Positions 1 to 58,607 of a stretch of 58,607 bases of DNA are shown here, piece by piece. Position 1 is the first letter of the stretch; each line of letters begins with the position of its first letter. Origin of the DNA: Candidatus Gastranaerophilales bacterium. Its GTDB lineage: Bacteria; Cyanobacteriota; Vampirovibrionia; Gastranaerophilales; Gastranaerophilaceae. The position numbers and the translations under genes were made by a program. Location of the stretch: assembly GCA_944326525.1 (NCBI GenBank), contig CALVEG010000010.1, positions 1 through 58,607 of the forward strand, written 5' to 3'. The notes under the pieces are model-generated. The model was given only the letters and a program-made list of their open reading frames with translations. It was not told where the DNA came from and did no database searches.

Positions 1-4
1 CTCC

Positions 5-220
5 GTTAACACTCAGTTAACTGCGCGGAGTCCTTGCCACAAAGGCTTAAAGATTTGTACCAAGGGAGTTCTGCTACTCATCTCCATCTCGTTAACTCTT
101 AATTAACTTAGAGGAAACCTTGCTACAAAGGTTTAATGATTTGCCTCAAGGGAGTTTAGCTACCCATTTCCATTTTGTTAACTCTCAATTAACTTAGAGG
201 AAACCTTGCCACAAAGGCTC
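5..220. repeat. 86-bp tandem repeat, about 2.5 copies, cut by the left edge
   Basis: The word GTTAAC recurs at 5, 91 and 177, giving an exact 86-bp period. Each unit then carries a CCTTGCCACAAAGG-like block (short CCTT/AAGG inverted repeat) followed by CAAGGGAGTT. The second and third copies are closer to each other than to the first. The GTTAA...TTAAC arms at the head of each unit form a small inverted repeat. The period is not a multiple of three and no ORF runs through it, so it is non-coding. The array probably continues left of the window. Confidence 0.85.
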
Positions 221-265
221 AAACTTGATCTATATATATCCGTTTTATTAAGTTTTCAAAAAAAA

Positions 266-337
266 TGCCGACTATAGGAATCGAACCTACAACCTACGGT
301 TTACAAAACCGTTGCTCTACCATTGAGCCAAGTCGGC
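266..337 (-). tRNA. tRNA-Thr (anticodon UGU)
   Basis: The reverse complement starts GCCGACTTGGCTCAATGG and closes with GTCGGC plus discriminator A. The acceptor stem, D arm, T arm (GGTTCGATTCC) and a seven-base anticodon loop with TGT at 34-36 are all present. The 3' CCA is not encoded. Confidence 0.95.
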
Positions 338-429
338 TGGTCACATGTATTATTCTATTAAGAAAATAATTAACTGTCAAGACTTTTATTTGTTTTATTA
401 TTGTCTTACAATTTTTTGCGGAGGTTCTT

Positions 430-771
430 ATGATTAGACAGATTGCACCAATTTTGCTTTTAACTATTTCTAATATATTTATGACGTTTGCATGGTACGG
501 ACATCTTAAATTTAAAGCTGCTCCTATCTTAGCTGTTATTCTTGTAAGCTGGGGAATTGCATTTTTTGAATACTGTTTTCAGGTTCCGGCTAATAGAATC
601 GGGCATGAGTTTTATAATGCTGCTCAATTGAAAACTATTCAAGAAGTTATTACGCTTGTTGTATTTAGTATTTTTTCTGTTACTTATCTAAAAGAGGAAT
701 TTAAGTGGAATTATCTTGTAGGATTTGTTTTAATTATTTTTGCTGTATTTTTTATTTTTAAAAAATGGTAA
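430..771 (+). CDS. DMT-superfamily small membrane protein (DUF486-like)
   Basis: A 113-residue integral membrane protein with about four hydrophobic segments (roughly residues 4-22, 32-50, 70-86 and 93-111). The motif FEYCFQVPANRIGH in the middle is typical of the DUF486/DMT family of small inner-membrane proteins, whose substrate is not established. The start is supported by GGAGG about seven bases before ATG. It is transcribed alone and meets a short minus-strand ORF tail to tail. Family assignment is by recognition of motif and length; transport function is only inferred. Confidence 0.8.
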   Translation: MIRQIAPILLLTISNIFMTFAWYGHLKFKAAPILAVILVSWGIAFFEYCFQVPANRIGHEFYNAAQLKTIQEVITLVVFSIFSVTYLKEEFKWNYLVGFVLIIFAVFFIFKKW

Positions 772-1011
772 TTAATTTTCTCCGCTTAAAAATTCGTTTA
801 AAAGTCTTCGGCGATATTTGTATTTTTGGTTTAATAAGAATTTTATGTAAAATATTTTCATTAGACGCTGTGGATAAGTTACGTCAAAAACTTTTAATTT
901 ATATTTCTTATCGCTTTTGCGTTTAATTATGGAGTAAAATTCAGGTAAAAACGGAGTTTTAATTACGTAATATTGCTTTTTTGTTTCATCAAGAATTATT
1001 ATAAAATGCAT
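772..1011 (-). CDS. hypothetical small basic protein
   Basis: A 79-residue ORF, lysine- and tyrosine-rich, with no recognised domain. It ends exactly where the convergent DMT gene ends, so the two genes abut. No convincing Shine-Dalgarno sequence is seen before its ATG and no relative is recognised. It fills an otherwise empty stretch and has the base composition of its neighbours, but it could be a chance ORF. Confidence 0.4.
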   Translation of the reverse strand: MHFIIILDETKKQYYVIKTPFLPEFYSIIKRKSDKKYKLKVFDVTYPQRLMKIFYIKFLLNQKYKYRRRLLNEFLSGEN

Positions 1012-1054
1012 AATTACAGTTTAGCTTATTTTTTTGTAAAAGTCATATAAAAAT

Positions 1055-1084
1055 GCGCAGACTTTTTATTAAAAAAGTCTGCGC
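1055..1084 (-). terminator. rho-independent terminator after pckA
   Basis: A perfect 13-bp inverted repeat (GCGCAGACTTTTT, 4-nt loop, AAAAAGTCTGCGC) lies 34 bp past the pckA stop codon and is followed on the minus strand by a T-rich stretch. A smaller CCCG/CGGG hairpin lies between it and the gene. Confidence 0.85.
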
Positions 1085-1117
1085 CTCCTTAGTAAACCCG
1101 ATTATTTCGGGTTGAAA

Positions 1118-2722
1118 TTAAATAAGCTGTTGTGCTTTTGGTTTAGGACCAGCTGCAACGATTTCAGCAGGCATGTTTGGATATTTTGCTGCAAAGTTGT
1201 CTGCGAACATTTGAGCAAGTTTGTTAGCCTGTTCATCGTAAGCTGCTTTATCAGCCCACATTCCACGAGCATCAAGCTGTTCATCAGGTACATTCGGGCA
1301 GCTTGTCGGATAATCTACGTTGAAGATATCGTGATGTTTGAATTCAACGTTATCGAAGTATCCGTTAAGTGCTGCTGTTACCATTGCACGAGTATATGAA
1401 AGTTTCATACGTTTTGCACCTGAAGCTGCGCTTCCGCCAGCCCATCCGGTGTTAACCAAGTATACTTTTGTACCGTATTTTTCAAGTTTTTCACCAAGCA
1501 TTTTAGCGTAAACCGATGCATCCATTGGCATGAACGGTTCACCGAACAATGTTGAGAATGTCGGTTGAGGTTCTGTAACGCCTCTTTCTGTTCCTGCTAA
1601 TTTTGATGTGAAACCTGTTACAAAGTGGTACATTGCTGCTTTGTTATCAAGTCTTGAAATAGGAGGCAATACACCAAATGCATCTGCTGTTAAGAAGATA
1701 ACAACTTTCGGTATTCCGCCTTTTGATGGGATTTGTGCATTGTCGATGTAGTTAATCGGATATCCTACACGAGTATTTTCTGTAAGGCTTCCGTCTTCAA
1801 AATCAAATTCTCTTGTTTCAGGATCCATAACTACGTTTTCTACTAATGAACCAAATCTGATAGCATTATAAATTTCAGGTTCGTGTTCTTTAGATAGGTG
1901 AATACATTTTGCATAGCAGCCGCCTTCAAAGTTGAAGATACCATCCGGTGACCATCCGTGTTCGTCATCACCGATTAGTTTACGGTTTGGATCTGCAGAA
2001 AGAGTTGTTTTACCTGTTCCTGAAAGTCCAAAGAATACTGCTGTTTCCCCTGTTTGAGGATCCATGTTAGCACTGCAGTGCATTGGAAGTACATTTTTCT
2101 TAGTCATGATGTAGTTCATAGTTGCGAATACTGATTTTTTGATTTCGCCTGCGTATTGTGAACCACAAATGATGATTTCGTGTGCTTCGTAGTCAATTGC
2201 GATACATGCTTCTGAATTTACGCCGTCAACTTCCGGATCGCATTTGAAACCTGGTGCACAAAGAATTGTGTAATCAGGTGCGCCGTATGTAGAAAGTTCT
2301 TCTGCTGTCGGTCTGATTAATAGTTGGTGAATGAACAAGTTTTGGCTTGCTAATTCATTGATAACTCTGAATTTTTGAGTGTAAGTTTTGTCTGCTCCTG
2401 CATATCCGTCGAAAATAAAGATTTCACGGTTTTGAAGGTATGCTGCAATTTTACCCTTAATTGAGTTGAATTTCTCTCTGCTGATTGGGCGGTTTACTTT
2501 ACCCCAAGCAATTTCGTTGTGAATGCTGTCTGTATCAACGATAAATTTGTCTTTAGGCGATCTGCCTGTGTATTTTCCTGTTGTTACAACAAGAGCGCCG
2601 GTGTTGCTTAATTTGCCTTCTCCTAGACGCAAAGCTGCTTCTGTCAACTGTGCCGGAGTCAGGTTTCTGTAAACTGCTTTCGGGCCTATTATGCCGAATT
2701 TTTCAATTCCATATGTTTCCAT
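1118..2722 (-). CDS. pckA: phosphoenolpyruvate carboxykinase (ATP)
   Basis: A cytosolic enzyme of 534 residues, the usual length of the ATP-dependent family. It converts oxaloacetate plus ATP to phosphoenolpyruvate, CO2 and ADP, either for gluconeogenesis or in reverse in anaerobic fermenters. Visible motifs are TGKYTGRSPKDKF near residues 48-60, the P-loop GLSGTGKTT at 232-240 and the metal-binding LIGDDEHGW at 249-257. The start is fixed by AAGGAGG nine bases before ATG. It is monocistronic, with its own terminator at 1055-1084. In a fermentative gut-type organism it may run in the CO2-fixing direction, which is inference. Confidence 0.97.
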   Translation of the reverse strand: METYGIEKFGIIGPKAVYRNLTPAQLTEAALRLGEGKLSNTGALVVTTGKYTGRSPKDKFIVDTDSIHNEIAWGKVNRPISREKFNSIKGKIAAYLQNREIFIFDGYAGADKTYTQKFRVINELASQNLFIHQLLIRPTAEELSTYGAPDYTILCAPGFKCDPEVDGVNSEACIAIDYEAHEIIICGSQYAGEIKKSVFATMNYIMTKKNVLPMHCSANMDPQTGETAVFFGLSGTGKTTLSADPNRKLIGDDEHGWSPDGIFNFEGGCYAKCIHLSKEHEPEIYNAIRFGSLVENVVMDPETREFDFEDGSLTENTRVGYPINYIDNAQIPSKGGIPKVVIFLTADAFGVLPPISRLDNKAAMYHFVTGFTSKLAGTERGVTEPQPTFSTLFGEPFMPMDASVYAKMLGEKLEKYGTKVYLVNTGWAGGSAASGAKRMKLSYTRAMVTAALNGYFDNVEFKHHDIFNVDYPTSCPNVPDEQLDARGMWADKAAYDEQANKLAQMFADNFAAKYPNMPAEIVAAGPKPKAQQLI

Positions 2723-2788
2723 ATTGATATCCTCCTTACATTTTATACTCTACCATGTAAATATTTTTTTTAAAGTATTTTCTTATTT

Positions 2789-3523
2789 TTACTGTGCTTT
2801 GGCTTCATTTGAGTTCATTTTTTTTAGTTTTCTCGGTAGTTTTTCTTTATGTTTTGGTTGTGGTTTTTGAACCTGATCAAGTTTTGAAAAGTCTATTAGA
2901 GATTTTAGTTGCTCAAATGGTCGTTGAATATGTTCTTTAAATTTAAGTCTTGCCTTTTCGTGGCGTCTTGGATTTTTTATTACTTTAGGATCTCTTGGTT
3001 GTGTCGGGTGTTTTTCGTGCGCACGGATACTTGTTTGAACTTCCGGTGCTTCTGCTAGTTGTTTCATGTTAAGAAGATCAACTTCGTATTCTGCATTATC
3101 TATGGCGTCGAAAAAATCTGAGCGACCGTATACTGTTTGATCAAACGAATAACAGTATCTTCTATATAAATCATTTGTCGGAAACATGTCGTTTTTGCTT
3201 CCGTATTGCGGAAGCGGGCATACTTCTGTTTTGCTTACTAAAAATCCTTTGTTATCTGTTGTTATTATTGCAAGCATTTGTTTGGCTTTGTTTGAAATAT
3301 CTATAATTATGTTGTTTGGGTTATTTGCTTGACGTTTTTCAATTTCTTGAGATAGAACTGACCAAAGTGGTTTTCTGTGTCCGTTAGGAATGTTTGTGTT
3401 TATAAATTTTGCATTGGATACTTTTACTGCTTTATCCGCCTTTTTTAGAAGTTTTTGAGCTTCATTTGATTTTATATAAAGTTGCGTAAAAGTTGTGTTT
3501 GTACTGTTGTTTTGAATTTTCAT
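2789..3523 (-). CDS. hypothetical protein with N-terminal TTF motif and basic C-terminus
   Basis: A 244-residue protein with no signal peptide or membrane segment. It opens with an Asn/Thr-rich stretch ending NTTFTQLY, resembling the N-terminal N-x-[TS]-F-x-G pattern of two other small proteins here (4189-4584 and 11866-12207). The centre holds a likely folded part (IIIDISNKAKQMLAIITTD). The last 70 residues are strongly basic and proline-rich. The track start is the only ATG near the 5' end, but no strong SD is seen. Function is not recognised. Confidence 0.7.
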   Translation of the reverse strand: MKIQNNSTNTTFTQLYIKSNEAQKLLKKADKAVKVSNAKFINTNIPNGHRKPLWSVLSQEIEKRQANNPNNIIIDISNKAKQMLAIITTDNKGFLVSKTEVCPLPQYGSKNDMFPTNDLYRRYCYSFDQTVYGRSDFFDAIDNAEYEVDLLNMKQLAEAPEVQTSIRAHEKHPTQPRDPKVIKNPRRHEKARLKFKEHIQRPFEQLKSLIDFSKLDQVQKPQPKHKEKLPRKLKKMNSNEAKAQ

Positions 3524-3674
3524 TATCCCTGCCTTTTATGGTATTTAAAAAACAAGCAAAAATATTTTTGCTATCCCTAAGTTTATTAATATAAATCATA
3601 GCATAAACTTTTTTATATCGGCGAATTGCAGTTCCAAATCGAATAATATTTTCACTTAATTAGAAGTTAAATAT

Positions 3675-4019
3675 CTAACCAGCTTTAAAATTGTATAGAG
3701 GTTTTATGTGGTCAATAATTTCAACTGTAGGTTCTACTGATTTAATAATCTCGTCTGCATTTTTGTATGCCATCGGGGATTCATCCAGCGTGCCTGTCGA
3801 AATACAAGTTGTGAAAATTCCTTGCATTCTTGATTTGTATTCATCCATTGAAAGGTTTGCTTTGGCCTGGGTGCGTGTGCTTATCTGCCTGCTCCATGAG
3901 GCGCTGATTCATTCCAGTCTTTGTTGCCTTTCCCGATACATATAAGTGAGCCGTCTGCCATATTTAAAGGAATTAAAACTTTTTCATCCTTACGTGCGGA
4001 TATTGCACCTTTTCGTATT
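3675..4019 (-). pseudogene. rtcB: rtcB remnant: 3' third of an RNA ligase gene, frameshifted
   Basis: The minus strand reads RKGAISARKDEKVLIP, then DGSLICIGKGN, then DWNESAPHGAGR, and hits a stop. This is the RtcB active-site region, whose signature is HGAGR. A shifted frame then continues QAKANLSMDEYKSRMQG, GTLDESPMAYKNADEII and ends HIKPLYNFKAG-stop, the normal RtcB C-terminus. About 110 of the usual 400 or so codons remain. The N-terminal two thirds are gone and one frameshift lies just after HGAGR. The break point sits directly beyond the tRNA-Gly terminator, suggesting deletion or recombination next to the tRNA. RtcB joins RNA 2',3'-cyclic phosphate ends to 5'-OH ends; this copy cannot be active. 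Confidence 0.88.
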
Positions 4020-4030
4020 AATAACAAAAT

Positions 4031-4057
4031 AAAAAAGAGCCTGAAAATCAGACTCTT
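4031..4057 (-). terminator. terminator of tRNA-Gly
   Basis: On the minus strand AAGAGTCTGA, a 3-nt loop and TCAGGCTCTT form a 10-bp stem with one G-T pair, followed by six T. The wobble is a G-U pair only in the minus-strand RNA, which fits termination of the tRNA transcript. Confidence 0.8.
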
Positions 4058-4065
4058 CTTTATGG

Positions 4066-4137
4066 AGCGGGAGACGAGGCTCGAACTCGCGACATCCTCC
4101 TTGGCAAGGAGGCATTCTACCACTGAATTACCCCCGC
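4066..4137 (-). tRNA. tRNA-Gly (anticodon GCC), CCA encoded
   Basis: The reverse complement starts GCGGGGGTAATTCAGTGG. The anticodon arm CCTCC/GGAGG holds loop TTGCCAA, so the anticodon is GCC. The T arm is GCGAGTTCGAGCCTCGT and the acceptor 3' strand CTCCCGC is followed by discriminator T and an encoded CCA (4063-4065). The other four tRNAs in the window lack encoded CCA. Confidence 0.95.
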
Positions 4138-4188
4138 TTATGGGTACTTTTCTATAATACATGCTGATTTTTTTTTTGCAAGTCTTTT

Positions 4189-4584
4189 TTATCTTTTTTT
4201 GAAAATTTCTATAATTCGCTGTATGAAACTTTTCTTTTTTGGGGCTTTGTATTCTGTATTTGGGTGATTTGGCATTCGATTAATTTCTGATTGCCAGATT
4301 CTTACTTTGTTTATGTAGTTGTTTACAATCCGCGAAAGCCGTCCTTTATTTGGTGGTCTGCGTACTTCTGATAAAACATGTGCTGTTGTATCATCAAGTT
4401 TCCTAGCATGCTCAAAGGTTGTTGTTATTACAAAAAAATCCTTGTCATATTGAATGAAATGTGTGAGATTTTTGTTTCCGCTATGGTGTTTTAGCTGGTT
4501 TATTTGTTTTCGATTACCTATAAAATTATTATAAGATTCTTTATTTGCAAATAAGATTCTTCCGGCAAATGTTATATTATTCAT
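4189..4584 (-). CDS. hypothetical protein translationally coupled to dnaE
   Basis: A 131-residue basic protein beginning MNNITFAGR, one of three small proteins here with an N-terminal [TS]-F-x-G motif. The core contains YDKDFFVITTTFEHARKLDD, and the C-terminus is lysine-rich (KKKSFIQRIIEIFKKR). Its ATG overlaps the dnaE stop as ATGA, so ribosomes finishing dnaE probably reinitiate on it. No known domain is recognised. Coupling to the replicative polymerase could mean co-expression only. Confidence 0.7.
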   Translation of the reverse strand: MNNITFAGRILFANKESYNNFIGNRKQINQLKHHSGNKNLTHFIQYDKDFFVITTTFEHARKLDDTTAHVLSEVRRPPNKGRLSRIVNNYINKVRIWQSEINRMPNHPNTEYKAPKKKSFIQRIIEIFKKR

Positions 4585-7500
4585 GCGGATTCTGTCTTTT
4601 CTTCTTGTGCATCAAGTGAGCGTATTGTTATGTCAATTCTTTCTTTAAACTTGTTTTTTAAAAGTTCAACAAGTGTGTTTGTTGAATTAACCCAAAACAT
4701 TGAGGCTGTCAATATTTTTACTTCGCCAACATCATCTCGCATTTTTATCATTAAAGGATCTGAGCCTGAATGTTCGCATAAAAGGTTTTTTAAATATACA
4801 AGTTCTTCAAATTTAAATTCATCATTTAATTGAAGTGTAAAAATGTTTGAATTATCAACAGGTTTCACGGTGTCAATTAAAAGAACCGGCGGTTCTTCTT
4901 CGCTTCTTCTGCTGACTTTGCCTGAAATAATTACACGCTGTTCAGATTCAAGGTAGCTTCCATACTCTTGAATTTGTTTGTTAAAGGCTATAACTTCAAC
5001 TTTGCCTGTCAAATCTTCGACAGTCACAAATCTTATGAATTTTGTCGGATCTTTTTTTGTCGGAATCTGCTTGGTCGCTGTTATTAGCCCGCAAATCGTT
5101 ACAACTTTGTCATTCTTTTGTTCTGGAATTTCTGAAATTTTATGAGTCATCAAAAATGGCAATTTATCTCTTATAGTCGATAGCGGGTGGCTTGTGACAT
5201 AAAATCCTAAAAATTCTTTTTCAAAAATCTGTAGCTGCCGTTGGTCATATTCTGCATCAGAGCCTGCTAATTTAAATTTTGCATCTTCTACTTCTGCTGT
5301 GTCGCCTAATAAATCAAACAGACTGCCTTGGCCGCTTTCTTTTGCTTTCGCTTCTTTTGAGGCCGTTGCTGTTATGTAGTCAATGTTGTCCATTAACTGT
5401 TTGCGGCTTTTTTCTATGTTTGAAAATGCGCCTGATTTTATTAAACCTTCAAGTGTCTTTTTGTTACAGCATTTTGCATCAAGTCTTTTACAATAATCAT
5501 AAATAGACTTGAATTCTCCATTCTTTTCGCGCTCCTCGATTATTGCTTCAACTACGGCTTCTCCAACCTGTTTGATTGATGCCAGTCCAAATCTGATATC
5601 GCTTCCGTCAGGAGTGAATTCTGCGTATGATTTGTTTATATCAGGTGGCATGACTTTTATACCTTTTTTCAAGGCTTCTTCTATGTATAGTTGCGTCTTG
5701 TCCTGATCTCCTGATACTGAGGTCAAAAGTGATGCCAGATATTCAACAGGATAATGACATTTTAAGTATGCTGTCTGGTAGGCTACAAATGCGTAAGCTG
5801 CTGAGTGAGATCTGTTGAAACAGTATGATGCAAATTTTTCAATTTGTTCAAAGAGTGCTGCCGCATCTTTGGATTCCATACCGTGGCGTGCAGCTCCTTC
5901 TATGAATTTGCCTTTTTGCTGAGCCATTTCATCAAGCTTTTTCTTACCCATCATTCTTCGAACCATGTCGGCTTGACCGAGGGTATAGTCTGCAAGTACT
6001 TGGAATACCTGCATAATCTGTTCCTGATATACAATGGTTCCGTAGGTGTCTTTTAACACAGGCTCCAATAAAGGATGGGCATATTTAATCTCCTGACGTC
6101 CGTGTTTTCTTTCGACAAAGTCTTGAACCATGCCTGATTCTAACGGGCCGGGGCGGAACAGTGCTACTAAAGCGCCCAAATCTTCAAATACGTCTGGTCG
6201 TAAATCTTTAACTAATTTTTTCATACCTGATGATTCCAACTGGAATACACCGTCAGTATCACCCGCGATTAGCATATCATAGGTTGGTTTGTCATCAAGT
6301 GGAATTCTGTCTATATCAAACTCAATTCCCTGACGCTTTTTAATAAGCTTCATAGTTTTATGAATCATTGTGAGGTTTCTTAACCCCAAAAAGTCCATTT
6401 TTAAAAGCCCAAGTTTTTCCAAATCCGCCATCGGATATTCTGTTACGATAATTCCGTCTTTTGAAGGCTGAACTGGTACAATTTCGTTAAGAGGTTTGTG
6501 TGCGATAATTACACCTGCAGCGTGGGTGCCGGTGTTGTTCTTTATTCCCTCAATCGCTTTTGACATGTCAACAAGCTTTTTAACTTCAGGATCTTCGTCG
6601 TAAAGTTTTTTTAATTCCATGCCGGGCTGAAGTGCATCATCAATATGAGTTTTGGGTTCGCTCGGAATAAGTGATGCAAGTTGGTTACTTTTTGCATAAG
6701 GAATGTCAAGAACTCTTGCGACTCCCTTCATTGCGGCTTTTGCTGCGTAAGTTCCAAATGTGATAATCTGGCAGACTTTGTCTTCGCCATATTTGTTTGA
6801 AACGTAGTCTATAACTTCTCCTCGACGTTCGATACAAAAGTCAATATCGACATCAGGCATTGAGTATCGTTCTGGGTTCAAAAATCTTTCAAACAATAAG
6901 TGGTGTCTTATCGGGTCAAGTTCGGTAATTTTTAGAGCATAGGCAACAACTGAACCTGCTGCAGAACCCCTTCCCGGACCTACCGGAATTCCGTGCGTTT
7001 TAGCAAAATGGACAAAATCCCATGTGATTAAAAAGTATGCGGAAAATCCCATCTGTTCTATAATGCCAAGTTCATATCTGACACGCTCTTCAATTTCTTT
7101 TGGTATATCTCCATAGCGTTCTTTTAATCCTTGATGAACTATATAATCAAGGTAGCTTTCTACGGTGTATCCTGACGGAACTTCATAATGAGGAAGCGGA
7201 CTTTTACCCATTTCAAGTATAAGATGGCATTTCTCTGCAATGTCTACCGTGTTTTTGATGCATTCATCAAAGGTTTCTCTGTCCATCCATTTGAATGCAT
7301 CTCGTAATTCTTCTGCCGTTTTTACATAAAATTCGTTGTTCGGGAAATGAAATCTGTTTTCTTCGTGCTTCAGTGAATTTGTTTGTAAACAAAGAAGGGT
7401 GTCATGCCAGTCGGCGTCTTCTTTTTTTAAATAGTGAGAGTCATTTGTAATCACCATTTTTATATCAAGTTCTCTGGCAATCTTGATTAAATCTGGGTTT

Positions 7501-8060
7501 GTTCGTTTTTGTTCTTCTAGTCCGTGATCTTGAAGTTCTATATAGTAGTCATCACCAAATAAATCTTTGTACTTTTGAGCACACGCTTTTGCACCATCGT
7601 AATTTTGTTGAAGAAGATTTTGCAAGACTTCTCCGCCAAGACATGCCGAACAGCAGATTAGTCCTTTTGAATACTTTTGAAGAAGTTCAAAGTTAATTCT
7701 GGGTTTATAATACATGCCTTCACAGTGTGCAATTGATACAAGTTTTACAAGGTTCATATACCCGTCTTTATCTTTTGCTAAAAGTACCAGGTGATAAAGC
7801 GGATTGTGCGAAGGATTTTTGTCATGAATATCCCCGTCGTGGACGTAAAATTCGCAGCCGATTATGGATTTTACTCCCATTTCTTTTGCTGTCCGATAAA
7901 ACTCTATTGCAGAATACATTACACCGTGATCGGTTATTGCAACTGCAGGCATGTTGTTTTCTTTTGCAAATTCACAGAGCTTTTTTACCCTTATTGCCCC
8001 GTCCAGTAATGAATATTCGCTATGTAAATGCAGCGGTACGTATGCTTGTTGTGTACTCAT
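4581..8060 (-). CDS. dnaE: DNA polymerase III alpha subunit
   Basis: A 1159-residue replicative polymerase of the DnaE1 type. The N-terminal PHP domain shows LHLHSEYSLLDGA and AITDHGVMY. The catalytic aspartates lie in PDVDID (D403, D405) and KMDFLGL (D556). The nucleotide-binding region contains GPGRGSAAGS at 361-370. QGSLF at 911-915 is a likely sliding-clamp motif, and the OB fold follows near residues 985-1050. The sequence KFASY-CFNRSHS at 742-753 is the site where many cyanobacterial DnaE proteins carry a split intein; here it is uninterrupted and the gene is not split. No SD precedes the ATG; a TATTAT box ends 10 nt before it. Confidence 0.97.
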   Translation of the reverse strand: MSTQQAYVPLHLHSEYSLLDGAIRVKKLCEFAKENNMPAVAITDHGVMYSAIEFYRTAKEMGVKSIIGCEFYVHDGDIHDKNPSHNPLYHLVLLAKDKDGYMNLVKLVSIAHCEGMYYKPRINFELLQKYSKGLICCSACLGGEVLQNLLQQNYDGAKACAQKYKDLFGDDYYIELQDHGLEEQKRTNPDLIKIARELDIKMVITNDSHYLKKEDADWHDTLLCLQTNSLKHEENRFHFPNNEFYVKTAEELRDAFKWMDRETFDECIKNTVDIAEKCHLILEMGKSPLPHYEVPSGYTVESYLDYIVHQGLKERYGDIPKEIEERVRYELGIIEQMGFSAYFLITWDFVHFAKTHGIPVGPGRGSAAGSVVAYALKITELDPIRHHLLFERFLNPERYSMPDVDIDFCIERRGEVIDYVSNKYGEDKVCQIITFGTYAAKAAMKGVARVLDIPYAKSNQLASLIPSEPKTHIDDALQPGMELKKLYDEDPEVKKLVDMSKAIEGIKNNTGTHAAGVIIAHKPLNEIVPVQPSKDGIIVTEYPMADLEKLGLLKMDFLGLRNLTMIHKTMKLIKKRQGIEFDIDRIPLDDKPTYDMLIAGDTDGVFQLESSGMKKLVKDLRPDVFEDLGALVALFRPGPLESGMVQDFVERKHGRQEIKYAHPLLEPVLKDTYGTIVYQEQIMQVFQVLADYTLGQADMVRRMMGKKKLDEMAQQKGKFIEGAARHGMESKDAAALFEQIEKFASYCFNRSHSAAYAFVAYQTAYLKCHYPVEYLASLLTSVSGDQDKTQLYIEEALKKGIKVMPPDINKSYAEFTPDGSDIRFGLASIKQVGEAVVEAIIEEREKNGEFKSIYDYCKRLDAKCCNKKTLEGLIKSGAFSNIEKSRKQLMDNIDYITATASKEAKAKESGQGSLFDLLGDTAEVEDAKFKLAGSDAEYDQRQLQIFEKEFLGFYVTSHPLSTIRDKLPFLMTHKISEIPEQKNDKVVTICGLITATKQIPTKKDPTKFIRFVTVEDLTGKVEVIAFNKQIQEYGSYLESEQRVIISGKVSRRSEEEPPVLLIDTVKPVDNSNIFTLQLNDEFKFEELVYLKNLLCEHSGSDPLMIKMRDDVGEVKILTASMFWVNSTNTLVELLKNKFKERIDITIRSLDAQEEKTESA

Positions 8061-8113
8061 AGTTTTTAGGATAATACATCCAAAATTTATTTAAAACTCT
8101 TTGTTAAAATTTA

Positions 8114-9040
8114 TTATTCATAGTTTTTTAGGGCGTTGTCAATTGCTGTAATCATGCTTTCTCTAAAGTTTTTGGGCGATAATACCACGCAATTGCTTCC
8201 GTATCTCAAAAGTCTTTTAAGCAATTCATCAAAATCTTCATTGTGGTTGATAATAGTAAGCCATCCGTTTTCATCAGGTTTGCCGTCGCAAGTTTCCCAT
8301 TCTTTCAGGCAATAAGATTTTGCAAGCGCATTACCTATTTTGTATACGACTGTTACTGAAACTTCATTGCCTTTTGAAATTACAGGCATTTGTTTCATTG
8401 AAGTTATTGTATCTATTGCAACTTCAAAAACTTGGCGGCTCAGATGATTGAATACGGATAAATATGCCTTGCCGTTTTTAAAAGTTATCTCACGAGGACT
8501 GCACATGACTTTATAATCTTTGTTTTCTTGTATAAAACAAAGTTCAAGTTTTTGATTCTCAAAGCAACAGGTCTCGCATTTAGATATAATGTTTCTGTAT
8601 TTGTTCAGATATTCTTCACTGTTTATGTTTGATAATTCTTTGTCTTTAAATTCTAAAAGCTCTTTTGATTCTTTGGTAAGCCTCATTTCGATGCTTCTTA
8701 AAAATTTGTCAAAAAATTCTTGTTGTTTTGGGCTTGTTAAATAATCTTTTGATGCTTTCAGCATACATAATGCTTTTGCATCATTCTCATCTAAATTTAT
8801 TGAGAAAAATGAGTTCTGAAGATAATATATGTTCTTCGTTTTGCTAATATTTATTCCGAATATTTTTAATGTGTTCAGATATTTGTTTAAAATAACATTA
8901 GCCGCTGCGGTTTCATTGTTGTCATAATTTGTAAAAAGCTCAATTATATCTCTGTATTTTGCCGTACCGTTTGAAAGCAGTTTCAACATATCAAATACTT
9001 TTATACAAGCTTCATTGTATTTATCACTTATCTTTTTCAT
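8114..9040 (-). CDS. WYL-domain transcriptional regulator (second of a pair)
   Basis: A 308-residue protein built like PafC-type regulators: an N-terminal helix-turn-helix region (about 10-70), a middle domain whose part near 170-240 matches the WYL fold (ITFKNGKAYLSVFNH), and a C-terminal WCX-like segment, LLKRLLRYGSNCVVLSPKNFRESM. WYL proteins usually sense nucleic acid or nucleotide ligands and control DNA-damage or defence genes. The canonical W-Y-L residues are not conserved. Its start overlaps the stop of the upstream paralogue by ATGA, so the two are made together and probably form a heterodimer like PafB-PafC. Target genes are unknown. Confidence 0.75.
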   Translation of the reverse strand: MKKISDKYNEACIKVFDMLKLLSNGTAKYRDIIELFTNYDNNETAAANVILNKYLNTLKIFGINISKTKNIYYLQNSFFSINLDENDAKALCMLKASKDYLTSPKQQEFFDKFLRSIEMRLTKESKELLEFKDKELSNINSEEYLNKYRNIISKCETCCFENQKLELCFIQENKDYKVMCSPREITFKNGKAYLSVFNHLSRQVFEVAIDTITSMKQMPVISKGNEVSVTVVYKIGNALAKSYCLKEWETCDGKPDENGWLTIINHNEDFDELLKRLLRYGSNCVVLSPKNFRESMITAIDNALKNYE

Positions 9041-9975
9041 AATTGATATCCTGCCCTCATTTTCTTAAGCGTTTCTATAATTTCGTTTCGTAAATCCGTT
9101 GGATCTAGAACTTTGCATGCACTTCCAAATGAAAGAATTCTCTGTTTAAGAGCAAATCTGTTTGAGGATATTGCTTCTATTAGAGTTTGATTGTTGTTGA
9201 TAGAAATAATTCTTTCATTATCTTTTAATTGTAATTCTTGTGAATTGGCATTAACTGTGTATAAAGCTCTTATTTCTTTAGGTGTAATGTTTTTATCTTT
9301 AATAAGCTTAATGTCAATTATTTTTATAATTCTTGCAACTTGTAAATAAGTCGCTTGTTCATAATCAATGCTTGTGCCGTACAGATAAAGCTTGTTGTTC
9401 TCAAAATCTAATTTGTCGCATATAATTTCCATAGACTTAATGCCTGAATGCGGAGAGTTATATTCAATTGTGATTTGATTCTTTTTGCGACAGCACAAAA
9501 GCAAATCTTCAAGAAGTTTTATGTCAAATCCAGTAAGTGGTGAAATTTTTTCAAGTACTTGTTTGAACTCAGGATTTTTTATATTTTTGCAAAGTTTTCG
9601 TAAAAAGTTTTCAAGCATGATTAATTCATCAATGCTTATGTTTTTAGAAACAGTCTTGTAGACTTTTGAAAAAACTTTTATTTGTTCCGGTGGTATTTCC
9701 AGTTCAAAAGGATGCGATACCAGTACAAATTTTGAACCTGAGGCTCTATTTGTTTTCTCAATAACACAACCTGCCATTTTTAAGGAATTTATGTATACTC
9801 TGGCGGTGTCTATTGAAATTTTTTCGTTTATATAATCATGCTGTTCAAAGTATTCAATAATATCATTGTATGAGCGTGGCGCTTCTAATAACAATGAGAA
9901 TATTAAAAGTGCTTTGAATGCCGTAAATGACATTAGGTTGTAGGTTATTTTGTTGCTTTTAATAAACTCTTTCAT
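9037..9975 (-). CDS. WYL-domain transcriptional regulator (first of a pair)
   Basis: A 312-residue protein with an N-terminal winged-helix region (residues 15-75; SIDTARVYINSLKMAGCVIEK looks like the recognition helix), a WYL-like middle domain (CRKKNQITIEYNSPHSG) and a C-terminal WCX-like end (LKQRILSFGSACKVLDPTDLRNEI). It is a divergent paralogue of the following gene. The two form a two-gene operon, and about 600 bp without a protein gene lies upstream. Start at ATG with a weak GGGAT about six bases upstream. The PafBC comparison is by architecture and gene arrangement, not by close sequence identity. Confidence 0.75.
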   Translation of the reverse strand: MKEFIKSNKITYNLMSFTAFKALLIFSLLLEAPRSYNDIIEYFEQHDYINEKISIDTARVYINSLKMAGCVIEKTNRASGSKFVLVSHPFELEIPPEQIKVFSKVYKTVSKNISIDELIMLENFLRKLCKNIKNPEFKQVLEKISPLTGFDIKLLEDLLLCCRKKNQITIEYNSPHSGIKSMEIICDKLDFENNKLYLYGTSIDYEQATYLQVARIIKIIDIKLIKDKNITPKEIRALYTVNANSQELQLKDNERIISINNNQTLIEAISSNRFALKQRILSFGSACKVLDPTDLRNEIIETLKKMRAGYQL

Positions 9976-10237
9976 GCTCTATCCCGATAAAAATCTGTAA
10001 ACTCTTTAGGATTATTTTATAGTAGTAAAATAAATAAATTTTCAAACTATTTTCCAACACCATGATTATACTATAAAAATAAAATTAATTCCTATGATTT
10101 TTATTTGTCAATCAAAAATAAGTGTAAAATTTACGTAATTTCATTAAATTTTCTTCATTAAGATTTAAGAACTTGAATTTTTTCTTACTGTTTCAAGGAG
10201 CATGGGCAATTGTAAAAAATAATTAATTATTTTTTAC

Positions 10238-10500
10238 TTGTCAAGATTTTAACTTAAAGTTACATTATAAGAGTCGAGAGCAAATTGACAAAGCAAATTA
10301 AAAACTTAATAGTTCGACTACCGGAACGATAACGGAGGAAGCTTTAAAAAAGCACGGGAGAAGATAGTGGTAAGGACAGTTTTAAGAAAAAGAGGTGATG
10401 GCAAAAAGTCCTAAAAAGTTTGAGGTGTAGATACTGGTTAGTGATTAGGGATATTTTATTTTAGCGGGGCTGAGTAAAAGATTTAAGAAAAAAAGTTTTA
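10238..10500 (+). ncRNA. candidate structured RNA in the 615-bp gap before anmK
   Basis: The 9976-10590 interval has no credible ORF. A possible promoter (TTGTCA at 10238, 17-bp spacer, TACATT) precedes a purine-rich, locally G-rich stretch. Possible stems are AGTCGA (10272-10277) with TCGACT (10314-10319), GCTTT/AAAGC (10341-10353), and GGAC (10374) with GTCC (10418). It does not show the conserved cores of RNase P RNA, tmRNA, SRP RNA or the common riboswitches I know. It could be an sRNA or a long leader of anmK. Confidence 0.35.
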
Positions 10501-10551
10501 TATTATTTGGGGAGTAAGTTACTAATTTTTTGTAACAGTATTTAAAAAGAG

Positions 10552-10581
10552 TTGCCTGCGGATGTTGTTTTTTAATAAAAT
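10552..10581 (+). promoter_or_regulatory. promoter of anmK (near-leaderless)
   Basis: TTGCCT at 10552-10557, an 18-bp spacer and TAAAAT at 10576-10581 place the transcript start within a few bases of the anmK ATG at 10591. No Shine-Dalgarno sequence lies between. Confidence 0.5.
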
Positions 10582-10590
10582 ATTATTGTT

Positions 10591-11721
10591 ATGCAGGAAT
10601 TGGAAAGTAAAAAAATAATAGCTTTAATGTCCGGAACATCATGTGACAGCATAGATGCCGGGCTTTGTGTTGTTTCTCCGGATTTGAGTTGTAAGCTTAT
10701 TCATGGAATAAATTATAAATATCCGGAGCATATTAGAGCAAAATTGTTCAATCTGTTTAACGGTAATGCTTCAGTTAAAGATATTTGTCAGATGAATTTT
10801 GCTGTCGGAAGATGTTTTGCTGAAGCTTGTAATATTATAATTTCTGAGCATGGAAAACCAGATTTTATATCAAGTCATGGGCAGACTATTTATCATTTCC
10901 CGTTTGACGAAAAATTGGATGGAGTTTCTTTAAAAAGTACTTTGCAAATAGGCGAAAGTTCAGTTATTGCAAAAGAAACAGGATGCATGACGATTTCAAA
11001 TTTTAGAGAAGCCGATATCGCTAACGGTGGTGAAGGTGCTCCGCTTGTTTGTTTTGCTGATGAAAAATGGTTTAAACCGTATAAGAAGAATTTCTGTATC
11101 CAAAATATTGGCGGGATTTCTAATGTTACGGTTGTATCAATGGATAATGCAACTTTCGGATTCGATACAGGTCCGGGCAATATGATGATTGATTATTGTA
11201 TGCAAAAATTCTATAACAGACCTTATGATGAAAATGGAGATATTGCAAATTCTGGAACTATTTCAGAAAGCTGGCTTGAATGTTTGCTTCAGGATGAATA
11301 TTATTTCAGAAATCCTCCAAAAACTACCGGAAGAGAATATTTCTCAAAAGAATATACGGAAAATGCCCTAAGATTTGCTCCTCATGAGCCAAAAGATGTT
11401 ATTGCTACACTTACCGCTCTTACGGCTAAATCTATTGCTCAGGCTTATGAAAGATTTGTATATCCATCTGTTGATATTAATGAAGTTGTAGTTGGTGGCG
11501 GTGGTGCTTATAATTCAACGTTAATGAAATATTTAAGACATTATTTGCCAAAGCATGTTGATTTGAAAACTCATGAAAATTACGGAATTTCTAATAATTT
11601 CAAAGAAGTTATGGCCTTTGCACTTCTCGGTTATTGTGCGTATTATAATATCCCGAATAACCTTCCTGAATGCACCGGTGCTCGAGTAAGATGCGTTTTA
11701 GGTAAGGTGACTAATTGTTAA
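10591..11721 (+). CDS. anmK: anhydro-N-acetylmuramic acid kinase
   Basis: A 376-residue cytosolic kinase of the ASKHA fold. It hydrates and phosphorylates 1,6-anhydro-MurNAc to MurNAc-6-phosphate during peptidoglycan recycling. Motifs are the N-terminal ALMSGTSCDSIDAG, the mid-protein NIGGISNVT, FDTGPGNMMID and a C-terminal VVGGGGAYN. Length is normal. It stands alone; the other peptidoglycan-related genes in the window (dacB, gatD, the LysM hydrolase) are elsewhere. The start has no SD and looks leaderless. Confidence 0.95.
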   Translation: MQELESKKIIALMSGTSCDSIDAGLCVVSPDLSCKLIHGINYKYPEHIRAKLFNLFNGNASVKDICQMNFAVGRCFAEACNIIISEHGKPDFISSHGQTIYHFPFDEKLDGVSLKSTLQIGESSVIAKETGCMTISNFREADIANGGEGAPLVCFADEKWFKPYKKNFCIQNIGGISNVTVVSMDNATFGFDTGPGNMMIDYCMQKFYNRPYDENGDIANSGTISESWLECLLQDEYYFRNPPKTTGREYFSKEYTENALRFAPHEPKDVIATLTALTAKSIAQAYERFVYPSVDINEVVVGGGGAYNSTLMKYLRHYLPKHVDLKTHENYGISNNFKEVMAFALLGYCAYYNIPNNLPECTGARVRCVLGKVTNC

Positions 11722-11865
11722 ATTATCTTTTTGCTTTACATTAATATTTGTAAACTGAAAATTTGCATGGGTGGCAAAAAATATTTTTTTGGGTTATTAA
11801 TAGGTTAACCGTAAAAGAAAAATATATTGTTACCCCATCAATTTTAAAACTTAAAGGAGAAAAAG

Positions 11866-12207
11866 ATGATTTCAGGAATTCAAAATGTATCATTTAGTGG
11901 TGCAAAACAAAGAGTTGCTAACAAGGTAGTTAAAGATATGCAAGAAGCATATGTTTCAGCTTCTTCAAATCTTGAAGGTACAGTTAATAACAAATTAGCA
12001 GAAAGACAGTTAAGAGATGCTAAATTCGCAGAAGATAAAGATACTTTTGTTGGAAGAGTTGCATCTTTACTAATTGCAAAAAGAAACGTAGAACCTCCAA
12101 AAGTTAAGGTTGTGAAGGAAGCTCAAATGCCAACTCCTGTTGAAATTGCAGAAGCTTATGGCCTAAGCAGCAAAAACGGCGAAGGTGCTTTCAATTTCTT
12201 TGGCTAA
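11866..12207 (+). CDS. hypothetical small protein with N-terminal SFSG motif
   Basis: A 113-residue soluble, alanine- and lysine-rich, mostly helical protein starting MISGIQNVSFSGAKQRVANK. The N-x-[ST]-F-x-G opening is shared with the proteins at 4189 and, loosely, 2789. A strong SD (AAAGGAG) lies 6-7 bases before ATG. The gene overlaps the convergent nnrD stop by four bases. No domain is recognised; the C-terminus ends in a Phe/Gly-rich tail (GEGAFNFFG). Confidence 0.75.
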   Translation: MISGIQNVSFSGAKQRVANKVVKDMQEAYVSASSNLEGTVNNKLAERQLRDAKFAEDKDTFVGRVASLLIAKRNVEPPKVKVVKEAQMPTPVEIAEAYGLSSKNGEGAFNFFG

Positions 12208-13010
12208 TTTAGTAGCTTTTTAAAAGCGTAAGAAATGAACCTGATTTGATCATTTGCCATAACGGTAAATTCAGTCAGGTCATTTTTTGCGTATTCACCG
12301 GCAAGACTGTGAATATAAACACCTGTTTTAGCAGCGTTGAATTCGTCTAGTCCTTGAGCTAGAAGTCCAGATATAATTCCCGCTAAAACATCTCCGCTTC
12401 CGGCTTTAGCCAGTGCGCTGTTTTGTTTTTGATTTTTGTAAATTTGTAAATCTTTTCCGCATACAATTGTTTCGCTTGATTTTAAAACTGTTGTACAAGA
12501 AAATTTTTCAGTTAATTTTTTTGCATAAAATTCCATATCTGCTGAAATTTTTTCGGAAGCTGTATGCAAAAGTCTTGAAGCTTCTTTTATGTGCGGAGTT
12601 AGTATTAGTTTTTCAGGAAGTTGAATTTCATTGGCTTCTGATAAAATATTAAGTCCGTCAGCGTCAATTATGACCGGAATATTTTTTACATTTTTTATTG
12701 TGTCAAAAAATATTTGTTTAGCTTTTTTATCTGTCGATAGCCCGCATCCAATAAGTAGTACATCTGCAGTTTTAAGTAGAGAATCAATATCTGAAAGAGG
12801 TGCAAAAACAACATTCTGAGTTTGTGCAGCAACAGCATTTATTACACGTTCTGTTGTTGCTAAAAATACATATCCGCATCCGGATGTTAAAGCCGCAACA
12901 CTTGATAAAAAAGCTGCACCCGGCATATAATCGGATCCTGCAATATTTAATACTCTTCCAAATGTTCCCTTATTTGCATTTTCACTTCTTAATGGCAGTT
13001 CAAAGTCCAT
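12204..13010 (-). CDS. nnrD: ADP-dependent NAD(P)H-hydrate dehydratase
   Basis: A 268-residue stand-alone version of the C-terminal (carbohydrate-kinase) domain of YjeF/Nnr. It repairs damaged NAD(P)H by dehydrating the hydrate with ADP or ATP. Motifs are GRVLNIAGSDYMPGAA near the N-terminus, VIIDADGLNIL, LTPHIKEASRLL, and SALAKAGSGDVLAGIISG, which holds the nucleotide site. The epimerase domain usually fused to it is absent here. Its start overlaps the end of trmL by 11 bp, and it is the last gene of a minus-strand run. Confidence 0.92.
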   Translation of the reverse strand: MDFELPLRSENANKGTFGRVLNIAGSDYMPGAAFLSSVAALTSGCGYVFLATTERVINAVAAQTQNVVFAPLSDIDSLLKTADVLLIGCGLSTDKKAKQIFFDTIKNVKNIPVIIDADGLNILSEANEIQLPEKLILTPHIKEASRLLHTASEKISADMEFYAKKLTEKFSCTTVLKSSETIVCGKDLQIYKNQKQNSALAKAGSGDVLAGIISGLLAQGLDEFNAAKTGVYIHSLAGEYAKNDLTEFTVMANDQIRFISYAFKKLLN

Positions 13011-13449
13011 TTTGTCTAATTACCTCATAGGCGACAATTGCTACGGAATTTGAAAGATTAAGACTCCTTTGACCTTCTTTCATCGGAATTGTTAAAGCAT
13101 TTTTATCTTTAACATAAATGTCTGGTAATCCTCTTGTTTCCGGCCCGAAAACAATAAAATCGCCGTCTTTAAATTGTATATCAGTATATTTACGTTTAGT
13201 TTTTGTTGTCAGGTAATAAAATGTAGCATTAGGATTTGCTTTAAACAATTCCTCCATAGAGTCAATTTTATGGAGATCAACGCTGTCCCAATAGTCTAAT
13301 CCTGCGCGTTTTGTATATTTGCTGGAAAGAGAAAATCCTAGCTTCCCGACAAGATACAATGAAGCTCCAGTACAGGCACAAAGTCTTGCAATATTACCTG
13401 TGTTTTGAGGAATTTCTGGTTCATACAAAACGATATTAATTTTTGCCAT
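13000..13449 (-). CDS. trmL: tRNA (cytidine(34)-2'-O)-methyltransferase
   Basis: A small SPOUT-class methyltransferase of about 149 residues that methylates the wobble base of certain leucine tRNAs. The N-terminus INIVLYEPEIPQNTGNIAR, the FGPETRGLP motif and SLNLSNSVAIVAYE form the knotted cofactor site. I start it at the internal ATG (13449), giving the family N-terminus MAKINIVLYEP; the longer reading begins inside the upstream gene. It overlaps both neighbours, so the run is probably translated as a coupled unit. Confidence 0.93.
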   Translation of the reverse strand: MAKINIVLYEPEIPQNTGNIARLCACTGASLYLVGKLGFSLSSKYTKRAGLDYWDSVDLHKIDSMEELFKANPNATFYYLTTKTKRKYTDIQFKDGDFIVFGPETRGLPDIYVKDKNALTIPMKEGQRSLNLSNSVAIVAYEVIRQNGL

Positions 13450-14056
13450 TTTCAAACAGCTTTCCGCTTTCAGCAACAACCGGAATTGCTCTTACAACAC
13501 AGAAGATAATAGCAATCCAAGCAAGAATTTCAGCGATTACTCTAATGCCGTCAGCAAGGTTAAAGTTAATGTCAGGTGTGTACGCAGCGATAAGAAGAAC
13601 AAATGCTGCAACTTTAGCAACTGCATAACTTATTCTCATAAATTTTGAAGCACAGATGAATTTGCCCCAGCTGGTTGATTGCATAGACTTTTCACCAAAT
13701 GCGGTCATACCTTTTGAAAGAGCAACACTTCTGATGCTGTCAGTTGTGAAAGCTCTGGTAACACAAACTATCGGGAATAATATCGGTAACCAGCCTATAA
13801 CTGCAAAAGCTATCCAATATGAAGCTTCAACAATTCTGTCGCCCATAATATCGAGTACAGAACCAAGCTCTGAAGATTGATTGTATTTTCTTGCGATATA
13901 CCCATCAACTCCGTCCATACTGAAAGCAATTATCGTTAAAAGTAGTGATATAAGATATGCTGTGCGTGAGTCTAAAAATAAAAGTCCTATTGCAATAAAT
14001 GCAACAAAAATTCTGCTTATTGAAACAATGTTTGCGGTGTTGTTTTTAATATCCAT
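13436..14056 (-). CDS. CDP-alcohol phosphatidyltransferase family protein
   Basis: A 206-residue membrane enzyme with about five or six hydrophobic helices. It carries the full catalytic signature DGx2ARx8Gx3Dx3D (D51-G52, A55-R56, G65, D69, D73 in DGYIARKYNQ and the following residues). Such enzymes join a CDP-activated lipid to an alcohol such as glycerol-3-phosphate, serine or inositol. Length and end position fit a PgsA-like enzyme, but the long loop KGMTAFGEKSMQSTSWGK is unusual and the acceptor cannot be decided from sequence alone. Confidence 0.85.
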   Translation of the reverse strand: MDIKNNTANIVSISRIFVAFIAIGLLFLDSRTAYLISLLLTIIAFSMDGVDGYIARKYNQSSELGSVLDIMGDRIVEASYWIAFAVIGWLPILFPIVCVTRAFTTDSIRSVALSKGMTAFGEKSMQSTSWGKFICASKFMRISYAVAKVAAFVLLIAAYTPDINFNLADGIRVIAEILAWIAIIFCVVRAIPVVAESGKLFENGKN

Positions 14057-14086
14057 TTTGATGTCCTTCTTATTTATACTTAAAAA

Positions 14087-15085
14087 TTATTTTTTCATTC
14101 TAGAAAGTGCAAAGTTTACTGAATCAAGGTTTTTAACCCTTTCACCAAGCATAATTTTTTCTGCTTCTTCCAGAATTTGAGTAACCATAAATCCGTTATC
14201 ACCGTCAGAACGTGCTTTTTTGCCTGTTTCACAACAGCTTATAAAGTGTTGGCATTCGAGTTTAAGAGGTTCAATCTCAAGAACGTCCGGAGCTGTAATA
14301 TGGGTAGAACTTTGTTCAAAATTATCATAAACAACCAGTTTATTTTCAGGAACGGTATCGTCAAGTATTGCGGTGGCTTTAGAGCCTCTAACCAATAAAG
14401 TTACGTGTTTTTTCGGAGTAATCCAACTGTCCGAAATATGTCCGATAACTCCGTCTTCAAATTGAATTCCGATATGAGTTATATCCATAATATCAGTTCT
14501 ATCAGAAGAACATCCGATAGCAGAAATTACTCTCAATGGAGTTTTGCCTGTAACGTAGCTAATCATTGAAACATCGTGAGGTGCCAGATCCCACATTACA
14601 CTTCTGTCGTTTTTGTGGAAGTTAACATTAAGCCTGTCGCTTTGTGCGTAAACGATATCACCTAAAACACCATCTTCAATAAGCATTTTTAGTCTGTTAA
14701 CGGCAGGATGATAAAGAAGAAGATGCCCAACCATAAGAACAAGTCCTTTTTCGTGAGCAAGTTCTGATAAATCGCGAGCTTCTTGTGCAACCGTTGAAAT
14801 TGGCTTTTCTACATAAACATTTTTACCTGCTTCAAGCATTGCTTTAACAAGCTTAAAATGAGTATGGCTGGGGGTTACGACTGCAACCGCAGTAATATTT
14901 TTGTTATTTAAAACTTCATTAAAGTCCTTAGTCGTTTTGACTCCCGGATATTGTTCGGTAACTTTCTTAAGATTTTCATCATCAATATCGCATACGGTAT
15001 CCAAAACATTAAGATTATAAAAATTTCGGACTATGTTTCTGCCCCACATACCGCAGCCAATTACAGCTATTCTTTGTTCTGCCAT
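14087..15085 (-). CDS. Gfo/Idh/MocA-family NAD-dependent sugar dehydrogenase
   Basis: About 332 residues: an N-terminal Rossmann fold (AVIGCGMWGRNIVRNF), the conserved VEKPIS motif, and a C-terminal alpha/beta substrate domain. The segment MVGHLLLYHPAVNRL and the DLAPHDVSM motif resemble WlbA/WbpB-type UDP-N-acetylglucosaminuronate 3-dehydrogenases, so a role in nucleotide-sugar synthesis for surface glycans is plausible. Start placed at ATG 15085, six bases after AAAGGA, rather than the TTG two codons upstream. It leads the minus-strand run down to nnrD. Substrate is uncertain. Confidence 0.85.
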   Translation of the reverse strand: MAEQRIAVIGCGMWGRNIVRNFYNLNVLDTVCDIDDENLKKVTEQYPGVKTTKDFNEVLNNKNITAVAVVTPSHTHFKLVKAMLEAGKNVYVEKPISTVAQEARDLSELAHEKGLVLMVGHLLLYHPAVNRLKMLIEDGVLGDIVYAQSDRLNVNFHKNDRSVMWDLAPHDVSMISYVTGKTPLRVISAIGCSSDRTDIMDITHIGIQFEDGVIGHISDSWITPKKHVTLLVRGSKATAILDDTVPENKLVVYDNFEQSSTHITAPDVLEIEPLKLECQHFISCCETGKKARSDGDNGFMVTQILEEAEKIMLGERVKNLDSVNFALSRMKK

Positions 15086-15259
15086 TTCCAATCCTTTAAA
15101 TTTAATGTACTTATCTCTTAATTCTATTATATTACAGGCATATTTTATTTTGCAAATATTTAAAGAAAATAAAAAAGTAAATTTTTGTAAATAAAGTTTT
15201 GCATTGTCTAAAGTTTTGTTCTAAAAACGCCGATTAGCGAATTAAAGGATAATAGGAAT

Positions 15260-17071
15260 ATGCAGATTAATCAAAAATTACTGACAATTGTTGCAAAAGC
15301 GCAAGCTGCAGAAGTACAAAAACAAGTAACTGCAGAGGTTGAAAGAACAGCTGCAGAGGCTGGCGTTTCTGCTAATTCTGTTGACACTACAAGCATTGTT
15401 AACGAATTACTAGCGGCAAATAAAGATGCAACAATTTATTCTATTGCTGATGAACTTGCTGCGGGTTATTCAGCCGGCTTGTCGGTTAAAAATTCCGGTA
15501 AAACAGAAACTGCAAATGCCGGTGCTTTAATAGCGGATAATACAGGCAAAACAGAAACTGCAAATGCCGGTGCTTTAATAGCGGATAATACAGGCAAAAC
15601 AGAAACTGCAAATGTGAGTGCCGGTAATTTAGTAACCAATACTACAGGCGGTGGAAAAATTGAGCATGCAGATGAGATAGGAAATAAAATAGCCTCAGAT
15701 TTAGTTGTAGACAGTCAGTATTCTGTGACCTTTACGGATTTAACCGAATCTGAAATTTATAATATTAAGAAAATAATTTATGACTTACACCACAAAAAGA
15801 CAGAAACTGAACCTGGTGGTGAAGGTGGAGATGGCGGAGATGGTGGAGATGGTGGAGAAACCGTTGACCCTGGCGAAGGTGGTGAAGGCGGCGGAACTGA
15901 AGAACCCGATGTGCCCAAACCTTCATTTATAAGTGAATTTGACGACGTAGAAAGCATGTTTGATTGGTTACACAAACAGGATCCTACAATTTCTGCATCG
16001 ACCGGACTTACCCGTGCTCAATTGGTAGAACTGTCGCATAATGATAATTGGGAAGACGCAAATTATGACTTTTTCGGTTCTATAAATAGGGTTTTTGATT
16101 CGCTTGATAATGATGACAATGGCGTATTAAGTGTTGAAGAACTTAAAAAGCTGATTGGTGAAGAAATAGGAGCTTCATTTGCAACATATAAATCGAAAGT
16201 AGAACTCTATGCAAATCAACTTCAAAGTGATTATGCAGCCATGAGTGATATGCAAAAGCTGGATTATATAATTGAACGAACCAGAGAATATCTTGAAGCT
16301 GCAGGTTTAACAGCTCAGTTAAATGCCTTAAACAGACTTTTAAGTGAGACTGACACTCAGGCTGGTAAAACAATAAAACGAGGTCAAATTGGTTTTATGG
16401 ATTTGAACCCAGGTTTTACCGGTTCCGGAGATTTTACGCTTGGTGCTTATCAATCCGCAAGTATTCCTGAAGTTTATGACGGTAAATATGACATCACAAC
16501 TTGGGGTACGGATTCGGATTCAGCAGGTTTTGGCGATTGCGGGCTTACTTTGGACATAAGACTGTTAGATGAAGCTTGGTATACAGCTGTTGATACTCTT
16601 GTTCATGAATTAACTCACGCGACAGCATATCAGTATAGTCTATTATATGAAAGTGGCGGACAGTATTACTATACTTTACCAAGTCAAGCTTTACTTGACC
16701 AATTACATGATATAGGTGCATTATCCGATTCGGATTATAGTTGGTATACATCAAATAGAACGACTTTGGATTTTAATTCTGAAGAATATACACGTTTGAA
16801 ATTTATATGTAGTGCAGCTTGGGGCGAATATATGGCATATCAAACTGATGCTGATTATATAGATAGTATTGCCGGTGATATATATAAATCATCAAGTCCT
16901 CTTGGATTAGGAATGGCAGGTGCTGTTGATGGTGACAAAGAAAAAGATGCCATTACTGCACATATTAACGCTGCCTATGATACTAACCAAAAGAAATACG
17001 ATGATGACGGTAATTTAGTTGAAGTTGGCGTTGAAGCTGTTCCAGATTGGAAATGGTGGACTTACGCATAA
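15260..17071 (+). CDS. EF-hand and HExxH putative metalloprotease, no Sec signal
   Basis: A 603-residue acidic protein. The N-terminus is a polar, alanine-rich helix with no signal peptide. Residues 80-120 hold repeats of GKTETANAGALIADNT, and 185-215 a Gly/Asp/Glu linker. An EF-hand loop follows (D283, D285, N287, S291, E294 in DNDDNGVLSVEE), then a C-terminal zincin-like domain with VHELTHA (H449, E450, H453) and a possible third ligand in WGEYMAY (E523). The likely role is a calcium-dependent secreted or surface metalloprotease. Weak purine-rich SD (AAAGGATAATAGG) before ATG. No close family is recognised. It is followed by another exported-looking protein in the same direction. Confidence 0.8.
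   Translation: MQINQKLLTIVAKAQAAEVQKQVTAEVERTAAEAGVSANSVDTTSIVNELLAANKDATIYSIADELAAGYSAGLSVKNSGKTETANAGALIADNTGKTETANAGALIADNTGKTETANVSAGNLVTNTTGGGKIEHADEIGNKIASDLVVDSQYSVTFTDLTESEIYNIKKIIYDLHHKKTETEPGGEGGDGGDGGDGGETVDPGEGGEGGGTEEPDVPKPSFISEFDDVESMFDWLHKQDPTISASTGLTRAQLVELSHNDNWEDANYDFFGSINRVFDSLDNDDNGVLSVEELKKLIGEEIGASFATYKSKVELYANQLQSDYAAMSDMQKLDYIIERTREYLEAAGLTAQLNALNRLLSETDTQAGKTIKRGQIGFMDLNPGFTGSGDFTLGAYQSASIPEVYDGKYDITTWGTDSDSAGFGDCGLTLDIRLLDEAWYTAVDTLVHELTHATAYQYSLLYESGGQYYYTLPSQALLDQLHDIGALSDSDYSWYTSNRTTLDFNSEEYTRLKFICSAAWGEYMAYQTDADYIDSIAGDIYKSSSPLGLGMAGAVDGDKEKDAITAHINAAYDTNQKKYDDDGNLVEVGVEAVPDWKWWTYA
15497..15613 (+). repeat. 48-bp in-frame tandem repeat
   Basis: Units start at 15497, 15545 and 15593 (the third is partial) and encode GKTETANAGALIADNT twice plus GKTETAN. 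The first two copies are almost identical at the DNA level, so the copy number probably varies between strains. Confidence 0.95.
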
Positions 17072-17210
17072 GATATAGTCAATTGTTGAGTTTGATTTAA
17101 TTGATGTAATGTTACAATTTTGTAACATAATAGCTTGTATTGTTAAAGTTTAAGCCCTTTTTAGCCGTTTATCCGAATAATGGAACTAAACGGAAAGGAA
17201 AAAGCCAGTT

Positions 17211-18659
17211 ATGGGAATGGCAGCTTCACAAGCTAGATTCTTAGGTTTGACAGCCAGAAAGACAAATCTGGAGTTCGAAGGCCAGCAAATTAACCAGCAA
17301 AGAACTTCATTGTCTAACCAGTCTGCAAACTATTATAATGACTTGCTCGGTATGTCTGTACCGGTGCCTCCTTCTGTTGATAGTTTTACAAAAACTGTTT
17401 ACACCTTTGATGATGGTGCTTTAACAAATGAAATAACAGCACTGATCGCAAATGGCGGAACATATACAGTAAGTTATCTTTCAAAATGGCAGGATGATTA
17501 TGTTCCTGTTGCAGCTTCTACAAGTATCATAAATGTACAAAACGGTGCATATTTTGTCGGAGCAACTCAATTAAGAGAATTAGGTAAGGCTGATACAGTT
17601 CCTGTTATAGGTAATTCAATTACAATTGATGGTGTTGAATATCCGGTAAGACAGGAAGGCGGAGAGTATGTAATTGATAAAGTTACAAAAACTCAGGGGG
17701 TTGTGCCTTGTACACCTGAAGATATAGCTAATTTCGAGTATTCTTTAATTGGAACAGGTTTAAATGATTCAGAACTTGTTTACAAAAAAGAAGACGGTTC
17801 ATTCTATACTTTAGATGATGAAGGTAATGAAGTTCCTCGAGCTGATATTACTGAAGATATGCTTGTTATCTATCTGTGGGACGAAAACGAAACAGATCCT
17901 GAAAAGGCTGTAACTCTAGTTCAAAAAGATGCTGACGGTAATTATGTTAAAGAAGGAATTGTTGAAACAACAAATCGTTATGTTTTATCGGATGCTGAAA
18001 TAAACAGTATTACAACATATCCGGGACTTGAAAATGATCCTTATTTTGGAGGTCTTACACCTGAAGAAGTTTCAGCTGCTCTTAAAGAAGAAGAAGCTTG
18101 GGCTGCGCAGTTAGAACAAAAATACGGAACGGATGAATGGTATGTAAGATATGTTAAAAATACAACTACAGGTGAGGCTGTTCCTTATTTCTATAAAAAG
18201 TCTGATCTTGATAATAATGCAGCAAATACAGATGAAAACGGTAATATTTTAAATAATATAAATTGCTATACAATTGGCAGTGATGTTAAAGTAAAAGAGG
18301 TTAAAGCTGTTGGTGGATGCCGTGTTGAAAGGGATTCATCAGGAAGATTTATATCAATTTCAATTCCGAATGATGACGGTACTGGAACATATTCAACTTA
18401 TGCCTTGACTACTTCAACAGTGACTGATCAGGATGCATATAATGATGCGATGAATGAGTATGAACACGAAAAATATCTTTATGATCAAGCTATTGATCAA
18501 ATTAATGCAAAAATCGAGATAATTCAGGCTCAGGATAAAAACTTAGAACTTCGACTTCAACAATTGGATACGGAACAAAATGCTATACAAACTGAAATGG
18601 ATTCCGTAGAAAAAGTTATAGAAAAGAACGTTGAAGGATCATTTAAAACATTTGGCTAA
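17211..18659 (+). CDS. flagellin-like exported coiled-coil protein (AASQAR family)
   Basis: A 482-residue protein. The N-terminal helix MGMAASQARFLGLTARKTN is followed by a Gln/Asn-rich helix (EGQQINQQRTSLSNQS), a long acidic beta-rich middle and a C-terminal coiled coil (residues 415-475, rich in Gln, Glu and Leu). Helices at both ends with a variable middle recall flagellins, hook-associated proteins and type III translocators. There is no Sec signal peptide. A good SD (GGAAAGG) and a terminator at 18658-18695 frame it as a single-gene unit. Export or filament role is inference. Confidence 0.75.
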   Translation: MGMAASQARFLGLTARKTNLEFEGQQINQQRTSLSNQSANYYNDLLGMSVPVPPSVDSFTKTVYTFDDGALTNEITALIANGGTYTVSYLSKWQDDYVPVAASTSIINVQNGAYFVGATQLRELGKADTVPVIGNSITIDGVEYPVRQEGGEYVIDKVTKTQGVVPCTPEDIANFEYSLIGTGLNDSELVYKKEDGSFYTLDDEGNEVPRADITEDMLVIYLWDENETDPEKAVTLVQKDADGNYVKEGIVETTNRYVLSDAEINSITTYPGLENDPYFGGLTPEEVSAALKEEEAWAAQLEQKYGTDEWYVRYVKNTTTGEAVPYFYKKSDLDNNAANTDENGNILNNINCYTIGSDVKVKEVKAVGGCRVERDSSGRFISISIPNDDGTGTYSTYALTTSTVTDQDAYNDAMNEYEHEKYLYDQAIDQINAKIEIIQAQDKNLELRLQQLDTEQNAIQTEMDSVEKVIEKNVEGSFKTFG

Positions 18660-18695
18660 CCGACAGACTTAAGTAAATAAGATGTCGGTTTTCTT
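18658..18695 (+). terminator. terminator after the AASQAR-family gene
   Basis: AACCGACA and TGTCGGTT form an 8-bp stem with a 17-nt loop, followed by TTCTTTTT. It directly follows the stop codon and is adjacent to the end of the convergent glycosyltransferase gene. Confidence 0.8.
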
Positions 18696-18696
18696 T

Positions 18697-19545
18697 TTAG
18701 CCTCTATATTGCTGAAGTCTTAATTGATGCATTTGTTCACATCGGTCAAAGAATAGATCTCTGTCATCAGGCGAAAAGAACCCTGCCAGTTTATTTAAAA
18801 GCTCCTGCGGAAATTCCGAAAAGTAAACCATTGCTTCAAGAATTTCATCGTTAAGCGGGTAAAGAGTTCTGTAATTTTTATGAAATATTAATCTTGTTTC
18901 ATTAATACATTGTTCATCATTTTGGTATGTTTTTTCACTTAGTTTGTAAGTTGTAAAATTAGTTTCAAAAAATATACCTTTGCGTCTTTTCATAAGAAGT
19001 CTTATTATCAAATCCATATCCGACATGATTTTAAATTTTTCGTCAAAATATCTTTCTTCTTCAAGCATAGAACGCTTAAAAATCATGCCTTGTCTGGAGC
19101 AAGGTATAACTTGAAACGCATTATACATAGCAGGCATGAAAAGGTAGGTATAACCTTCGGGATGTCTGCAATAGGCAGGTGAAAATAAAAAATCAGCTTT
19201 CTCATTTTCCATCGCAGCGACAGCATCTGCTATTGCTGTTATGTCGTGATAAAAATCATCACAGCTTAAAAATGCAATATATTTGCCTTTTGCGCGCATT
19301 ATTCCTTTATTGAGTGCGTGATATTTCCCAGTGTCTTTTTCTGTAAAAAAGTTTATATAGCCCTTGTTTTTATAATCTTTTAAAAGGTCAATAGTTTCGT
19401 CGGTGGAAGAGCCGTCAATAACTATATGTTCAATATTAGGATATGTTTGCATTTCCAGAAGTGTGACCAGCAAATTAAATTCATCTGCGTGTTCGTTTTC
19501 AACAATATTAAGTGTTGGTGTTATTATGCTTACTAATGGTTCCAT
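18697..19545 (-). CDS. family 2 glycosyltransferase
   Basis: A 282-residue GT-A fold enzyme of the WcaA type. It shows VSIITPTLN at the N-terminus, VIDGSSTDET, NKGIMRAKGKYIAFLSCDD (with the metal-binding D-D pair near 97-98) and the MSDMDLIIRLL acceptor-site motif. It probably adds a sugar to lipid-linked or surface polysaccharide in the cytoplasm; the donor cannot be deduced. AGGAG stands about 10 bases before ATG and TATATT lies upstream. No other sugar genes are next to it. Confidence 0.9.
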   Translation of the reverse strand: MEPLVSIITPTLNIVENEHADEFNLLVTLLEMQTYPNIEHIVIDGSSTDETIDLLKDYKNKGYINFFTEKDTGKYHALNKGIMRAKGKYIAFLSCDDFYHDITAIADAVAAMENEKADFLFSPAYCRHPEGYTYLFMPAMYNAFQVIPCSRQGMIFKRSMLEEERYFDEKFKIMSDMDLIIRLLMKRRKGIFFETNFTTYKLSEKTYQNDEQCINETRLIFHKNYRTLYPLNDEILEAMVYFSEFPQELLNKLAGFFSPDDRDLFFDRCEQMHQLRLQQYRG

Positions 19546-19707
19546 TTGTATACTTCTCCTCTTCTAATATAGCACAGTTTAAGCAGTTTTCATAATTGTA
19601 ACAACTTGTAAAAAAAGTATAAAAAAATCCACAAAAATTTAATTTATGAGTAATAATGTAGCTGGTAGTTTTAGTGGTTTACATATGAGGAATATAGGAG
19701 TGTCGGT

Positions 19708-20538
19708 ATGGGTACAAATACGATTTCTGTATCTCCGTGTGGAGTTGGTGCAATTTCATCAGGATTAGGACTTGGTGCAGGTTATGTGCTGGCACCGAGA
19801 AAGTTTACGCTTGAGCGATTGTTAATGCAAGACGAAAAAACTTATGACAATATTTTTTCGCCTAAGGTAATGGAAAAAGCAACTAAAGAAGAGATTAATG
19901 CTGTAGATTCACTTAAAGCAGCAGCGAAATCTTATAGAGATTCCGGTAAAAAGATTACAAAAGAAGAAATCAGACCTGTAGCTTCTATGTGGCATGAAAT
20001 GGTTAGCAAGGTTAATGTCGAGGATAAATTTGTTTCTGATGTTTCAAGGACCAAGGCTCGATATCAGCAAGCTTTAAAAGATGCTAATTATATGGAGCTT
20101 AAAAGTAAACTTGATATTGCGCATAAAAATCTTCTCCAAAATCCCAAAGACACAAACTTATATTTGGAAATGCAGGCTGCAGCAAAGGATTTTGCAGAAG
20201 CACAGCTTGCCGTTGAAAAACCTCTAAACGCTTATAAAAAATCAAGAAGTTCATTCAGATCTGCAAGAGATGAAGCTATTTTAAATCTTCCGGACAAAGG
20301 AAAGTCTATTAGTGAACAATGGAATAAAGTTATGCGTGCGGTTTCAACAAGAGCAAATATTATGTACGAAAAACTTGCCACATTAAAAGTTCAGGAAAAT
20401 CTCAAAAAAGATTATTCTACGGTCAAAAAATACATTCCGAAATCCAGAACTTATTCATCCTTAATGGGTGGAATACTTGCAGGAATCGGAGGGGTTTTGG
20501 TTGGTGTGTATTCGTTAAATAAAGTTAAAGATGCATAA
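19708..20538 (+). CDS. hypothetical protein with glycine-rich N-terminus and C-terminal membrane segment
   Basis: A 276-residue protein. The N-terminus is glycine-rich and weakly hydrophobic (residues 11-28, GVGAISSGLGLGAGYVLAP). The middle 200 residues are charged, Ala/Lys-rich and predicted helical. A probable transmembrane helix lies at about 250-270 (GGILAGIGGVLVGVYSL), followed by a short basic tail. The SD is weak (TAGGAGTG). It looks like a tail-anchored or bitopic membrane protein. No family is recognised. Confidence 0.7.
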   Translation: MGTNTISVSPCGVGAISSGLGLGAGYVLAPRKFTLERLLMQDEKTYDNIFSPKVMEKATKEEINAVDSLKAAAKSYRDSGKKITKEEIRPVASMWHEMVSKVNVEDKFVSDVSRTKARYQQALKDANYMELKSKLDIAHKNLLQNPKDTNLYLEMQAAAKDFAEAQLAVEKPLNAYKKSRSSFRSARDEAILNLPDKGKSISEQWNKVMRAVSTRANIMYEKLATLKVQENLKKDYSTVKKYIPKSRTYSSLMGGILAGIGGVLVGVYSLNKVKDA

Positions 20539-20574
20539 TTCCTATTCTGTGTATTCTACATCCGCTCTATCCGT

Positions 20575-21924
20575 TTAATATTTATTGTAAATTGCCCGGA
20601 TTATCTGTTCTTCTGTCGCCTTTTTGTCAGAAGAACTTAATTTTGCGTCATTAATCATAATATCAAAAGCGACAAGATTTCCGTTTCTTGTTTTAATATA
20701 GCCGCAAATTGCGCTGATATCTGATAAAGTTCCTGTTTTGGCATAAATGATATCTTTAAAATACAGCATTCTGTTTGAAAGTGTTCCTTCGCCTGCTGTA
20801 GGAAGCAATGTCATAAAGTTATTAAAGTTTGGATTTTGGGTTTGTAAAACAAGAAAATCTGTCATAAAATCGGCAGTCATAAGGTTATTTTTTGATACTC
20901 CGCTGCCGTCAGTAATTTTTATATTTTCATTGTTAAGATTATGCTTTTTGCAATATTCGTCAAACATTTTAACGGCACTTTTAATCGAGCCTGTATTATT
21001 AACAAATTTTCCGCCTGCAACTTTGAATAAAGTTTCAGCCATCATATTGTTGCTGGACTTGTATATGCTTTTTAGAACAGGATTAAGCGGGTGTTTTATT
21101 TCGCTTACAAGAGTTACATTAGATGCCGGAAGTTTTTTTTGTGGAAAAGCTCCGTAGTATTCAAGTTTAGCTGAACTTATTGCTTCTTCCAGTTTAATTA
21201 TAAAATATCTTTTGGGAGAGTTAACCGGAAAACTTTTTTGAATTCTTGAGTTTACTTCTCCTTTAACTGTAATAACATCAGGAGCAATGTGGTTATTTCG
21301 AGAAATTTCAACAGAATTTTGATCCGAGTATGTTGTAAGATTCATAAATGTTACGGGGTAAAATGTTGAAAGTCTTATTGACGCCGGACCACCGTTTTTT
21401 TTAGGATCAATTATAGCTGTTAAAAGGTTGCCATCAAGGTTGTAAGAGCTGAATTTAGGCATAAGCGGGTTTAAATCATCATCCCATTGCCAGCCTTCAC
21501 CCCATTCAACCCCGTCAATTACGTAATCGTCAATATAAACAGTTTTAGGTTCTACAATTTTCTTAGATGCTACAGATTTCATAAGCGTTTCAAGGTCATT
21601 TCTTGTAAGCATTGGATCTGCACTTAATTTCAAATATAAATTTTTGTCAGAAGTTTTATAGACCGAGGTTTTGAATTCGTAGTTATTTCCAAGAGTATCA
21701 GCCGCAACAGTTGCAGTAATTGTTTTAAGTGTTGATGCTGGAGGGATTGGTGTGTTTGGTTTATGCTCATATAAAACTTTTCCGTCTGTTGTATTTTTAA
21801 CTGAAACAGATATTGCATCTTTATTAACATGGGACTCAGATAAAGCAGCATCAATTGAAGCTGGTATTGCATTGGCAGTAAGTCCTGCCAGTAGCAGAAT
21901 AAAAGTTAAAAGAACTTTTTTCAT
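20575..21924 (-). CDS. dacB: D-alanyl-D-alanine carboxypeptidase/endopeptidase, PBP4 family (S13)
   Basis: A 449-residue periplasmic enzyme with signal peptide MKKVLLTFILLLAGLTANA. The penicillin-binding triad is visible: SxxK as PASTLK (S64, K67), SxN as SSNNMMAE and KTG as AKTGTLSD. It trims or opens peptidoglycan cross-links. The insert between SxxK and SxN is typical of the class C PBP4 group. Its ATG overlaps the stop of the nitrilase gene (ATGA), so the run of acyltransferase, nitrilase and dacB is likely one operon. Confidence 0.94.
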   Translation of the reverse strand: MKKVLLTFILLLAGLTANAIPASIDAALSESHVNKDAISVSVKNTTDGKVLYEHKPNTPIPPASTLKTITATVAADTLGNNYEFKTSVYKTSDKNLYLKLSADPMLTRNDLETLMKSVASKKIVEPKTVYIDDYVIDGVEWGEGWQWDDDLNPLMPKFSSYNLDGNLLTAIIDPKKNGGPASIRLSTFYPVTFMNLTTYSDQNSVEISRNNHIAPDVITVKGEVNSRIQKSFPVNSPKRYFIIKLEEAISSAKLEYYGAFPQKKLPASNVTLVSEIKHPLNPVLKSIYKSSNNMMAETLFKVAGGKFVNNTGSIKSAVKMFDEYCKKHNLNNENIKITDGSGVSKNNLMTADFMTDFLVLQTQNPNFNNFMTLLPTAGEGTLSNRMLYFKDIIYAKTGTLSDISAICGYIKTRNGNLVAFDIMINDAKLSSSDKKATEEQIIRAIYNKY

Positions 21925-22748
21925 TTAGTTATTACCTCGTAGTTGTTTTTCAAATCCTTTAAAATAGTGCACTGTTTTCTGTAATTTTCCATTTCAGAAA
22001 AATCAATTACAGCAGTCATAAACCCTTCTTTTTGATCTTTAATCTCGGAGATGGTATTTCCCAAATAGTCAATAATTCTGGAATGACCTATATTAGAATT
22101 CATAAGATCAATGTTTCCGCATTGAGTTAGCGCAACCATATATGCTTGATTTTCAATCGCTCTTGCTTTTGTAAGCATTTCCCAAGGAATAGGTTTTTCG
22201 CTTCCCCAAGCTGCGGCATTTATAAGTAATTGAGCACCTTTTTTCCTGTATTCTCTAAAAATTTCAGGAAATCTGATATCGTAGCATATTGTGATCCCTG
22301 TTTTAATCCCTTCAATATCAACAATTAATCCGTTTTCACCCGGTGTTATATAACTTCCTTCTCTGCAACCGCAGTATGAATAAAGGTGGTTCTTGTCATA
22401 AACGGCAACTAAATCTCCTTGTCTGTTAAAAATAGGACAGCTGTTAAACAGAAGCCCATTTTCAGATTTTCTTATAAAGCTGCCTCCTATAATCCACATA
22501 TTATATTTTTTAGATAATGTTGATAAAAGCTTAAATACGGGGCTTTGAGAATTAAAAAATTCTGCGCTTTTTGTAAATTCATCACACGCCCAGCCTACAG
22601 TCCAAACCTCAGGTAATACTAAAACATCAGTGTCAGGGGCGAGGTTTTGAGTTACTAAATTGTTGACTTTTTCAAGATTAGCCTGCTTATTACCTGTTAT
22701 AGAATTTAGTTGTAGCGCGGATAATTTAAGTCCAGATTTAGTTTCCAT
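21921..22748 (-). CDS. carbon-nitrogen hydrolase (nitrilase/omega-amidase type)
   Basis: A 275-residue hydrolase with the nitrilase Glu-Lys-Cys triad: E47 in VLPEVW, K119 in YDKNHLY and C155 in ITICYDIRFPE. Closest in style to Nit2/omega-amidases, which hydrolyse 2-oxoglutaramate or similar amides. The start lies 43 bp inside the end of the upstream acyltransferase gene. The AAGGAGG visible upstream is 16 bases from ATG, longer than usual, so the start is slightly uncertain. The substrate cannot be named. Confidence 0.88.
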   Translation of the reverse strand: METKSGLKLSALQLNSITGNKQANLEKVNNLVTQNLAPDTDVLVLPEVWTVGWACDEFTKSAEFFNSQSPVFKLLSTLSKKYNMWIIGGSFIRKSENGLLFNSCPIFNRQGDLVAVYDKNHLYSYCGCREGSYITPGENGLIVDIEGIKTGITICYDIRFPEIFREYRKKGAQLLINAAAWGSEKPIPWEMLTKARAIENQAYMVALTQCGNIDLMNSNIGHSRIIDYLGNTISEIKDQKEGFMTAVIDFSEMENYRKQCTILKDLKNNYEVITK

Positions 22749-23410
22749 GGTATTTCTTTTTTAACCTCCTTATATATTTGAGGAGCCTTTGCTTCTAGGC
22801 TGATTAAAGCTTCTTTAATTTTGTCCTGATATTTTTTTTCTGTTTCAGCATCAAGATCTTTAGGAATATAAATTGGTGTACCGTATATATTAATGAGTCT
22901 CGTGTATAAAAGCGGCATAGTTAAACTGTCCCAACTGGGTAATTTAACAAAATTAAATTGCGGCGAATACCAATGTACCGGTACAATAGGAACATTAGCC
23001 ATATGTGCGATTTTAATTATTCCGCCTTTTACTTTTTTAACAGGACCTTTGGGGCCGTCAACCATAATGGCAGCAGATTGACCATTTTTTAGAGCGTCTA
23101 AAATCTGCATGGTGCCTCCAACCGCCCCTCTTCTGGCCGTAGATCCTCTAATTGTTCTAAGTCCCAGATTTCTAGTACAGTAAGAAATAATGTCGCCATC
23201 CATAGATGTACTTACAAGAACATTGACGTTGCCTCTGTTTGGAATCCCGTATACGCAGAATTGATTACCGTGCCAAATAGCATAAAGACAGGGACCAACA
23301 TCGGGATGGTCTACACTTTTTATGATCGTAAAAATCTCTTGAGTTTTGAGTATCCCATTTACTATTTGCTTTAGGTAAATTACGTTGTCTGAGTTTATCA
23401 ACCTAACCAT
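22706..23410 (-). CDS. lysophospholipid acyltransferase-like protein (DUF374)
   Basis: A 234-residue protein of the DUF374 branch of the LPLAT superfamily. Motifs are IWHGNQFC (catalytic His), LVSTSMDGD, RGSTARRGA and the diagnostic MVDGPKGP. DUF374 proteins usually sit in lipid A or outer-membrane lipid contexts of Gram-negative bacteria, but their acceptor is unknown. The start lacks an SD; a possible promoter TTGCAA, 17 bp, TAGCTT ends 7 nt before ATG, which suggests a leaderless mRNA. First gene of a three-gene envelope run with the nitrilase and dacB. Confidence 0.88.
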   Translation of the reverse strand: MVRLINSDNVIYLKQIVNGILKTQEIFTIIKSVDHPDVGPCLYAIWHGNQFCVYGIPNRGNVNVLVSTSMDGDIISYCTRNLGLRTIRGSTARRGAVGGTMQILDALKNGQSAAIMVDGPKGPVKKVKGGIIKIAHMANVPIVPVHWYSPQFNFVKLPSWDSLTMPLLYTRLINIYGTPIYIPKDLDAETEKKYQDKIKEALISLEAKAPQIYKEVKKEIPWKLNLDLNYPRYN

Positions 23411-23485
23411 ACAGACTAAGCTAGCACATAATTTTCATTTTTGCAAGCATTCTATATTCGTTAATATATCGTATTTTCGGTGGAC

Positions 23486-23513
23486 TTGCACAAAAAGTTT
23501 TTTGGGCTATAAT
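23486..23513 (+). promoter_or_regulatory. sigma-70 promoter of tig-clpP-clpX
   Basis: TTGCAC at 23486-23491, a 16-bp spacer and a perfect TATAAT at 23508-23513 give a transcript start near 23520 and a leader of about 35 nt containing AAAGGGAAA before the tig ATG. Confidence 0.8.
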
Positions 23514-23554
23514 TCAAAAAGATATAAAGGTTAATCAGTAAAAGGGAAAAAGTT

Positions 23555-24877
23555 ATGAAATTTACAGTAGAAAAAGAAAATGACAATATTTACAAAATAG
23601 ATATTACAATTCCGGCTAAGGATGCAGCAAAATCTTATGATGAAGCTGTAAAAAGAATTGCTCAGTACGTTAATGTTGATGGTTTCAGAAAAGGTAAAGC
23701 TCCGCGTTCTGTAATAGAAAGACAAGTCGGAACTGAAAGAATTAAGCATGAAGCTTTGGATAGACTTATGCCGTCAGCGATAGCTCAAGCTGTTAGAGAA
23801 AATAATCTTGATGTTATAACTCAACCTTATATTACAAAGTTTGATTTTACATTAGGTCAGGATTTGACGGTTGAAGTTAAGGTCGAAACAAGACCAGAAG
23901 TTGTTCTTGGTGAATATAAAGATTTAAAGGTTGATGTCGAAAGTACAGAAATTCCGGAAGATGCATTCGATAAAGCTCTTCAAAATATTTTGAACCAGTA
24001 TTCAACATTAGAACTTGTTGTTGACAGAGCAGCTAAGGATACTGATATTGCCGTAATTGACTTTGAAGGATTTGTAAACGGTGAAAAAATAGAAGGCGGA
24101 GATGCTAAAAATTATCCTCTAGACCTTGGTCATTCAAACTTTATTCCTGGTTTTGCAGAACAAATTGCAGGAAAAAATATTGGAGATGAATTTGAAATCA
24201 AAGTTACATTCCCTGAAAATTATCATGATGACAAATTAAAAGGTCAGCCGGCGATCTTCAAAATTAAACTTAATGAGATAAAAGAAAGAAAAGTTCCGGA
24301 ATTAAATGACGATTTTGCTCAGAAAGTTGGACCTTTTAAGACTGTTGATGAACTAAAAGCTGATATTCAAAAATATCTAGACAATCAAAAAGAAACATCT
24401 GATAAACAAAAGTCAGAAAATGCAATTTTTGAAAAAGTAGTTGAAGCAGCAAGTGTTGATATTCCTCAAACTATGATAGATAGAGAGGCTGAGTCTTTAA
24501 CAAATGATTACAAACAAAGAATTCAAGCACAAGGTTTAAGCTGGGATGCTGTTGAAAAGACAGAAGGCAGCGAAAAACTTGCAGATACAATTAAAGAAGA
24601 TGCAAGAATAAGAATTAAAAACTCTTTAGTAATCGGCAAAATTGCTCAAGAAGAAAATATTAAGCTTGAACCGGCTGACATAAATGCTAAATTAGGACAA
24701 CTTAGTGCTGCTTACGGAATGAGCCAAGCTGATTTAATGAAACAGTTAGGCAAAAATCCGGAAATCATCACATCACTTTCTCAGCAAGCATTAAATGATA
24801 AAGTTAGAGATTTCTTAATGCAAAAGAATTCTGTAAACTTTGTTAAGCCTAAAAAACAAAAAGTAGAATCCAAATAG
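23555..24877 (+). CDS. tig: trigger factor (ribosome-bound chaperone and prolyl isomerase)
   Basis: A 440-residue protein with the full three-part structure: N-terminal ribosome-binding domain with the signature GFRKGKAPRSVIE (about 48-60), an FKBP-like isomerase domain at about 155-245 (DFEGFVNGEKIEGG and LDLGHSNFIPGFAEQI), and a long helical C-terminal chaperone domain. It binds nascent chains near the ribosome exit tunnel. First gene of the operon with clpP and clpX, 38 bp before clpP. Confidence 0.97.
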   Translation: MKFTVEKENDNIYKIDITIPAKDAAKSYDEAVKRIAQYVNVDGFRKGKAPRSVIERQVGTERIKHEALDRLMPSAIAQAVRENNLDVITQPYITKFDFTLGQDLTVEVKVETRPEVVLGEYKDLKVDVESTEIPEDAFDKALQNILNQYSTLELVVDRAAKDTDIAVIDFEGFVNGEKIEGGDAKNYPLDLGHSNFIPGFAEQIAGKNIGDEFEIKVTFPENYHDDKLKGQPAIFKIKLNEIKERKVPELNDDFAQKVGPFKTVDELKADIQKYLDNQKETSDKQKSENAIFEKVVEAASVDIPQTMIDREAESLTNDYKQRIQAQGLSWDAVEKTEGSEKLADTIKEDARIRIKNSLVIGKIAQEENIKLEPADINAKLGQLSAAYGMSQADLMKQLGKNPEIITSLSQQALNDKVRDFLMQKNSVNFVKPKKQKVESK

Positions 24878-24915
24878 TAAAAATATTATAATGAAATAAG
24901 AAAGGAAACTAAATC

Positions 24916-25509
24916 ATGAGCTTTGTACCTGTTGTAATAGAACAATCAAGCAGAGGAGAACGTTCTTTCGACATATTTTCAAGATTGCTTAGAGAGCGAA
25001 TCATATTCTTGGGAACTCCGATTGACGATATGGTTGCAAATTTAATAGTAGCGCAGCTGCTTTTGCTTGATAGTGAAAATTCGGAAAAAGACATTATGTT
25101 GTATATCAACAGCCCAGGTGGAAGTGTTACGGCAGGTTTGGCAATATATGATACAATGCAGCATATAAGAGCAGACGTTTCTACAATATGCTTAGGGCAA
25201 GCAGCTTCGATGGGTGCGTTTCTTTTAGCTGCAGGTGCAAAAGGTAAAAGAATGGCTTTGCCGCATTCAAGAGTTCTAATACACCAACCTTTAGGCGGAG
25301 CGCAAGGTCAGGCTACTGATATTGAAATTCAGGCTGCTGAAATTGTTAGAATTAAAAAGACATTAAATGAAATTCTTGCAAATAATACAGGGCAGTCATT
25401 AAAGAAAATTGAAAAAGATACCGATAGAGATTATATTATGACTCCTGCAGAAGCGCTAGAGTATGGTATGATCGACAAGGTAGTAACTCGTGACGTTGTT
25501 AAAGGCTAA
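24916..25509 (+). CDS. clpP: ATP-dependent Clp protease proteolytic subunit
   Basis: A 197-residue serine protease that forms a tetradecameric barrel and degrades proteins fed by ClpX. The triad is S98 in [10 protein letters not shown]123 in VLIHQPLGG and D172 in DTDRDYIM. The oxyanion region [10 protein letters not shown] is present. SD AAAGGAAA lies before ATG. It is followed after 14 bp by clpX, the standard arrangement. Confidence 0.98.
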
Positions 25510-25523
25510 TAAAAGGAGAAAAA

Positions 25524-26834
25524 ATGCCTAAACATGATGACAGCAGATTAAAATGTTCATTTTGCGGAAAGTCTCAAGATCAGGTTAAAAAATTGATTGC
25601 GGGACCGGAAGTTTATATATGCGATGAATGTGTTGAACTTTGTAATGAAATTCTTGATGAAGAATTCTTTGAAAATAAAGAAAAAGATGGTGTTGAAGAA
25701 GAAGTTAAAGACGAAAAACCTATTCCAAAACCTCACGAAATCAAGGATTATTTGGATCAATACATCATTGGCCAAGATGATGCAAAGAAAGTTCTAGCTG
25801 TTGCAGTTTACAATCATTATAAACGTTTGAAACACAACAAAACTGCGAACTTAAAAGAAAACGTAGAAATCCAAAAGTCAAATATACTTTTGGTCGGTCC
25901 TACAGGAAGTGGTAAAACATTGTTAGCTCAAACTTTAGCTAAGATGTTGGATGTACCTTTTGCTGTTGCTGATGCGACAACGTTAACAGAAGCAGGTTAT
26001 GTTGGTGATGACGTTGAAAATATTCTTTTGAGGCTTTATCAAAATGCTGATTTTGATAGCGCAAAGGCTGAAAGAGGAATTATTTATATTGACGAAATTG
26101 ATAAAATATCAAGAAAGTCTGAAAACACTTCAATAACAAGAGATGTTTCTGGTGAAGGTGTTCAGCAGGCTTTATTAAAAATGATTGAAGGTACTGTTGC
26201 TCATGTTCCGCCGCAAGGAGGCAGAAAACATCCGCATCAAGAGTTTATTGAGATTGACACAAGCAATATTCTATTTATTGTTGGTGGCGCGTTTGTCGGT
26301 CTTGAAAAAATTATTGAACGTAGAACTAATGACGGTTCTACAATCGGTTTTGGTGCAAAAGCACCTCAATCTCAGGCAGATAAAGAAGCTAATGCAGTTA
26401 AATTATTGAAAAAACTTCAGCCTGATGACCTTGTCAAATTTGGCTTGATTCCTGAATTTATTGGTCGTGTTCCGATTTATGCAGTTTTGGATCAGTTGAA
26501 TGAAAAAGCATTGAAGAATATTCTAACAGAGCCTAAGAATGCTGTTCTAAAGCAGTATAAGTGCTTGATGGAAATGGATGGCGTTGATCTTGAGTTTGAA
26601 CCTGAAGCAGTTGATTTGATTGCTCAGGAAGCGTTAAAACGTAACACTGGTGCTAGAGCCTTAAGATCAATTGTTGAAGAAATCATGCTTGATGTTATGT
26701 ATGATGTTCCGACAAAAGGAAATATAGATAAGTTTGTGATTACTGCTGATATGGTTAAAAATCGTAATAAAGCTGAATTAATACAGCTTCCGACTAAAAA
26801 CAGCGGTAGTGATGATAAAGAAATAATTGCATAG
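25524..26834 (+). CDS. clpX: Clp protease ATP-binding subunit
   Basis: A 436-residue AAA+ unfoldase. The N-terminal zinc-binding domain has C11, C14, C33 and C36. Walker A is GPTGSGKT (125-132), followed by Walker [11 protein letters not shown], the pore loop GYVGDD, the ClpP-binding IGF loop in TIGFGAK and sensor residues near NTGARALRS. It recognises tagged substrates and threads them into ClpP. SD AAAGGAG is at good spacing. Last gene of the operon, closed by the 26841-26924 hairpin. Confidence 0.98.
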
Positions 26835-26840
26835 AAATCA

Positions 26841-26924
26841 AAAGTGTCAGTAAAAGAAGAAATTAAATCGAATAAAATAGAACTATCGGTTTTTTGTTTC
26901 GTTTTGAATAAGCTGGCACTTTTT
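26841..26924 (+). terminator. probable terminator after clpX, long loop
   Basis: AAAGTGTCAG (26841-26850) pairs with CTGGCACTTT (26913-26922, one G-T pair), and TT plus a T-rich run follows. The 62-nt loop is long for a simple terminator but may itself fold. Confidence 0.6.
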
Positions 26925-27090
26925 ATTTGTCTAGTGATGAATCTGTGGATTTTAGTGCTTTTTTAGGTTTTTGGGGGTGTTCCAAAACATAATTCTACAA
27001 AAATTGTTCTCTCTATAACTAACCTTTTGAATTTGGTTCATATTGCTTAAAAGATCAAATTTTTGCCATTATAGCTTTACTTAACATATT

Positions 27091-27119
27091 TGTCAAATTG
27101 CTTTATTTGTGAAAAAATG
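27091..27119 (+). promoter_or_regulatory. promoter of polA, leaderless type
   Basis: TTGTCA, a 17-bp spacer and AAAAAT end seven bases before the polA ATG. There is no Shine-Dalgarno sequence in the gap. The -10 match is weak, so confidence is moderate. Confidence 0.45.
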
Positions 27120-27125
27120 TAAGTT

Positions 27126-29978
27126 ATGGATAGTGAAAAGACTTTAATATTAATTGACGGTCACGCCTTAGCGTTCAGACAATATTATGCGCTTGAGCGC
27201 ACTAATATGAAGACTACAGACGGAACTCCAAGTTGGGCGGTTTATGGATTTTTTAAATCTATATTTGATTTGTTGAAAAATAAAGACTTAAACCCTGATG
27301 CCATAGCTGTTGCTTTCGATGTAAGTCACCAGACTTTTCGTGTTGAGAAGTTCCCTGAATATAAATCCAATCGTGCTGCTATGCCGGATCCTATGAAAAT
27401 TCAAATGGATTTGATTTATGAAGGTTTGAGAGCGTTTAACATTCCCATATATACAAAAGAAGGCTTTGAGGCTGACGATGTAATCGGAACAATATCCAAA
27501 AAGGCTTGTGAATTGGGCCATAAGGTTTTAATTTTGACAGGGGATCAGGATGCTTTTCAGCTTGTTGATGAAAGAGGATGTGTAAAAGTTATTCTTCCAT
27601 CAAAAGGCGAGCTTGTTGAATATAATTGGGATAAGATTTATGAAAAACTTGGTGTTTATCCAAATCAGGTTATAGATTATAAAGCCTTAAGAGGCGATAC
27701 TTCCGATTGTATTCCAGGGATTAAGGGAATTGGTGAAAAGACTGCCTGCAAGCTTTTAGAAAAATTTAAAAATCTTGATAATATTCTTTCTTGTTATGAT
27801 GAGATAACAGAAAAGGCCGTAAAAGAAAAAATTAAAAATGGTGTAGAAATTGCAAAATTAAGCCAGTATCTTGCAACTATTGTAAGAGATTTGGATATAG
27901 ATTTTGATTTTTCTAAGGCAAATATTGAGCCTCCTGATGTGACTGCGGTGAGTGAGTTTTTGACAAAACTTCAGTTTTACAGTTTTTTAAGAAATATCAA
28001 TGCAATTTTAACTTCGTTTAATCGGGAGGTAAAGCCAGCAGAAACAACGAAAAAAGTTGAAACGGCGTCTTCAGCAGACGGAATGCAGCTTGGACTTTTT
28101 GGTGATACGGTGAGAACGGAGCTTAATAAATTTGAGATTAAATATGACAAAAAAGAAATATTAAATCAAGAAGATTTAGCTCAAATGGTAGAGGAACTTT
28201 CTAAGTCAGAGGTATTTGCCATAAAGACAATTGGGGAAGTTAAAAGCCCTGTTGATGTGAATCTTAGAGGAATTGCGTTTGCTTATAATAAAAAAATAGC
28301 TTATAGGGACGGATTGTGTTTTGATGATAAGGAAGAATTTAAAACACAAAGCTATTTTGTTCCGTTAGACGGGCAAGGCAAATTGACTAAAGAAGCTGTT
28401 TGGGCAAAGTTAAAACCTATTTTAGAAGACGAAAAGATAAAAAAAGTAACTTATGACTTAAAAAATGAATATAATATTTTAAGGTTATCGGAAATAGATT
28501 TTAAAGGTTTTGTATTTGATGTGATGCTTGCAAGTTATATTAAAGAACCGGCAAGAAATCATGAACTTAATGTGCAGGCAATAGAGCGTATTAATCATAT
28601 AATGACGGAATTTGCACCATTTGAGGCTAATAAGAAAAAGCGAATTGGTATAATGGATGCTTCTGAAAATGGAGTTTATTCATATGCAGCAGATTTAGTT
28701 GCGACGATTGTTGAGTTGACTGAGTACTGGCATAAGCAGTTGGATGAAAAAGAATTAAATCTGTTGAATGTAATCGAAATCCCGCTTTCTTGCGTACTTG
28801 CAGATATGGAGTATGTTGGTGTTTCTGTTGATGTTGAATATTTGAAAAAACTTTCAGAGTCAATGGAAAATTCTTCACACAAGTTGGAGCGGAAAATTTA
28901 CGATATAGCTGGAGAAGGGTTTAATCTAAATTCGCCTCGTCAAGTTGGTGAAGTTTTGTTTGATAAACTTCAAATTCCAAATCCTAAAAAAAGAAAAAAT
29001 AAAAAGTACTCAACAAGTGCAGAAATTTTAGAAGAACTTGCTGAAAATTACGAAATTGCAGAATTGATTTTGCAGTACAGAAAATATACAAAATTAAAAT
29101 CAACATATACGGATGCACTTCCGCAATTGATAAGTCAATATGATGGACGTATTCATACGACATTTAATCAGACTATAACAGCAACCGGAAGACTTTCATC
29201 TTCAAACCCTAATTTGCAGAATATTCCGGTAAGAACAGAAGAAGGAAATAAAATAAGAAATGCATTTGTGCCAAAGGATAGAGAAAATTATTTAATAATG
29301 TCAGCGGATTATTCGCAGATAGAATTAAGGTTGTTGGCGCATATTTCAGGGGACAAGCATTTGATAGAAGCTTTCAGATCGGGTGTTGATGTTCACACGC
29401 TTACAGCTTCAAAAGTTTTTGATGTGCCTGTTGAGGATGTTACAAAAGAAATGCGATATAAATCAAAAGCTGTAAACTTTGGAATCATTTACGGGCAAAG
29501 CAAATATGGTTTAGCAAAGGCGTTGGATATAAGCTGGGAAGAAGCTGAAGACTTTATAAATAAATATTTTAAGACATATCCTGGTGTAAAAAAATATATG
29601 AATGAAATTGTAAAATTAGCAGAAAAGCAAGGGTATGTAGAGTCAATTTACGGCAGAAAAAGACATTTAGAAAGCGAACTTTTCAGCTCCAATATGCAAT
29701 TAAGGGAGTTTGGAAAGCGTGCAGCGATTAATCATCCTATGCAAGGAACTGCTGCTGATTTAATTAAGATTGCAATGATTGAATTAAATAAAAAGCTTAA
29801 AGAAAATAATCTTGAGTCAAAAATGATATTGCAGGTTCACGATGAACTTGTTTTAGAAGTGAAAAAATCTGAATTTGAGAAGGTTAAATCTCTTGTTTTA
29901 GAGTCAATGGAACTTGGGCAGCCGTTTGAAGTTCCTTTATTGGTAGATGTTAGTGCAGGTGGATCATGGAAAGAGTAA
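27126..29978 (+). CDS. polA: DNA polymerase I, proofreading motif degenerate
   Basis: A 950-residue repair and primer-removal polymerase. The 5' nuclease domain (1-300) is intact (LILIDGHALAFR, EADDVIGT, LTGDQDAFQL). The 3'-5' exonuclease fold (about 345-500) has lost the Exo I D-x-E: where FDTET is expected it reads FAIKTIGEV (364-372). Polymerase motifs A (SADYSQIELR, D728), B (KSKAVNFGIIYG) and C (QVHDELV, D906) are intact. The linker contains QLGLF (321-325), matching the sliding-clamp binding consensus. Start lacks an SD. It overlaps the next gene by 13 bp. Confidence 0.96.
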   Translation: MDSEKTLILIDGHALAFRQYYALERTNMKTTDGTPSWAVYGFFKSIFDLLKNKDLNPDAIAVAFDVSHQTFRVEKFPEYKSNRAAMPDPMKIQMDLIYEGLRAFNIPIYTKEGFEADDVIGTISKKACELGHKVLILTGDQDAFQLVDERGCVKVILPSKGELVEYNWDKIYEKLGVYPNQVIDYKALRGDTSDCIPGIKGIGEKTACKLLEKFKNLDNILSCYDEITEKAVKEKIKNGVEIAKLSQYLATIVRDLDIDFDFSKANIEPPDVTAVSEFLTKLQFYSFLRNINAILTSFNREVKPAETTKKVETASSADGMQLGLFGDTVRTELNKFEIKYDKKEILNQEDLAQMVEELSKSEVFAIKTIGEVKSPVDVNLRGIAFAYNKKIAYRDGLCFDDKEEFKTQSYFVPLDGQGKLTKEAVWAKLKPILEDEKIKKVTYDLKNEYNILRLSEIDFKGFVFDVMLASYIKEPARNHELNVQAIERINHIMTEFAPFEANKKKRIGIMDASENGVYSYAADLVATIVELTEYWHKQLDEKELNLLNVIEIPLSCVLADMEYVGVSVDVEYLKKLSESMENSSHKLERKIYDIAGEGFNLNSPRQVGEVLFDKLQIPNPKKRKNKKYSTSAEILEELAENYEIAELILQYRKYTKLKSTYTDALPQLISQYDGRIHTTFNQTITATGRLSSSNPNLQNIPVRTEEGNKIRNAFVPKDRENYLIMSADYSQIELRLLAHISGDKHLIEAFRSGVDVHTLTASKVFDVPVEDVTKEMRYKSKAVNFGIIYGQSKYGLAKALDISWEEAEDFINKYFKTYPGVKKYMNEIVKLAEKQGYVESIYGRKRHLESELFSSNMQLREFGKRAAINHPMQGTAADLIKIAMIELNKKLKENNLESKMILQVHDELVLEVKKSEFEKVKSLVLESMELGQPFEVPLLVDVSAGGSWKE

Positions 29979-30454
29979 GAGATAAATTTATAATAGCTGT
30001 TTGTGTTAGTTTGATGTGTATGCTATCGTCTTTTGCTGATGAAATAATTCAGCCAGCGACTTCAGAATCTCAAACTTCGCAAAATCAATCTGTTCCTCAG
30101 TTTAATACACCAAGTTTAAGTACGCTTGTTACCCCGCAAAATGTGGCTTTTGATATGTGTACAAAAACTTTTTCTATGAATAGCGATAAATTATTTTATT
30201 TAACTATTGCTGCAGTTAATGCAAACAGGTTTGAAATAAAAGAAATTCAATCTAAAACAGGTTATATTTTATTTGCAGCAGTTGGCAAAGAATTTTTAGC
30301 AAGTGTTATAACAATAGATAAGCATCGTTCGATGTTAAAGATTACACCAGCAAATAACAATTACTTTTTTGCTCCCGGAATAGTTTTGAATATGTATAAA
30401 TACATTGAAGTAAATTCAAGCGAATATTTGCAAAATATTCCAAAGGGCGGTTAA
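29966..30454 (+). CDS. secreted hypothetical protein
   Basis: A 162-residue protein with an N-terminal signal peptide (IIAVCVSLMCMLSSFA, likely cut after FA-D), a Ser/Gln/Thr-rich spacer (about 28-60) and a small beta-rich domain. It overlaps the polA end by 13 bp, so it is translationally linked to polA, an odd partner for a periplasmic protein. GGTGG lies before ATG. No family is recognised. It converges on tlyA, sharing four bases. Confidence 0.75.
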   Translation: MERVRDKFIIAVCVSLMCMLSSFADEIIQPATSESQTSQNQSVPQFNTPSLSTLVTPQNVAFDMCTKTFSMNSDKLFYLTIAAVNANRFEIKEIQSKTGYILFAAVGKEFLASVITIDKHRSMLKITPANNNYFFAPGIVLNMYKYIEVNSSEYLQNIPKGG

Positions 30455-31263
30455 TTTAAAGTTGCAAAAGCTGTATCAACAATTTGGGGAATTATTTTTA
30501 AATCAAAAGGGGTGGATGGTTCTGTTGTAATCCATAACAGATACTCAATATTGCCTGCAGGGCCTTTAATTGAAGAAAATGTTAAGCCTTTAATTGCGTA
30601 AGAAAGGGTAAGTGCCTTTTCAACAACATTTTCAATAACTTGTGCGTGTACTTTTTTATCTTTTACTACCCCGCCTTTTTCAACCAATTCCTTTCCTGCT
30701 TCAAATTGAGGTTTTATCAGAAGAATCATCTCGTGAAATTTTGGCGCAAGTAATTTTTGAAGATTGTCTAAGACTTTTGTAAGTGAAATAAATGAAAGAT
30801 CACTTACAAGCAAATCTGCAATTGTATCATTTTCGTCGTAAATTTCTGAAAATTCACAGTTTTTAAGATTTGTTCTTTCAATTACTTTAACCCTATTATC
30901 TGAGCGGATTTTCCAGTCAAGCTGCCCGTATCCGACATCTGCAGCGTATACAAACTTTGCATCTCGCTGTAAAAGACAATCTGTAAATCCGCCGGTAGAT
31001 GCCCCTGCGTCAAGACAGATTCTATCTTTTACCTTGACATCAAAAGTTTCCAACGCTTTTTGCAGCTTAAACCCGCCTCTTGAAACGTAAGGCATTGATT
31101 TTACCTGTATATCGTATTCTTTATTAGGGTTAATCTGAAATCCGGCTTTTGTTACGTAAACATCGTCGATTTTTACGTGTCCTGCAAGAATTGAGGCTGC
31201 CGCTTTGCTTTTTGTTTCAAAGTAACCTAAGTCAGTTAAATATTTGTCCAGTCTTTCTTTCAT
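30451..31263 (-). CDS. tlyA: TlyA-family rRNA 2'-O-methyltransferase
   Basis: A 270-residue protein: an N-terminal S4 RNA-binding domain (1-60, RLDKYLTDLGYFETKSKAAASI) and an FtsJ-type methyltransferase domain (ICLDAGASTGGFTDCLL for SAM, then the catalytic region VSDLSFISL and LIKPQFEAG). Family members methylate 16S and 23S rRNA cytidines; older annotations call it hemolysin A. No SD; TTGATT, 17 bp and TAGCCT end six bases before ATG, which fits a leaderless mRNA. Confidence 0.92.
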   Translation of the reverse strand: MKERLDKYLTDLGYFETKSKAAASILAGHVKIDDVYVTKAGFQINPNKEYDIQVKSMPYVSRGGFKLQKALETFDVKVKDRICLDAGASTGGFTDCLLQRDAKFVYAADVGYGQLDWKIRSDNRVKVIERTNLKNCEFSEIYDENDTIADLLVSDLSFISLTKVLDNLQKLLAPKFHEMILLIKPQFEAGKELVEKGGVVKDKKVHAQVIENVVEKALTLSYAIKGLTFSSIKGPAGNIEYLLWITTEPSTPFDLKIIPQIVDTAFATLN

Positions 31264-31299
31264 AAATTCAGGCTACCAAAGATAAGATTTAAAATCAAA

Positions 31300-32070
31300 T
31301 TATATATTTAAAATTTTTTCCGCATTTAGGGTTGTTTGTTTTGCTAATTCTTCAAGTGAAATTTCTTTAATTTTAGAGATTTCTTCTGCTGTAAATCTGA
31401 CATAAGCAGGTTGGTTTTCTTCTCCTCGATGAGGAGTTGGGGTAAGATACGGAGCATCAGTTTCAAGTAAAAGTTTTTCTAGCGGTACAATTTTTGCGAC
31501 TTCTTTCATTTTTTTTGCATTTTTGAATGTTACAACACCGCCAAGTGCAATATACCAGCCCTCTTTAATACACTCTATCGCAAACTCAGGACTTCCTGAA
31601 AAACAGTGCATGATTACTTTTGAATTTTTGTTGTATTCTTTTAAGATGTCAAAGGTGTCTTTATGCGCTTCTCTATCGTGAATATTAAGCGGTAAATTTA
31701 ATTCATTGCCGAGTTGAATTTGTTTTATAAAAATTTCTTTTTGTAATTCGACATAACTTTTGTCCCAGTAGTAATCAAGTCCTATTTCTCCTATCCCCAC
31801 AACTTTAGGGGATGCTGAATATTCTCTGATTTTATTTAAAATTCCATCGTCCCAATCTTTAGCTTCTTCAGGATGAATGCCTAAATAACAATAAATATCT
31901 TCATATTTTTGTGAAAGTTCAAAAACATCATCAATGTCATTAGTGGATGAAGCTGGTACAATAATTTTTTTAACTCCCGCAGATAAGGCGTTTTTAATTA
32001 CTTCATCTGTTGAAATGTTTTCAACCATATTAATATGTGAGTGGGTGTCGATAAGATATGTTTCATTCAT
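31300..32070 (-). CDS. tatD: TatD-family metal-dependent DNase
   Basis: A 256-residue TIM-barrel hydrolase with metal ligands in LIDTHSHINM, GEIGLDYYW, NIHDREAHKDT, MHCFSGS and ETDAPYLTP. TatD proteins act as 3'-5' exonucleases in DNA repair or turnover, or as D-aminoacyl-tRNA deacylases. I start it at ATG 32070 because this gives the family N-terminus and lies 7 nt after a perfect TATAAT; the longer reading runs through the promoter. Divergent from gatD. Confidence 0.93.
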   Translation of the reverse strand: MNETYLIDTHSHINMVENISTDEVIKNALSAGVKKIIVPASSTNDIDDVFELSQKYEDIYCYLGIHPEEAKDWDDGILNKIREYSASPKVVGIGEIGLDYYWDKSYVELQKEIFIKQIQLGNELNLPLNIHDREAHKDTFDILKEYNKNSKVIMHCFSGSPEFAIECIKEGWYIALGGVVTFKNAKKMKEVAKIVPLEKLLLETDAPYLTPTPHRGEENQPAYVRFTAEEISKIKEISLEELAKQTTLNAEKILNI

Positions 32071-32077
32071 ATTACAA

Positions 32078-32108
32078 ATTATATCACGAATCGGATTTGT
32101 GATATAAT
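32078..32108. promoter_or_regulatory. palindromic divergent promoter for two leaderless genes (tatD and gatD)
   Basis: ATTATATCAC (32078-32087) and GTGATATAAT (32099-32108) form a perfect 10-bp inverted repeat around an 11-bp centre. The outer six bases of each arm are a TATAAT box pointing outward. Each box ends exactly seven bases before its start codon (32070 minus, 32116 plus). Neither gene has a Shine-Dalgarno sequence. Confidence 0.8.
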
Positions 32109-32115
32109 TAAAGCC

Positions 32116-32844
32116 ATGGAAAATATAAAAATATCGGTTGGACATCTTTACCCAAAGCAGTTAAATTTATACGGAGATATGGGGAATATAATTACTCTTC
32201 GCAATCGTTGCAAATGGAGAGGAATAGATTTTGAATATATTGAAATTAATGCGGGTGATAAAATTCCTTGTTGTGATATGTATTTCATCGGTGGAGGGCA
32301 AGATAAAGAACAGGTCGAAGTTTCAAAGTATTTGTATGAACAGAAAGATTTTCTTATAGAACAGCGTGATAATTGGGCAGTATTCTTAGGAATTTGCGGA
32401 GGATATCAGCTTTTTGGGCATTACTATCAGCCATTTGAAGGTGACAGGCTTAATGGAACAAGTCTTTTAGATGCTTATACCGTTGCAGGTAAAAAAAGAT
32501 TTATAGGCAATGTGACCGCCCGTACAGGATTTTTAAGTCCTTCTACTCTTGTAGGGTTTGAAAATCATTCCGGATTAACTTATATCAAGGGTGACACAAA
32601 ACCTCTTGCTATTTTAACTGTTGGAAATGGTAATAATGGTCAGGATAATACTGAAGGTGCCAAGTTTATGAATGTTTTTGGAACTTATCTTCACGGCTCT
32701 TTGCTTCCTAAAAATCCACATTTTGCAGACTATTTGATTTCGCTTGGACTTGAAAAAAGATATGAAGATGATATTCAGCTTATGCCATTGGATGACAAGT
32801 TTGAATATATAGCACATCGTGCTGTCGTTGGAAAAGATTATTAA
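32116..32844 (+). CDS. gatD: lipid II isoglutaminyl synthase, glutaminase subunit GatD-like
   Basis: A 242-residue class I glutamine amidotransferase of the CobB/CobQ-like type. The N-terminal signature ISVGHLYPKQLNLYGDMGN is typical of GatD. The nucleophile is C94 in LGICGGYQLFG and the catalytic His is H193 in YLHGSLLPKN. GatD supplies ammonia to MurT, which amidates D-glutamate of lipid II. MurT is normally adjacent but is absent here. Start at 32116 is chosen over the longer reading because of the TATAAT seven bases upstream. A shared terminator separates it from convergent proS. Confidence 0.88.
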   Translation: MENIKISVGHLYPKQLNLYGDMGNIITLRNRCKWRGIDFEYIEINAGDKIPCCDMYFIGGGQDKEQVEVSKYLYEQKDFLIEQRDNWAVFLGICGGYQLFGHYYQPFEGDRLNGTSLLDAYTVAGKKRFIGNVTARTGFLSPSTLVGFENHSGLTYIKGDTKPLAILTVGNGNNGQDNTEGAKFMNVFGTYLHGSLLPKNPHFADYLISLGLEKRYEDDIQLMPLDDKFEYIAHRAVVGKDY

Positions 32845-32867
32845 ATTGTATAAATTATATTAAAACT

Positions 32868-32899
32868 AAAAACAACGGATAGTTTTATCCGTTGTTTTT
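32868..32899. terminator. bidirectional terminator between gatD and proS
   Basis: AAAAACAACGGATA, a 4-nt loop and TATCCGTTGTTTTT form a perfect 14-bp hairpin with A and T tails that work in both directions. It sits midway between two convergent genes. Confidence 0.92.
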
Positions 32900-32920
32900 G
32901 TTTGTTTTGTTTCGATAGAT

Positions 32921-34654
32921 TTAAAGCTCTTTTACAGCTTCAATAATCTTTTTAACTGCTTCTTCAGGAGTAAGTTTTAAAACTTCATCAGTAGCTCTTA
33001 TTTTACATTCTACAAGCCCTTCAGATAGCGTTTTGCCTGCTGTAATTCGGTATGGGAAGCCGATTAAATCAGCATCTTTAAATTTAACCCCTGCTCTTTC
33101 ATCTCTGTCGTCAAGAACAACTTCAACACCTGCAGCCAGAAGTTCAGAGTACATTTTTTCAGCAACTTCCATTTGTTGTTTGTCTAGAATATTAACAGGA
33201 ACTATAACTGCATGATACGGAGCAATTGCAAGCGGCCATTTTATTCCGTGTTCGTCGTGGTGTGCTTCAACTGCTGCTGCGGCGGTTCTTGAAATTCCGA
33301 TCCCGTAACAACCCATAATGTAGGGGTGAGTTTTACCGTTTATATCGGTGTAGACTGCGTTCATTGGTTTTGAATATTTTGTGCCGAGTTTAAATATGTT
33401 TCCGACTTCAATTCCTTTTGTTACGAACAGCGGTTTGCCGCATTCCGGACAAAGTTCTCCTGCTTCTACAAGTCTTATATCCGCTTTTATGACTTCATCT
33501 GTTAATACGTCTTCAAGGTTTGCACCGACTAAATGCTTATCAGTTTGGTTTATGCCAACAACAAAGTTTTTCATATCATAAACAGTTTCGTCTGCGATAA
33601 TTTTTATGCCCTTCATTCCGTTAGGTCCGATAAAGCCGGCTTCTGCTGTAAACCCTTTTTCTTGCATGATTTCTTCAATTTCACCTGCTGTTGCTATTCT
33701 TATATCAATACCTCCTGCGGCGTTCATCAATTTGGTTTCTTCAACAGCTTTGTCTGCTCTAATTAAGGCAATAACCGGTTTTTTGTCGATTATATAAATT
33801 AAGGATTTTAAAATTAATGTTGAAGGTATCTTTAAGAATTCGCTAAGTTCTTCAATTGAGTGAGTGTTTGGTGTATCAAGAATTTTCTTTTCTTTAAAAT
33901 AGTCTTTTCCGTCTACAGTCGCTGGCGGTAATTTTGAGATTGCGTGGTTTGAGTTTGCACTGTAATCGCAGTCGTTACAATAGAAAACATCGTTTTCGCC
34001 GGCATCTGTGTCAGTGATTACCATAAATTCATGTGAAACGCTTCCGCCAATTGCACCTGAATCTGATTGAACCATTTTAGTCGCAAGTCCGCATCTTTCA
34101 AAGATTTTTTTATAAGCTTGCGCCATATTTTGATATTCTTTATCAAGACCTGCTTCATCAATGTCAAAGCTGTATGCATCTTTCATTATGAATTCTCTGC
34201 CTCTTAAAAGTCCGTATCTCGGGCGGATTTCATCTCTGAATTTTGATTGGATTTGGTAGAGGTTTACCGGTAATTGTTTGTAGGATTTTAATACGTCACG
34301 GGTTACGGCTGTTATTATTTCTTCGTGTGTTGGTCCAAGACACATATCTCTGTCGTGACGGTCTTTTAAACGCATTAGTTCTTTGCCGTAAACTTCCCAT
34401 CTGCCTGATTCTTCCCAAAGCTCTTTTGGCTGAACAAACGGCATTAACAATTCCTGTGCGCCTGCTTTGTCCATTTCTTCCCTTACGATGTTTTCAACTT
34501 TTTTCAAAACTCTCCACATCAGGGGCATATATGTGTATACTCCGGGCGCAAGCTTCTTTATAAATCCCGCTCTTCCTAACATTTTGTGAGATACAACTTC
34601 CGCATCTGACGGAAATTCTCTTAAAGTTTGTACAAACATTTTTGACATTTTCAT
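32921..34654 (-). CDS. proS: prolyl-tRNA synthetase, bacterial type
   Basis: A 577-residue class II synthetase that charges tRNA-Pro. Motif 2 lies in RYGLLRGREFIMKDAYSFD and motif 3 in GCYGIGISRTAAA. The region of about 230-390 is the inserted editing domain of bacterial-type ProRS, and the C-terminus is the anticodon-binding domain (AGVEVVLDDRDERAGVKFKDADLIG, positions about 490-520). AGAGGAT stands nine bases before ATG. Single-gene unit, terminator shared with gatD. Confidence 0.97.
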   Translation of the reverse strand: MKMSKMFVQTLREFPSDAEVVSHKMLGRAGFIKKLAPGVYTYMPLMWRVLKKVENIVREEMDKAGAQELLMPFVQPKELWEESGRWEVYGKELMRLKDRHDRDMCLGPTHEEIITAVTRDVLKSYKQLPVNLYQIQSKFRDEIRPRYGLLRGREFIMKDAYSFDIDEAGLDKEYQNMAQAYKKIFERCGLATKMVQSDSGAIGGSVSHEFMVITDTDAGENDVFYCNDCDYSANSNHAISKLPPATVDGKDYFKEKKILDTPNTHSIEELSEFLKIPSTLILKSLIYIIDKKPVIALIRADKAVEETKLMNAAGGIDIRIATAGEIEEIMQEKGFTAEAGFIGPNGMKGIKIIADETVYDMKNFVVGINQTDKHLVGANLEDVLTDEVIKADIRLVEAGELCPECGKPLFVTKGIEVGNIFKLGTKYSKPMNAVYTDINGKTHPYIMGCYGIGISRTAAAAVEAHHDEHGIKWPLAIAPYHAVIVPVNILDKQQMEVAEKMYSELLAAGVEVVLDDRDERAGVKFKDADLIGFPYRITAGKTLSEGLVECKIRATDEVLKLTPEEAVKKIIEAVKEL

Positions 34655-34767
34655 AATATATAAATCCTCTTTTTATTTAATCTTTTCCGCTGTTTTATTT
34701 TAGCATGAAAAAAATATTGGTGGGATTTTTATATTATCTTTATCTGATTTTGTTTTGATAAGCTATT

Positions 34768-35694
34768 TTAAAAACCAAGCGACTGGATTTCTCTGTTTAC
34801 AAACTTTATATCGGTATTTAATGTCGCGCTGTTTTGAAGTGCAAGATTAAAATATTTAAGACTTTCGTCCCTGTTTTGAAGGTGTTTTTCTATTTGTGCC
34901 ATTATGTAAAAAAGGTTGCCGTTATTGCCGCAAGTTTCTATTGCCTGTTGAATTTTTGCCTGAGCGTTTTCATATTGTCCGTAGGCTGAAAGTATTTTGG
35001 CATAAATAATGTAAGCTTCCACGTCTTTGGGGTTTAATTCTATGGTTTTGTCAAGATAGTTGAGCGCATTTTCCGGCTGACCAGCTTCCCAAAATATTGA
35101 TGCAATGTTATAATATGCCCAGCTGTAGTCAGGGGAAATTTCTATAACCTTGTTAAATTCCGCAAATGCGTTTTCTATATCTCCGACTTCTTTTAAAATA
35201 TTTGCTGTATAAAAATGTGCGTAAATATCTTGATCATTTATGGCAATGGTGTTTTGAAAATTTGTATAGGCATTTTCTAAATCACCTTTTTTAAGATAGC
35301 AAATCCCTAAATTAAAGTATGAATTTGAGTCTTGATTGTCTGAGGCAAGAACTTTTTGAAAACATTCTATAGCTTCATCATATTCCTGCATTTCGGTTAA
35401 TACAAGCCCAAGGTTGTATGAAGCATCAAGTTCATTAGGGGAAAGCGAAATTGCTGTTTCATAAGCTTCTTTTGCTTCAGGGTATCTTTTGAGTTTTTCG
35501 CAAGCTATACCAAGATTATAAAAAACTCCGCTGTCTTCGGGAAGTGCTTTTCTTAAATATAAAAAATGCATTAATGCTTCATCTGCATAACCACTGTCAA
35601 GTAATAGAACGGCCAGTTTTCGCCTAATGTCAAGATTTGTGCTATCTTGACTTAGTTGGTTTTGTAATTCTTCTATTCGTTCCGCCTTTGACAT
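34768..35694 (-). CDS. tetratricopeptide-repeat protein, cytosolic
   Basis: A 308-residue protein made almost entirely of about eight TPR units, for example YNLGIACEKLKRYPEAKEAY and YFNLGICYLKKGDLENAY. It has no signal peptide, so it should act as a cytosolic scaffold. Leaderless signs are very clear: TTGAAA, 17 bp, TATTAT (35701-35706) and ATG six bases later, with no SD. Partner proteins are unknown. It is divergent from the secreted protein at 35815. Confidence 0.88.
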   Translation of the reverse strand: MSKAERIEELQNQLSQDSTNLDIRRKLAVLLLDSGYADEALMHFLYLRKALPEDSGVFYNLGIACEKLKRYPEAKEAYETAISLSPNELDASYNLGLVLTEMQEYDEAIECFQKVLASDNQDSNSYFNLGICYLKKGDLENAYTNFQNTIAINDQDIYAHFYTANILKEVGDIENAFAEFNKVIEISPDYSWAYYNIASIFWEAGQPENALNYLDKTIELNPKDVEAYIIYAKILSAYGQYENAQAKIQQAIETCGNNGNLFYIMAQIEKHLQNRDESLKYFNLALQNSATLNTDIKFVNREIQSLGF

Positions 35695-35814
35695 AAATGT
35701 ATAATAACAATTTTTTTGATTATTTTCAACTTGTTAATAAATAAATAGCTAGATATTGCTTTTTTGTGCTAAAATGTTTAAAATACATTTGATAAAAAAT
35801 AAGGAGAGTTTAAA

Positions 35815-36501
35815 ATGAAATTAAAAATATTATCAGTAATAATGGCATTAATGGTATTTGCGGGATGTGCTTTTGCGAGTCCTTTTAGTGCAAATGCAAA
35901 GACTAAAAGAATACCTGCAGGTACAAAATTTTCGCTTGAACTTTTGACTCCGGTTACATCAGTTTCTGGACGTCCAGGGGCGCAATTTTCGGCGATTTTA
36001 GTAAATGACCAGAGTGAAGGAAATGATGTTATTCTTCCGTCGGGTTCGCTTGTAAGAGGAACAGTCAGCAAAATTGTTGAACCGCAAAGAATGTCAAAGG
36101 GAGCGATTTTGTATATGGATTTTGACCATGTTGTTACACCTAACGGACGCCAATTGCCTTTAGCTTTTTCTATTGTCGGAAGAGAAGATTTGACGCTTGA
36201 TGGCGGAATTCAAAACGGATCAGGGTTTCTTGAAGCATTCAGAAAAACCATGAAAAAGAGCGGTGATATAACTAAAACTGCCGTAAACTGGGGAAATGAA
36301 ACTTTTGAAGAACCTGCAGGAGGGTATTTCAGATTAATTACTGTTCCGGTTTGTGCTATCGGCGGTGCTATCGGAAGTACCGGATATTTTGTATACGATA
36401 CTATTGCTGATATGATTAGAAAAGGAGAACATGTGGATTTGCATACAGGAGAGGTTTTGAATGTTATTCTTGAAAATCCGGTTGATGTCCCTGTTATTTA
36501 G
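35815..36501 (+). CDS. secreted or lipoprotein beta-rich protein
   Basis: A 228-residue protein with a signal peptide (ILSVIMALMVFAGCAFAS). A cysteine at VFAGC could be a lipobox, although the -3 Phe is unusual, or cleavage may be by signal peptidase I after AFA. The mature part (KRIPAGTKFSLELLTPVTS, then VILPSGSLVRGTV) is beta-rich and recalls the TrbI/VirB10 outer-membrane cap motif without its full length. SD AAGGAG before ATG; an extended -10 (TGTGCTAAAAT) lies upstream. A strong hairpin terminates it. Function unknown. Confidence 0.75.
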   Translation: MKLKILSVIMALMVFAGCAFASPFSANAKTKRIPAGTKFSLELLTPVTSVSGRPGAQFSAILVNDQSEGNDVILPSGSLVRGTVSKIVEPQRMSKGAILYMDFDHVVTPNGRQLPLAFSIVGREDLTLDGGIQNGSGFLEAFRKTMKKSGDITKTAVNWGNETFEEPAGGYFRLITVPVCAIGGAIGSTGYFVYDTIADMIRKGEHVDLHTGEVLNVILENPVDVPVI

Positions 36502-36534
36502 CCAATATTTTATTTAATTGAAACATAGTTAAAC

Positions 36535-36566
36535 AATGAGATTTGGATTTTGTTCCAAATCTCATT
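36535..36566. terminator. terminator after the 35815 gene, probably bidirectional
   Basis: AATGAGATTTGGA and TCCAAATCTCATT form a perfect 13-bp stem with a 6-nt loop, followed by TGTTT. It lies between two convergent genes. Confidence 0.85.
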
Positions 36567-36606
36567 TGTTTATTGAATTAATTTATATATTTAAAGAAGG
36601 CTGTTA

Positions 36607-38394
36607 TTATTCGCCAACTCTGTTTCGTCCATTGTTTTTGGCTGAATACAGGCGTTTATCTGCAGCTTCGATGATTTCAGATGGCGTTGAGCCGTCGTGT
36701 GGATAAGTTGCAACTCCAAGACTTATTGTTACGTGACCTTCCTTATCGTTGCTAAGTTTGTATTTGTTGTTTGCTACTCTTTCACAAATTTTTTGAGCGG
36801 TGCTTGAGGCTTCATCTTTTGGAGTGTTTGGAAGAATAATGCTCATTTCTTCTCCGCCGTATCGGCATACAATGTCAGTTGCACGTACATTTTTCTTTAG
36901 GGTATGAGCAACTTGTCTTAAAACGGCATCTCCTGCTTGATGACCGAAAGTGTCATTGAATTTTTTAAAGAAATCAATATCAAGAATTATAAGTGAAAAT
37001 TCCCTATCATATCGTTTTGCATTTTCAACCATCATAAGCATTTGTTCCTGAAAATACCTGTGATTGTACAATTCTGTAAGTCCGTCGGTCGTCGCAAGTT
37101 TATATTGTTGTTCAAAATCCCTTGATTTGATAAGATATTTGACGATAAATGCCGAGATAAACGCAAGTATCGCAAGCATAAGAGGATAAATTAATTCAAT
37201 CCAGATATTAAAATATTTCATCATATAGTATGAAATAAGAATGTATAACAAATAAAGTGAAAGCGACGCAAATGATGCCGTAAATGCCGATGTAATACGC
37301 ATTATGCAAAACCCTGTTAGGAGTGCAAGTATAATTCCTGTAAATGCTGTGACTGCTTTATCTGCTTTTACAATAAAATTGTTGTCTAAAAAGTTATTGA
37401 GATAAGTTGCTTGTACTTCTACGCCGGGAACGGTTTTACCTGTTGGTGTTGTTTTAATATCAAAAAGTGCTGAGGCTGTTGTTCCAAAGTAAATTATTTT
37501 GTTTTTGAAGTTAAATCCTGCATCTTTTGCTTCCCCGTTAATAACTTTTATAAGTTTATACATAGGAACCTGTGTATAAGAACCATTTGGCCCGTACCAA
37601 TTTAGGATAACGCTGCCGTCTTTGTCTGTAAATATTTTGCGATTTCCTAGAATTAAATTAGCGTCTTTGTCTATTATAAAATTTTTAGTGTTTATTTTTT
37701 CGTTATTTCTGTTATTTATTGCTTCCAGTGCTACTTTTAAACCTAACTGGGAGTAATATTTATCTTGATATTTTACAAATAACGGCATTTTTCGAAGAAT
37801 TCCATCGTCCGCTCTTGAAACATTAATCATTCCGATATTGTCCGTAACTTTTAAAATCCCTTCAAGTATGCTTCTGCAATTTGAAAATGTTAGACTGTCA
37901 AAATTTATATCAGAATAGTTGGTTACATTAACAGCTAGCGTGTCCGGTAATTTGGGCGGAGTTCTTAAATCCTCCGGCTGGTTATCTAAGTTCATCGCGG
38001 TAAATACATTTTTGTATTTTGCCATAGCATTAATTAGTGCTTCGTCTGCATTAACTGGACTTTTCATAGATTTTACAAACATTAAATCAAATGCAATAAT
38101 TTGTGGGTTTTGAGTTTCTAAATAATCTATTATCTTTACATATACATCTCTTGGCAGCGGCCATTCTCCATAATGGTCTAAAATGTACTCGTAAGTTGCT
38201 TCGTCTATTGCAACGATTGCGATATCTTGATTCGGCTGTTTGGTATGCGCATTTATCATAATATTTTGCCTTAAGTCAAACGTTCTGTTTTCGACCATGT
38301 CAATAAACGCATTAAAATTTGTGTTCTTTAGGCTTAAGAATACTGCAATACCAAAAAGCACAAACCATACCGTATATAAAATTTTTTTTAACAT
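36607..38394 (-). CDS. diguanylate cyclase with extracytoplasmic CHASE2 sensor
   Basis: A 595-residue membrane protein. It has an N-terminal helix, a CHASE2 sensor (about 30-345, with IAIVAIDEATYEYI and IIAFDLMFVKS), three to four transmembrane helices (about 345-430) and a C-terminal GGDEF domain. The active loop reads GGEEM (513-517), and RATD five residues before it is an intact I-site, so it should make c-di-GMP and be inhibited by product. CHASE2-GGDEF proteins link an unknown outside signal to c-di-GMP. SD GGGAAGAG before ATG. No EAL or PilZ protein is nearby. Confidence 0.93.
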   Translation of the reverse strand: MLKKILYTVWFVLFGIAVFLSLKNTNFNAFIDMVENRTFDLRQNIMINAHTKQPNQDIAIVAIDEATYEYILDHYGEWPLPRDVYVKIIDYLETQNPQIIAFDLMFVKSMKSPVNADEALINAMAKYKNVFTAMNLDNQPEDLRTPPKLPDTLAVNVTNYSDINFDSLTFSNCRSILEGILKVTDNIGMINVSRADDGILRKMPLFVKYQDKYYSQLGLKVALEAINNRNNEKINTKNFIIDKDANLILGNRKIFTDKDGSVILNWYGPNGSYTQVPMYKLIKVINGEAKDAGFNFKNKIIYFGTTASALFDIKTTPTGKTVPGVEVQATYLNNFLDNNFIVKADKAVTAFTGIILALLTGFCIMRITSAFTASFASLSLYLLYILISYYMMKYFNIWIELIYPLMLAILAFISAFIVKYLIKSRDFEQQYKLATTDGLTELYNHRYFQEQMLMMVENAKRYDREFSLIILDIDFFKKFNDTFGHQAGDAVLRQVAHTLKKNVRATDIVCRYGGEEMSIILPNTPKDEASSTAQKICERVANNKYKLSNDKEGHVTISLGVATYPHDGSTPSEIIEAADKRLYSAKNNGRNRVGE

Positions 38395-38428
38395 TACACT
38401 CTTCCCTGATCAAACTGAAAAATTAATA

Positions 38429-38596
38429 CTATTTCACATTTTCAGTATAATTGATTAGGTTTGTTTTGGCAACAAAATTTTTAACCAGAAAACGTTTTTC
38501 AAGAATAAAATTATTAAGTTTCAATATTTCAGTAGAATAAGAAAGCTCATCCGGCTTTTGTAAGTATCTTAACAGACATTGTTCGTGCAGATTCAT
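38429..38596 (-). CDS. possible 55-residue ORF in the gap upstream of the CHASE2 gene
   Basis: In the 38395-38865 gap the minus strand reads MNLHEQCLLRYLQKPDELSY followed by a Leu/Asn/Lys-rich tail and a stop at 38429. It has no SD, no recognised domain, and ends inside the likely promoter region of the cyclase gene. It may be a real small protein or chance. The rest of the gap (38600-38770) shows only AT-rich sequence. Confidence 0.3.
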   Translation of the reverse strand: MNLHEQCLLRYLQKPDELSYSTEILKLNNFILEKRFLVKNFVAKTNLINYTENVK

Positions 38597-38773
38597 ATTT
38601 GTGTTTTACCCGTAATAAATGTACCAACCTTATGTTTTTTGTGTATTTTTATTATTTCAAATTCTACGTAAAATAACATCAACCTTTTATATAATACTTT
38701 TTGAATTTTCTAGTATAAATGCATGAAATTGTTTGTATATTCCTTAAAAGAGTAAATAAATATTAAAAAATGC

Positions 38774-38800
38774 TTGCTTATTTTTATTTTGCGGTATAAT
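38774..38800 (+). promoter_or_regulatory. promoter of rpmE
   Basis: TTGCTT at 38774-38779 and a perfect TATAAT at 38795-38800 with a 15-bp spacer (16 if CTTGCT is used). The leader is about 60 nt and carries GGAAAGAGG before the ATG. Confidence 0.65.
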
Positions 38801-38865
38801 ATTTTAGTAGTCGAAATTAACAATTATCAAGTTTGGAATCTTGAAATTAAGGAAAGAGGTTAGAA

Positions 38866-39069
38866 ATGAAAGACGGAATCCACCCAAATTATAAGAAACA
38901 AGTTATCAAATGTGTTTGCGGTAACGAAATTGAAACAGGTTCAGTTGGTGAAAACATCACTGTTGAAATTTGCAACAACTGCCACCCGTTCTATACTGGT
39001 CAGCAAAAGATTTTGGACTCTGAAGGTAGAGTTGAAAGATTTAACAAACGTTACGGCAAAAAATCATAA
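38866..39069 (+). CDS. rpmE: 50S ribosomal protein L31, zinc-binding form
   Basis: A 67-residue ribosomal protein beginning [11 protein letters not shown]. It keeps the zinc-binding cysteines C16, C18, C36 and C39, so it is the C+ form, which can be replaced by a zinc-free paralogue under zinc shortage in some bacteria. SD GAAAGAGG before ATG. A strong terminator follows after about 30 bp. Confidence 0.98.
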
Positions 39070-39101
39070 GTTGTTATTTGTAACGAAAGCTTTAAATAAT
39101 G

Positions 39102-39136
39102 CCACACCTGAAAAGGTGTGGTATTATTGTTTTTAA
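39102..39136 (+). terminator. terminator after rpmE
   Basis: CCACACC, 6-nt loop, GGTGTGG, then TATTATTGTTTTT. It lies between rpmE and the thyX SD. Confidence 0.9.
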
Positions 39137-39149
39137 AAGGGAGGATCTT

Positions 39150-39866
39150 ATGGAAGGGAATAATCAACCGGTAGTAAATTTAATTTCTAAACCGGAAAAT
39201 ATGTTGAAAACTGTTTATACAGCTTGCAGAACTTGTTATAGTGCTGATATGCCTATTAATATTTATAACAGTACAGATGATGAAGCTAAAATGCTTAAAC
39301 TTATTGAAAGAGTAATTTCGTCAGGGCATTATTCAACGATAGAACACATTCAGGTAAGTTTTGCAATATCAAATGTTTCAAGAGCATGTACTCATCAGCT
39401 TGTAAGACACAGACACATGTCTTTTTCGCAGAAATCGCAAAGATATGTAAAAGAAAAAGGTCAATTTGATTATATAATTCCGCCGACAATTGATAAAGAT
39501 CCGGAATTAAAAGAGAAATTTATAGCATTTATGAGAAAAATTTCAGTGCAGTATCAAGAATTTGTAGAGGCAGGAATTCCGGCAGAAGATGCGAGATTTG
39601 TTCTTCCGAATGCTGCAGCAAGCTCAATGGTTGCAAGTTTAAATTTAAGAGAAATGATTCATCTTGCAAATTTAAGACTTTGTACACGTGCTCAGTATGA
39701 AATTAGAATGCTAGTTAAAAAAATGTGTGAGGCGCTTGTGGCGGAAGAACCTTGGTTAAAGCCTTATCTTGTTCCTAAATGTGAAAGATTAGGGTTCTGT
39801 GATGAAGACAAGTCTTGCGGCAGAAAACCTACTAAAGAAGCTTTTTTGAATGTTCAACCTGTATAA
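39150..39866 (+). CDS. thyX: flavin-dependent thymidylate synthase
   Basis: A 238-residue enzyme making dTMP from dUMP with methylene-tetrahydrofolate, FAD and NADPH. The ThyX signature RHRxxS is RHRHMS (86-91), followed by SQKSQRYV. SGHYSTIEH and LPNAAASSMV complete the active site. I start at ATG 39150, eight bases after GGGAGG; the longer reading begins inside the rpmE terminator. The stop lies 17 bp inside the following YkgJ-type gene. Confidence 0.96.
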   Translation: MEGNNQPVVNLISKPENMLKTVYTACRTCYSADMPINIYNSTDDEAKMLKLIERVISSGHYSTIEHIQVSFAISNVSRACTHQLVRHRHMSFSQKSQRYVKEKGQFDYIIPPTIDKDPELKEKFIAFMRKISVQYQEFVEAGIPAEDARFVLPNAAASSMVASLNLREMIHLANLRLCTRAQYEIRMLVKKMCEALVAEEPWLKPYLVPKCERLGFCDEDKSCGRKPTKEAFLNVQPV

Positions 39867-40437
39867 AAAATATTTGGAATCGCTAGATGAAGTTTTAAGA
39901 AAAGAATTTAAGAGCCAAAAGCCATTTATTAAATGCCAAAAAGGCTGTTCTTTTTGTTGCGAAGTTGGAGATTACCCTTTTTCTCGGCTAGAGATGGAAT
40001 ATTTGATGGCTGGGCTTTTAACGTTGGATGTTGAAGCACAAAAAAAGATAAAGGCTGAAATTAAAAGACTTTTGAAGGAAAAGTTGTCTTATAAAGAGCG
40101 ATTTATGCACAGATGCCCTTTTTTGACTGATGAAAAAACTTGTTTTTTGTACGAAAGACGCGGTATTGTTTGTAGAACATTTGGGCTTGCAAGTTTTGAG
40201 AATTCTGAAAAAGGTGTTTATGTTAAATTGCCTGAGTGTGTAAAAGAGGGGTTAAATTACTCTGAAGTTTTTGATGGCAAAGAGGTTGTTGTTGAAAACT
40301 TCAAAAATTTTGGGGTGGAATCTCCTGTTAATCATTCTTTAAATTTAAATTATTATGAAAGAAATTTGCCGAATGAATTTAAGGATTTAGAATTTGGTGA
40401 AATTCGTCCGATGCTTGATTGGTTTAGTCAGAAGTGA
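39850..40437 (+). CDS. YkgJ-family cysteine cluster protein (copy 1)
   Basis: A 195-residue protein with the metal-cluster cysteine pattern of the YkgJ/CxxCxxCC family: CQKGCSFCC near residues 29-37, CPFL near 89, then the conserved C in GIVCRTFGLASF. Such proteins are thought to bind an iron-sulfur or zinc site; function is unknown. It overlaps thyX by 17 bp and is probably co-transcribed. A second copy of the same family lies at 40813, across a tRNA and a GC-rich palindrome. Confidence 0.9.
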   Translation: MFNLYKKYLESLDEVLRKEFKSQKPFIKCQKGCSFCCEVGDYPFSRLEMEYLMAGLLTLDVEAQKKIKAEIKRLLKEKLSYKERFMHRCPFLTDEKTCFLYERRGIVCRTFGLASFENSEKGVYVKLPECVKEGLNYSEVFDGKEVVVENFKNFGVESPVNHSLNLNYYERNLPNEFKDLEFGEIRPMLDWFSQK

Positions 40438-40483
40438 TCTTTGTTTAAGTGTTGATTGTAAAATTACAATAAAAGAAAAAACA

Positions 40484-40565
40484 ATAGCAAACCGCAAAAG
40501 CACTTCAGCCTGAGCTCGCTCCCGCTCGAACGCAAAAGGCGTTCTCATCGCAGCCGGTTTGTTAT
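40484..40565. repeat. GC-rich long inverted element
   Basis: ATAGCAAACCG (40484-40494) pairs with CGGTTTGTTAT (40555-40565, one G-T pair), enclosing a GC-rich core with a GAACGC/GCGTTC hairpin (40528-40544). Its base composition is far above the local average. It may be a transposable palindromic element, a structured RNA or a terminator-like fold between the YkgJ gene and tRNA-Arg. Confidence 0.65.
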
Positions 40566-40592
40566 AAAAAAAGAAACATTGTAAAAAAAATC

Positions 40593-40666
40593 CGGCCCCG
40601 GCGCGATTCGAACGCGCGATCTTCGGTTTAGGAAACCGCTGCTCTATCCTGCTGAGCTACGAGGCC
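40593..40666 (-). tRNA. tRNA-Arg (anticodon CCU)
   Basis: The reverse complement starts GGCCTCGTAGCTCAGCAGG. The anticodon loop is TTCCTAA, anticodon CCT. The T arm is CGCGCGTTCGAATCGCGC and the acceptor closes CGGGGCC with discriminator G. No CCA encoded. Confidence 0.93.
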
Positions 40667-40812
40667 TGATTTCTTTTTCGGTTTTTAACCGGCTGTCAAC
40701 CTCCTTTATTCTATCACGAAAATTAAATTTTCAGCTTTTTATTTTTTTTTAATTAATTAACTAATATTACTAATTTGTGTTTTAAAAAAAAATAAGTTAA
40801 ACTGTAGGCGTG

Positions 40813-41439
40813 ATGATTGAAAACTATATTGTATTTTTGAAGTTTTTAGACGAAAAACTTCAAAAGTTTTTTACGCTTCAAAAACCATATATAATGTGCA
40901 AAAAAGGTTGTGCTTTGTGCTGTAAAGATGCTCAAATTCCATATTCAAAACTTGAAATGGATTATTTGATGCTAGGAGCTTGGGGACTTAGTGACAAAAA
41001 TAAAAGAATTGTCGCTGAAAATGTTCAAAAAATTCTAAAAGCAAAGGCAGAATTTAATGGTGATAAATTTTTATATGATTGTCCTTTTTTGATAAATAAT
41101 GAATGCTCTGTGTATAATTTCAGAGGTATTATCTGCCGAACTTTTGGACTTTTAACTGTCGGAGAGGACGGTAATGTAAAAGTTCCTTTTTGTTGTTATA
41201 AGGGGTTAAATTATTCAAACGTAATGGATTTTGATACAAACAAGCTTTCTTCTGAAAAATTTAAGGAGCTCGGGTTTGAAAATGAACCTGCGGGGTTTAA
41301 TATCGGTTATGAATTTTTGACAGATAAAGATTTTGAAAAAACTTTTAAACTTGAATTTGGAGAGAAAAAGCCCCTTATTGATTGGTTTGAACCTCTGAAT
41401 GATAAGCAATTTGTTGTTTTGGCAAAAAAATCAAAATGA
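40813..41439 (+). CDS. YkgJ-family cysteine cluster protein (copy 2)
   Basis: A 208-residue paralogue of the protein at 39850, aligned along its whole length. It shares the opening MIENYIVFLKFLDEKLQ, the cluster CKKGCALCC, CPFL, and IICRTFGLLTV, and ends in an acidic/aromatic segment matching copy 1 (EFGEKKPLIDWF against EFGEIRPMLDWF). The start is ATG 40813; a promoter TTGTGT, 17 bp, TAAACT lies upstream with no SD. Function unknown. Confidence 0.9.
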   Translation: MIENYIVFLKFLDEKLQKFFTLQKPYIMCKKGCALCCKDAQIPYSKLEMDYLMLGAWGLSDKNKRIVAENVQKILKAKAEFNGDKFLYDCPFLINNECSVYNFRGIICRTFGLLTVGEDGNVKVPFCCYKGLNYSNVMDFDTNKLSSEKFKELGFENEPAGFNIGYEFLTDKDFEKTFKLEFGEKKPLIDWFEPLNDKQFVVLAKKSK

Positions 41440-41499
41440 AAAAAATGTTACTCAAATTTAACTTATTCGCAATTTTTATATTCGTATTATAATTAACTT

Positions 41500-42867
41500 A
41501 TGATGAATATTTCAAACGTAATAGAAAGATTAAGAGAAATACTAGATGATGAAAATCAAGACCAATTAAGCGAAGAACTTAATAGTTTTCACAGTGCGGA
41601 TTTGGCTGATATTTTTCAAGAACTTAAGCCCGAAGAACGTTTGAAATGTTTTAAGCTTTTGGATTTAGAAAAAGCTGCGGAATTAATGGAATATATAACT
41701 CCTCAGCTTCAGGTTGAACTCTTAGGAGATATTGATCAAGAAACAGCGTCAAAAATATTAACAAGATTACCTCATGACGCGGCTGCTGATGTGCTTGGTG
41801 ATATGGAAGAAGATGAGTCTGAGACTTATCTTGATAAATTACCACATAAATTTTCAGAAGAAGTAAGAGAATTACTTACTTATAATGAAGATACGGCAGG
41901 CGGTATTATGAACCCTGTGGTTTTGACTGTTAATTCTGATATGAGTGTTCAAGATGTGTTGAATTATATAAGAATTAAAGCTGAACGTGACAATTTGGAG
42001 CTTTATTATATCTATGTAGTGGATAAACAAAACCATCTTTTGGGAGTTGTTTCGCTTAGAAAGCTTTTAACCTCTCCTGTTAATAAAAAAGTTGAAGATA
42101 TCATGATTTCTGATATAGTTAAGCTTCATGTAGATGATTACAGTGATTATATAACCGATGAATTTATGAAATACCAGTACAATGCACTTCCTGTTGTAGA
42201 TTTATATAACAGGCTTAAGGGCATGATAACGTGGGATGATGTTCATGATTTGTTTGAAGAAGAAACAACAGAAGAAATTTACCAATCATCAGGTATTTCG
42301 ACTGAGGTTGTAGATGAAGACGAAATTTTGTCAGGAAATATATTTAATGCAATAAGAGCAAGAACGCCTTGGCTTTTTATAACTTTGCTGGGAGAGTTTG
42401 TCGCAGTAAATGTTGCCCATCATTTTGATCATACAATAGCTGCTATTCCTATAGTTGCGATATTTATGCCTCTGTTAGCAGGTTTAGGCGGAAATATCGG
42501 AACGCAAAGTATTACGTTGATGGTTCGCGGATTGTCAACTGGGCAGGTAACAATGAGTTCTGCCATGTATCATATTGTTAGAGAAATGTTTATCGGTCTG
42601 GTTATCGGTGCAATCTTTGGAATGCTGGTTACTTTTGCAACTGTCGGTTGGCAGCATAGTATAGAACTGGGAGTTGTTGTAGGTATTGCAATGACAATTA
42701 ATATGACAATGGCCACTATCATAGGCACTTTTACTCCGTTTGCGTTAAAGGCGTTAAATATTGATCCGGCGGTTGCTTCAGGACCGGTAATTGCAACTAC
42801 TATTGATGTTGTTGGACTTATTGTGTATTTTTCGCTTGTGTCAACTTTTTTATTAAAAGTAATGTAA
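41500..42867 (+). CDS. mgtE: magnesium transporter MgtE
   Basis: A 455-residue Mg2+ channel. It has the N-terminal MgtE domain (about 1-130), a pair of CBS domains (about 135-255, EDTAGGIMNPVVLTV and the second CBS around LPVVDLYNRLKG), then five transmembrane helices with the pore motif GLGGNIGTQS. CBS domains close the channel when cell Mg2+ is high. Leaderless signs are strong: TATAAT (41488-41493) ends six bases before ATG and there is no SD. Confidence 0.95.
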   Translation: MMNISNVIERLREILDDENQDQLSEELNSFHSADLADIFQELKPEERLKCFKLLDLEKAAELMEYITPQLQVELLGDIDQETASKILTRLPHDAAADVLGDMEEDESETYLDKLPHKFSEEVRELLTYNEDTAGGIMNPVVLTVNSDMSVQDVLNYIRIKAERDNLELYYIYVVDKQNHLLGVVSLRKLLTSPVNKKVEDIMISDIVKLHVDDYSDYITDEFMKYQYNALPVVDLYNRLKGMITWDDVHDLFEEETTEEIYQSSGISTEVVDEDEILSGNIFNAIRARTPWLFITLLGEFVAVNVAHHFDHTIAAIPIVAIFMPLLAGLGGNIGTQSITLMVRGLSTGQVTMSSAMYHIVREMFIGLVIGAIFGMLVTFATVGWQHSIELGVVVGIAMTINMTMATIIGTFTPFALKALNIDPAVASGPVIATTIDVVGLIVYFSLVSTFLLKVM

Positions 42868-42945
42868 AATCATTAAATTACTGTATGTGCAAATAATAAT
42901 TGTATAATATTATTAAAATGTAAAACATAAAACAAGGATATAATA

Positions 42946-44292
42946 ATGAAAACAGATACTCCAAAAGGACCAAGAAGAAGTCAGTATAATAAAGAAGAAA
43001 GTGCAATACGCCAAGCAAAACTTATTAGAAGAGAAAGTTCTGTATTTTTGCGAACAATTATGGTAATAACAATTATTATAATTGGTCTGGCATTAAGCTT
43101 TTTTGTATTAGCTGATAATCAGGAATTTTTGGAGAAACATCTTGGTAAAGATAATCCGATTACAAAGTTGTTTGTAAATCTTTCAAAGGATAATGATACC
43201 AAGCATAAGGCTGATTTTTCATTTCCGTTTGGCGCAAAGAGAAGAAATATTCTTCTTTTGGGAGTTGACTCAAATGGTGAAGGAACCGATCCTTTTGAGG
43301 GAACAAGAACTGATACGATTATATTGATGAATATTGATCCAAGAACTAAATCGCTAAATGCAATATCAATTCCGCGCGACAGCAAAGTTTATCTCCCAGG
43401 AGATCATGGCGTTCAAAAGATTAATGCAGCGCACGCTATAGGCGGTATTGGTATGACGATTAAAACGATTGAGGATACTCTGGGAGTTAAAATTGATCGT
43501 TATGTTATGGTTCATGATCAGGCTGTTAGAGAAATTGTTGACGCCCTTGGAGGAGTTGATATTTATGTTGAAAAAAATATGCATTATAACGATTATTCAG
43601 GTAAATTGTTTATAAATCTTCAAAAGGGCAATAATCATTTGAACGGAAAAGAGGTTGTCGGATATTTAAGATTTAGACATGATCCTTTGGGTGATATTGG
43701 TAGAACTCAGCGTCAACAATGGTTTTTGAGAGGTTTGATGGAAGCGCTTAAGAAACCTGAAACATTGGCAAAACTTCCGGAAATTATAAACGTAGCTAAG
43801 AAATATATAAAAACAAATATGTCTTTTTATGAGCTTTCTCAGTATGCAGGTTTGGCAAAACATTTAGATATGGATAAAGTTGAAATTGCAATGCTTCCTG
43901 GTGCTCCTAATAAAAAAGGTTATATAAGCTATTGGATTTTAGATCCGGAAAAAACTCAAGAAGTAGTTGATAGACTTATATATAGAGAAAAAGTTAATCC
44001 GTCTGAAATAAATGCTCAGATAAAGGCTGGTATTATGTATTCTGACGGAAATGAAGAAGAAGCAAATCTAATAAAAGACCAATTATCTACATTGGGAATT
44101 GAAGTTGTTTGCACAGGACATGTTAACAAAACTCATACACAGTTTGTTGCTCATTCAAAGCAAGTTACTAATGATTATTTTAATTGGTTGAAAAAGAAAA
44201 CACCTTCAATAATCGGATATCAGTTTATATACGATCCGAATAATAATTATTGTAACGGAACGGACTTTACAGTTGTCATAGCAGGGAAATAA
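42946..44292 (+). CDS. LytR-CpsA-Psr (LCP) family protein
   Basis: A 448-residue protein: a basic cytosolic N-terminus, one transmembrane helix (about 37-58), an LCP domain (about 100-300) and a C-terminal LytR_C-like domain (about 345-445). The LCP domain shows NILLLGVDSNGEG, RTDTIILMN, IPRDSKVYLPG, DALGGVDI, and RFRHDPLGDIGRTQRQQ. LCP proteins transfer undecaprenyl-linked glycans to peptidoglycan or protein. AAGGAT serves as SD. Its target polymer is unknown in this lineage. Confidence 0.93.
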   Translation: MKTDTPKGPRRSQYNKEESAIRQAKLIRRESSVFLRTIMVITIIIIGLALSFFVLADNQEFLEKHLGKDNPITKLFVNLSKDNDTKHKADFSFPFGAKRRNILLLGVDSNGEGTDPFEGTRTDTIILMNIDPRTKSLNAISIPRDSKVYLPGDHGVQKINAAHAIGGIGMTIKTIEDTLGVKIDRYVMVHDQAVREIVDALGGVDIYVEKNMHYNDYSGKLFINLQKGNNHLNGKEVVGYLRFRHDPLGDIGRTQRQQWFLRGLMEALKKPETLAKLPEIINVAKKYIKTNMSFYELSQYAGLAKHLDMDKVEIAMLPGAPNKKGYISYWILDPEKTQEVVDRLIYREKVNPSEINAQIKAGIMYSDGNEEEANLIKDQLSTLGIEVVCTGHVNKTHTQFVAHSKQVTNDYFNWLKKKTPSIIGYQFIYDPNNNYCNGTDFTVVIAGK

Positions 44293-44327
44293 TTATATAC
44301 TGGTTATATAATAAATTTGGAGGCAGC

Positions 44328-44978
44328 ATGGTCTTAAATGCGATAACAAACAGAAAAAGTGTGCGGGTATATAATGATAGATTAGTGACTGATGAAGATA
44401 TAAAGTCTATTCTGAATTGTGGAATTATGGCTCCAAGTTGGGTGAATGTTCAGCCGTGGCAGTTTGTTGTTGTTAGAAATCAGGAACATAAAGATATTTT
44501 ATCTCAAGCTGCAGGCGGTCAAAAACAAGTCAGCAGTGCTTCTGCCGTAATATGCTGTATTGCTGATATGTCAGCCTGGGACGCTGATAAATTTGCCAAA
44601 ATAATGGAAAAGCAGGGTAGAAATTCTCAGACAATAGATTATATTCTTTCAAGCACAATGCTTAATCCTTCTCTTTTGGGTGAGTATGAAACTTTACTCA
44701 GAACAGTCGAACAAATGTCTTATGCAATAGGTTATATGACCTTAAGGGCTGAAGAATTAGGTATCGGATGCTGTATTGTCGGTGCTGTTTCAAACGAGTT
44801 AACGACAAAAGATAAAAACACTTTTGTTTCAATAAAAGAAATGCTTGGTTTAAATGAAAAGCAGGTTTTACTTTCTATGTTGACTTTGGGTTATGAAAAA
44901 GAATTTATGCCTGTTAAAAAAAGCAGAAAAGATTTTGATGAAGTTGTATCATTGGAAAAACTGGGTAGTAAGTTTTAA
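44328..44978 (+). CDS. nitroreductase-family FMN oxidoreductase
   Basis: A 216-residue flavoprotein of the nitroreductase superfamily. The N-terminus AITNRKSVRVYND and MAPSWVNVQPWQFVVV mark the FMN site. A C-terminal LGIGCCIVGAVS and MLTLGYE complete the fold. It likely reduces nitro compounds or quinones with NAD(P)H. SD TTTGGAGGCAGC before ATG. It lies between the LCP and lemA genes, and probably shares a promoter with lemA (14 bp between). Confidence 0.9.
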   Translation: MVLNAITNRKSVRVYNDRLVTDEDIKSILNCGIMAPSWVNVQPWQFVVVRNQEHKDILSQAAGGQKQVSSASAVICCIADMSAWDADKFAKIMEKQGRNSQTIDYILSSTMLNPSLLGEYETLLRTVEQMSYAIGYMTLRAEELGIGCCIVGAVSNELTTKDKNTFVSIKEMLGLNEKQVLLSMLTLGYEKEFMPVKKSRKDFDEVVSLEKLGSKF

Positions 44979-45001
44979 TAAGTAAGAAAGAGGTGGAATT
45001 T

Positions 45002-45631
45002 ATGAATAATGTAGTGGGCGGAAAACAATTCGCAGAAAATGCAATAGGAGGTGGAATGTCTACATCAACAATTTTATTAATTGTGTTGGGCGTTTTGATT
45101 TTGTTAGTAATTATTATGTACAACTCTTTGGTACAAAAACGAAACAAAGTTAAAGAAGCGTTTGCAAGTATTGACGTACAATTGAAAAAACGTTATGACT
45201 TGATTCCTAACATATTAACAATTGCTAACAAATTTATGGAGCATGAAAGAGGTTTGTTAGAAAATATTACAGCCTTAAGAGCTCAAGCAATTAAACTTGA
45301 TTCAAGTTTTGCAAATATTGAAAACAAGTTGAAACTTGACGGAGAAATTCAACGTAGTATGGGACAATTGATGGTAAATATGGAAAATTACCCTCAATTA
45401 AAATCAGATCAGACAATGATTCAGTCAATGCAAACATATAATGAAGTTGAAGAACATATTGCTGCAGCAAGAAGATTTTACAACTCAGCTGTTCTTGATT
45501 TGAACAATGCAACAGAACTTTTCCCAAGTTCAATAATTGCATCAATGTTCGGATTCAAGCAGGCAACATTCTTCAAAGTTGAGGATGAAAAAGAACGTCA
45601 AAGAATTGATGCTCAAGCTTATTTTAAATAG
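45002..45631 (+). CDS. LemA family membrane protein
   Basis: A 209-residue protein. A single transmembrane helix (residues 21-40 here, STILLIVLGVLILLVIIMY) is followed by a helical domain with the LemA signature NKVKEAFASIDVQLKKRYDLIPN. LemA proteins are bacterial membrane proteins of unknown function, often near TPM or metallopeptidase genes. I prefer ATG 45002, six bases after GAGGTG; ATG 45056, next to the helix, has an AGGAGG only three bases away. Terminated by a strong hairpin at 45638. Confidence 0.92.
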   Translation: MNNVVGGKQFAENAIGGGMSTSTILLIVLGVLILLVIIMYNSLVQKRNKVKEAFASIDVQLKKRYDLIPNILTIANKFMEHERGLLENITALRAQAIKLDSSFANIENKLKLDGEIQRSMGQLMVNMENYPQLKSDQTMIQSMQTYNEVEEHIAAARRFYNSAVLDLNNATELFPSSIIASMFGFKQATFFKVEDEKERQRIDAQAYFK

Positions 45632-45637
45632 TAAATC

Positions 45638-45669
45638 AAAAGAGCCGCTTGTAAATGAGCGGCTCTTTT
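45638..45669 (+). terminator. terminator after lemA
   Basis: AAAAGAGCCGCT, 8-nt loop, AGCGGCTCTTTT: a perfect 12-bp stem with a T tail, seven bases after the lemA stop. Confidence 0.93.
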
Positions 45670-45698
45670 ATTATGATTAAAATAAAATTAATTTATTA

Positions 45699-45772
45699 GT
45701 GCCTGTAGCTCAGTTGGATAGAGCGTTTCCCTCCGAAGGAAAAGGCCGTGCGTTCGAATCGCATCAGGCATA
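45699..45772 (+). tRNA. tRNA-Arg (anticodon CCG)
   Basis: The acceptor stem GTGCCTG pairs with CAGGCAT (first pair G-U). The D arm is TAGCTCAGTTGG, the anticodon loop CTCCGAA gives anticodon CCG, and the T loop is TTCGAAT. The discriminator is A, with no encoded CCA. Confidence 0.93.
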
Positions 45773-45774
45773 AT

Positions 45775-45806
45775 AAAATTCCTCTTATTGTAAGGGGAAT
45801 TTTTTA
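45775..45806. terminator. terminator between tRNA-Arg and amrS
   Basis: AAAATTCCTCTTA, TTG loop, TAAGGGGAATTTT plus further T forms a 13-bp stem with one G-T pair. It follows the tRNA and lies just beyond the convergent amrS stop, so it can serve both. Confidence 0.85.
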
Positions 45807-45816
45807 ATCTCTTTTT

Positions 45817-46818
45817 TTAATATCTGCCGTCGCATTTTGTTCCGCAAAATTTGCAAGTGCCGTTTTCATCAAGATTGTATGCTATAAGTTCATAGCCATT
45901 TCTTAAAATTACTGGTTTGTGGCAAGCTTTGCAATAGGTGCTTGAGGTTTCTGTGTTTGTTATATTCCCTGTGTAAATGTAGTTTAAGCCGGAATCTTTT
46001 GCGATAGAATAGGCTTTTAACAATGTTGAAAAATCGGTTTGTTTTCTGTTGGAAAATTTATAGCGGGGAAAAAATGCGCTGAAATGTAAAGGAACACAAT
46101 CGCCTAAATTGTTTAAAATCCAGTCGCATTCTTCCTTTATCATATCATCAGAGTCATTTTCGCCTTCTATTAGCATTGTTGTTAATTCAACCCAGCAGTC
46201 TGTTTCATTAGAAACATATTTTATTGTGTCGAGGACAGGTTTAATATGAGCAAGGCAGTTCTTCTTGTAAAATTCTTCGCTAAATCCTTTTAAATCAATG
46301 TTTGCCGCGTCCATGTATTTGAAAAATTCTTTAGCAGGTTCTGGATTTATGTAGCCTGATGTTACGGCGACTGTTTTTATCCCTTCTGCTTTGCAAAGTT
46401 TTGCTGTGTCAATCGCGTATTCAAAAAATATTATCGGGTCATTGTATGTAAATGCAACACTTTTACAATTGTATTTTAGAGCTATTTGAACAATTTCTTC
46501 GGGGGATGTTTTATTTAAGGTCTTGCAATCTGATTTATTCTTTGTGGTCTGCCAATTCTGGCAAAATAAACACCCCATATTGCAGCCTAAAGTTCCAAAA
46601 GATAAAATCGGGGTTTGCGGGTAAAATTGATAAAGCGGCTTTTTTTCAATAGGGTCAATTGCAAGACCTGTATTGTAGCCGTATGAAGTTAACTCAATTT
46701 TGCCGTTAATATTTTTTCTAACATGGCAAAATCCTTCTTGTCCTTCGGATAAGATACATTTGCGAGGACAAATTTGGCATTGAATTTTCTCAACCTTTAG
46801 ATTGTTTTGAAATTTCAT
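45817..46818 (-). CDS. amrS: AmmeMemoRadiSam system radical SAM enzyme
   Basis: A 333-residue radical SAM enzyme. The iron-sulfur motif CxxxCxxC is C79, C83, C86 in LGCNMGCLFCQNW. An N-terminal Cys pair (CQICPRKCILSEGQEGFC) and a C-terminal zinc-ribbon-like pair (CKACHKPV and CKFCGTKC) are present. It belongs to the widely conserved but poorly understood trio of radical SAM, Memo and AMMECR1 proteins. I start at ATG 46818, seven bases after a TATAAT box and with no SD. The divergent neighbour encodes the other two parts. Confidence 0.93.
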   Translation of the reverse strand: MKFQNNLKVEKIQCQICPRKCILSEGQEGFCHVRKNINGKIELTSYGYNTGLAIDPIEKKPLYQFYPQTPILSFGTLGCNMGCLFCQNWQTTKNKSDCKTLNKTSPEEIVQIALKYNCKSVAFTYNDPIIFFEYAIDTAKLCKAEGIKTVAVTSGYINPEPAKEFFKYMDAANIDLKGFSEEFYKKNCLAHIKPVLDTIKYVSNETDCWVELTTMLIEGENDSDDMIKEECDWILNNLGDCVPLHFSAFFPRYKFSNRKQTDFSTLLKAYSIAKDSGLNYIYTGNITNTETSSTYCKACHKPVILRNGYELIAYNLDENGTCKFCGTKCDGRY

Positions 46819-46823
46819 ATGTT

Positions 46824-46835
46824 GTATTATAATAC
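46824..46835. promoter_or_regulatory. 12-bp palindromic divergent -10 element (amrS and amrBA)
   Basis: GTATTATAATAC is a perfect palindrome holding two overlapping TATAAT boxes: 46828-46833 for the plus gene and 46826-46831 (ATTATA) for the minus gene. They end six and seven bases before ATG 46840 and ATG 46818. Only 21 bp separate the two start codons, so each -35 region must lie in the other gene. Confidence 0.8.
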
Positions 46836-46839
46836 TTTT

Positions 46840-48177
46840 ATGGAAAAAATTAAACAATCTTCTGTCGCAGGAACTTTCTATCCTGCTGATGTAAATGAAT
46901 TAAGAAAACAAATTGATAGTTTTAAAGAAAATAACAAAAATACTTATGAAGTTCCAGCAAGAGCCGTAATTGTTCCTCATGCAGGACTCATTTTTTCGGG
47001 AAGACTGGCGTATGAAGGAATAAGTCAGCTGGATAAAAATATAAAAAATATTTTTATAATAGCTCCTGCGCACAGGGTAGGTTTTTCGGGGCTTGGATTA
47101 AGCAGTTTTGATTTCTGGGAAACTCCGCTTGGTAAAATCGAAATTAATACTGAAATTACAAAGGAATTAAAGGAAAGATTTGGAGCTGATTATCAGGATG
47201 ATGCAATTGCACCTGAGCATGCTATTGAAATAGAAGTTCCTATTATTCAGTCTGTTTTTGACAATGTAAACATAGTTCCGATTTTAGTCGGAAATGCTAC
47301 TCCTGATAAGATTGAAGAAATTATTTCTTATTATTATCAAAATCCTGAAAACGGATTTATTGTTTCTTCAGATTTAAGTCATTATCTGAAACATGAAGAT
47401 GCAGTTAAAATAGATACTTTTACTGCTCAATTAATAGAAAACGGAATTTGCGAAAATTTCACTCCAAATAATGCTTGCGGAGTAGTTGGCATTTTAGGAT
47501 TAATTAAATTCGCAAATAAAAACAAGTTTTCTTTAATAAGAATTGATACGACAAATTCTTATTCTGTAACTGGTGACACTTCAAAAGTAGTCGGTTATGG
47601 AACGTGGTTTTTGTTTGAAGGCGAGAAAAATACTTTTTTGAAAGAATATTATTCTGATTTTATTCTTGATTTGTGCAGAAGAAGCTTAAATGCTCAATTT
47701 GATTCAGGCAGATTAGAGGTTAAATTTCCGAAAGTATTTGCTGAAGGCGGGGCTTGTTTTGTAACTTTAGAAAAAAATAATCAACTTAGGGGCTGCATTG
47801 GTTCTATTATTCCTCATAGATCTCTTATAGAGGATATTGTTATAAATGCTCAACATGCTGCGTTTAAGGATTATAGGTTTAATCCTGTTACGAAAGAGGA
47901 AATTCCTGAACTTCAAATAGCCGTTTCACTTCTTTCCATTCCTCAAAAAATCTCATTTAAGGATGAGGAAGATTTGATGGAGCAAATTCGCCCATTTAAA
48001 GATGGTATTATAATAAGGGATGGAAATCATCAATCGGTTTATTTGCCGTCTGTTTGGGAGCAGCTTCCTGATAAAAAAGATTTCTTGCGTTCATTAAAAG
48101 TTAAAGCAGGGCTGTCAGCTGATTACTTTTCAAATACCTTTGAAGCATACAGGTTTGAGACGGTTTATATAAAATAA
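46840..48177 (+). CDS. fused Memo (AmrB) and AMMECR1 (AmrA) protein
   Basis: A 445-residue two-domain protein. Residues 1-265 are a MEMO/AmrB domain with metal-site motifs VPHAGLIFSGR, APAHRVGFSG, APEHAIEIEVP and VSSDLSHYL. Residues 270-445 are an AMMECR1/AmrA domain with the signature LRGCIGSIIPHRSLIEDI and FKDYRFNPVT. Fusions of these two families occur elsewhere, always tied to the radical SAM partner encoded divergently here. The start is ATG 46840, six bases after TATAAT and without an SD; the longer reading begins inside the promoter. Biological reaction unknown. Confidence 0.93.
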   Translation: MEKIKQSSVAGTFYPADVNELRKQIDSFKENNKNTYEVPARAVIVPHAGLIFSGRLAYEGISQLDKNIKNIFIIAPAHRVGFSGLGLSSFDFWETPLGKIEINTEITKELKERFGADYQDDAIAPEHAIEIEVPIIQSVFDNVNIVPILVGNATPDKIEEIISYYYQNPENGFIVSSDLSHYLKHEDAVKIDTFTAQLIENGICENFTPNNACGVVGILGLIKFANKNKFSLIRIDTTNSYSVTGDTSKVVGYGTWFLFEGEKNTFLKEYYSDFILDLCRRSLNAQFDSGRLEVKFPKVFAEGGACFVTLEKNNQLRGCIGSIIPHRSLIEDIVINAQHAAFKDYRFNPVTKEEIPELQIAVSLLSIPQKISFKDEEDLMEQIRPFKDGIIIRDGNHQSVYLPSVWEQLPDKKDFLRSLKVKAGLSADYFSNTFEAYRFETVYIK

Positions 48178-48184
48178 CAGGTTT

Positions 48185-51100
48185 TTAACCCTTAAAAACA
48201 AGTTGTCCTGTGTTAGGATCAACAGTCCAGTTGTCGGAAAGTTTGTATACTAAGAATTTTCCGTGTTCGCCCTTGCCGGAGTCACCTTTATTGTTATTGT
48301 AGTTACTCCATTGCAGGTTGTCTGTTGCGTCAGCATAACCTTGTCCGTTACCGTTTGTAATGGCAATGTGTCCTGCTTGATCACCGTAACCTTCTCCGGG
48401 AATATAAACCACAACATATCCTGCCGGAAGATTTGATATATCAGAAGCATTAATTTCGCGTGCTGTGCCGTTTCCTAATGATACGTATTCAACTGGTGTA
48501 AACATTTCAGGATGTGCTTTAAACCAGTTTTGTATGTATTTTGGTGTATTTCCATATTTTGTCATATCGCTAATGTCGATACCTGCTTTTTGGAAGGCTT
48601 GTTTTACACCGTTTAAACAACGACCGCTGCTTGTATTATTCGGGTTCTCCATAGCAATTTCATAACCTGCATTTGCAAGTGCTCTGGCTTCATCAGATAT
48701 TTGTCCGTTACTTGTATTTGTATTTACTGGAAGCGGTTTTTCGTGTCGGAAACCTCTTCTTGATCCATTTGCATTTACAAAGTCCATGTCTCCGCGTGTT
48801 GTGCTTGTTTCTCGTAAGACTTTCGGATTGTTGTCAGAAGCATTATATACGGCACTATGATTATTTAAATATTCCTGTCTGAATTTATCTTCGGCTTTTC
48901 CTACAGTTTCAGAATATTTGCTTCTTAATATTGAGGCTTCTTGTGCATTTATGCCGTCGGAGGTGTTTATATTAGGATTTGAATTTACCTGTGTCTTAAG
49001 TTCTTTAAGATGTGTTAGTAAAAGTTTTATATCTGAATTTGTTAATGAGTCTATTTCTTCTTTGGCCAGCCCAAAGTCAAAACTTAATTCGCCGTTTTGA
49101 AGTGCTGTAACAAGTTGATTTCTGAGGTTTGCATCAATATTTTTTTCTTTTAATGTTTGGTTAAGAGTTTTTATTTCAGCAGCGGTATTAAGGTGTTTTG
49201 CTTTGTCTGTATACATCGCAGGTAAAAATACAATTGAACCCATTTCGCCATTATTTGTCATGTTTTCAAATGTTCTGGATTGTTCGCTTTTTGTTTCTGC
49301 TGCTGCTCTTGCTTCCTCGGTTTCTACAAGTTTGTATTTTTGTGTGTACTCATTTACAACCCTTGTATATTCCCAGCCTTGTGGTTTGAAGGTGCCGTTA
49401 ATAAGAGATGCTGCTTCGCCTCCATTCCATAGTGCACAAAGTGCATCTTGTCTGCTTATTTCATTTGTCCAAGCTTCTGTATTACCTGTTTTTTCTCCAA
49501 TACCTTGTTCATTAATTTGCCAGCCTTTGTATTGAACAATCGTATCTTGCGCTGTTTCTATCCCTTTTTGATATTTGGCAGTGTCAAGACGTTTGTTTAA
49601 ACTAGCTAATAAAACAATTGTTGCTTTTGCTGAAACTTCAGGATCAAGAAGTTGTTCTTCATCTGTAATTTCTAATGCTTCCATATTTCTTTTAATTTCA
49701 GGGTCTTGTGTATGCAGAGAATATTTTAGTTGTGTCATACCATATGACCAATCTTTTACTCCTACAATGTCCATATTTCTTAATACATCTTTTGCGGTTT
49801 GACGCGTAGTCTGTTCTCCAAAATTGGTTTCTTTTCCTGCAATACCTATTGCTGTTTGTGCTAAAACGTTATAGGTATCATTGTCTATACCTAATTGCTC
49901 CATTAGTTCTGCTTTGTTGTTGATAAGTGAATTTGCAAATTTTTTAGCGTTTTCCGGGGCATCTTCAGGCATTTCAAAGTAAATGTCCGCTGCTGTATTT
50001 ATTTTCTCCTTTTCTTCTGTTTTTTCAGGAGTTGAAACTTTTGCAGATTGTATTATTTTGTTTGTTTTAAGTTTGCCTTCCGAATATGTTCCTTCAACTA
50101 CTTTTCCGTCATTATATGTTGTCGTTTGGGTTAGGATGTAGTCTGAGTCTGAGATTCTGTCTTCTCTGTTTTTTAAGCCGGCATTAACGGCTTTTTTCCA
50201 AGAGTTTGGATCTACAAGTCTAAAAGTATCCCATGCGTCTTTAATTCCTTCTTTTGCCGCATCGGTTGAGCTTAAATTTTCTTGCCATGCTTTATCAGCA
50301 AGGACAGTTCTTATCTCTTTTACATCTTTGTAATTAATATTTGTTTGAATAATTTCATAGTGACCGGTTTCTTTATTGTATTCAACTCTTGCATTACCTC
50401 CGCTTTCTTTTTGCATGTTTTCTGCTATTTTTTGAAATTTTTCAGGAGCGGGTTGGGCAATTACTTTTGTTTTTTTACCTCCGGTGTAGGTAGTTTCGTT
50501 TATTTGTCCATTATTATATTTTTGAGTGTAAGTCTGTAAATTACCAGCAGAGTCGTATTTCATTTCAATTAAGCCAATTTTATGTTGGTTCATGTATTTG
50601 CCGGAAGTTACTTTTATTGTGTACCCATTTTGGGCATTGCCTATGATTTCGTATGAATCTCCGCTTTGTTTAAGTGAATTTATACGATCTTGAATTGATT
50701 TTGGCAGATTGCCTTCCGATACAGAAGAATTTTGATTTCTGCCATTTGGTGCTGATTCTGTTGTTGATGCTTTTGTTTCGCTTTTTTTAGCTTCCTCTGC
50801 GGCTATCGCTTTCTTGCCAGCGTCTGTGTTTGCCCAGCGATTGTTTAATTCTGTTTTATCTTCGGTATAACCGCTCATGTTTTTCAGAGCTTCTGTATGA
50901 TCGCCTAATAGCGTAATTTTTTGACCTACTATAAACCAGCCTTTTTGATTCGTTTGTTTTTTTAAGTGTTCAATAAATTCTTTTGCATCTTCACCTGTTA
51001 ATCCGAATTTTTTAGCAATTTTTTCTGGGGTGTCGCCAGGTTGCACTGTATATTCAGTTAAAGCTTGTTGTTTTGCCTCTTTACTTTTTGCTTCCTGTTC

Positions 51101-51568
51101 AGTTTCTGCTAAATTTTCTTCTTGTGAAATATCATTAGTTTCTTGTGTATTTGTATTTGGTGCTATTTGTGAAGTTGTTTGTTGATTAGCTTCTGCTGTT
51201 GTTGGGGGTTGTGCTGCTCCAACTGTAGCTTCTGTTGATCCGTTTGATTTTGGTTGGATGGATGTTATAAATTGATTTATATCTTCAGCATTTTCTGTCC
51301 CGAATTTTTGACTGTTTCCTGAGGCTTTTAATTCGTGATCGCTAATTTTTCCATTCTGATCCGAGTCTATTGAATTTAATAATGAAAATGCATTGTTAAT
51401 TTCTTCCTGACTCAAACGCATATCCTTATTTACGTCAATTTCATAAAAAATTGAGCGCATTTTGCTAATGGTTTCCGAATCAGCTTTCTTTGCTTTTAAC
51501 TCGTTTCTAAATGTTTCCCACGTTATGGTTTTGTTGTTTTGTGAATTCTTAATGTTCTCAAAAGACAT
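48185..51568 (-). CDS. large EF-hand, LysM and peptidoglycan hydrolase protein without signal peptide
   Basis: An 1127-residue protein. Two EF-hand loops start at D45 (DVNKDMRLSQEE) and D68 (DSDQNGKISDHE). A Gln/Thr/Glu-rich linker leads to a LysM domain (173-222, YTVQPGDTPEKIAKKFGL). A repeated beta motif follows (340-500, YNNGQINETTYTGGK and YNDGKVVEGTYSEGK). Next is a lysozyme-like region with catalytic-type E580 in GKETNFG and the motif SYGMTQLK (608-615), and last a CHAP/NlpC-like domain with C984 (GRCLNGVKQAF) and H1067 (DQAGHIAI). It should cut wall glycan and peptide. There is no Sec signal. SD TGGAG before ATG. Confidence 0.8.
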   Translation of the reverse strand: MSFENIKNSQNNKTITWETFRNELKAKKADSETISKMRSIFYEIDVNKDMRLSQEEINNAFSLLNSIDSDQNGKISDHELKASGNSQKFGTENAEDINQFITSIQPKSNGSTEATVGAAQPPTTAEANQQTTSQIAPNTNTQETNDISQEENLAETEQEAKSKEAKQQALTEYTVQPGDTPEKIAKKFGLTGEDAKEFIEHLKKQTNQKGWFIVGQKITLLGDHTEALKNMSGYTEDKTELNNRWANTDAGKKAIAAEEAKKSETKASTTESAPNGRNQNSSVSEGNLPKSIQDRINSLKQSGDSYEIIGNAQNGYTIKVTSGKYMNQHKIGLIEMKYDSAGNLQTYTQKYNNGQINETTYTGGKKTKVIAQPAPEKFQKIAENMQKESGGNARVEYNKETGHYEIIQTNINYKDVKEIRTVLADKAWQENLSSTDAAKEGIKDAWDTFRLVDPNSWKKAVNAGLKNREDRISDSDYILTQTTTYNDGKVVEGTYSEGKLKTNKIIQSAKVSTPEKTEEKEKINTAADIYFEMPEDAPENAKKFANSLINNKAELMEQLGIDNDTYNVLAQTAIGIAGKETNFGEQTTRQTAKDVLRNMDIVGVKDWSYGMTQLKYSLHTQDPEIKRNMEALEITDEEQLLDPEVSAKATIVLLASLNKRLDTAKYQKGIETAQDTIVQYKGWQINEQGIGEKTGNTEAWTNEISRQDALCALWNGGEAASLINGTFKPQGWEYTRVVNEYTQKYKLVETEEARAAAETKSEQSRTFENMTNNGEMGSIVFLPAMYTDKAKHLNTAAEIKTLNQTLKEKNIDANLRNQLVTALQNGELSFDFGLAKEEIDSLTNSDIKLLLTHLKELKTQVNSNPNINTSDGINAQEASILRSKYSETVGKAEDKFRQEYLNNHSAVYNASDNNPKVLRETSTTRGDMDFVNANGSRRGFRHEKPLPVNTNTSNGQISDEARALANAGYEIAMENPNNTSSGRCLNGVKQAFQKAGIDISDMTKYGNTPKYIQNWFKAHPEMFTPVEYVSLGNGTAREINASDISNLPAGYVVVYIPGEGYGDQAGHIAITNGNGQGYADATDNLQWSNYNNNKGDSGKGEHGKFLVYKLSDNWTVDPNTGQLVFKG

Positions 51569-51671
51569 AAAAATACTCCATTGACTTTGTTATCGGTTTT
51601 TAATCAATATATCTTTAAGTTTTTCGACTTATGTTAAAACATTGTTACAATATTTCACGAGCCTTTTGGGT

Positions 51672-51707
51672 AGGATGTTTATATCCTGAAATTTTTTATT
51701 GTATAAT
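51672..51707 (+). promoter_or_regulatory. promoter and possible operator of argS
   Basis: A perfect TATAAT lies at 51702-51707. A short inverted repeat AGGAT (51672-51676) and ATCCT (51683-51687) sits where the -35 region should be and could be an operator. The leader is about 25 nt and carries GGAGAG before the ATG. Confidence 0.5.
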
Positions 51708-51739
51708 TTTTTTATAAGAGAATTTACGGAGAGAAAAAG

Positions 51740-53503
51740 ATGATTAAAGATTATTTTTTGAATAATATTGAAGATGCGCTTAAAAAAGCTATTTCTGGCG
51801 GAAAAATTGGCCAGATGAGTGAATATTTACCCAATACGCTTGTTGTGGAAAAACCTAAAAATCACGATTTTGGTGATTTTGCTGTAAATGTTTCTTCGCT
51901 TGCGCGTGTTGCAAAAATTGCTCCTCCTGCTATTGCAAGTGCTATTGTGTCTGAAATTGATGATAAAGATAACGAATACTCAGTTATTGGTGGTTTTATC
52001 AATTTTAAGGCCGGTAAAAATCTTTTGCTTTCTGCTATTGATGAAATTTTTAAGAAAAAAGAAAATTTTGGGCGACCTGAAAATATTGATAAAGAAAAAA
52101 TTATTCTTGAATATGTTTCGGCAAACCCTACAGGTCCTTTCCATATCGGGCACGGAAGATGGGCGGCTATGGGTTCTGCGCTTGCAAATCTTCTTAAATT
52201 CTATGGGCACGAAGTTTATCAAGAATTTTATATTAATGATGCAGGTTCGCAAATCCAAAAATTAGGCAATTCTCTTGCTATTCGTATTCGTCAAAAAATG
52301 GGGGAAAATGTAGATTTCCCGACTGATGAATTGGAAAGAAAGAATTACTATCCCGGAGATTATTTGATTCCGGTTGCAGAGAAGTTTGTTGCAAACAGTA
52401 AGGAAATTCTGAAAGATACTTCTCTTGAGCTTAATGATTTTTGCAAGCCGGTTCAAAGTGATGAAACTCTCAAAATCTTGTGCGATTTTGCTAAAAATGA
52501 AATGGAAAATCTTCAAAAAGCTTTGCTTGAAAATTTCCGTGTTAATTTTGATAACTTTTATTCAGAACTTACTTTGCATAAGTCCGGTAAAGTTGATGAG
52601 TGTGTGAATAAATTGAAAGCAAGCGGCAAAATTTATACTAAAGATGGCGCTGATTGGTTTAGGTCTTCTGATTTTGGGGATGACCAGGATAGAGTTATTA
52701 AAAAAGCTGATGGGGCTAATACTTATCTTACTGCCGATATTGCTTATCATATTGATAAACTTGAGAGAGGTTTTGATCGTATGATTAATATCTGGGGTGC
52801 TGATCACCATGGTTATGTCGCCAGAGTCAAGGCTTCTATCGAAGCTTTAGGGTATGATCCGAACAAGCTTGAAATCCTTCTTGGTCAACTTGTTAATCTT
52901 GTGATTAACGGTAATGAGGTAAGAATGGGTAAGCGTAAAAATATGGTTACGCTTGATGATTTGATTGAGGAAGTCGGTGTTGATGCAACAAGATTCTGGA
53001 TGTGTATGAGATCCATTGATAACACTCTTGATTTCGATATTGAACTTGCTAAAACTAATAGTGACGAAAATCCTGTATTTTATGTTCAGTATGCGCATGC
53101 AAGAGCTTGCTCAATTTTGCGTAATGCTGTTGAAGCTAAAATTGATACAGAATCCGGTAAATCAATTCCTGCGCCTATGACTGTTAGTGAATTGAATGAG
53201 TTAGTAAATAATTATAAATCTGAAATTCTTGAGCCTACTCTTGATAGCGCTCGTAAGCTTGTTCTTAAACTTGAAGAATTTAAGGCCTTAATTAAGATAT
53301 CTGCTGAGACTCGTCAAGTTTATACAATTTGCAGATATGTTCAGGAGCTCGCTGCTGAATTTCATTCTTTCTATAATGCAAATAGAGTTATTTCAGACGA
53401 CAAAGAACTTATGAGATCACGTTTGGCACTGGTGCTTTCAGTTAAGCAGGTACTGAACAACGCTCTTACCCTTCTTGGGGTTTCAGCGCCGGAGAGAATG
53501 TAA
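51740..53503 (+). CDS. argS: arginyl-tRNA synthetase
   Basis: A 587-residue class I synthetase. It has the N-terminal Add1 tRNA-binding domain (about 1-115), the HIGH motif in ANPTGPFHIGHGRWA (about 132-146), the KMSKS-equivalent VRMGKRKN, and the C-terminal anticodon-binding helical domain ending LLGVSAPERM, the usual ArgRS end. It charges tRNA-Arg; two tRNA-Arg genes also occur in this window. Own promoter with TATAAT; SD GGAGAG at about 8 bases. Confidence 0.97.
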   Translation: MIKDYFLNNIEDALKKAISGGKIGQMSEYLPNTLVVEKPKNHDFGDFAVNVSSLARVAKIAPPAIASAIVSEIDDKDNEYSVIGGFINFKAGKNLLLSAIDEIFKKKENFGRPENIDKEKIILEYVSANPTGPFHIGHGRWAAMGSALANLLKFYGHEVYQEFYINDAGSQIQKLGNSLAIRIRQKMGENVDFPTDELERKNYYPGDYLIPVAEKFVANSKEILKDTSLELNDFCKPVQSDETLKILCDFAKNEMENLQKALLENFRVNFDNFYSELTLHKSGKVDECVNKLKASGKIYTKDGADWFRSSDFGDDQDRVIKKADGANTYLTADIAYHIDKLERGFDRMINIWGADHHGYVARVKASIEALGYDPNKLEILLGQLVNLVINGNEVRMGKRKNMVTLDDLIEEVGVDATRFWMCMRSIDNTLDFDIELAKTNSDENPVFYVQYAHARACSILRNAVEAKIDTESGKSIPAPMTVSELNELVNNYKSEILEPTLDSARKLVLKLEEFKALIKISAETRQVYTICRYVQELAAEFHSFYNANRVISDDKELMRSRLALVLSVKQVLNNALTLLGVSAPERM

Positions 53504-53538
53504 AATCTTTATGTAAATTCTTGAATTTTGAAAGAATA

Positions 53539-53949
53539 TTATGCAAAGAAGTAATGTGTTTTATTACGTATTGCTTCTTTTGCGTTTTCGTATATTTTTT
53601 CCTGATTTAGGTTGGCATTATCTGCTGTTGTGCTTTTAAAACCTCTAATCTGCCCAAATTTATCCTTTAAAACTTTAACAATTTCATCTGAAAATCTGTA
53701 AACTTCAAACCTGTTGCCGTTTTGAAATCTTTTTGAGGTATAAGATGCTTTTATTCCGTTCTTGTCAACAAATTCTATGCTGTCTATTCTGGGATTGAGT
53801 AATGTGCTGGTATTATCAAAACATTTAGTTGTGATCATTCTGTAATCTGGTGTCTTTAGCGAATTGAAAACAGCTTTCTTAACTGTCATTTTGGGTGCTG
53901 TTGGGGTTGTTATATTTAGTCCTTCTGCTATTTTTAATATATTTGTCAT
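53539..53949 (-). CDS. hypothetical protein
   Basis: A 136-residue soluble basic protein with a Thr/Pro-rich N-terminus (ITTPTAPKMTVKKA) and a small alpha/beta core (SIEFVDKNGIKASYTSKRF). A very good SD (AGGAGG, ten bases from ATG) supports it as real. No domain is recognised. It converges on argS with only 35 bp between; no clear terminator is visible there beyond a weak ATTCTT/AAGAAT hairpin. Confidence 0.7.
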   Translation of the reverse strand: MTNILKIAEGLNITTPTAPKMTVKKAVFNSLKTPDYRMITTKCFDNTSTLLNPRIDSIEFVDKNGIKASYTSKRFQNGNRFEVYRFSDEIVKVLKDKFGQIRGFKSTTADNANLNQEKIYENAKEAIRNKTHYFFA

Positions 53950-54009
53950 ATCTGATACGCCTCCTGTGCTCTTTAATGTCTGTGAATATCAAAAATTGAC
54001 TTATATATT

Positions 54010-54984
54010 TTAAATGTTCACAAATCTTAACTCATTAAGAGCTTTTATTATGTTTTTATAATTTTCTTCGGTTACAAGTTTTGCTCTTAAGTTTTTCGCA
54101 TTTTGAAAACCTGCGAAATAATAAGGGTAAAATTTTCGCATAAATTTAATTCCAACGTTTTCTCCTCGAAGTTCAATCTCATCATCAAGGTGTTTTTTTA
54201 GTATTTCAGCCTTTTCTTCAAGTGTTGGCGGGGTAAGTTTTTTACCAGTTTTAAGATAGGTTGCGATTCTTCCTAAAAGAGTTGGATCGCCTAAAGTGCC
54301 TCTACCTATTGCAATGCCGTAAGCTCCTGAATCTTCAAGTGCTTGTAGAGCTGTTTCAATACTTGTTATATCTCCGTTTACAAAAACAGGAATGTCTACG
54401 GATGTTGTTAATTCTTTTACTTTTTTCCAATCAGCGTTCCCTGAGTACATCTGTGAGCGGGTTCTGGCATGGATTGTTATAAAATCTGCGCCTGCTTCTT
54501 GCATTTGTTCTCCAAATTCTACAAAATTCATCTCGTCTAATGTGTACCCGAGTCTGAATTTTACGCTTACAGGTTTGGTTGTTCCTTCTTTTACCGCTTT
54601 TACAAGGTCAGAAGCAAGGTCGGGATTCCTCATTAAGGCGCATCCGTCTTGTCCTTTTACAACTTTATTCACAGGGCATCCCATGTTTATGTCTATCATA
54701 TCTGCATATTGTGTCAAAAATTTTGCAGCATTTTTCATCATTTCCGGTTTATGACCGCTTATTTGGTATGATATCGGGCTGTGATTTTCTGCTCGTTTGA
54801 AAATTTCTTGTCCGGAGCGTCCATTTAAAGTTTGCGCCAAGTATTCAGAACTTATCATTTCTGTTGTAAGAAGTGCTTCCGGTGAATATCTTCTTACCAA
54901 ACTTCTAAGTACATAATCCGTTATACCTGCCATTGGGGCAAGCGATACGCGGCTTTGTATTAAATTTTGTACTTTATTTTGCAT
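54010..54984 (-). CDS. dus: tRNA-dihydrouridine synthase
   Basis: A 324-residue FMN enzyme that reduces uridine in the tRNA D arm. The motif LAPMAGITD starts the barrel. The catalytic cysteine is C103 in INMGCPVNKVVKGQDGCALM, and FVNGDI and AIGRGTLGDP bind the FMN phosphate. It looks closest to the DusB group. Its start overlaps the end of the upstream TPR gene by 11 bp, so the pair is co-transcribed. Confidence 0.95.
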   Translation of the reverse strand: MQNKVQNLIQSRVSLAPMAGITDYVLRSLVRRYSPEALLTTEMISSEYLAQTLNGRSGQEIFKRAENHSPISYQISGHKPEMMKNAAKFLTQYADMIDINMGCPVNKVVKGQDGCALMRNPDLASDLVKAVKEGTTKPVSVKFRLGYTLDEMNFVEFGEQMQEAGADFITIHARTRSQMYSGNADWKKVKELTTSVDIPVFVNGDITSIETALQALEDSGAYGIAIGRGTLGDPTLLGRIATYLKTGKKLTPPTLEEKAEILKKHLDDEIELRGENVGIKFMRKFYPYYFAGFQNAKNLRAKLVTEENYKNIIKALNELRFVNI

Positions 54985-57091
54985 AATCCTTTAGTTCTTC
55001 CAGTCTGGTTGATGAATATTGCTTGTATTCATCATCAGGGGCATTTGAGGAGGCATATTTTTGATAATATGAATAGGCCTCTTTGTATTTTTCCATAGAG
55101 TCTAAATCTACTGCTATTAAATAATTAAGAATGTTTAAATCATCGCTTGTACTGTATTTTAAAGCATTTTTGAAGTTGTTTACCGCTTCTTGTTTATTTT
55201 CTTTCGTATCGTAAATCATCCCTCTGTAGTAATAAGCATAAGCGTTCATCGGATCGGTTACAATAAGTTTATTTAAAATATTCATGCTCTCATCATAACT
55301 GCCCGAATCATATAAATTTATTGCTTCGTTTAGATTGTTTGTGTTTATTTGTGAAACAATTGACGCTAAATATTCGGTTGCTTTTTTATTATTTTTGTTT
55401 AAAGCAAGGGATTTTTTAAGATATTCTTGCGCTGATTTGTAATCCTCACTTTCAGCATAAAGTACTCCTATGTAGTATGCAATATCAGAATCTGTCGGTT
55501 TTAGATTAAGTGCTTTTTTGTAATATTCAATAGCTTGAGTGTTGTTATTCAAGTTTTGATAAGCTGATGCTACACCTAGCATAGAATCCGCTGTTGGAGG
55601 GGTAACTTTTAGGTATTCTTTAATTGCATTTTCATAATCTTTGTTGTTGAAAAATTCTGCTGCACGGTCAAATTTTGCGGATACATCTTGAGCGCTGATG
55701 TTTTTGTATGCATCTTCAATTTGTGAGTTTTTAGGAAATTTAGTTTTTGCATTTTCTAATGTAGCAAGTGCATCAGGATAGTTTTTTAGCTGACTCTGCG
55801 CAACTGCAAGGTTTACAAAAACTTCCGGATTATCACTGCGTTTGGTAATTTCCGTGTAAACTTTTATTGCATCTTCAAGGTTGTTTTGTTTGTGAAGATC
55901 TAATGCATAACTGTACAGCATATCGTTTACCTGAGCGCTTTCTGCGTTCTTTTTAACGTAATCCATATATTGTGCTGTTGTCATTGATTTTTTTGCACTG
56001 TTAAACAGCTCATCTGTAGCTATTCTGTTGCCTGGGTCAAGGTGTAGAACTTTTTTGAAATAGTTCTGGGCTTCTTTGTTTTCGCCTTGGGCAGCAAGAG
56101 ATTGTGCTTTATAAAGGTTAGCCTGAATATTGTCGGGGTATAGTATTAAAACGCTGTCATAGGCAACTACTGCTGTTCTGTAATCCCCCTTTTGCTGGTA
56201 AAGTGTTCCGACGTTAATTCTTGTATTTATGTTAGAAGGATCAATTGATTCTGCTTTTTTGTAATGTTCAAGGGCTTCATCCAGTTTTCCTTGTTTTTGC
56301 AATATAGCTCCGAGGTTAGCAATTGTATCAGCATCATTTGGTTTTGCAGCAAGCTTTTTGTTGTAGATTCTTTCTAATGCATACAAAACTTCTTTGTTTT
56401 CTGTCCCTTGTGAAAGAATGTAGTTGTATTCCTCGACTGCCAAATTTTCTTCGCCCATATTGTCAAGTATTCTTGCGTATGAAAGTCGTAAATTTGCGTC
56501 ATTTGGCCCGACTGCAACCGCTTTTCTGTAATATTCAACGCTTTTAGGATCATTTCCCAAAAGCTTCATTATATCACCTATTCCTTCAAGACTTTCTTTT
56601 ACATAAGTTTTATCGGCCAGCGATTTGCTGAATTCGTATGCTGAAGCCGCAAAATTTCCTTCGGCTCTTAACTGTTTTGCTTTTTCAAATCTTGAAGATG
56701 GTGATGTATCAAATTTTATTAGATCAAAACATATGTTAAGGCTATTGTTTACTTGAGCTATTGCGTGAGAAGAATTTCTTACACTGGATTCGTCTGTCGG
56801 GTAAAGTGTTAAATAAAAAAGTGCGCTACGATAATCGTCGGCAGCTTTTGTGTAATCTTTTTCGTTGTTTGCATAATAGGTTCCTCTTGCAAGATATGAG
56901 TTTACAAGCCCTATTCTTGCGGAATTATCAAGATAATTTATTTTTAAAGCGTTTTTAAATTCTGTAATAGCGCTTGAGTATTGATAATTTGCAAGATATT
57001 CTTGCGCAAGGTCAAAGTGTTCTTTGAAACCTGCAAACGCCGGCTGTGACAGTAATAATATTCCAAATAACGTTATTACACTTTTTTTCAT
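54974..57091 (-). CDS. secreted tetratricopeptide-repeat protein
   Basis: A 705-residue protein with a signal peptide (SVITLFGILLLSQPAFA, cut before GFKEHF) and about 14 TPR-like units covering nearly the whole mature chain, for example FKNALKINYLDNSARIGLVN and AIEYYKKALNLKPTDSDIAY. It should be periplasmic or outer-membrane associated, as a scaffold for envelope complexes. It lies in an operon with dus, a housekeeping enzyme, which says little about function. Confidence 0.9.
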   Translation of the reverse strand: MKKSVITLFGILLLSQPAFAGFKEHFDLAQEYLANYQYSSAITEFKNALKINYLDNSARIGLVNSYLARGTYYANNEKDYTKAADDYRSALFYLTLYPTDESSVRNSSHAIAQVNNSLNICFDLIKFDTSPSSRFEKAKQLRAEGNFAASAYEFSKSLADKTYVKESLEGIGDIMKLLGNDPKSVEYYRKAVAVGPNDANLRLSYARILDNMGEENLAVEEYNYILSQGTENKEVLYALERIYNKKLAAKPNDADTIANLGAILQKQGKLDEALEHYKKAESIDPSNINTRINVGTLYQQKGDYRTAVVAYDSVLILYPDNIQANLYKAQSLAAQGENKEAQNYFKKVLHLDPGNRIATDELFNSAKKSMTTAQYMDYVKKNAESAQVNDMLYSYALDLHKQNNLEDAIKVYTEITKRSDNPEVFVNLAVAQSQLKNYPDALATLENAKTKFPKNSQIEDAYKNISAQDVSAKFDRAAEFFNNKDYENAIKEYLKVTPPTADSMLGVASAYQNLNNNTQAIEYYKKALNLKPTDSDIAYYIGVLYAESEDYKSAQEYLKKSLALNKNNKKATEYLASIVSQINTNNLNEAINLYDSGSYDESMNILNKLIVTDPMNAYAYYYRGMIYDTKENKQEAVNNFKNALKYSTSDDLNILNYLIAVDLDSMEKYKEAYSYYQKYASSNAPDDEYKQYSSTRLEELKDYAK

Positions 57092-57212
57092 TGCCCTTAT
57101 CCCTCATCTTATGTCTAAAATTTTAATACAAGAACGAGGATATGTACACCTACATATATCTATCCGGCAATACAATTTAATAATTTGTAACTTTTGGTTT
57201 TAAAGGCAATTA

Positions 57213-57240
57213 AAAAGCCTCTTTTGTTTAAGAGGCTTTT
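57213..57240 (-). terminator. terminator of the 58-residue peptide gene
   Basis: On the minus strand AAAAGCCTCTT, 6-nt loop, AAGAGGCTTTT followed by TAATT: an 11-bp stem 24 bp beyond the stop codon. Confidence 0.85.
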
Positions 57241-57263
57241 GTAAAATCTGTTTTTCTTGTCGT

Positions 57264-57440
57264 TTAAGCAATATCTTTAAAATCTGACTTAGAAATAAAT
57301 GTTGTAAATTGATCAAATAGGATTTGCAGTGGAATTTCCATTGAGAAAGTCAGTGACTCGTCAATTTTTACCCCTTTGACCGGTGCAAGTTCCATGTTTT
57401 CTCTTAGTGCCATCATGCTTGCTTTTCTGTTTTTTCTCAT
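57264..57440 (-). CDS. hypothetical 58-residue peptide
   Basis: A small protein starting MRKNRKASMMALRENMELAP, with a hydrophobic-amphipathic C-terminal half (FSMEIPLQILFDQFTTF). It is framed like a real gene: AGGAG eight bases before ATG and its own terminator. I use ATG 57440, not the TTG two codons upstream. The basic, methionine-rich leader followed by an amphipathic segment recalls export leaders or precursor peptides, but nothing nearby supports a maturation role. No family recognised. Confidence 0.6.
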   Translation of the reverse strand: MRKNRKASMMALRENMELAPVKGVKIDESLTFSMEIPLQILFDQFTTFISKSDFKDIA

Positions 57441-57636
57441 AATCAATACTCCTATATTTTGCCGGAAAATCTTAACAGTATATCTATCGGCTATACTTTT
57501 GGAAAACTTTAATTTTATGTTATCTCCGAAAAATGCCGAAAATCTTGATATATAAGCGTCTTAACCTTAAAAAGTTAATTTAACATTTCGTAATATATCT
57601 TAAAATAATTTAAAATGTGCAAAAATACTGTGCTTG

Positions 57637-57645
57637 TGCTATGAT
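57637..57645 (+). promoter_or_regulatory. extended -10 promoter of infC
   Basis: TGcTATGAT at 57637-57645 is an extended -10 element; no good -35 is seen. The leader is about 25-30 nt and carries AAGGAG just before the AUA start. Confidence 0.55.
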
Positions 57646-57678
57646 TTACTCGTAAATTAAATATAAGGAGATACAACA

Positions 57679-58218
57679 ATAGCAAACGAAACTAAAAACA
57701 AGGACAAAAACCAGCCTTTGATGAATGAAAGAATCAGGGTAAAAGAAGTCAGATTAATTGACCAAAACGGGGAAAACCTCGGAATTGTAGAAACAATAAA
57801 AGCATTAAGAATGGCGTATGATGCGGATTTGGATTTGGTTGTAATCAGCCCTAATCAGGTTCCGCCGGTAGCAAAGATTTTAAATTACGGTAAATATAAA
57901 TACGAGCTTGATAAAAAAGCTAAAGAAGCTAAGAAAAAACAACATACTGTTGATGTTAAGGAAGTTAAAATAAGATATAAAATTGATACGCATGATTATC
58001 AGGTGCGTATTAAAAGCATTCAAAAATTTATTTCTCAAGGTAACAAGGTTAAGGTTGTCATAATGATGAGAGGGCGTGAAATGCAGCATTCAAATCTTGC
58101 ATTTGACCTTGCAAACAGATTTATTGAAGATTTGAAAGAAGAACCTTTAACAATTGAGAAAAAGCCAATGCTTGAAGGCCGCAACGTTACGTTGTATCTG
58201 GCTCCGCAGACAGGCTAA
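57679..58218 (+). CDS. infC: translation initiation factor IF-3, probable AUA start codon
   Basis: A 179-residue factor that binds the 30S subunit, blocks 50S joining and proofreads start codons. The first ATG in frame (57721) would remove the N-terminal arm. Thirteen codons upstream of 57718 stands ATA (57679), eight bases after a perfect AAGGAG, giving MANETKNKDKNQPLMNERIR, a normal IF-3 N-terminus. Non-AUG starts are used by infC in many bacteria for self-control, since IF-3 rejects such codons. The RIRVKEVRLIDQNGENLG and VKVVIMMRGREMQH motifs are typical. rpmI and rplT do not follow. Confidence 0.93.
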   Translation: MANETKNKDKNQPLMNERIRVKEVRLIDQNGENLGIVETIKALRMAYDADLDLVVISPNQVPPVAKILNYGKYKYELDKKAKEAKKKQHTVDVKEVKIRYKIDTHDYQVRIKSIQKFISQGNKVKVVIMMRGREMQHSNLAFDLANRFIEDLKEEPLTIEKKPMLEGRNVTLYLAPQTG

Positions 58219-58263
58219 ATTCAAATTTTCGGAAGAAAAGTTTAGTTTAGAAATAAAAAGTTC

Positions 58264-58291
58264 TTGACTTTAAACTTTGAGCAAATACAAT
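58264..58291 (+). promoter_or_regulatory. promoter upstream of tRNA-Phe
   Basis: TTGACT at 58264-58269, a 16-bp spacer and TACAAT at 58286-58291. The transcript would run about 113 nt before tRNA-Phe, through short hairpins such as GGCA/TGCC and AGAGC/GCTCT. A 10-codon reading frame (MPRSIPQKIEV) lies in the leader but has no SD. Confidence 0.6.
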
Positions 58292-58411
58292 AAAAAACGT
58301 GGCAATTATGCCCCGCTCAATTCCTCAAAAAATTGAAGTGTAGAAGAATTAGGTTATTATTGAATACCCGATAATAGAGAGCTTAGGCTCTTGTGAAAAT
58401 TTAAGAAATAT

Positions 58412-58484
58412 GCCGCAATAGCTCAGTTGGTAGAGCAAGGGACTGAAAATCCCTGTGTCCTTGGTTCAATTCCGAGTTGCGGCA
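58412..58484 (+). tRNA. tRNA-Phe (anticodon GAA)
   Basis: GCCGCAA pairs with TTGCGGC. The D arm is TAGCTCAGTTGGTAGAGC, the anticodon stem AGGGA/TCCCT holds loop CTGAAAA, so the anticodon is GAA. The T loop is TTCAATT. Discriminator A, no encoded CCA. Confidence 0.95.
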
Positions 58485-58503
58485 TATTTTTTTGTGTATT
58501 GGT

Positions 58504-58527
58504 GGTGCGTCAAACGACGCACCCTAC
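58504..58527. repeat. REP-like palindrome
   Basis: GGTGCGTC (58504-58511), AAAC loop, GACGCACC (58516-58523), then CTAC. The reverse complement reads GTAGGGTGCGTC..., a form common among interspersed REP-type palindromes in many bacteria. It could also help end the tRNA-Phe transcript, as a T run follows 14 bp later. Confidence 0.55.
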
Positions 58528-58557
58528 TTGCTTGCTTCCTTTTTTAATTAATATATT

Positions 58558-58607
58558 TTATTTACGGTAAGTTGGTAAATTATCAATCATACCTGCGAGA
58601 AGTTTTG
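58558..58607 (-). CDS. 3' end of an unknown gene, cut by the right edge
   Basis: The minus strand reads KLLAGMIDNLPTYRK and a stop at 58558. Sixteen codons including the stop are visible. The residue pattern looks like a real helical C-terminus, but the protein cannot be identified. Confidence 0.35.
   Translation of the reverse strand, partial: KLLAGMIDNLPTYRK

Follow-up and report, generated by a model that had tools for sequence, protein, structure and literature searches.

A symmetric -10 element as a likely bidirectional promoter for two predicted leaderless genes, amrS and amrBA, in Candidatus Gastranaerophilales

Bidirectional promoters that arise from -10 symmetry have been established in Escherichia coli and Salmonella by Warman, Grainger, and colleagues (PMC12825309, PMC10268837). 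The common distances reported between the divergent transcription starts of such promoters are 18, 10, and 23 bp, with 18 bp being the commonest (PMC12825309). The basal activity of five bidirectional promoters tested in E. coli was too low for competition, which occurred only upon strong activation (PMC12825309). In Deinococcus-Thermus, a -10 element adjoining the ATG gives rise to leaderless mRNA (PMC12340547). Here, we describe a gene pair in which a single symmetric -10 element, judging by its sequence, is likely to act as a bidirectional promoter for two predicted leaderless mRNAs.

The pair was found in a 58,607-nt stretch of Candidatus Gastranaerophilales DNA, from an uncultured gut bacterium, which is referred to as the window. 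The gene on the minus strand, amrS (45817..46818), encodes the AmmeMemoRadiSam radical SAM enzyme (333 aa), with the TIGR04337 alignment starting from residue 2. The gene on the plus strand, amrBA (46840..48177), encodes an AmrB-AmrA fusion (445 aa), with TIGR04336 matching residues 6-255 and TIGR04335 matching residues 275-441. All three assignments scored above the curated cut-offs (AmrS, 484.8 versus 220 bits; AmrB, 206.9 versus 26 bits; AmrA, 184.3 versus 99 bits). Pfam matches at the pair were to Radical_SAM, Memo, and AMMECR1, and AmrB and AmrA lay within one ORF. Such fusions are also present outside the lineage: at six loci on contigs of Omnitrophota and others, a single BLAST match spanned both domains, and the fused gene was on the same strand as amrS.

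The start codons of amrS (46818-46816, minus strand) and amrBA (46840-46842, plus strand) are separated by 21 bp (46819..46839) that read A TGTT GTATTATAATAC TTTT and hold the whole putative promoter core. GTATTATAATAC is a perfect 12-bp palindrome (46824..46835), and its symmetric core, ATTATAAT (46826..46833), consists of two overlapping TATAAT boxes, one per strand. The box facing amrBA (46828..46833, plus strand) ends 6 nt before its ATG, and the one facing amrS (46826..46831, minus strand) ends 7 nt before its ATG, a distance also seen in 49/70 loci. No GGAG- or AGGA-type Shine-Dalgarno (SD) site precedes the start of either gene. The first-pass annotation, made from the window alone, had given this description of the gap, and it proved exact. 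The two boxes share base pairs, which is the -10 symmetry that characterizes prokaryotic bidirectional promoters. From the -10 spacing, transcription of both genes is predicted to start at the A of the ATG, at 46840 on the plus strand and at 46818 on the minus strand, preceded in each case by a T. Promoter activity, transcript starts at the ATGs, and use in both directions are all inferred from such features of the DNA.

A palindrome of this kind is not remarkable in itself, as the window, being AT-rich, contains 22 perfect 12-bp palindromes. In the window, as in the 1.95-Mb genome, the 12-mer GTATTATAATAC is present a single time, while ATTATAAT has eight copies in the window and 160 in the 1.63 Mb of genome sequence that were read as stretches. 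What stands out is the placement of the palindrome and its conservation in 86/89 divergent pairs, not the palindrome itself.

Whole-genome searches and named genome contigs supplied 89 distinct pairs of divergent amrS and amrBA genes, all from Candidatus Gastranaerophilales or near relatives, on which we assessed this conservation. The first-pass annotation had suggested comparing the palindrome across relatives with the same gene order; the comparison showed that the core ATTATAAT was kept in the 86 pairs, and the ends of the full 12-mer less so. The core was present in 64/64 pairs with gaps up to 24 bp and in 22/25 pairs with gaps of 37-90 bp. In 52 of the 89 pairs, the gap measured precisely 21 bp and the core kept its register with each ATG. 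Within this 21-bp class, the eight columns of the core were invariant (52/52), and a T preceded the ATG in 50/52 pairs on each side. AmrS identity to the window was as low as ~51% among the pairs that kept the core, so recent common descent alone does not account for its presence. At amrS loci without an adjacent divergent amrBA, the symmetric core was found in only two of ten cases. A head-to-head amr arrangement with the core was not found in deeper lineages, that is, in more distant families of the order and in other phyla.

Both ORFs remain open upstream in the window: amrS to a TTG at 46857, and amrBA to a TTG at 46807, including an ATG at 46819. Proteins with N-terminal extensions running through the palindrome were considered and rejected, because the gaps among relatives (18, 21, 22, 23, 24, and 37-90 bp) differ by lengths that are not multiples of three and most relatives lack the upstream ATG (46819). 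The extended homologues that would have spoken against the earlier annotation are thus not a conserved feature of the amr loci of relatives.

The leaderless character of the two genes was evaluated against the rest of the genome, for which counts refer to 1.63 of 1.95 Mb (34% GC). TATAAT preceded an in-frame ATG at 51 sites with a spacing of 6 nt and at 24 sites with a spacing of 7 nt (75 in total), against a level of ~8 per spacing by chance or at other spacings, and there was no out-of-frame peak. Looked at individually, most of the 75 sites lie near ORF starts, while some are plainly internal chance matches. The SD class forms a separate peak at 5-9 nt and is the main mode of initiation signal in this genome. 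In each of 30 genomes of the family, the TATAAT count at spacing 6 exceeded those at spacings 9 and 12. From the in-frame peak at 6-7 nt and this excess in all 30 genomes, we infer that the family has a minority class of leaderless genes and, as far as sequence can show, both amr genes have the anatomy of this class. Their boxes, at 6 and 7 nt, occupy the two peak spacings, and SD sites were detected before amrB in 0/64 short-gap pairs and before amrS in 1/89 pairs. We found no report of leaderless genes in Gastranaerophilales in the literature available to us.

Transcripts could also start farther upstream, inside the opposite genes, and be translated on short leaders without an SD, with the AT-rich gap serving as an unstructured ribosome-binding region. 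In favour of this, it is common for genes of Cyanobacteria to carry neither an SD nor a leaderless signal (PMC3160421), and both ORFs are open upstream in the window. This explanation seems to us highly improbable, since it predicts neither a sharp genomic TATAAT peak exactly 6-7 nt before the ATG, beside a clear and separate SD class, nor eight columns kept invariant in 52/52 pairs, which general AT-richness would not achieve.

The pairs with long gaps provide natural variation in the arrangement. In most of these pairs, the core keeps its 7-nt distance to amrS, and an SD-like site was scored for amrB in 17/25. In one of them (L206), AAGGAG lies further upstream, ahead of a longer start; in another (L069), amrB seems to have a second, private TATAAT-N6-ATG. 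In a third (L028, gap 37), the core remained with amrB and amrS shifted away. Only about five changes between the short-gap and long-gap states were counted on the AmrS tree, and an independent-pairs test of gap class against SD was not significant, with too few events; the contrast between gap classes in their SD sites is accordingly only suggestive, as the gap changes are few and the sequences related. The long-gap form may be the older one, for which the AmrS tree, rooted at midpoint only, gives weak support.

The constant distance of the core from amrS, even where amrB is 45-67 bp away, would fit an element that is chiefly an amrS promoter. The TATAAT facing amrB would then arise incidentally, because a -10 element preceded by AT is nearly symmetric, and amrBA would be transcribed from elsewhere or weakly. 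The symmetric form at the two amrS loci lacking amrBA points the same way. We regard this as unlikely: in the 52 pairs of the 21-bp class, the plus-strand TATAAT, its 6-nt spacing, and the T-1/ATG are invariant or nearly so, and amrB has no SD; symmetry is not a usual property of leaderless-type TATAAT promoters in the genome, as it occurs in only 11/75, two of which are the amr pair; and in L028 it was amrB, not amrS, that retained the core. A promoter serving both genes remains the better reading of these data.

Conservation at the 21-bp gap extends past the core. The ends of GTATTATAATAC in the 21-bp class were G in 45/52 and C in 44/52 pairs, well outside the -10 hexamers, and the outer G and C occurred jointly in 44/64 short-gap pairs, a frequency not kept in the long-gap class although ATTATAAT is. 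Leaderless promoters genome-wide showed no preference for an outer G or C. These bases could belong to an operator or be contacted by sigma upstream of each -10 element, as a purine at -16. A palindrome that functioned mainly as the operator of a dimeric regulator of both genes, overlapping the promoter or promoters, would fit both the conserved ends and the lack of such a preference at leaderless promoters genome-wide. A search for exact and one-mismatch copies did not support a regulon: the genome has a single exact copy of the 12-mer, and the 14 sites with at most one mismatch in 1.63 Mb lie mostly within stop-to-stop ORFs, so that no regulon is visible. With the outer pair lost from the long-gap class while ATTATAAT is retained, and with the same bases also readable as purine-at--16 contacts of each promoter, we consider a primary operator very unlikely and continue to favour the bidirectional promoter.

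The -35 elements are weak, and in neither direction does the core permit the usual extended -10 (TGn). The first-pass annotation had placed each -35 region within the coding sequence of the other gene, and this holds by geometry. A possible -35-like box for amrBA, TTGAAA (46807..46812, plus strand; TTGATA in relatives), lies inside amrS codons 3-4 with a 15-bp spacer and coincides with apparent synonymous constraint. At these codons in short-gap pairs, tyrosine was encoded by TAT in 60/60 cases and glutamine by CAA in 62/62 cases, compared with 71% TAT and 69% CAA later in the same amrS genes and 68% TAT and 75% CAA at codon positions 2-8 of other genes in the genome. This hints that amrS codons 3-4 double as a TTGATA upstream box for amrBA; it stays a hint because the 15-bp spacer is not optimal and the sequences are related. 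A clear -35 element was not accepted, as the TTGATA box lies at 15 bp, whereas TTGA in the leaderless set is found mostly with 16-17-bp spacers and in few genes.

Similar sites were searched for elsewhere. Four close divergent ATG pairs with leaderless-like boxes on both sides were detected in the sampled genome, and the amr pair is the only one of them in which the boxes share a TATAAT palindrome. In 97 genomes of the family, most matches to the fixed pattern CAT-N7-ATTATAAT-N6-ATG fell at amr loci or next to short ORFs. Among the non-amr matches checked, one pair had long ORFs on both sides, and each of the others was flanked by a short ORF on one side or both. The former (L280 in genome G021, at about position 1500) lies between a 346-aa ORF and a 359-aa ORF that is radical-SAM-like in its CxxxCxxC start, and is apparently an independent, putatively doubly leaderless bidirectional promoter. 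In three genomes of the genus (L285, at G000:C1:345272-345298, L286, and L287), the pattern is kept upstream of a 501-507-aa ORF, and the other direction opens only an ORF of 1-8 codons. The window itself has a second divergent pair, 45 bp apart, of a TatD-type DNase gene (32070, minus strand) and a gene for a CobB/CobQ-type glutamine amidotransferase domain protein (32116, plus strand); each has its own TATAAT 7 nt before the ATG, within a long inverted repeat around TTATATCACGAATCGGATTTGTGATATAA. At 41500 in the window, the ATG of a 455-aa ORF is preceded at 6 nt by TATTATAAT; this start is of the leaderless type and has the symmetric core, and no divergent partner gene for it was found there.

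According to the mechanism that we propose, the 21-bp gap would work as a compact bidirectional promoter of the sigma-70 type, in which the core ATTATAAT provides a -10 element each way. RNA polymerase would bind in either orientation and melt the same few base pairs, and transcription would begin on the chosen side at the A of the ATG, give or take one or two bases, yielding a leaderless amrS or amrBA mRNA. The upstream promoter contacts of each side would sit within the first codons of the other gene. The likely benefit is that so small an element would express the components of a single enzyme system together.

The earlier annotation had gone further and proposed that polymerase choice at a single melted site sets the ratio of the two products. 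Its placement of two leaderless genes on one symmetric -10 element fared well: the core keeps its register with the two start codons, and the TATAAT-N6/7-ATG class is present genome- and family-wide. The setting of the ratio did not, and is the weakest step of that annotation, since the basal activity of the bidirectional promoters tested in E. coli is too low for competition; that competing polymerases affect the AmrS:AmrBA ratio is speculation. It is doubtful, though conceivable, that selection keeps the symmetric -10 element across Gastranaerophilales as a coupling device, with mutually exclusive polymerase binding fixing the AmrS:AmrBA ratio via promoter orientation. Points against the bidirectional promoter itself include the predicted starts, which from sequence are 22 bp apart as opposed to the reported common distances of 18, 10, and 23 bp, the weak -35 elements, the exclusion of an extended -10, the relatedness of the sequences compared, and the persistence of the symmetric core at two of ten amrS loci without amrBA.

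A promoter core that is apparently both bidirectional and leaderless for two partner genes, and that dozens of species keep with base-pair precision, makes a clean natural case. It renders testable whether -10 symmetry is itself something that evolution maintains, and it points to a class of leaderless genes in a gut lineage related to Cyanobacteria.

In the ermE/orf region of Saccharopolyspora erythraea, two divergent leaderless transcripts start at or near their start codons, as predicted for the amr pair. To our knowledge, the ermE/orf promoters overlap without a single shared palindromic -10 element, unlike those of the amr pair. The likeness to the bidirectional promoters based on -10 symmetry (PMC12825309, PMC10268837) lies in the short symmetric element with -10 elements that overlap on opposite strands, and in the close divergent starts and mutually exclusive binding of polymerase, both of which are predicted for the amr pair. 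The amr pair differs in that both products would be protein-coding leaderless mRNAs, that the predicted starts are not at the commonest distance of 18 bp, and that two full TATAAT boxes overlap by 4 bp at a position conserved across a bacterial family. With leaderless genes that have an ORF-adjacent -10 element, in Deinococcus-Thermus (PMC12340547) and in a bacterial survey (PMC3160421), the amr genes share a TATAAT-like box before the start codon, no SD, and a weak or absent -35 element. The leaderless genes in the parts of these two reports available to us are unidirectional, whereas the amr pair has a shared symmetric box for two genes and belongs to Gastranaerophilales. Bidirectional promoters and leaderless genes are each known, and their combination for two partner genes is a variant of both.
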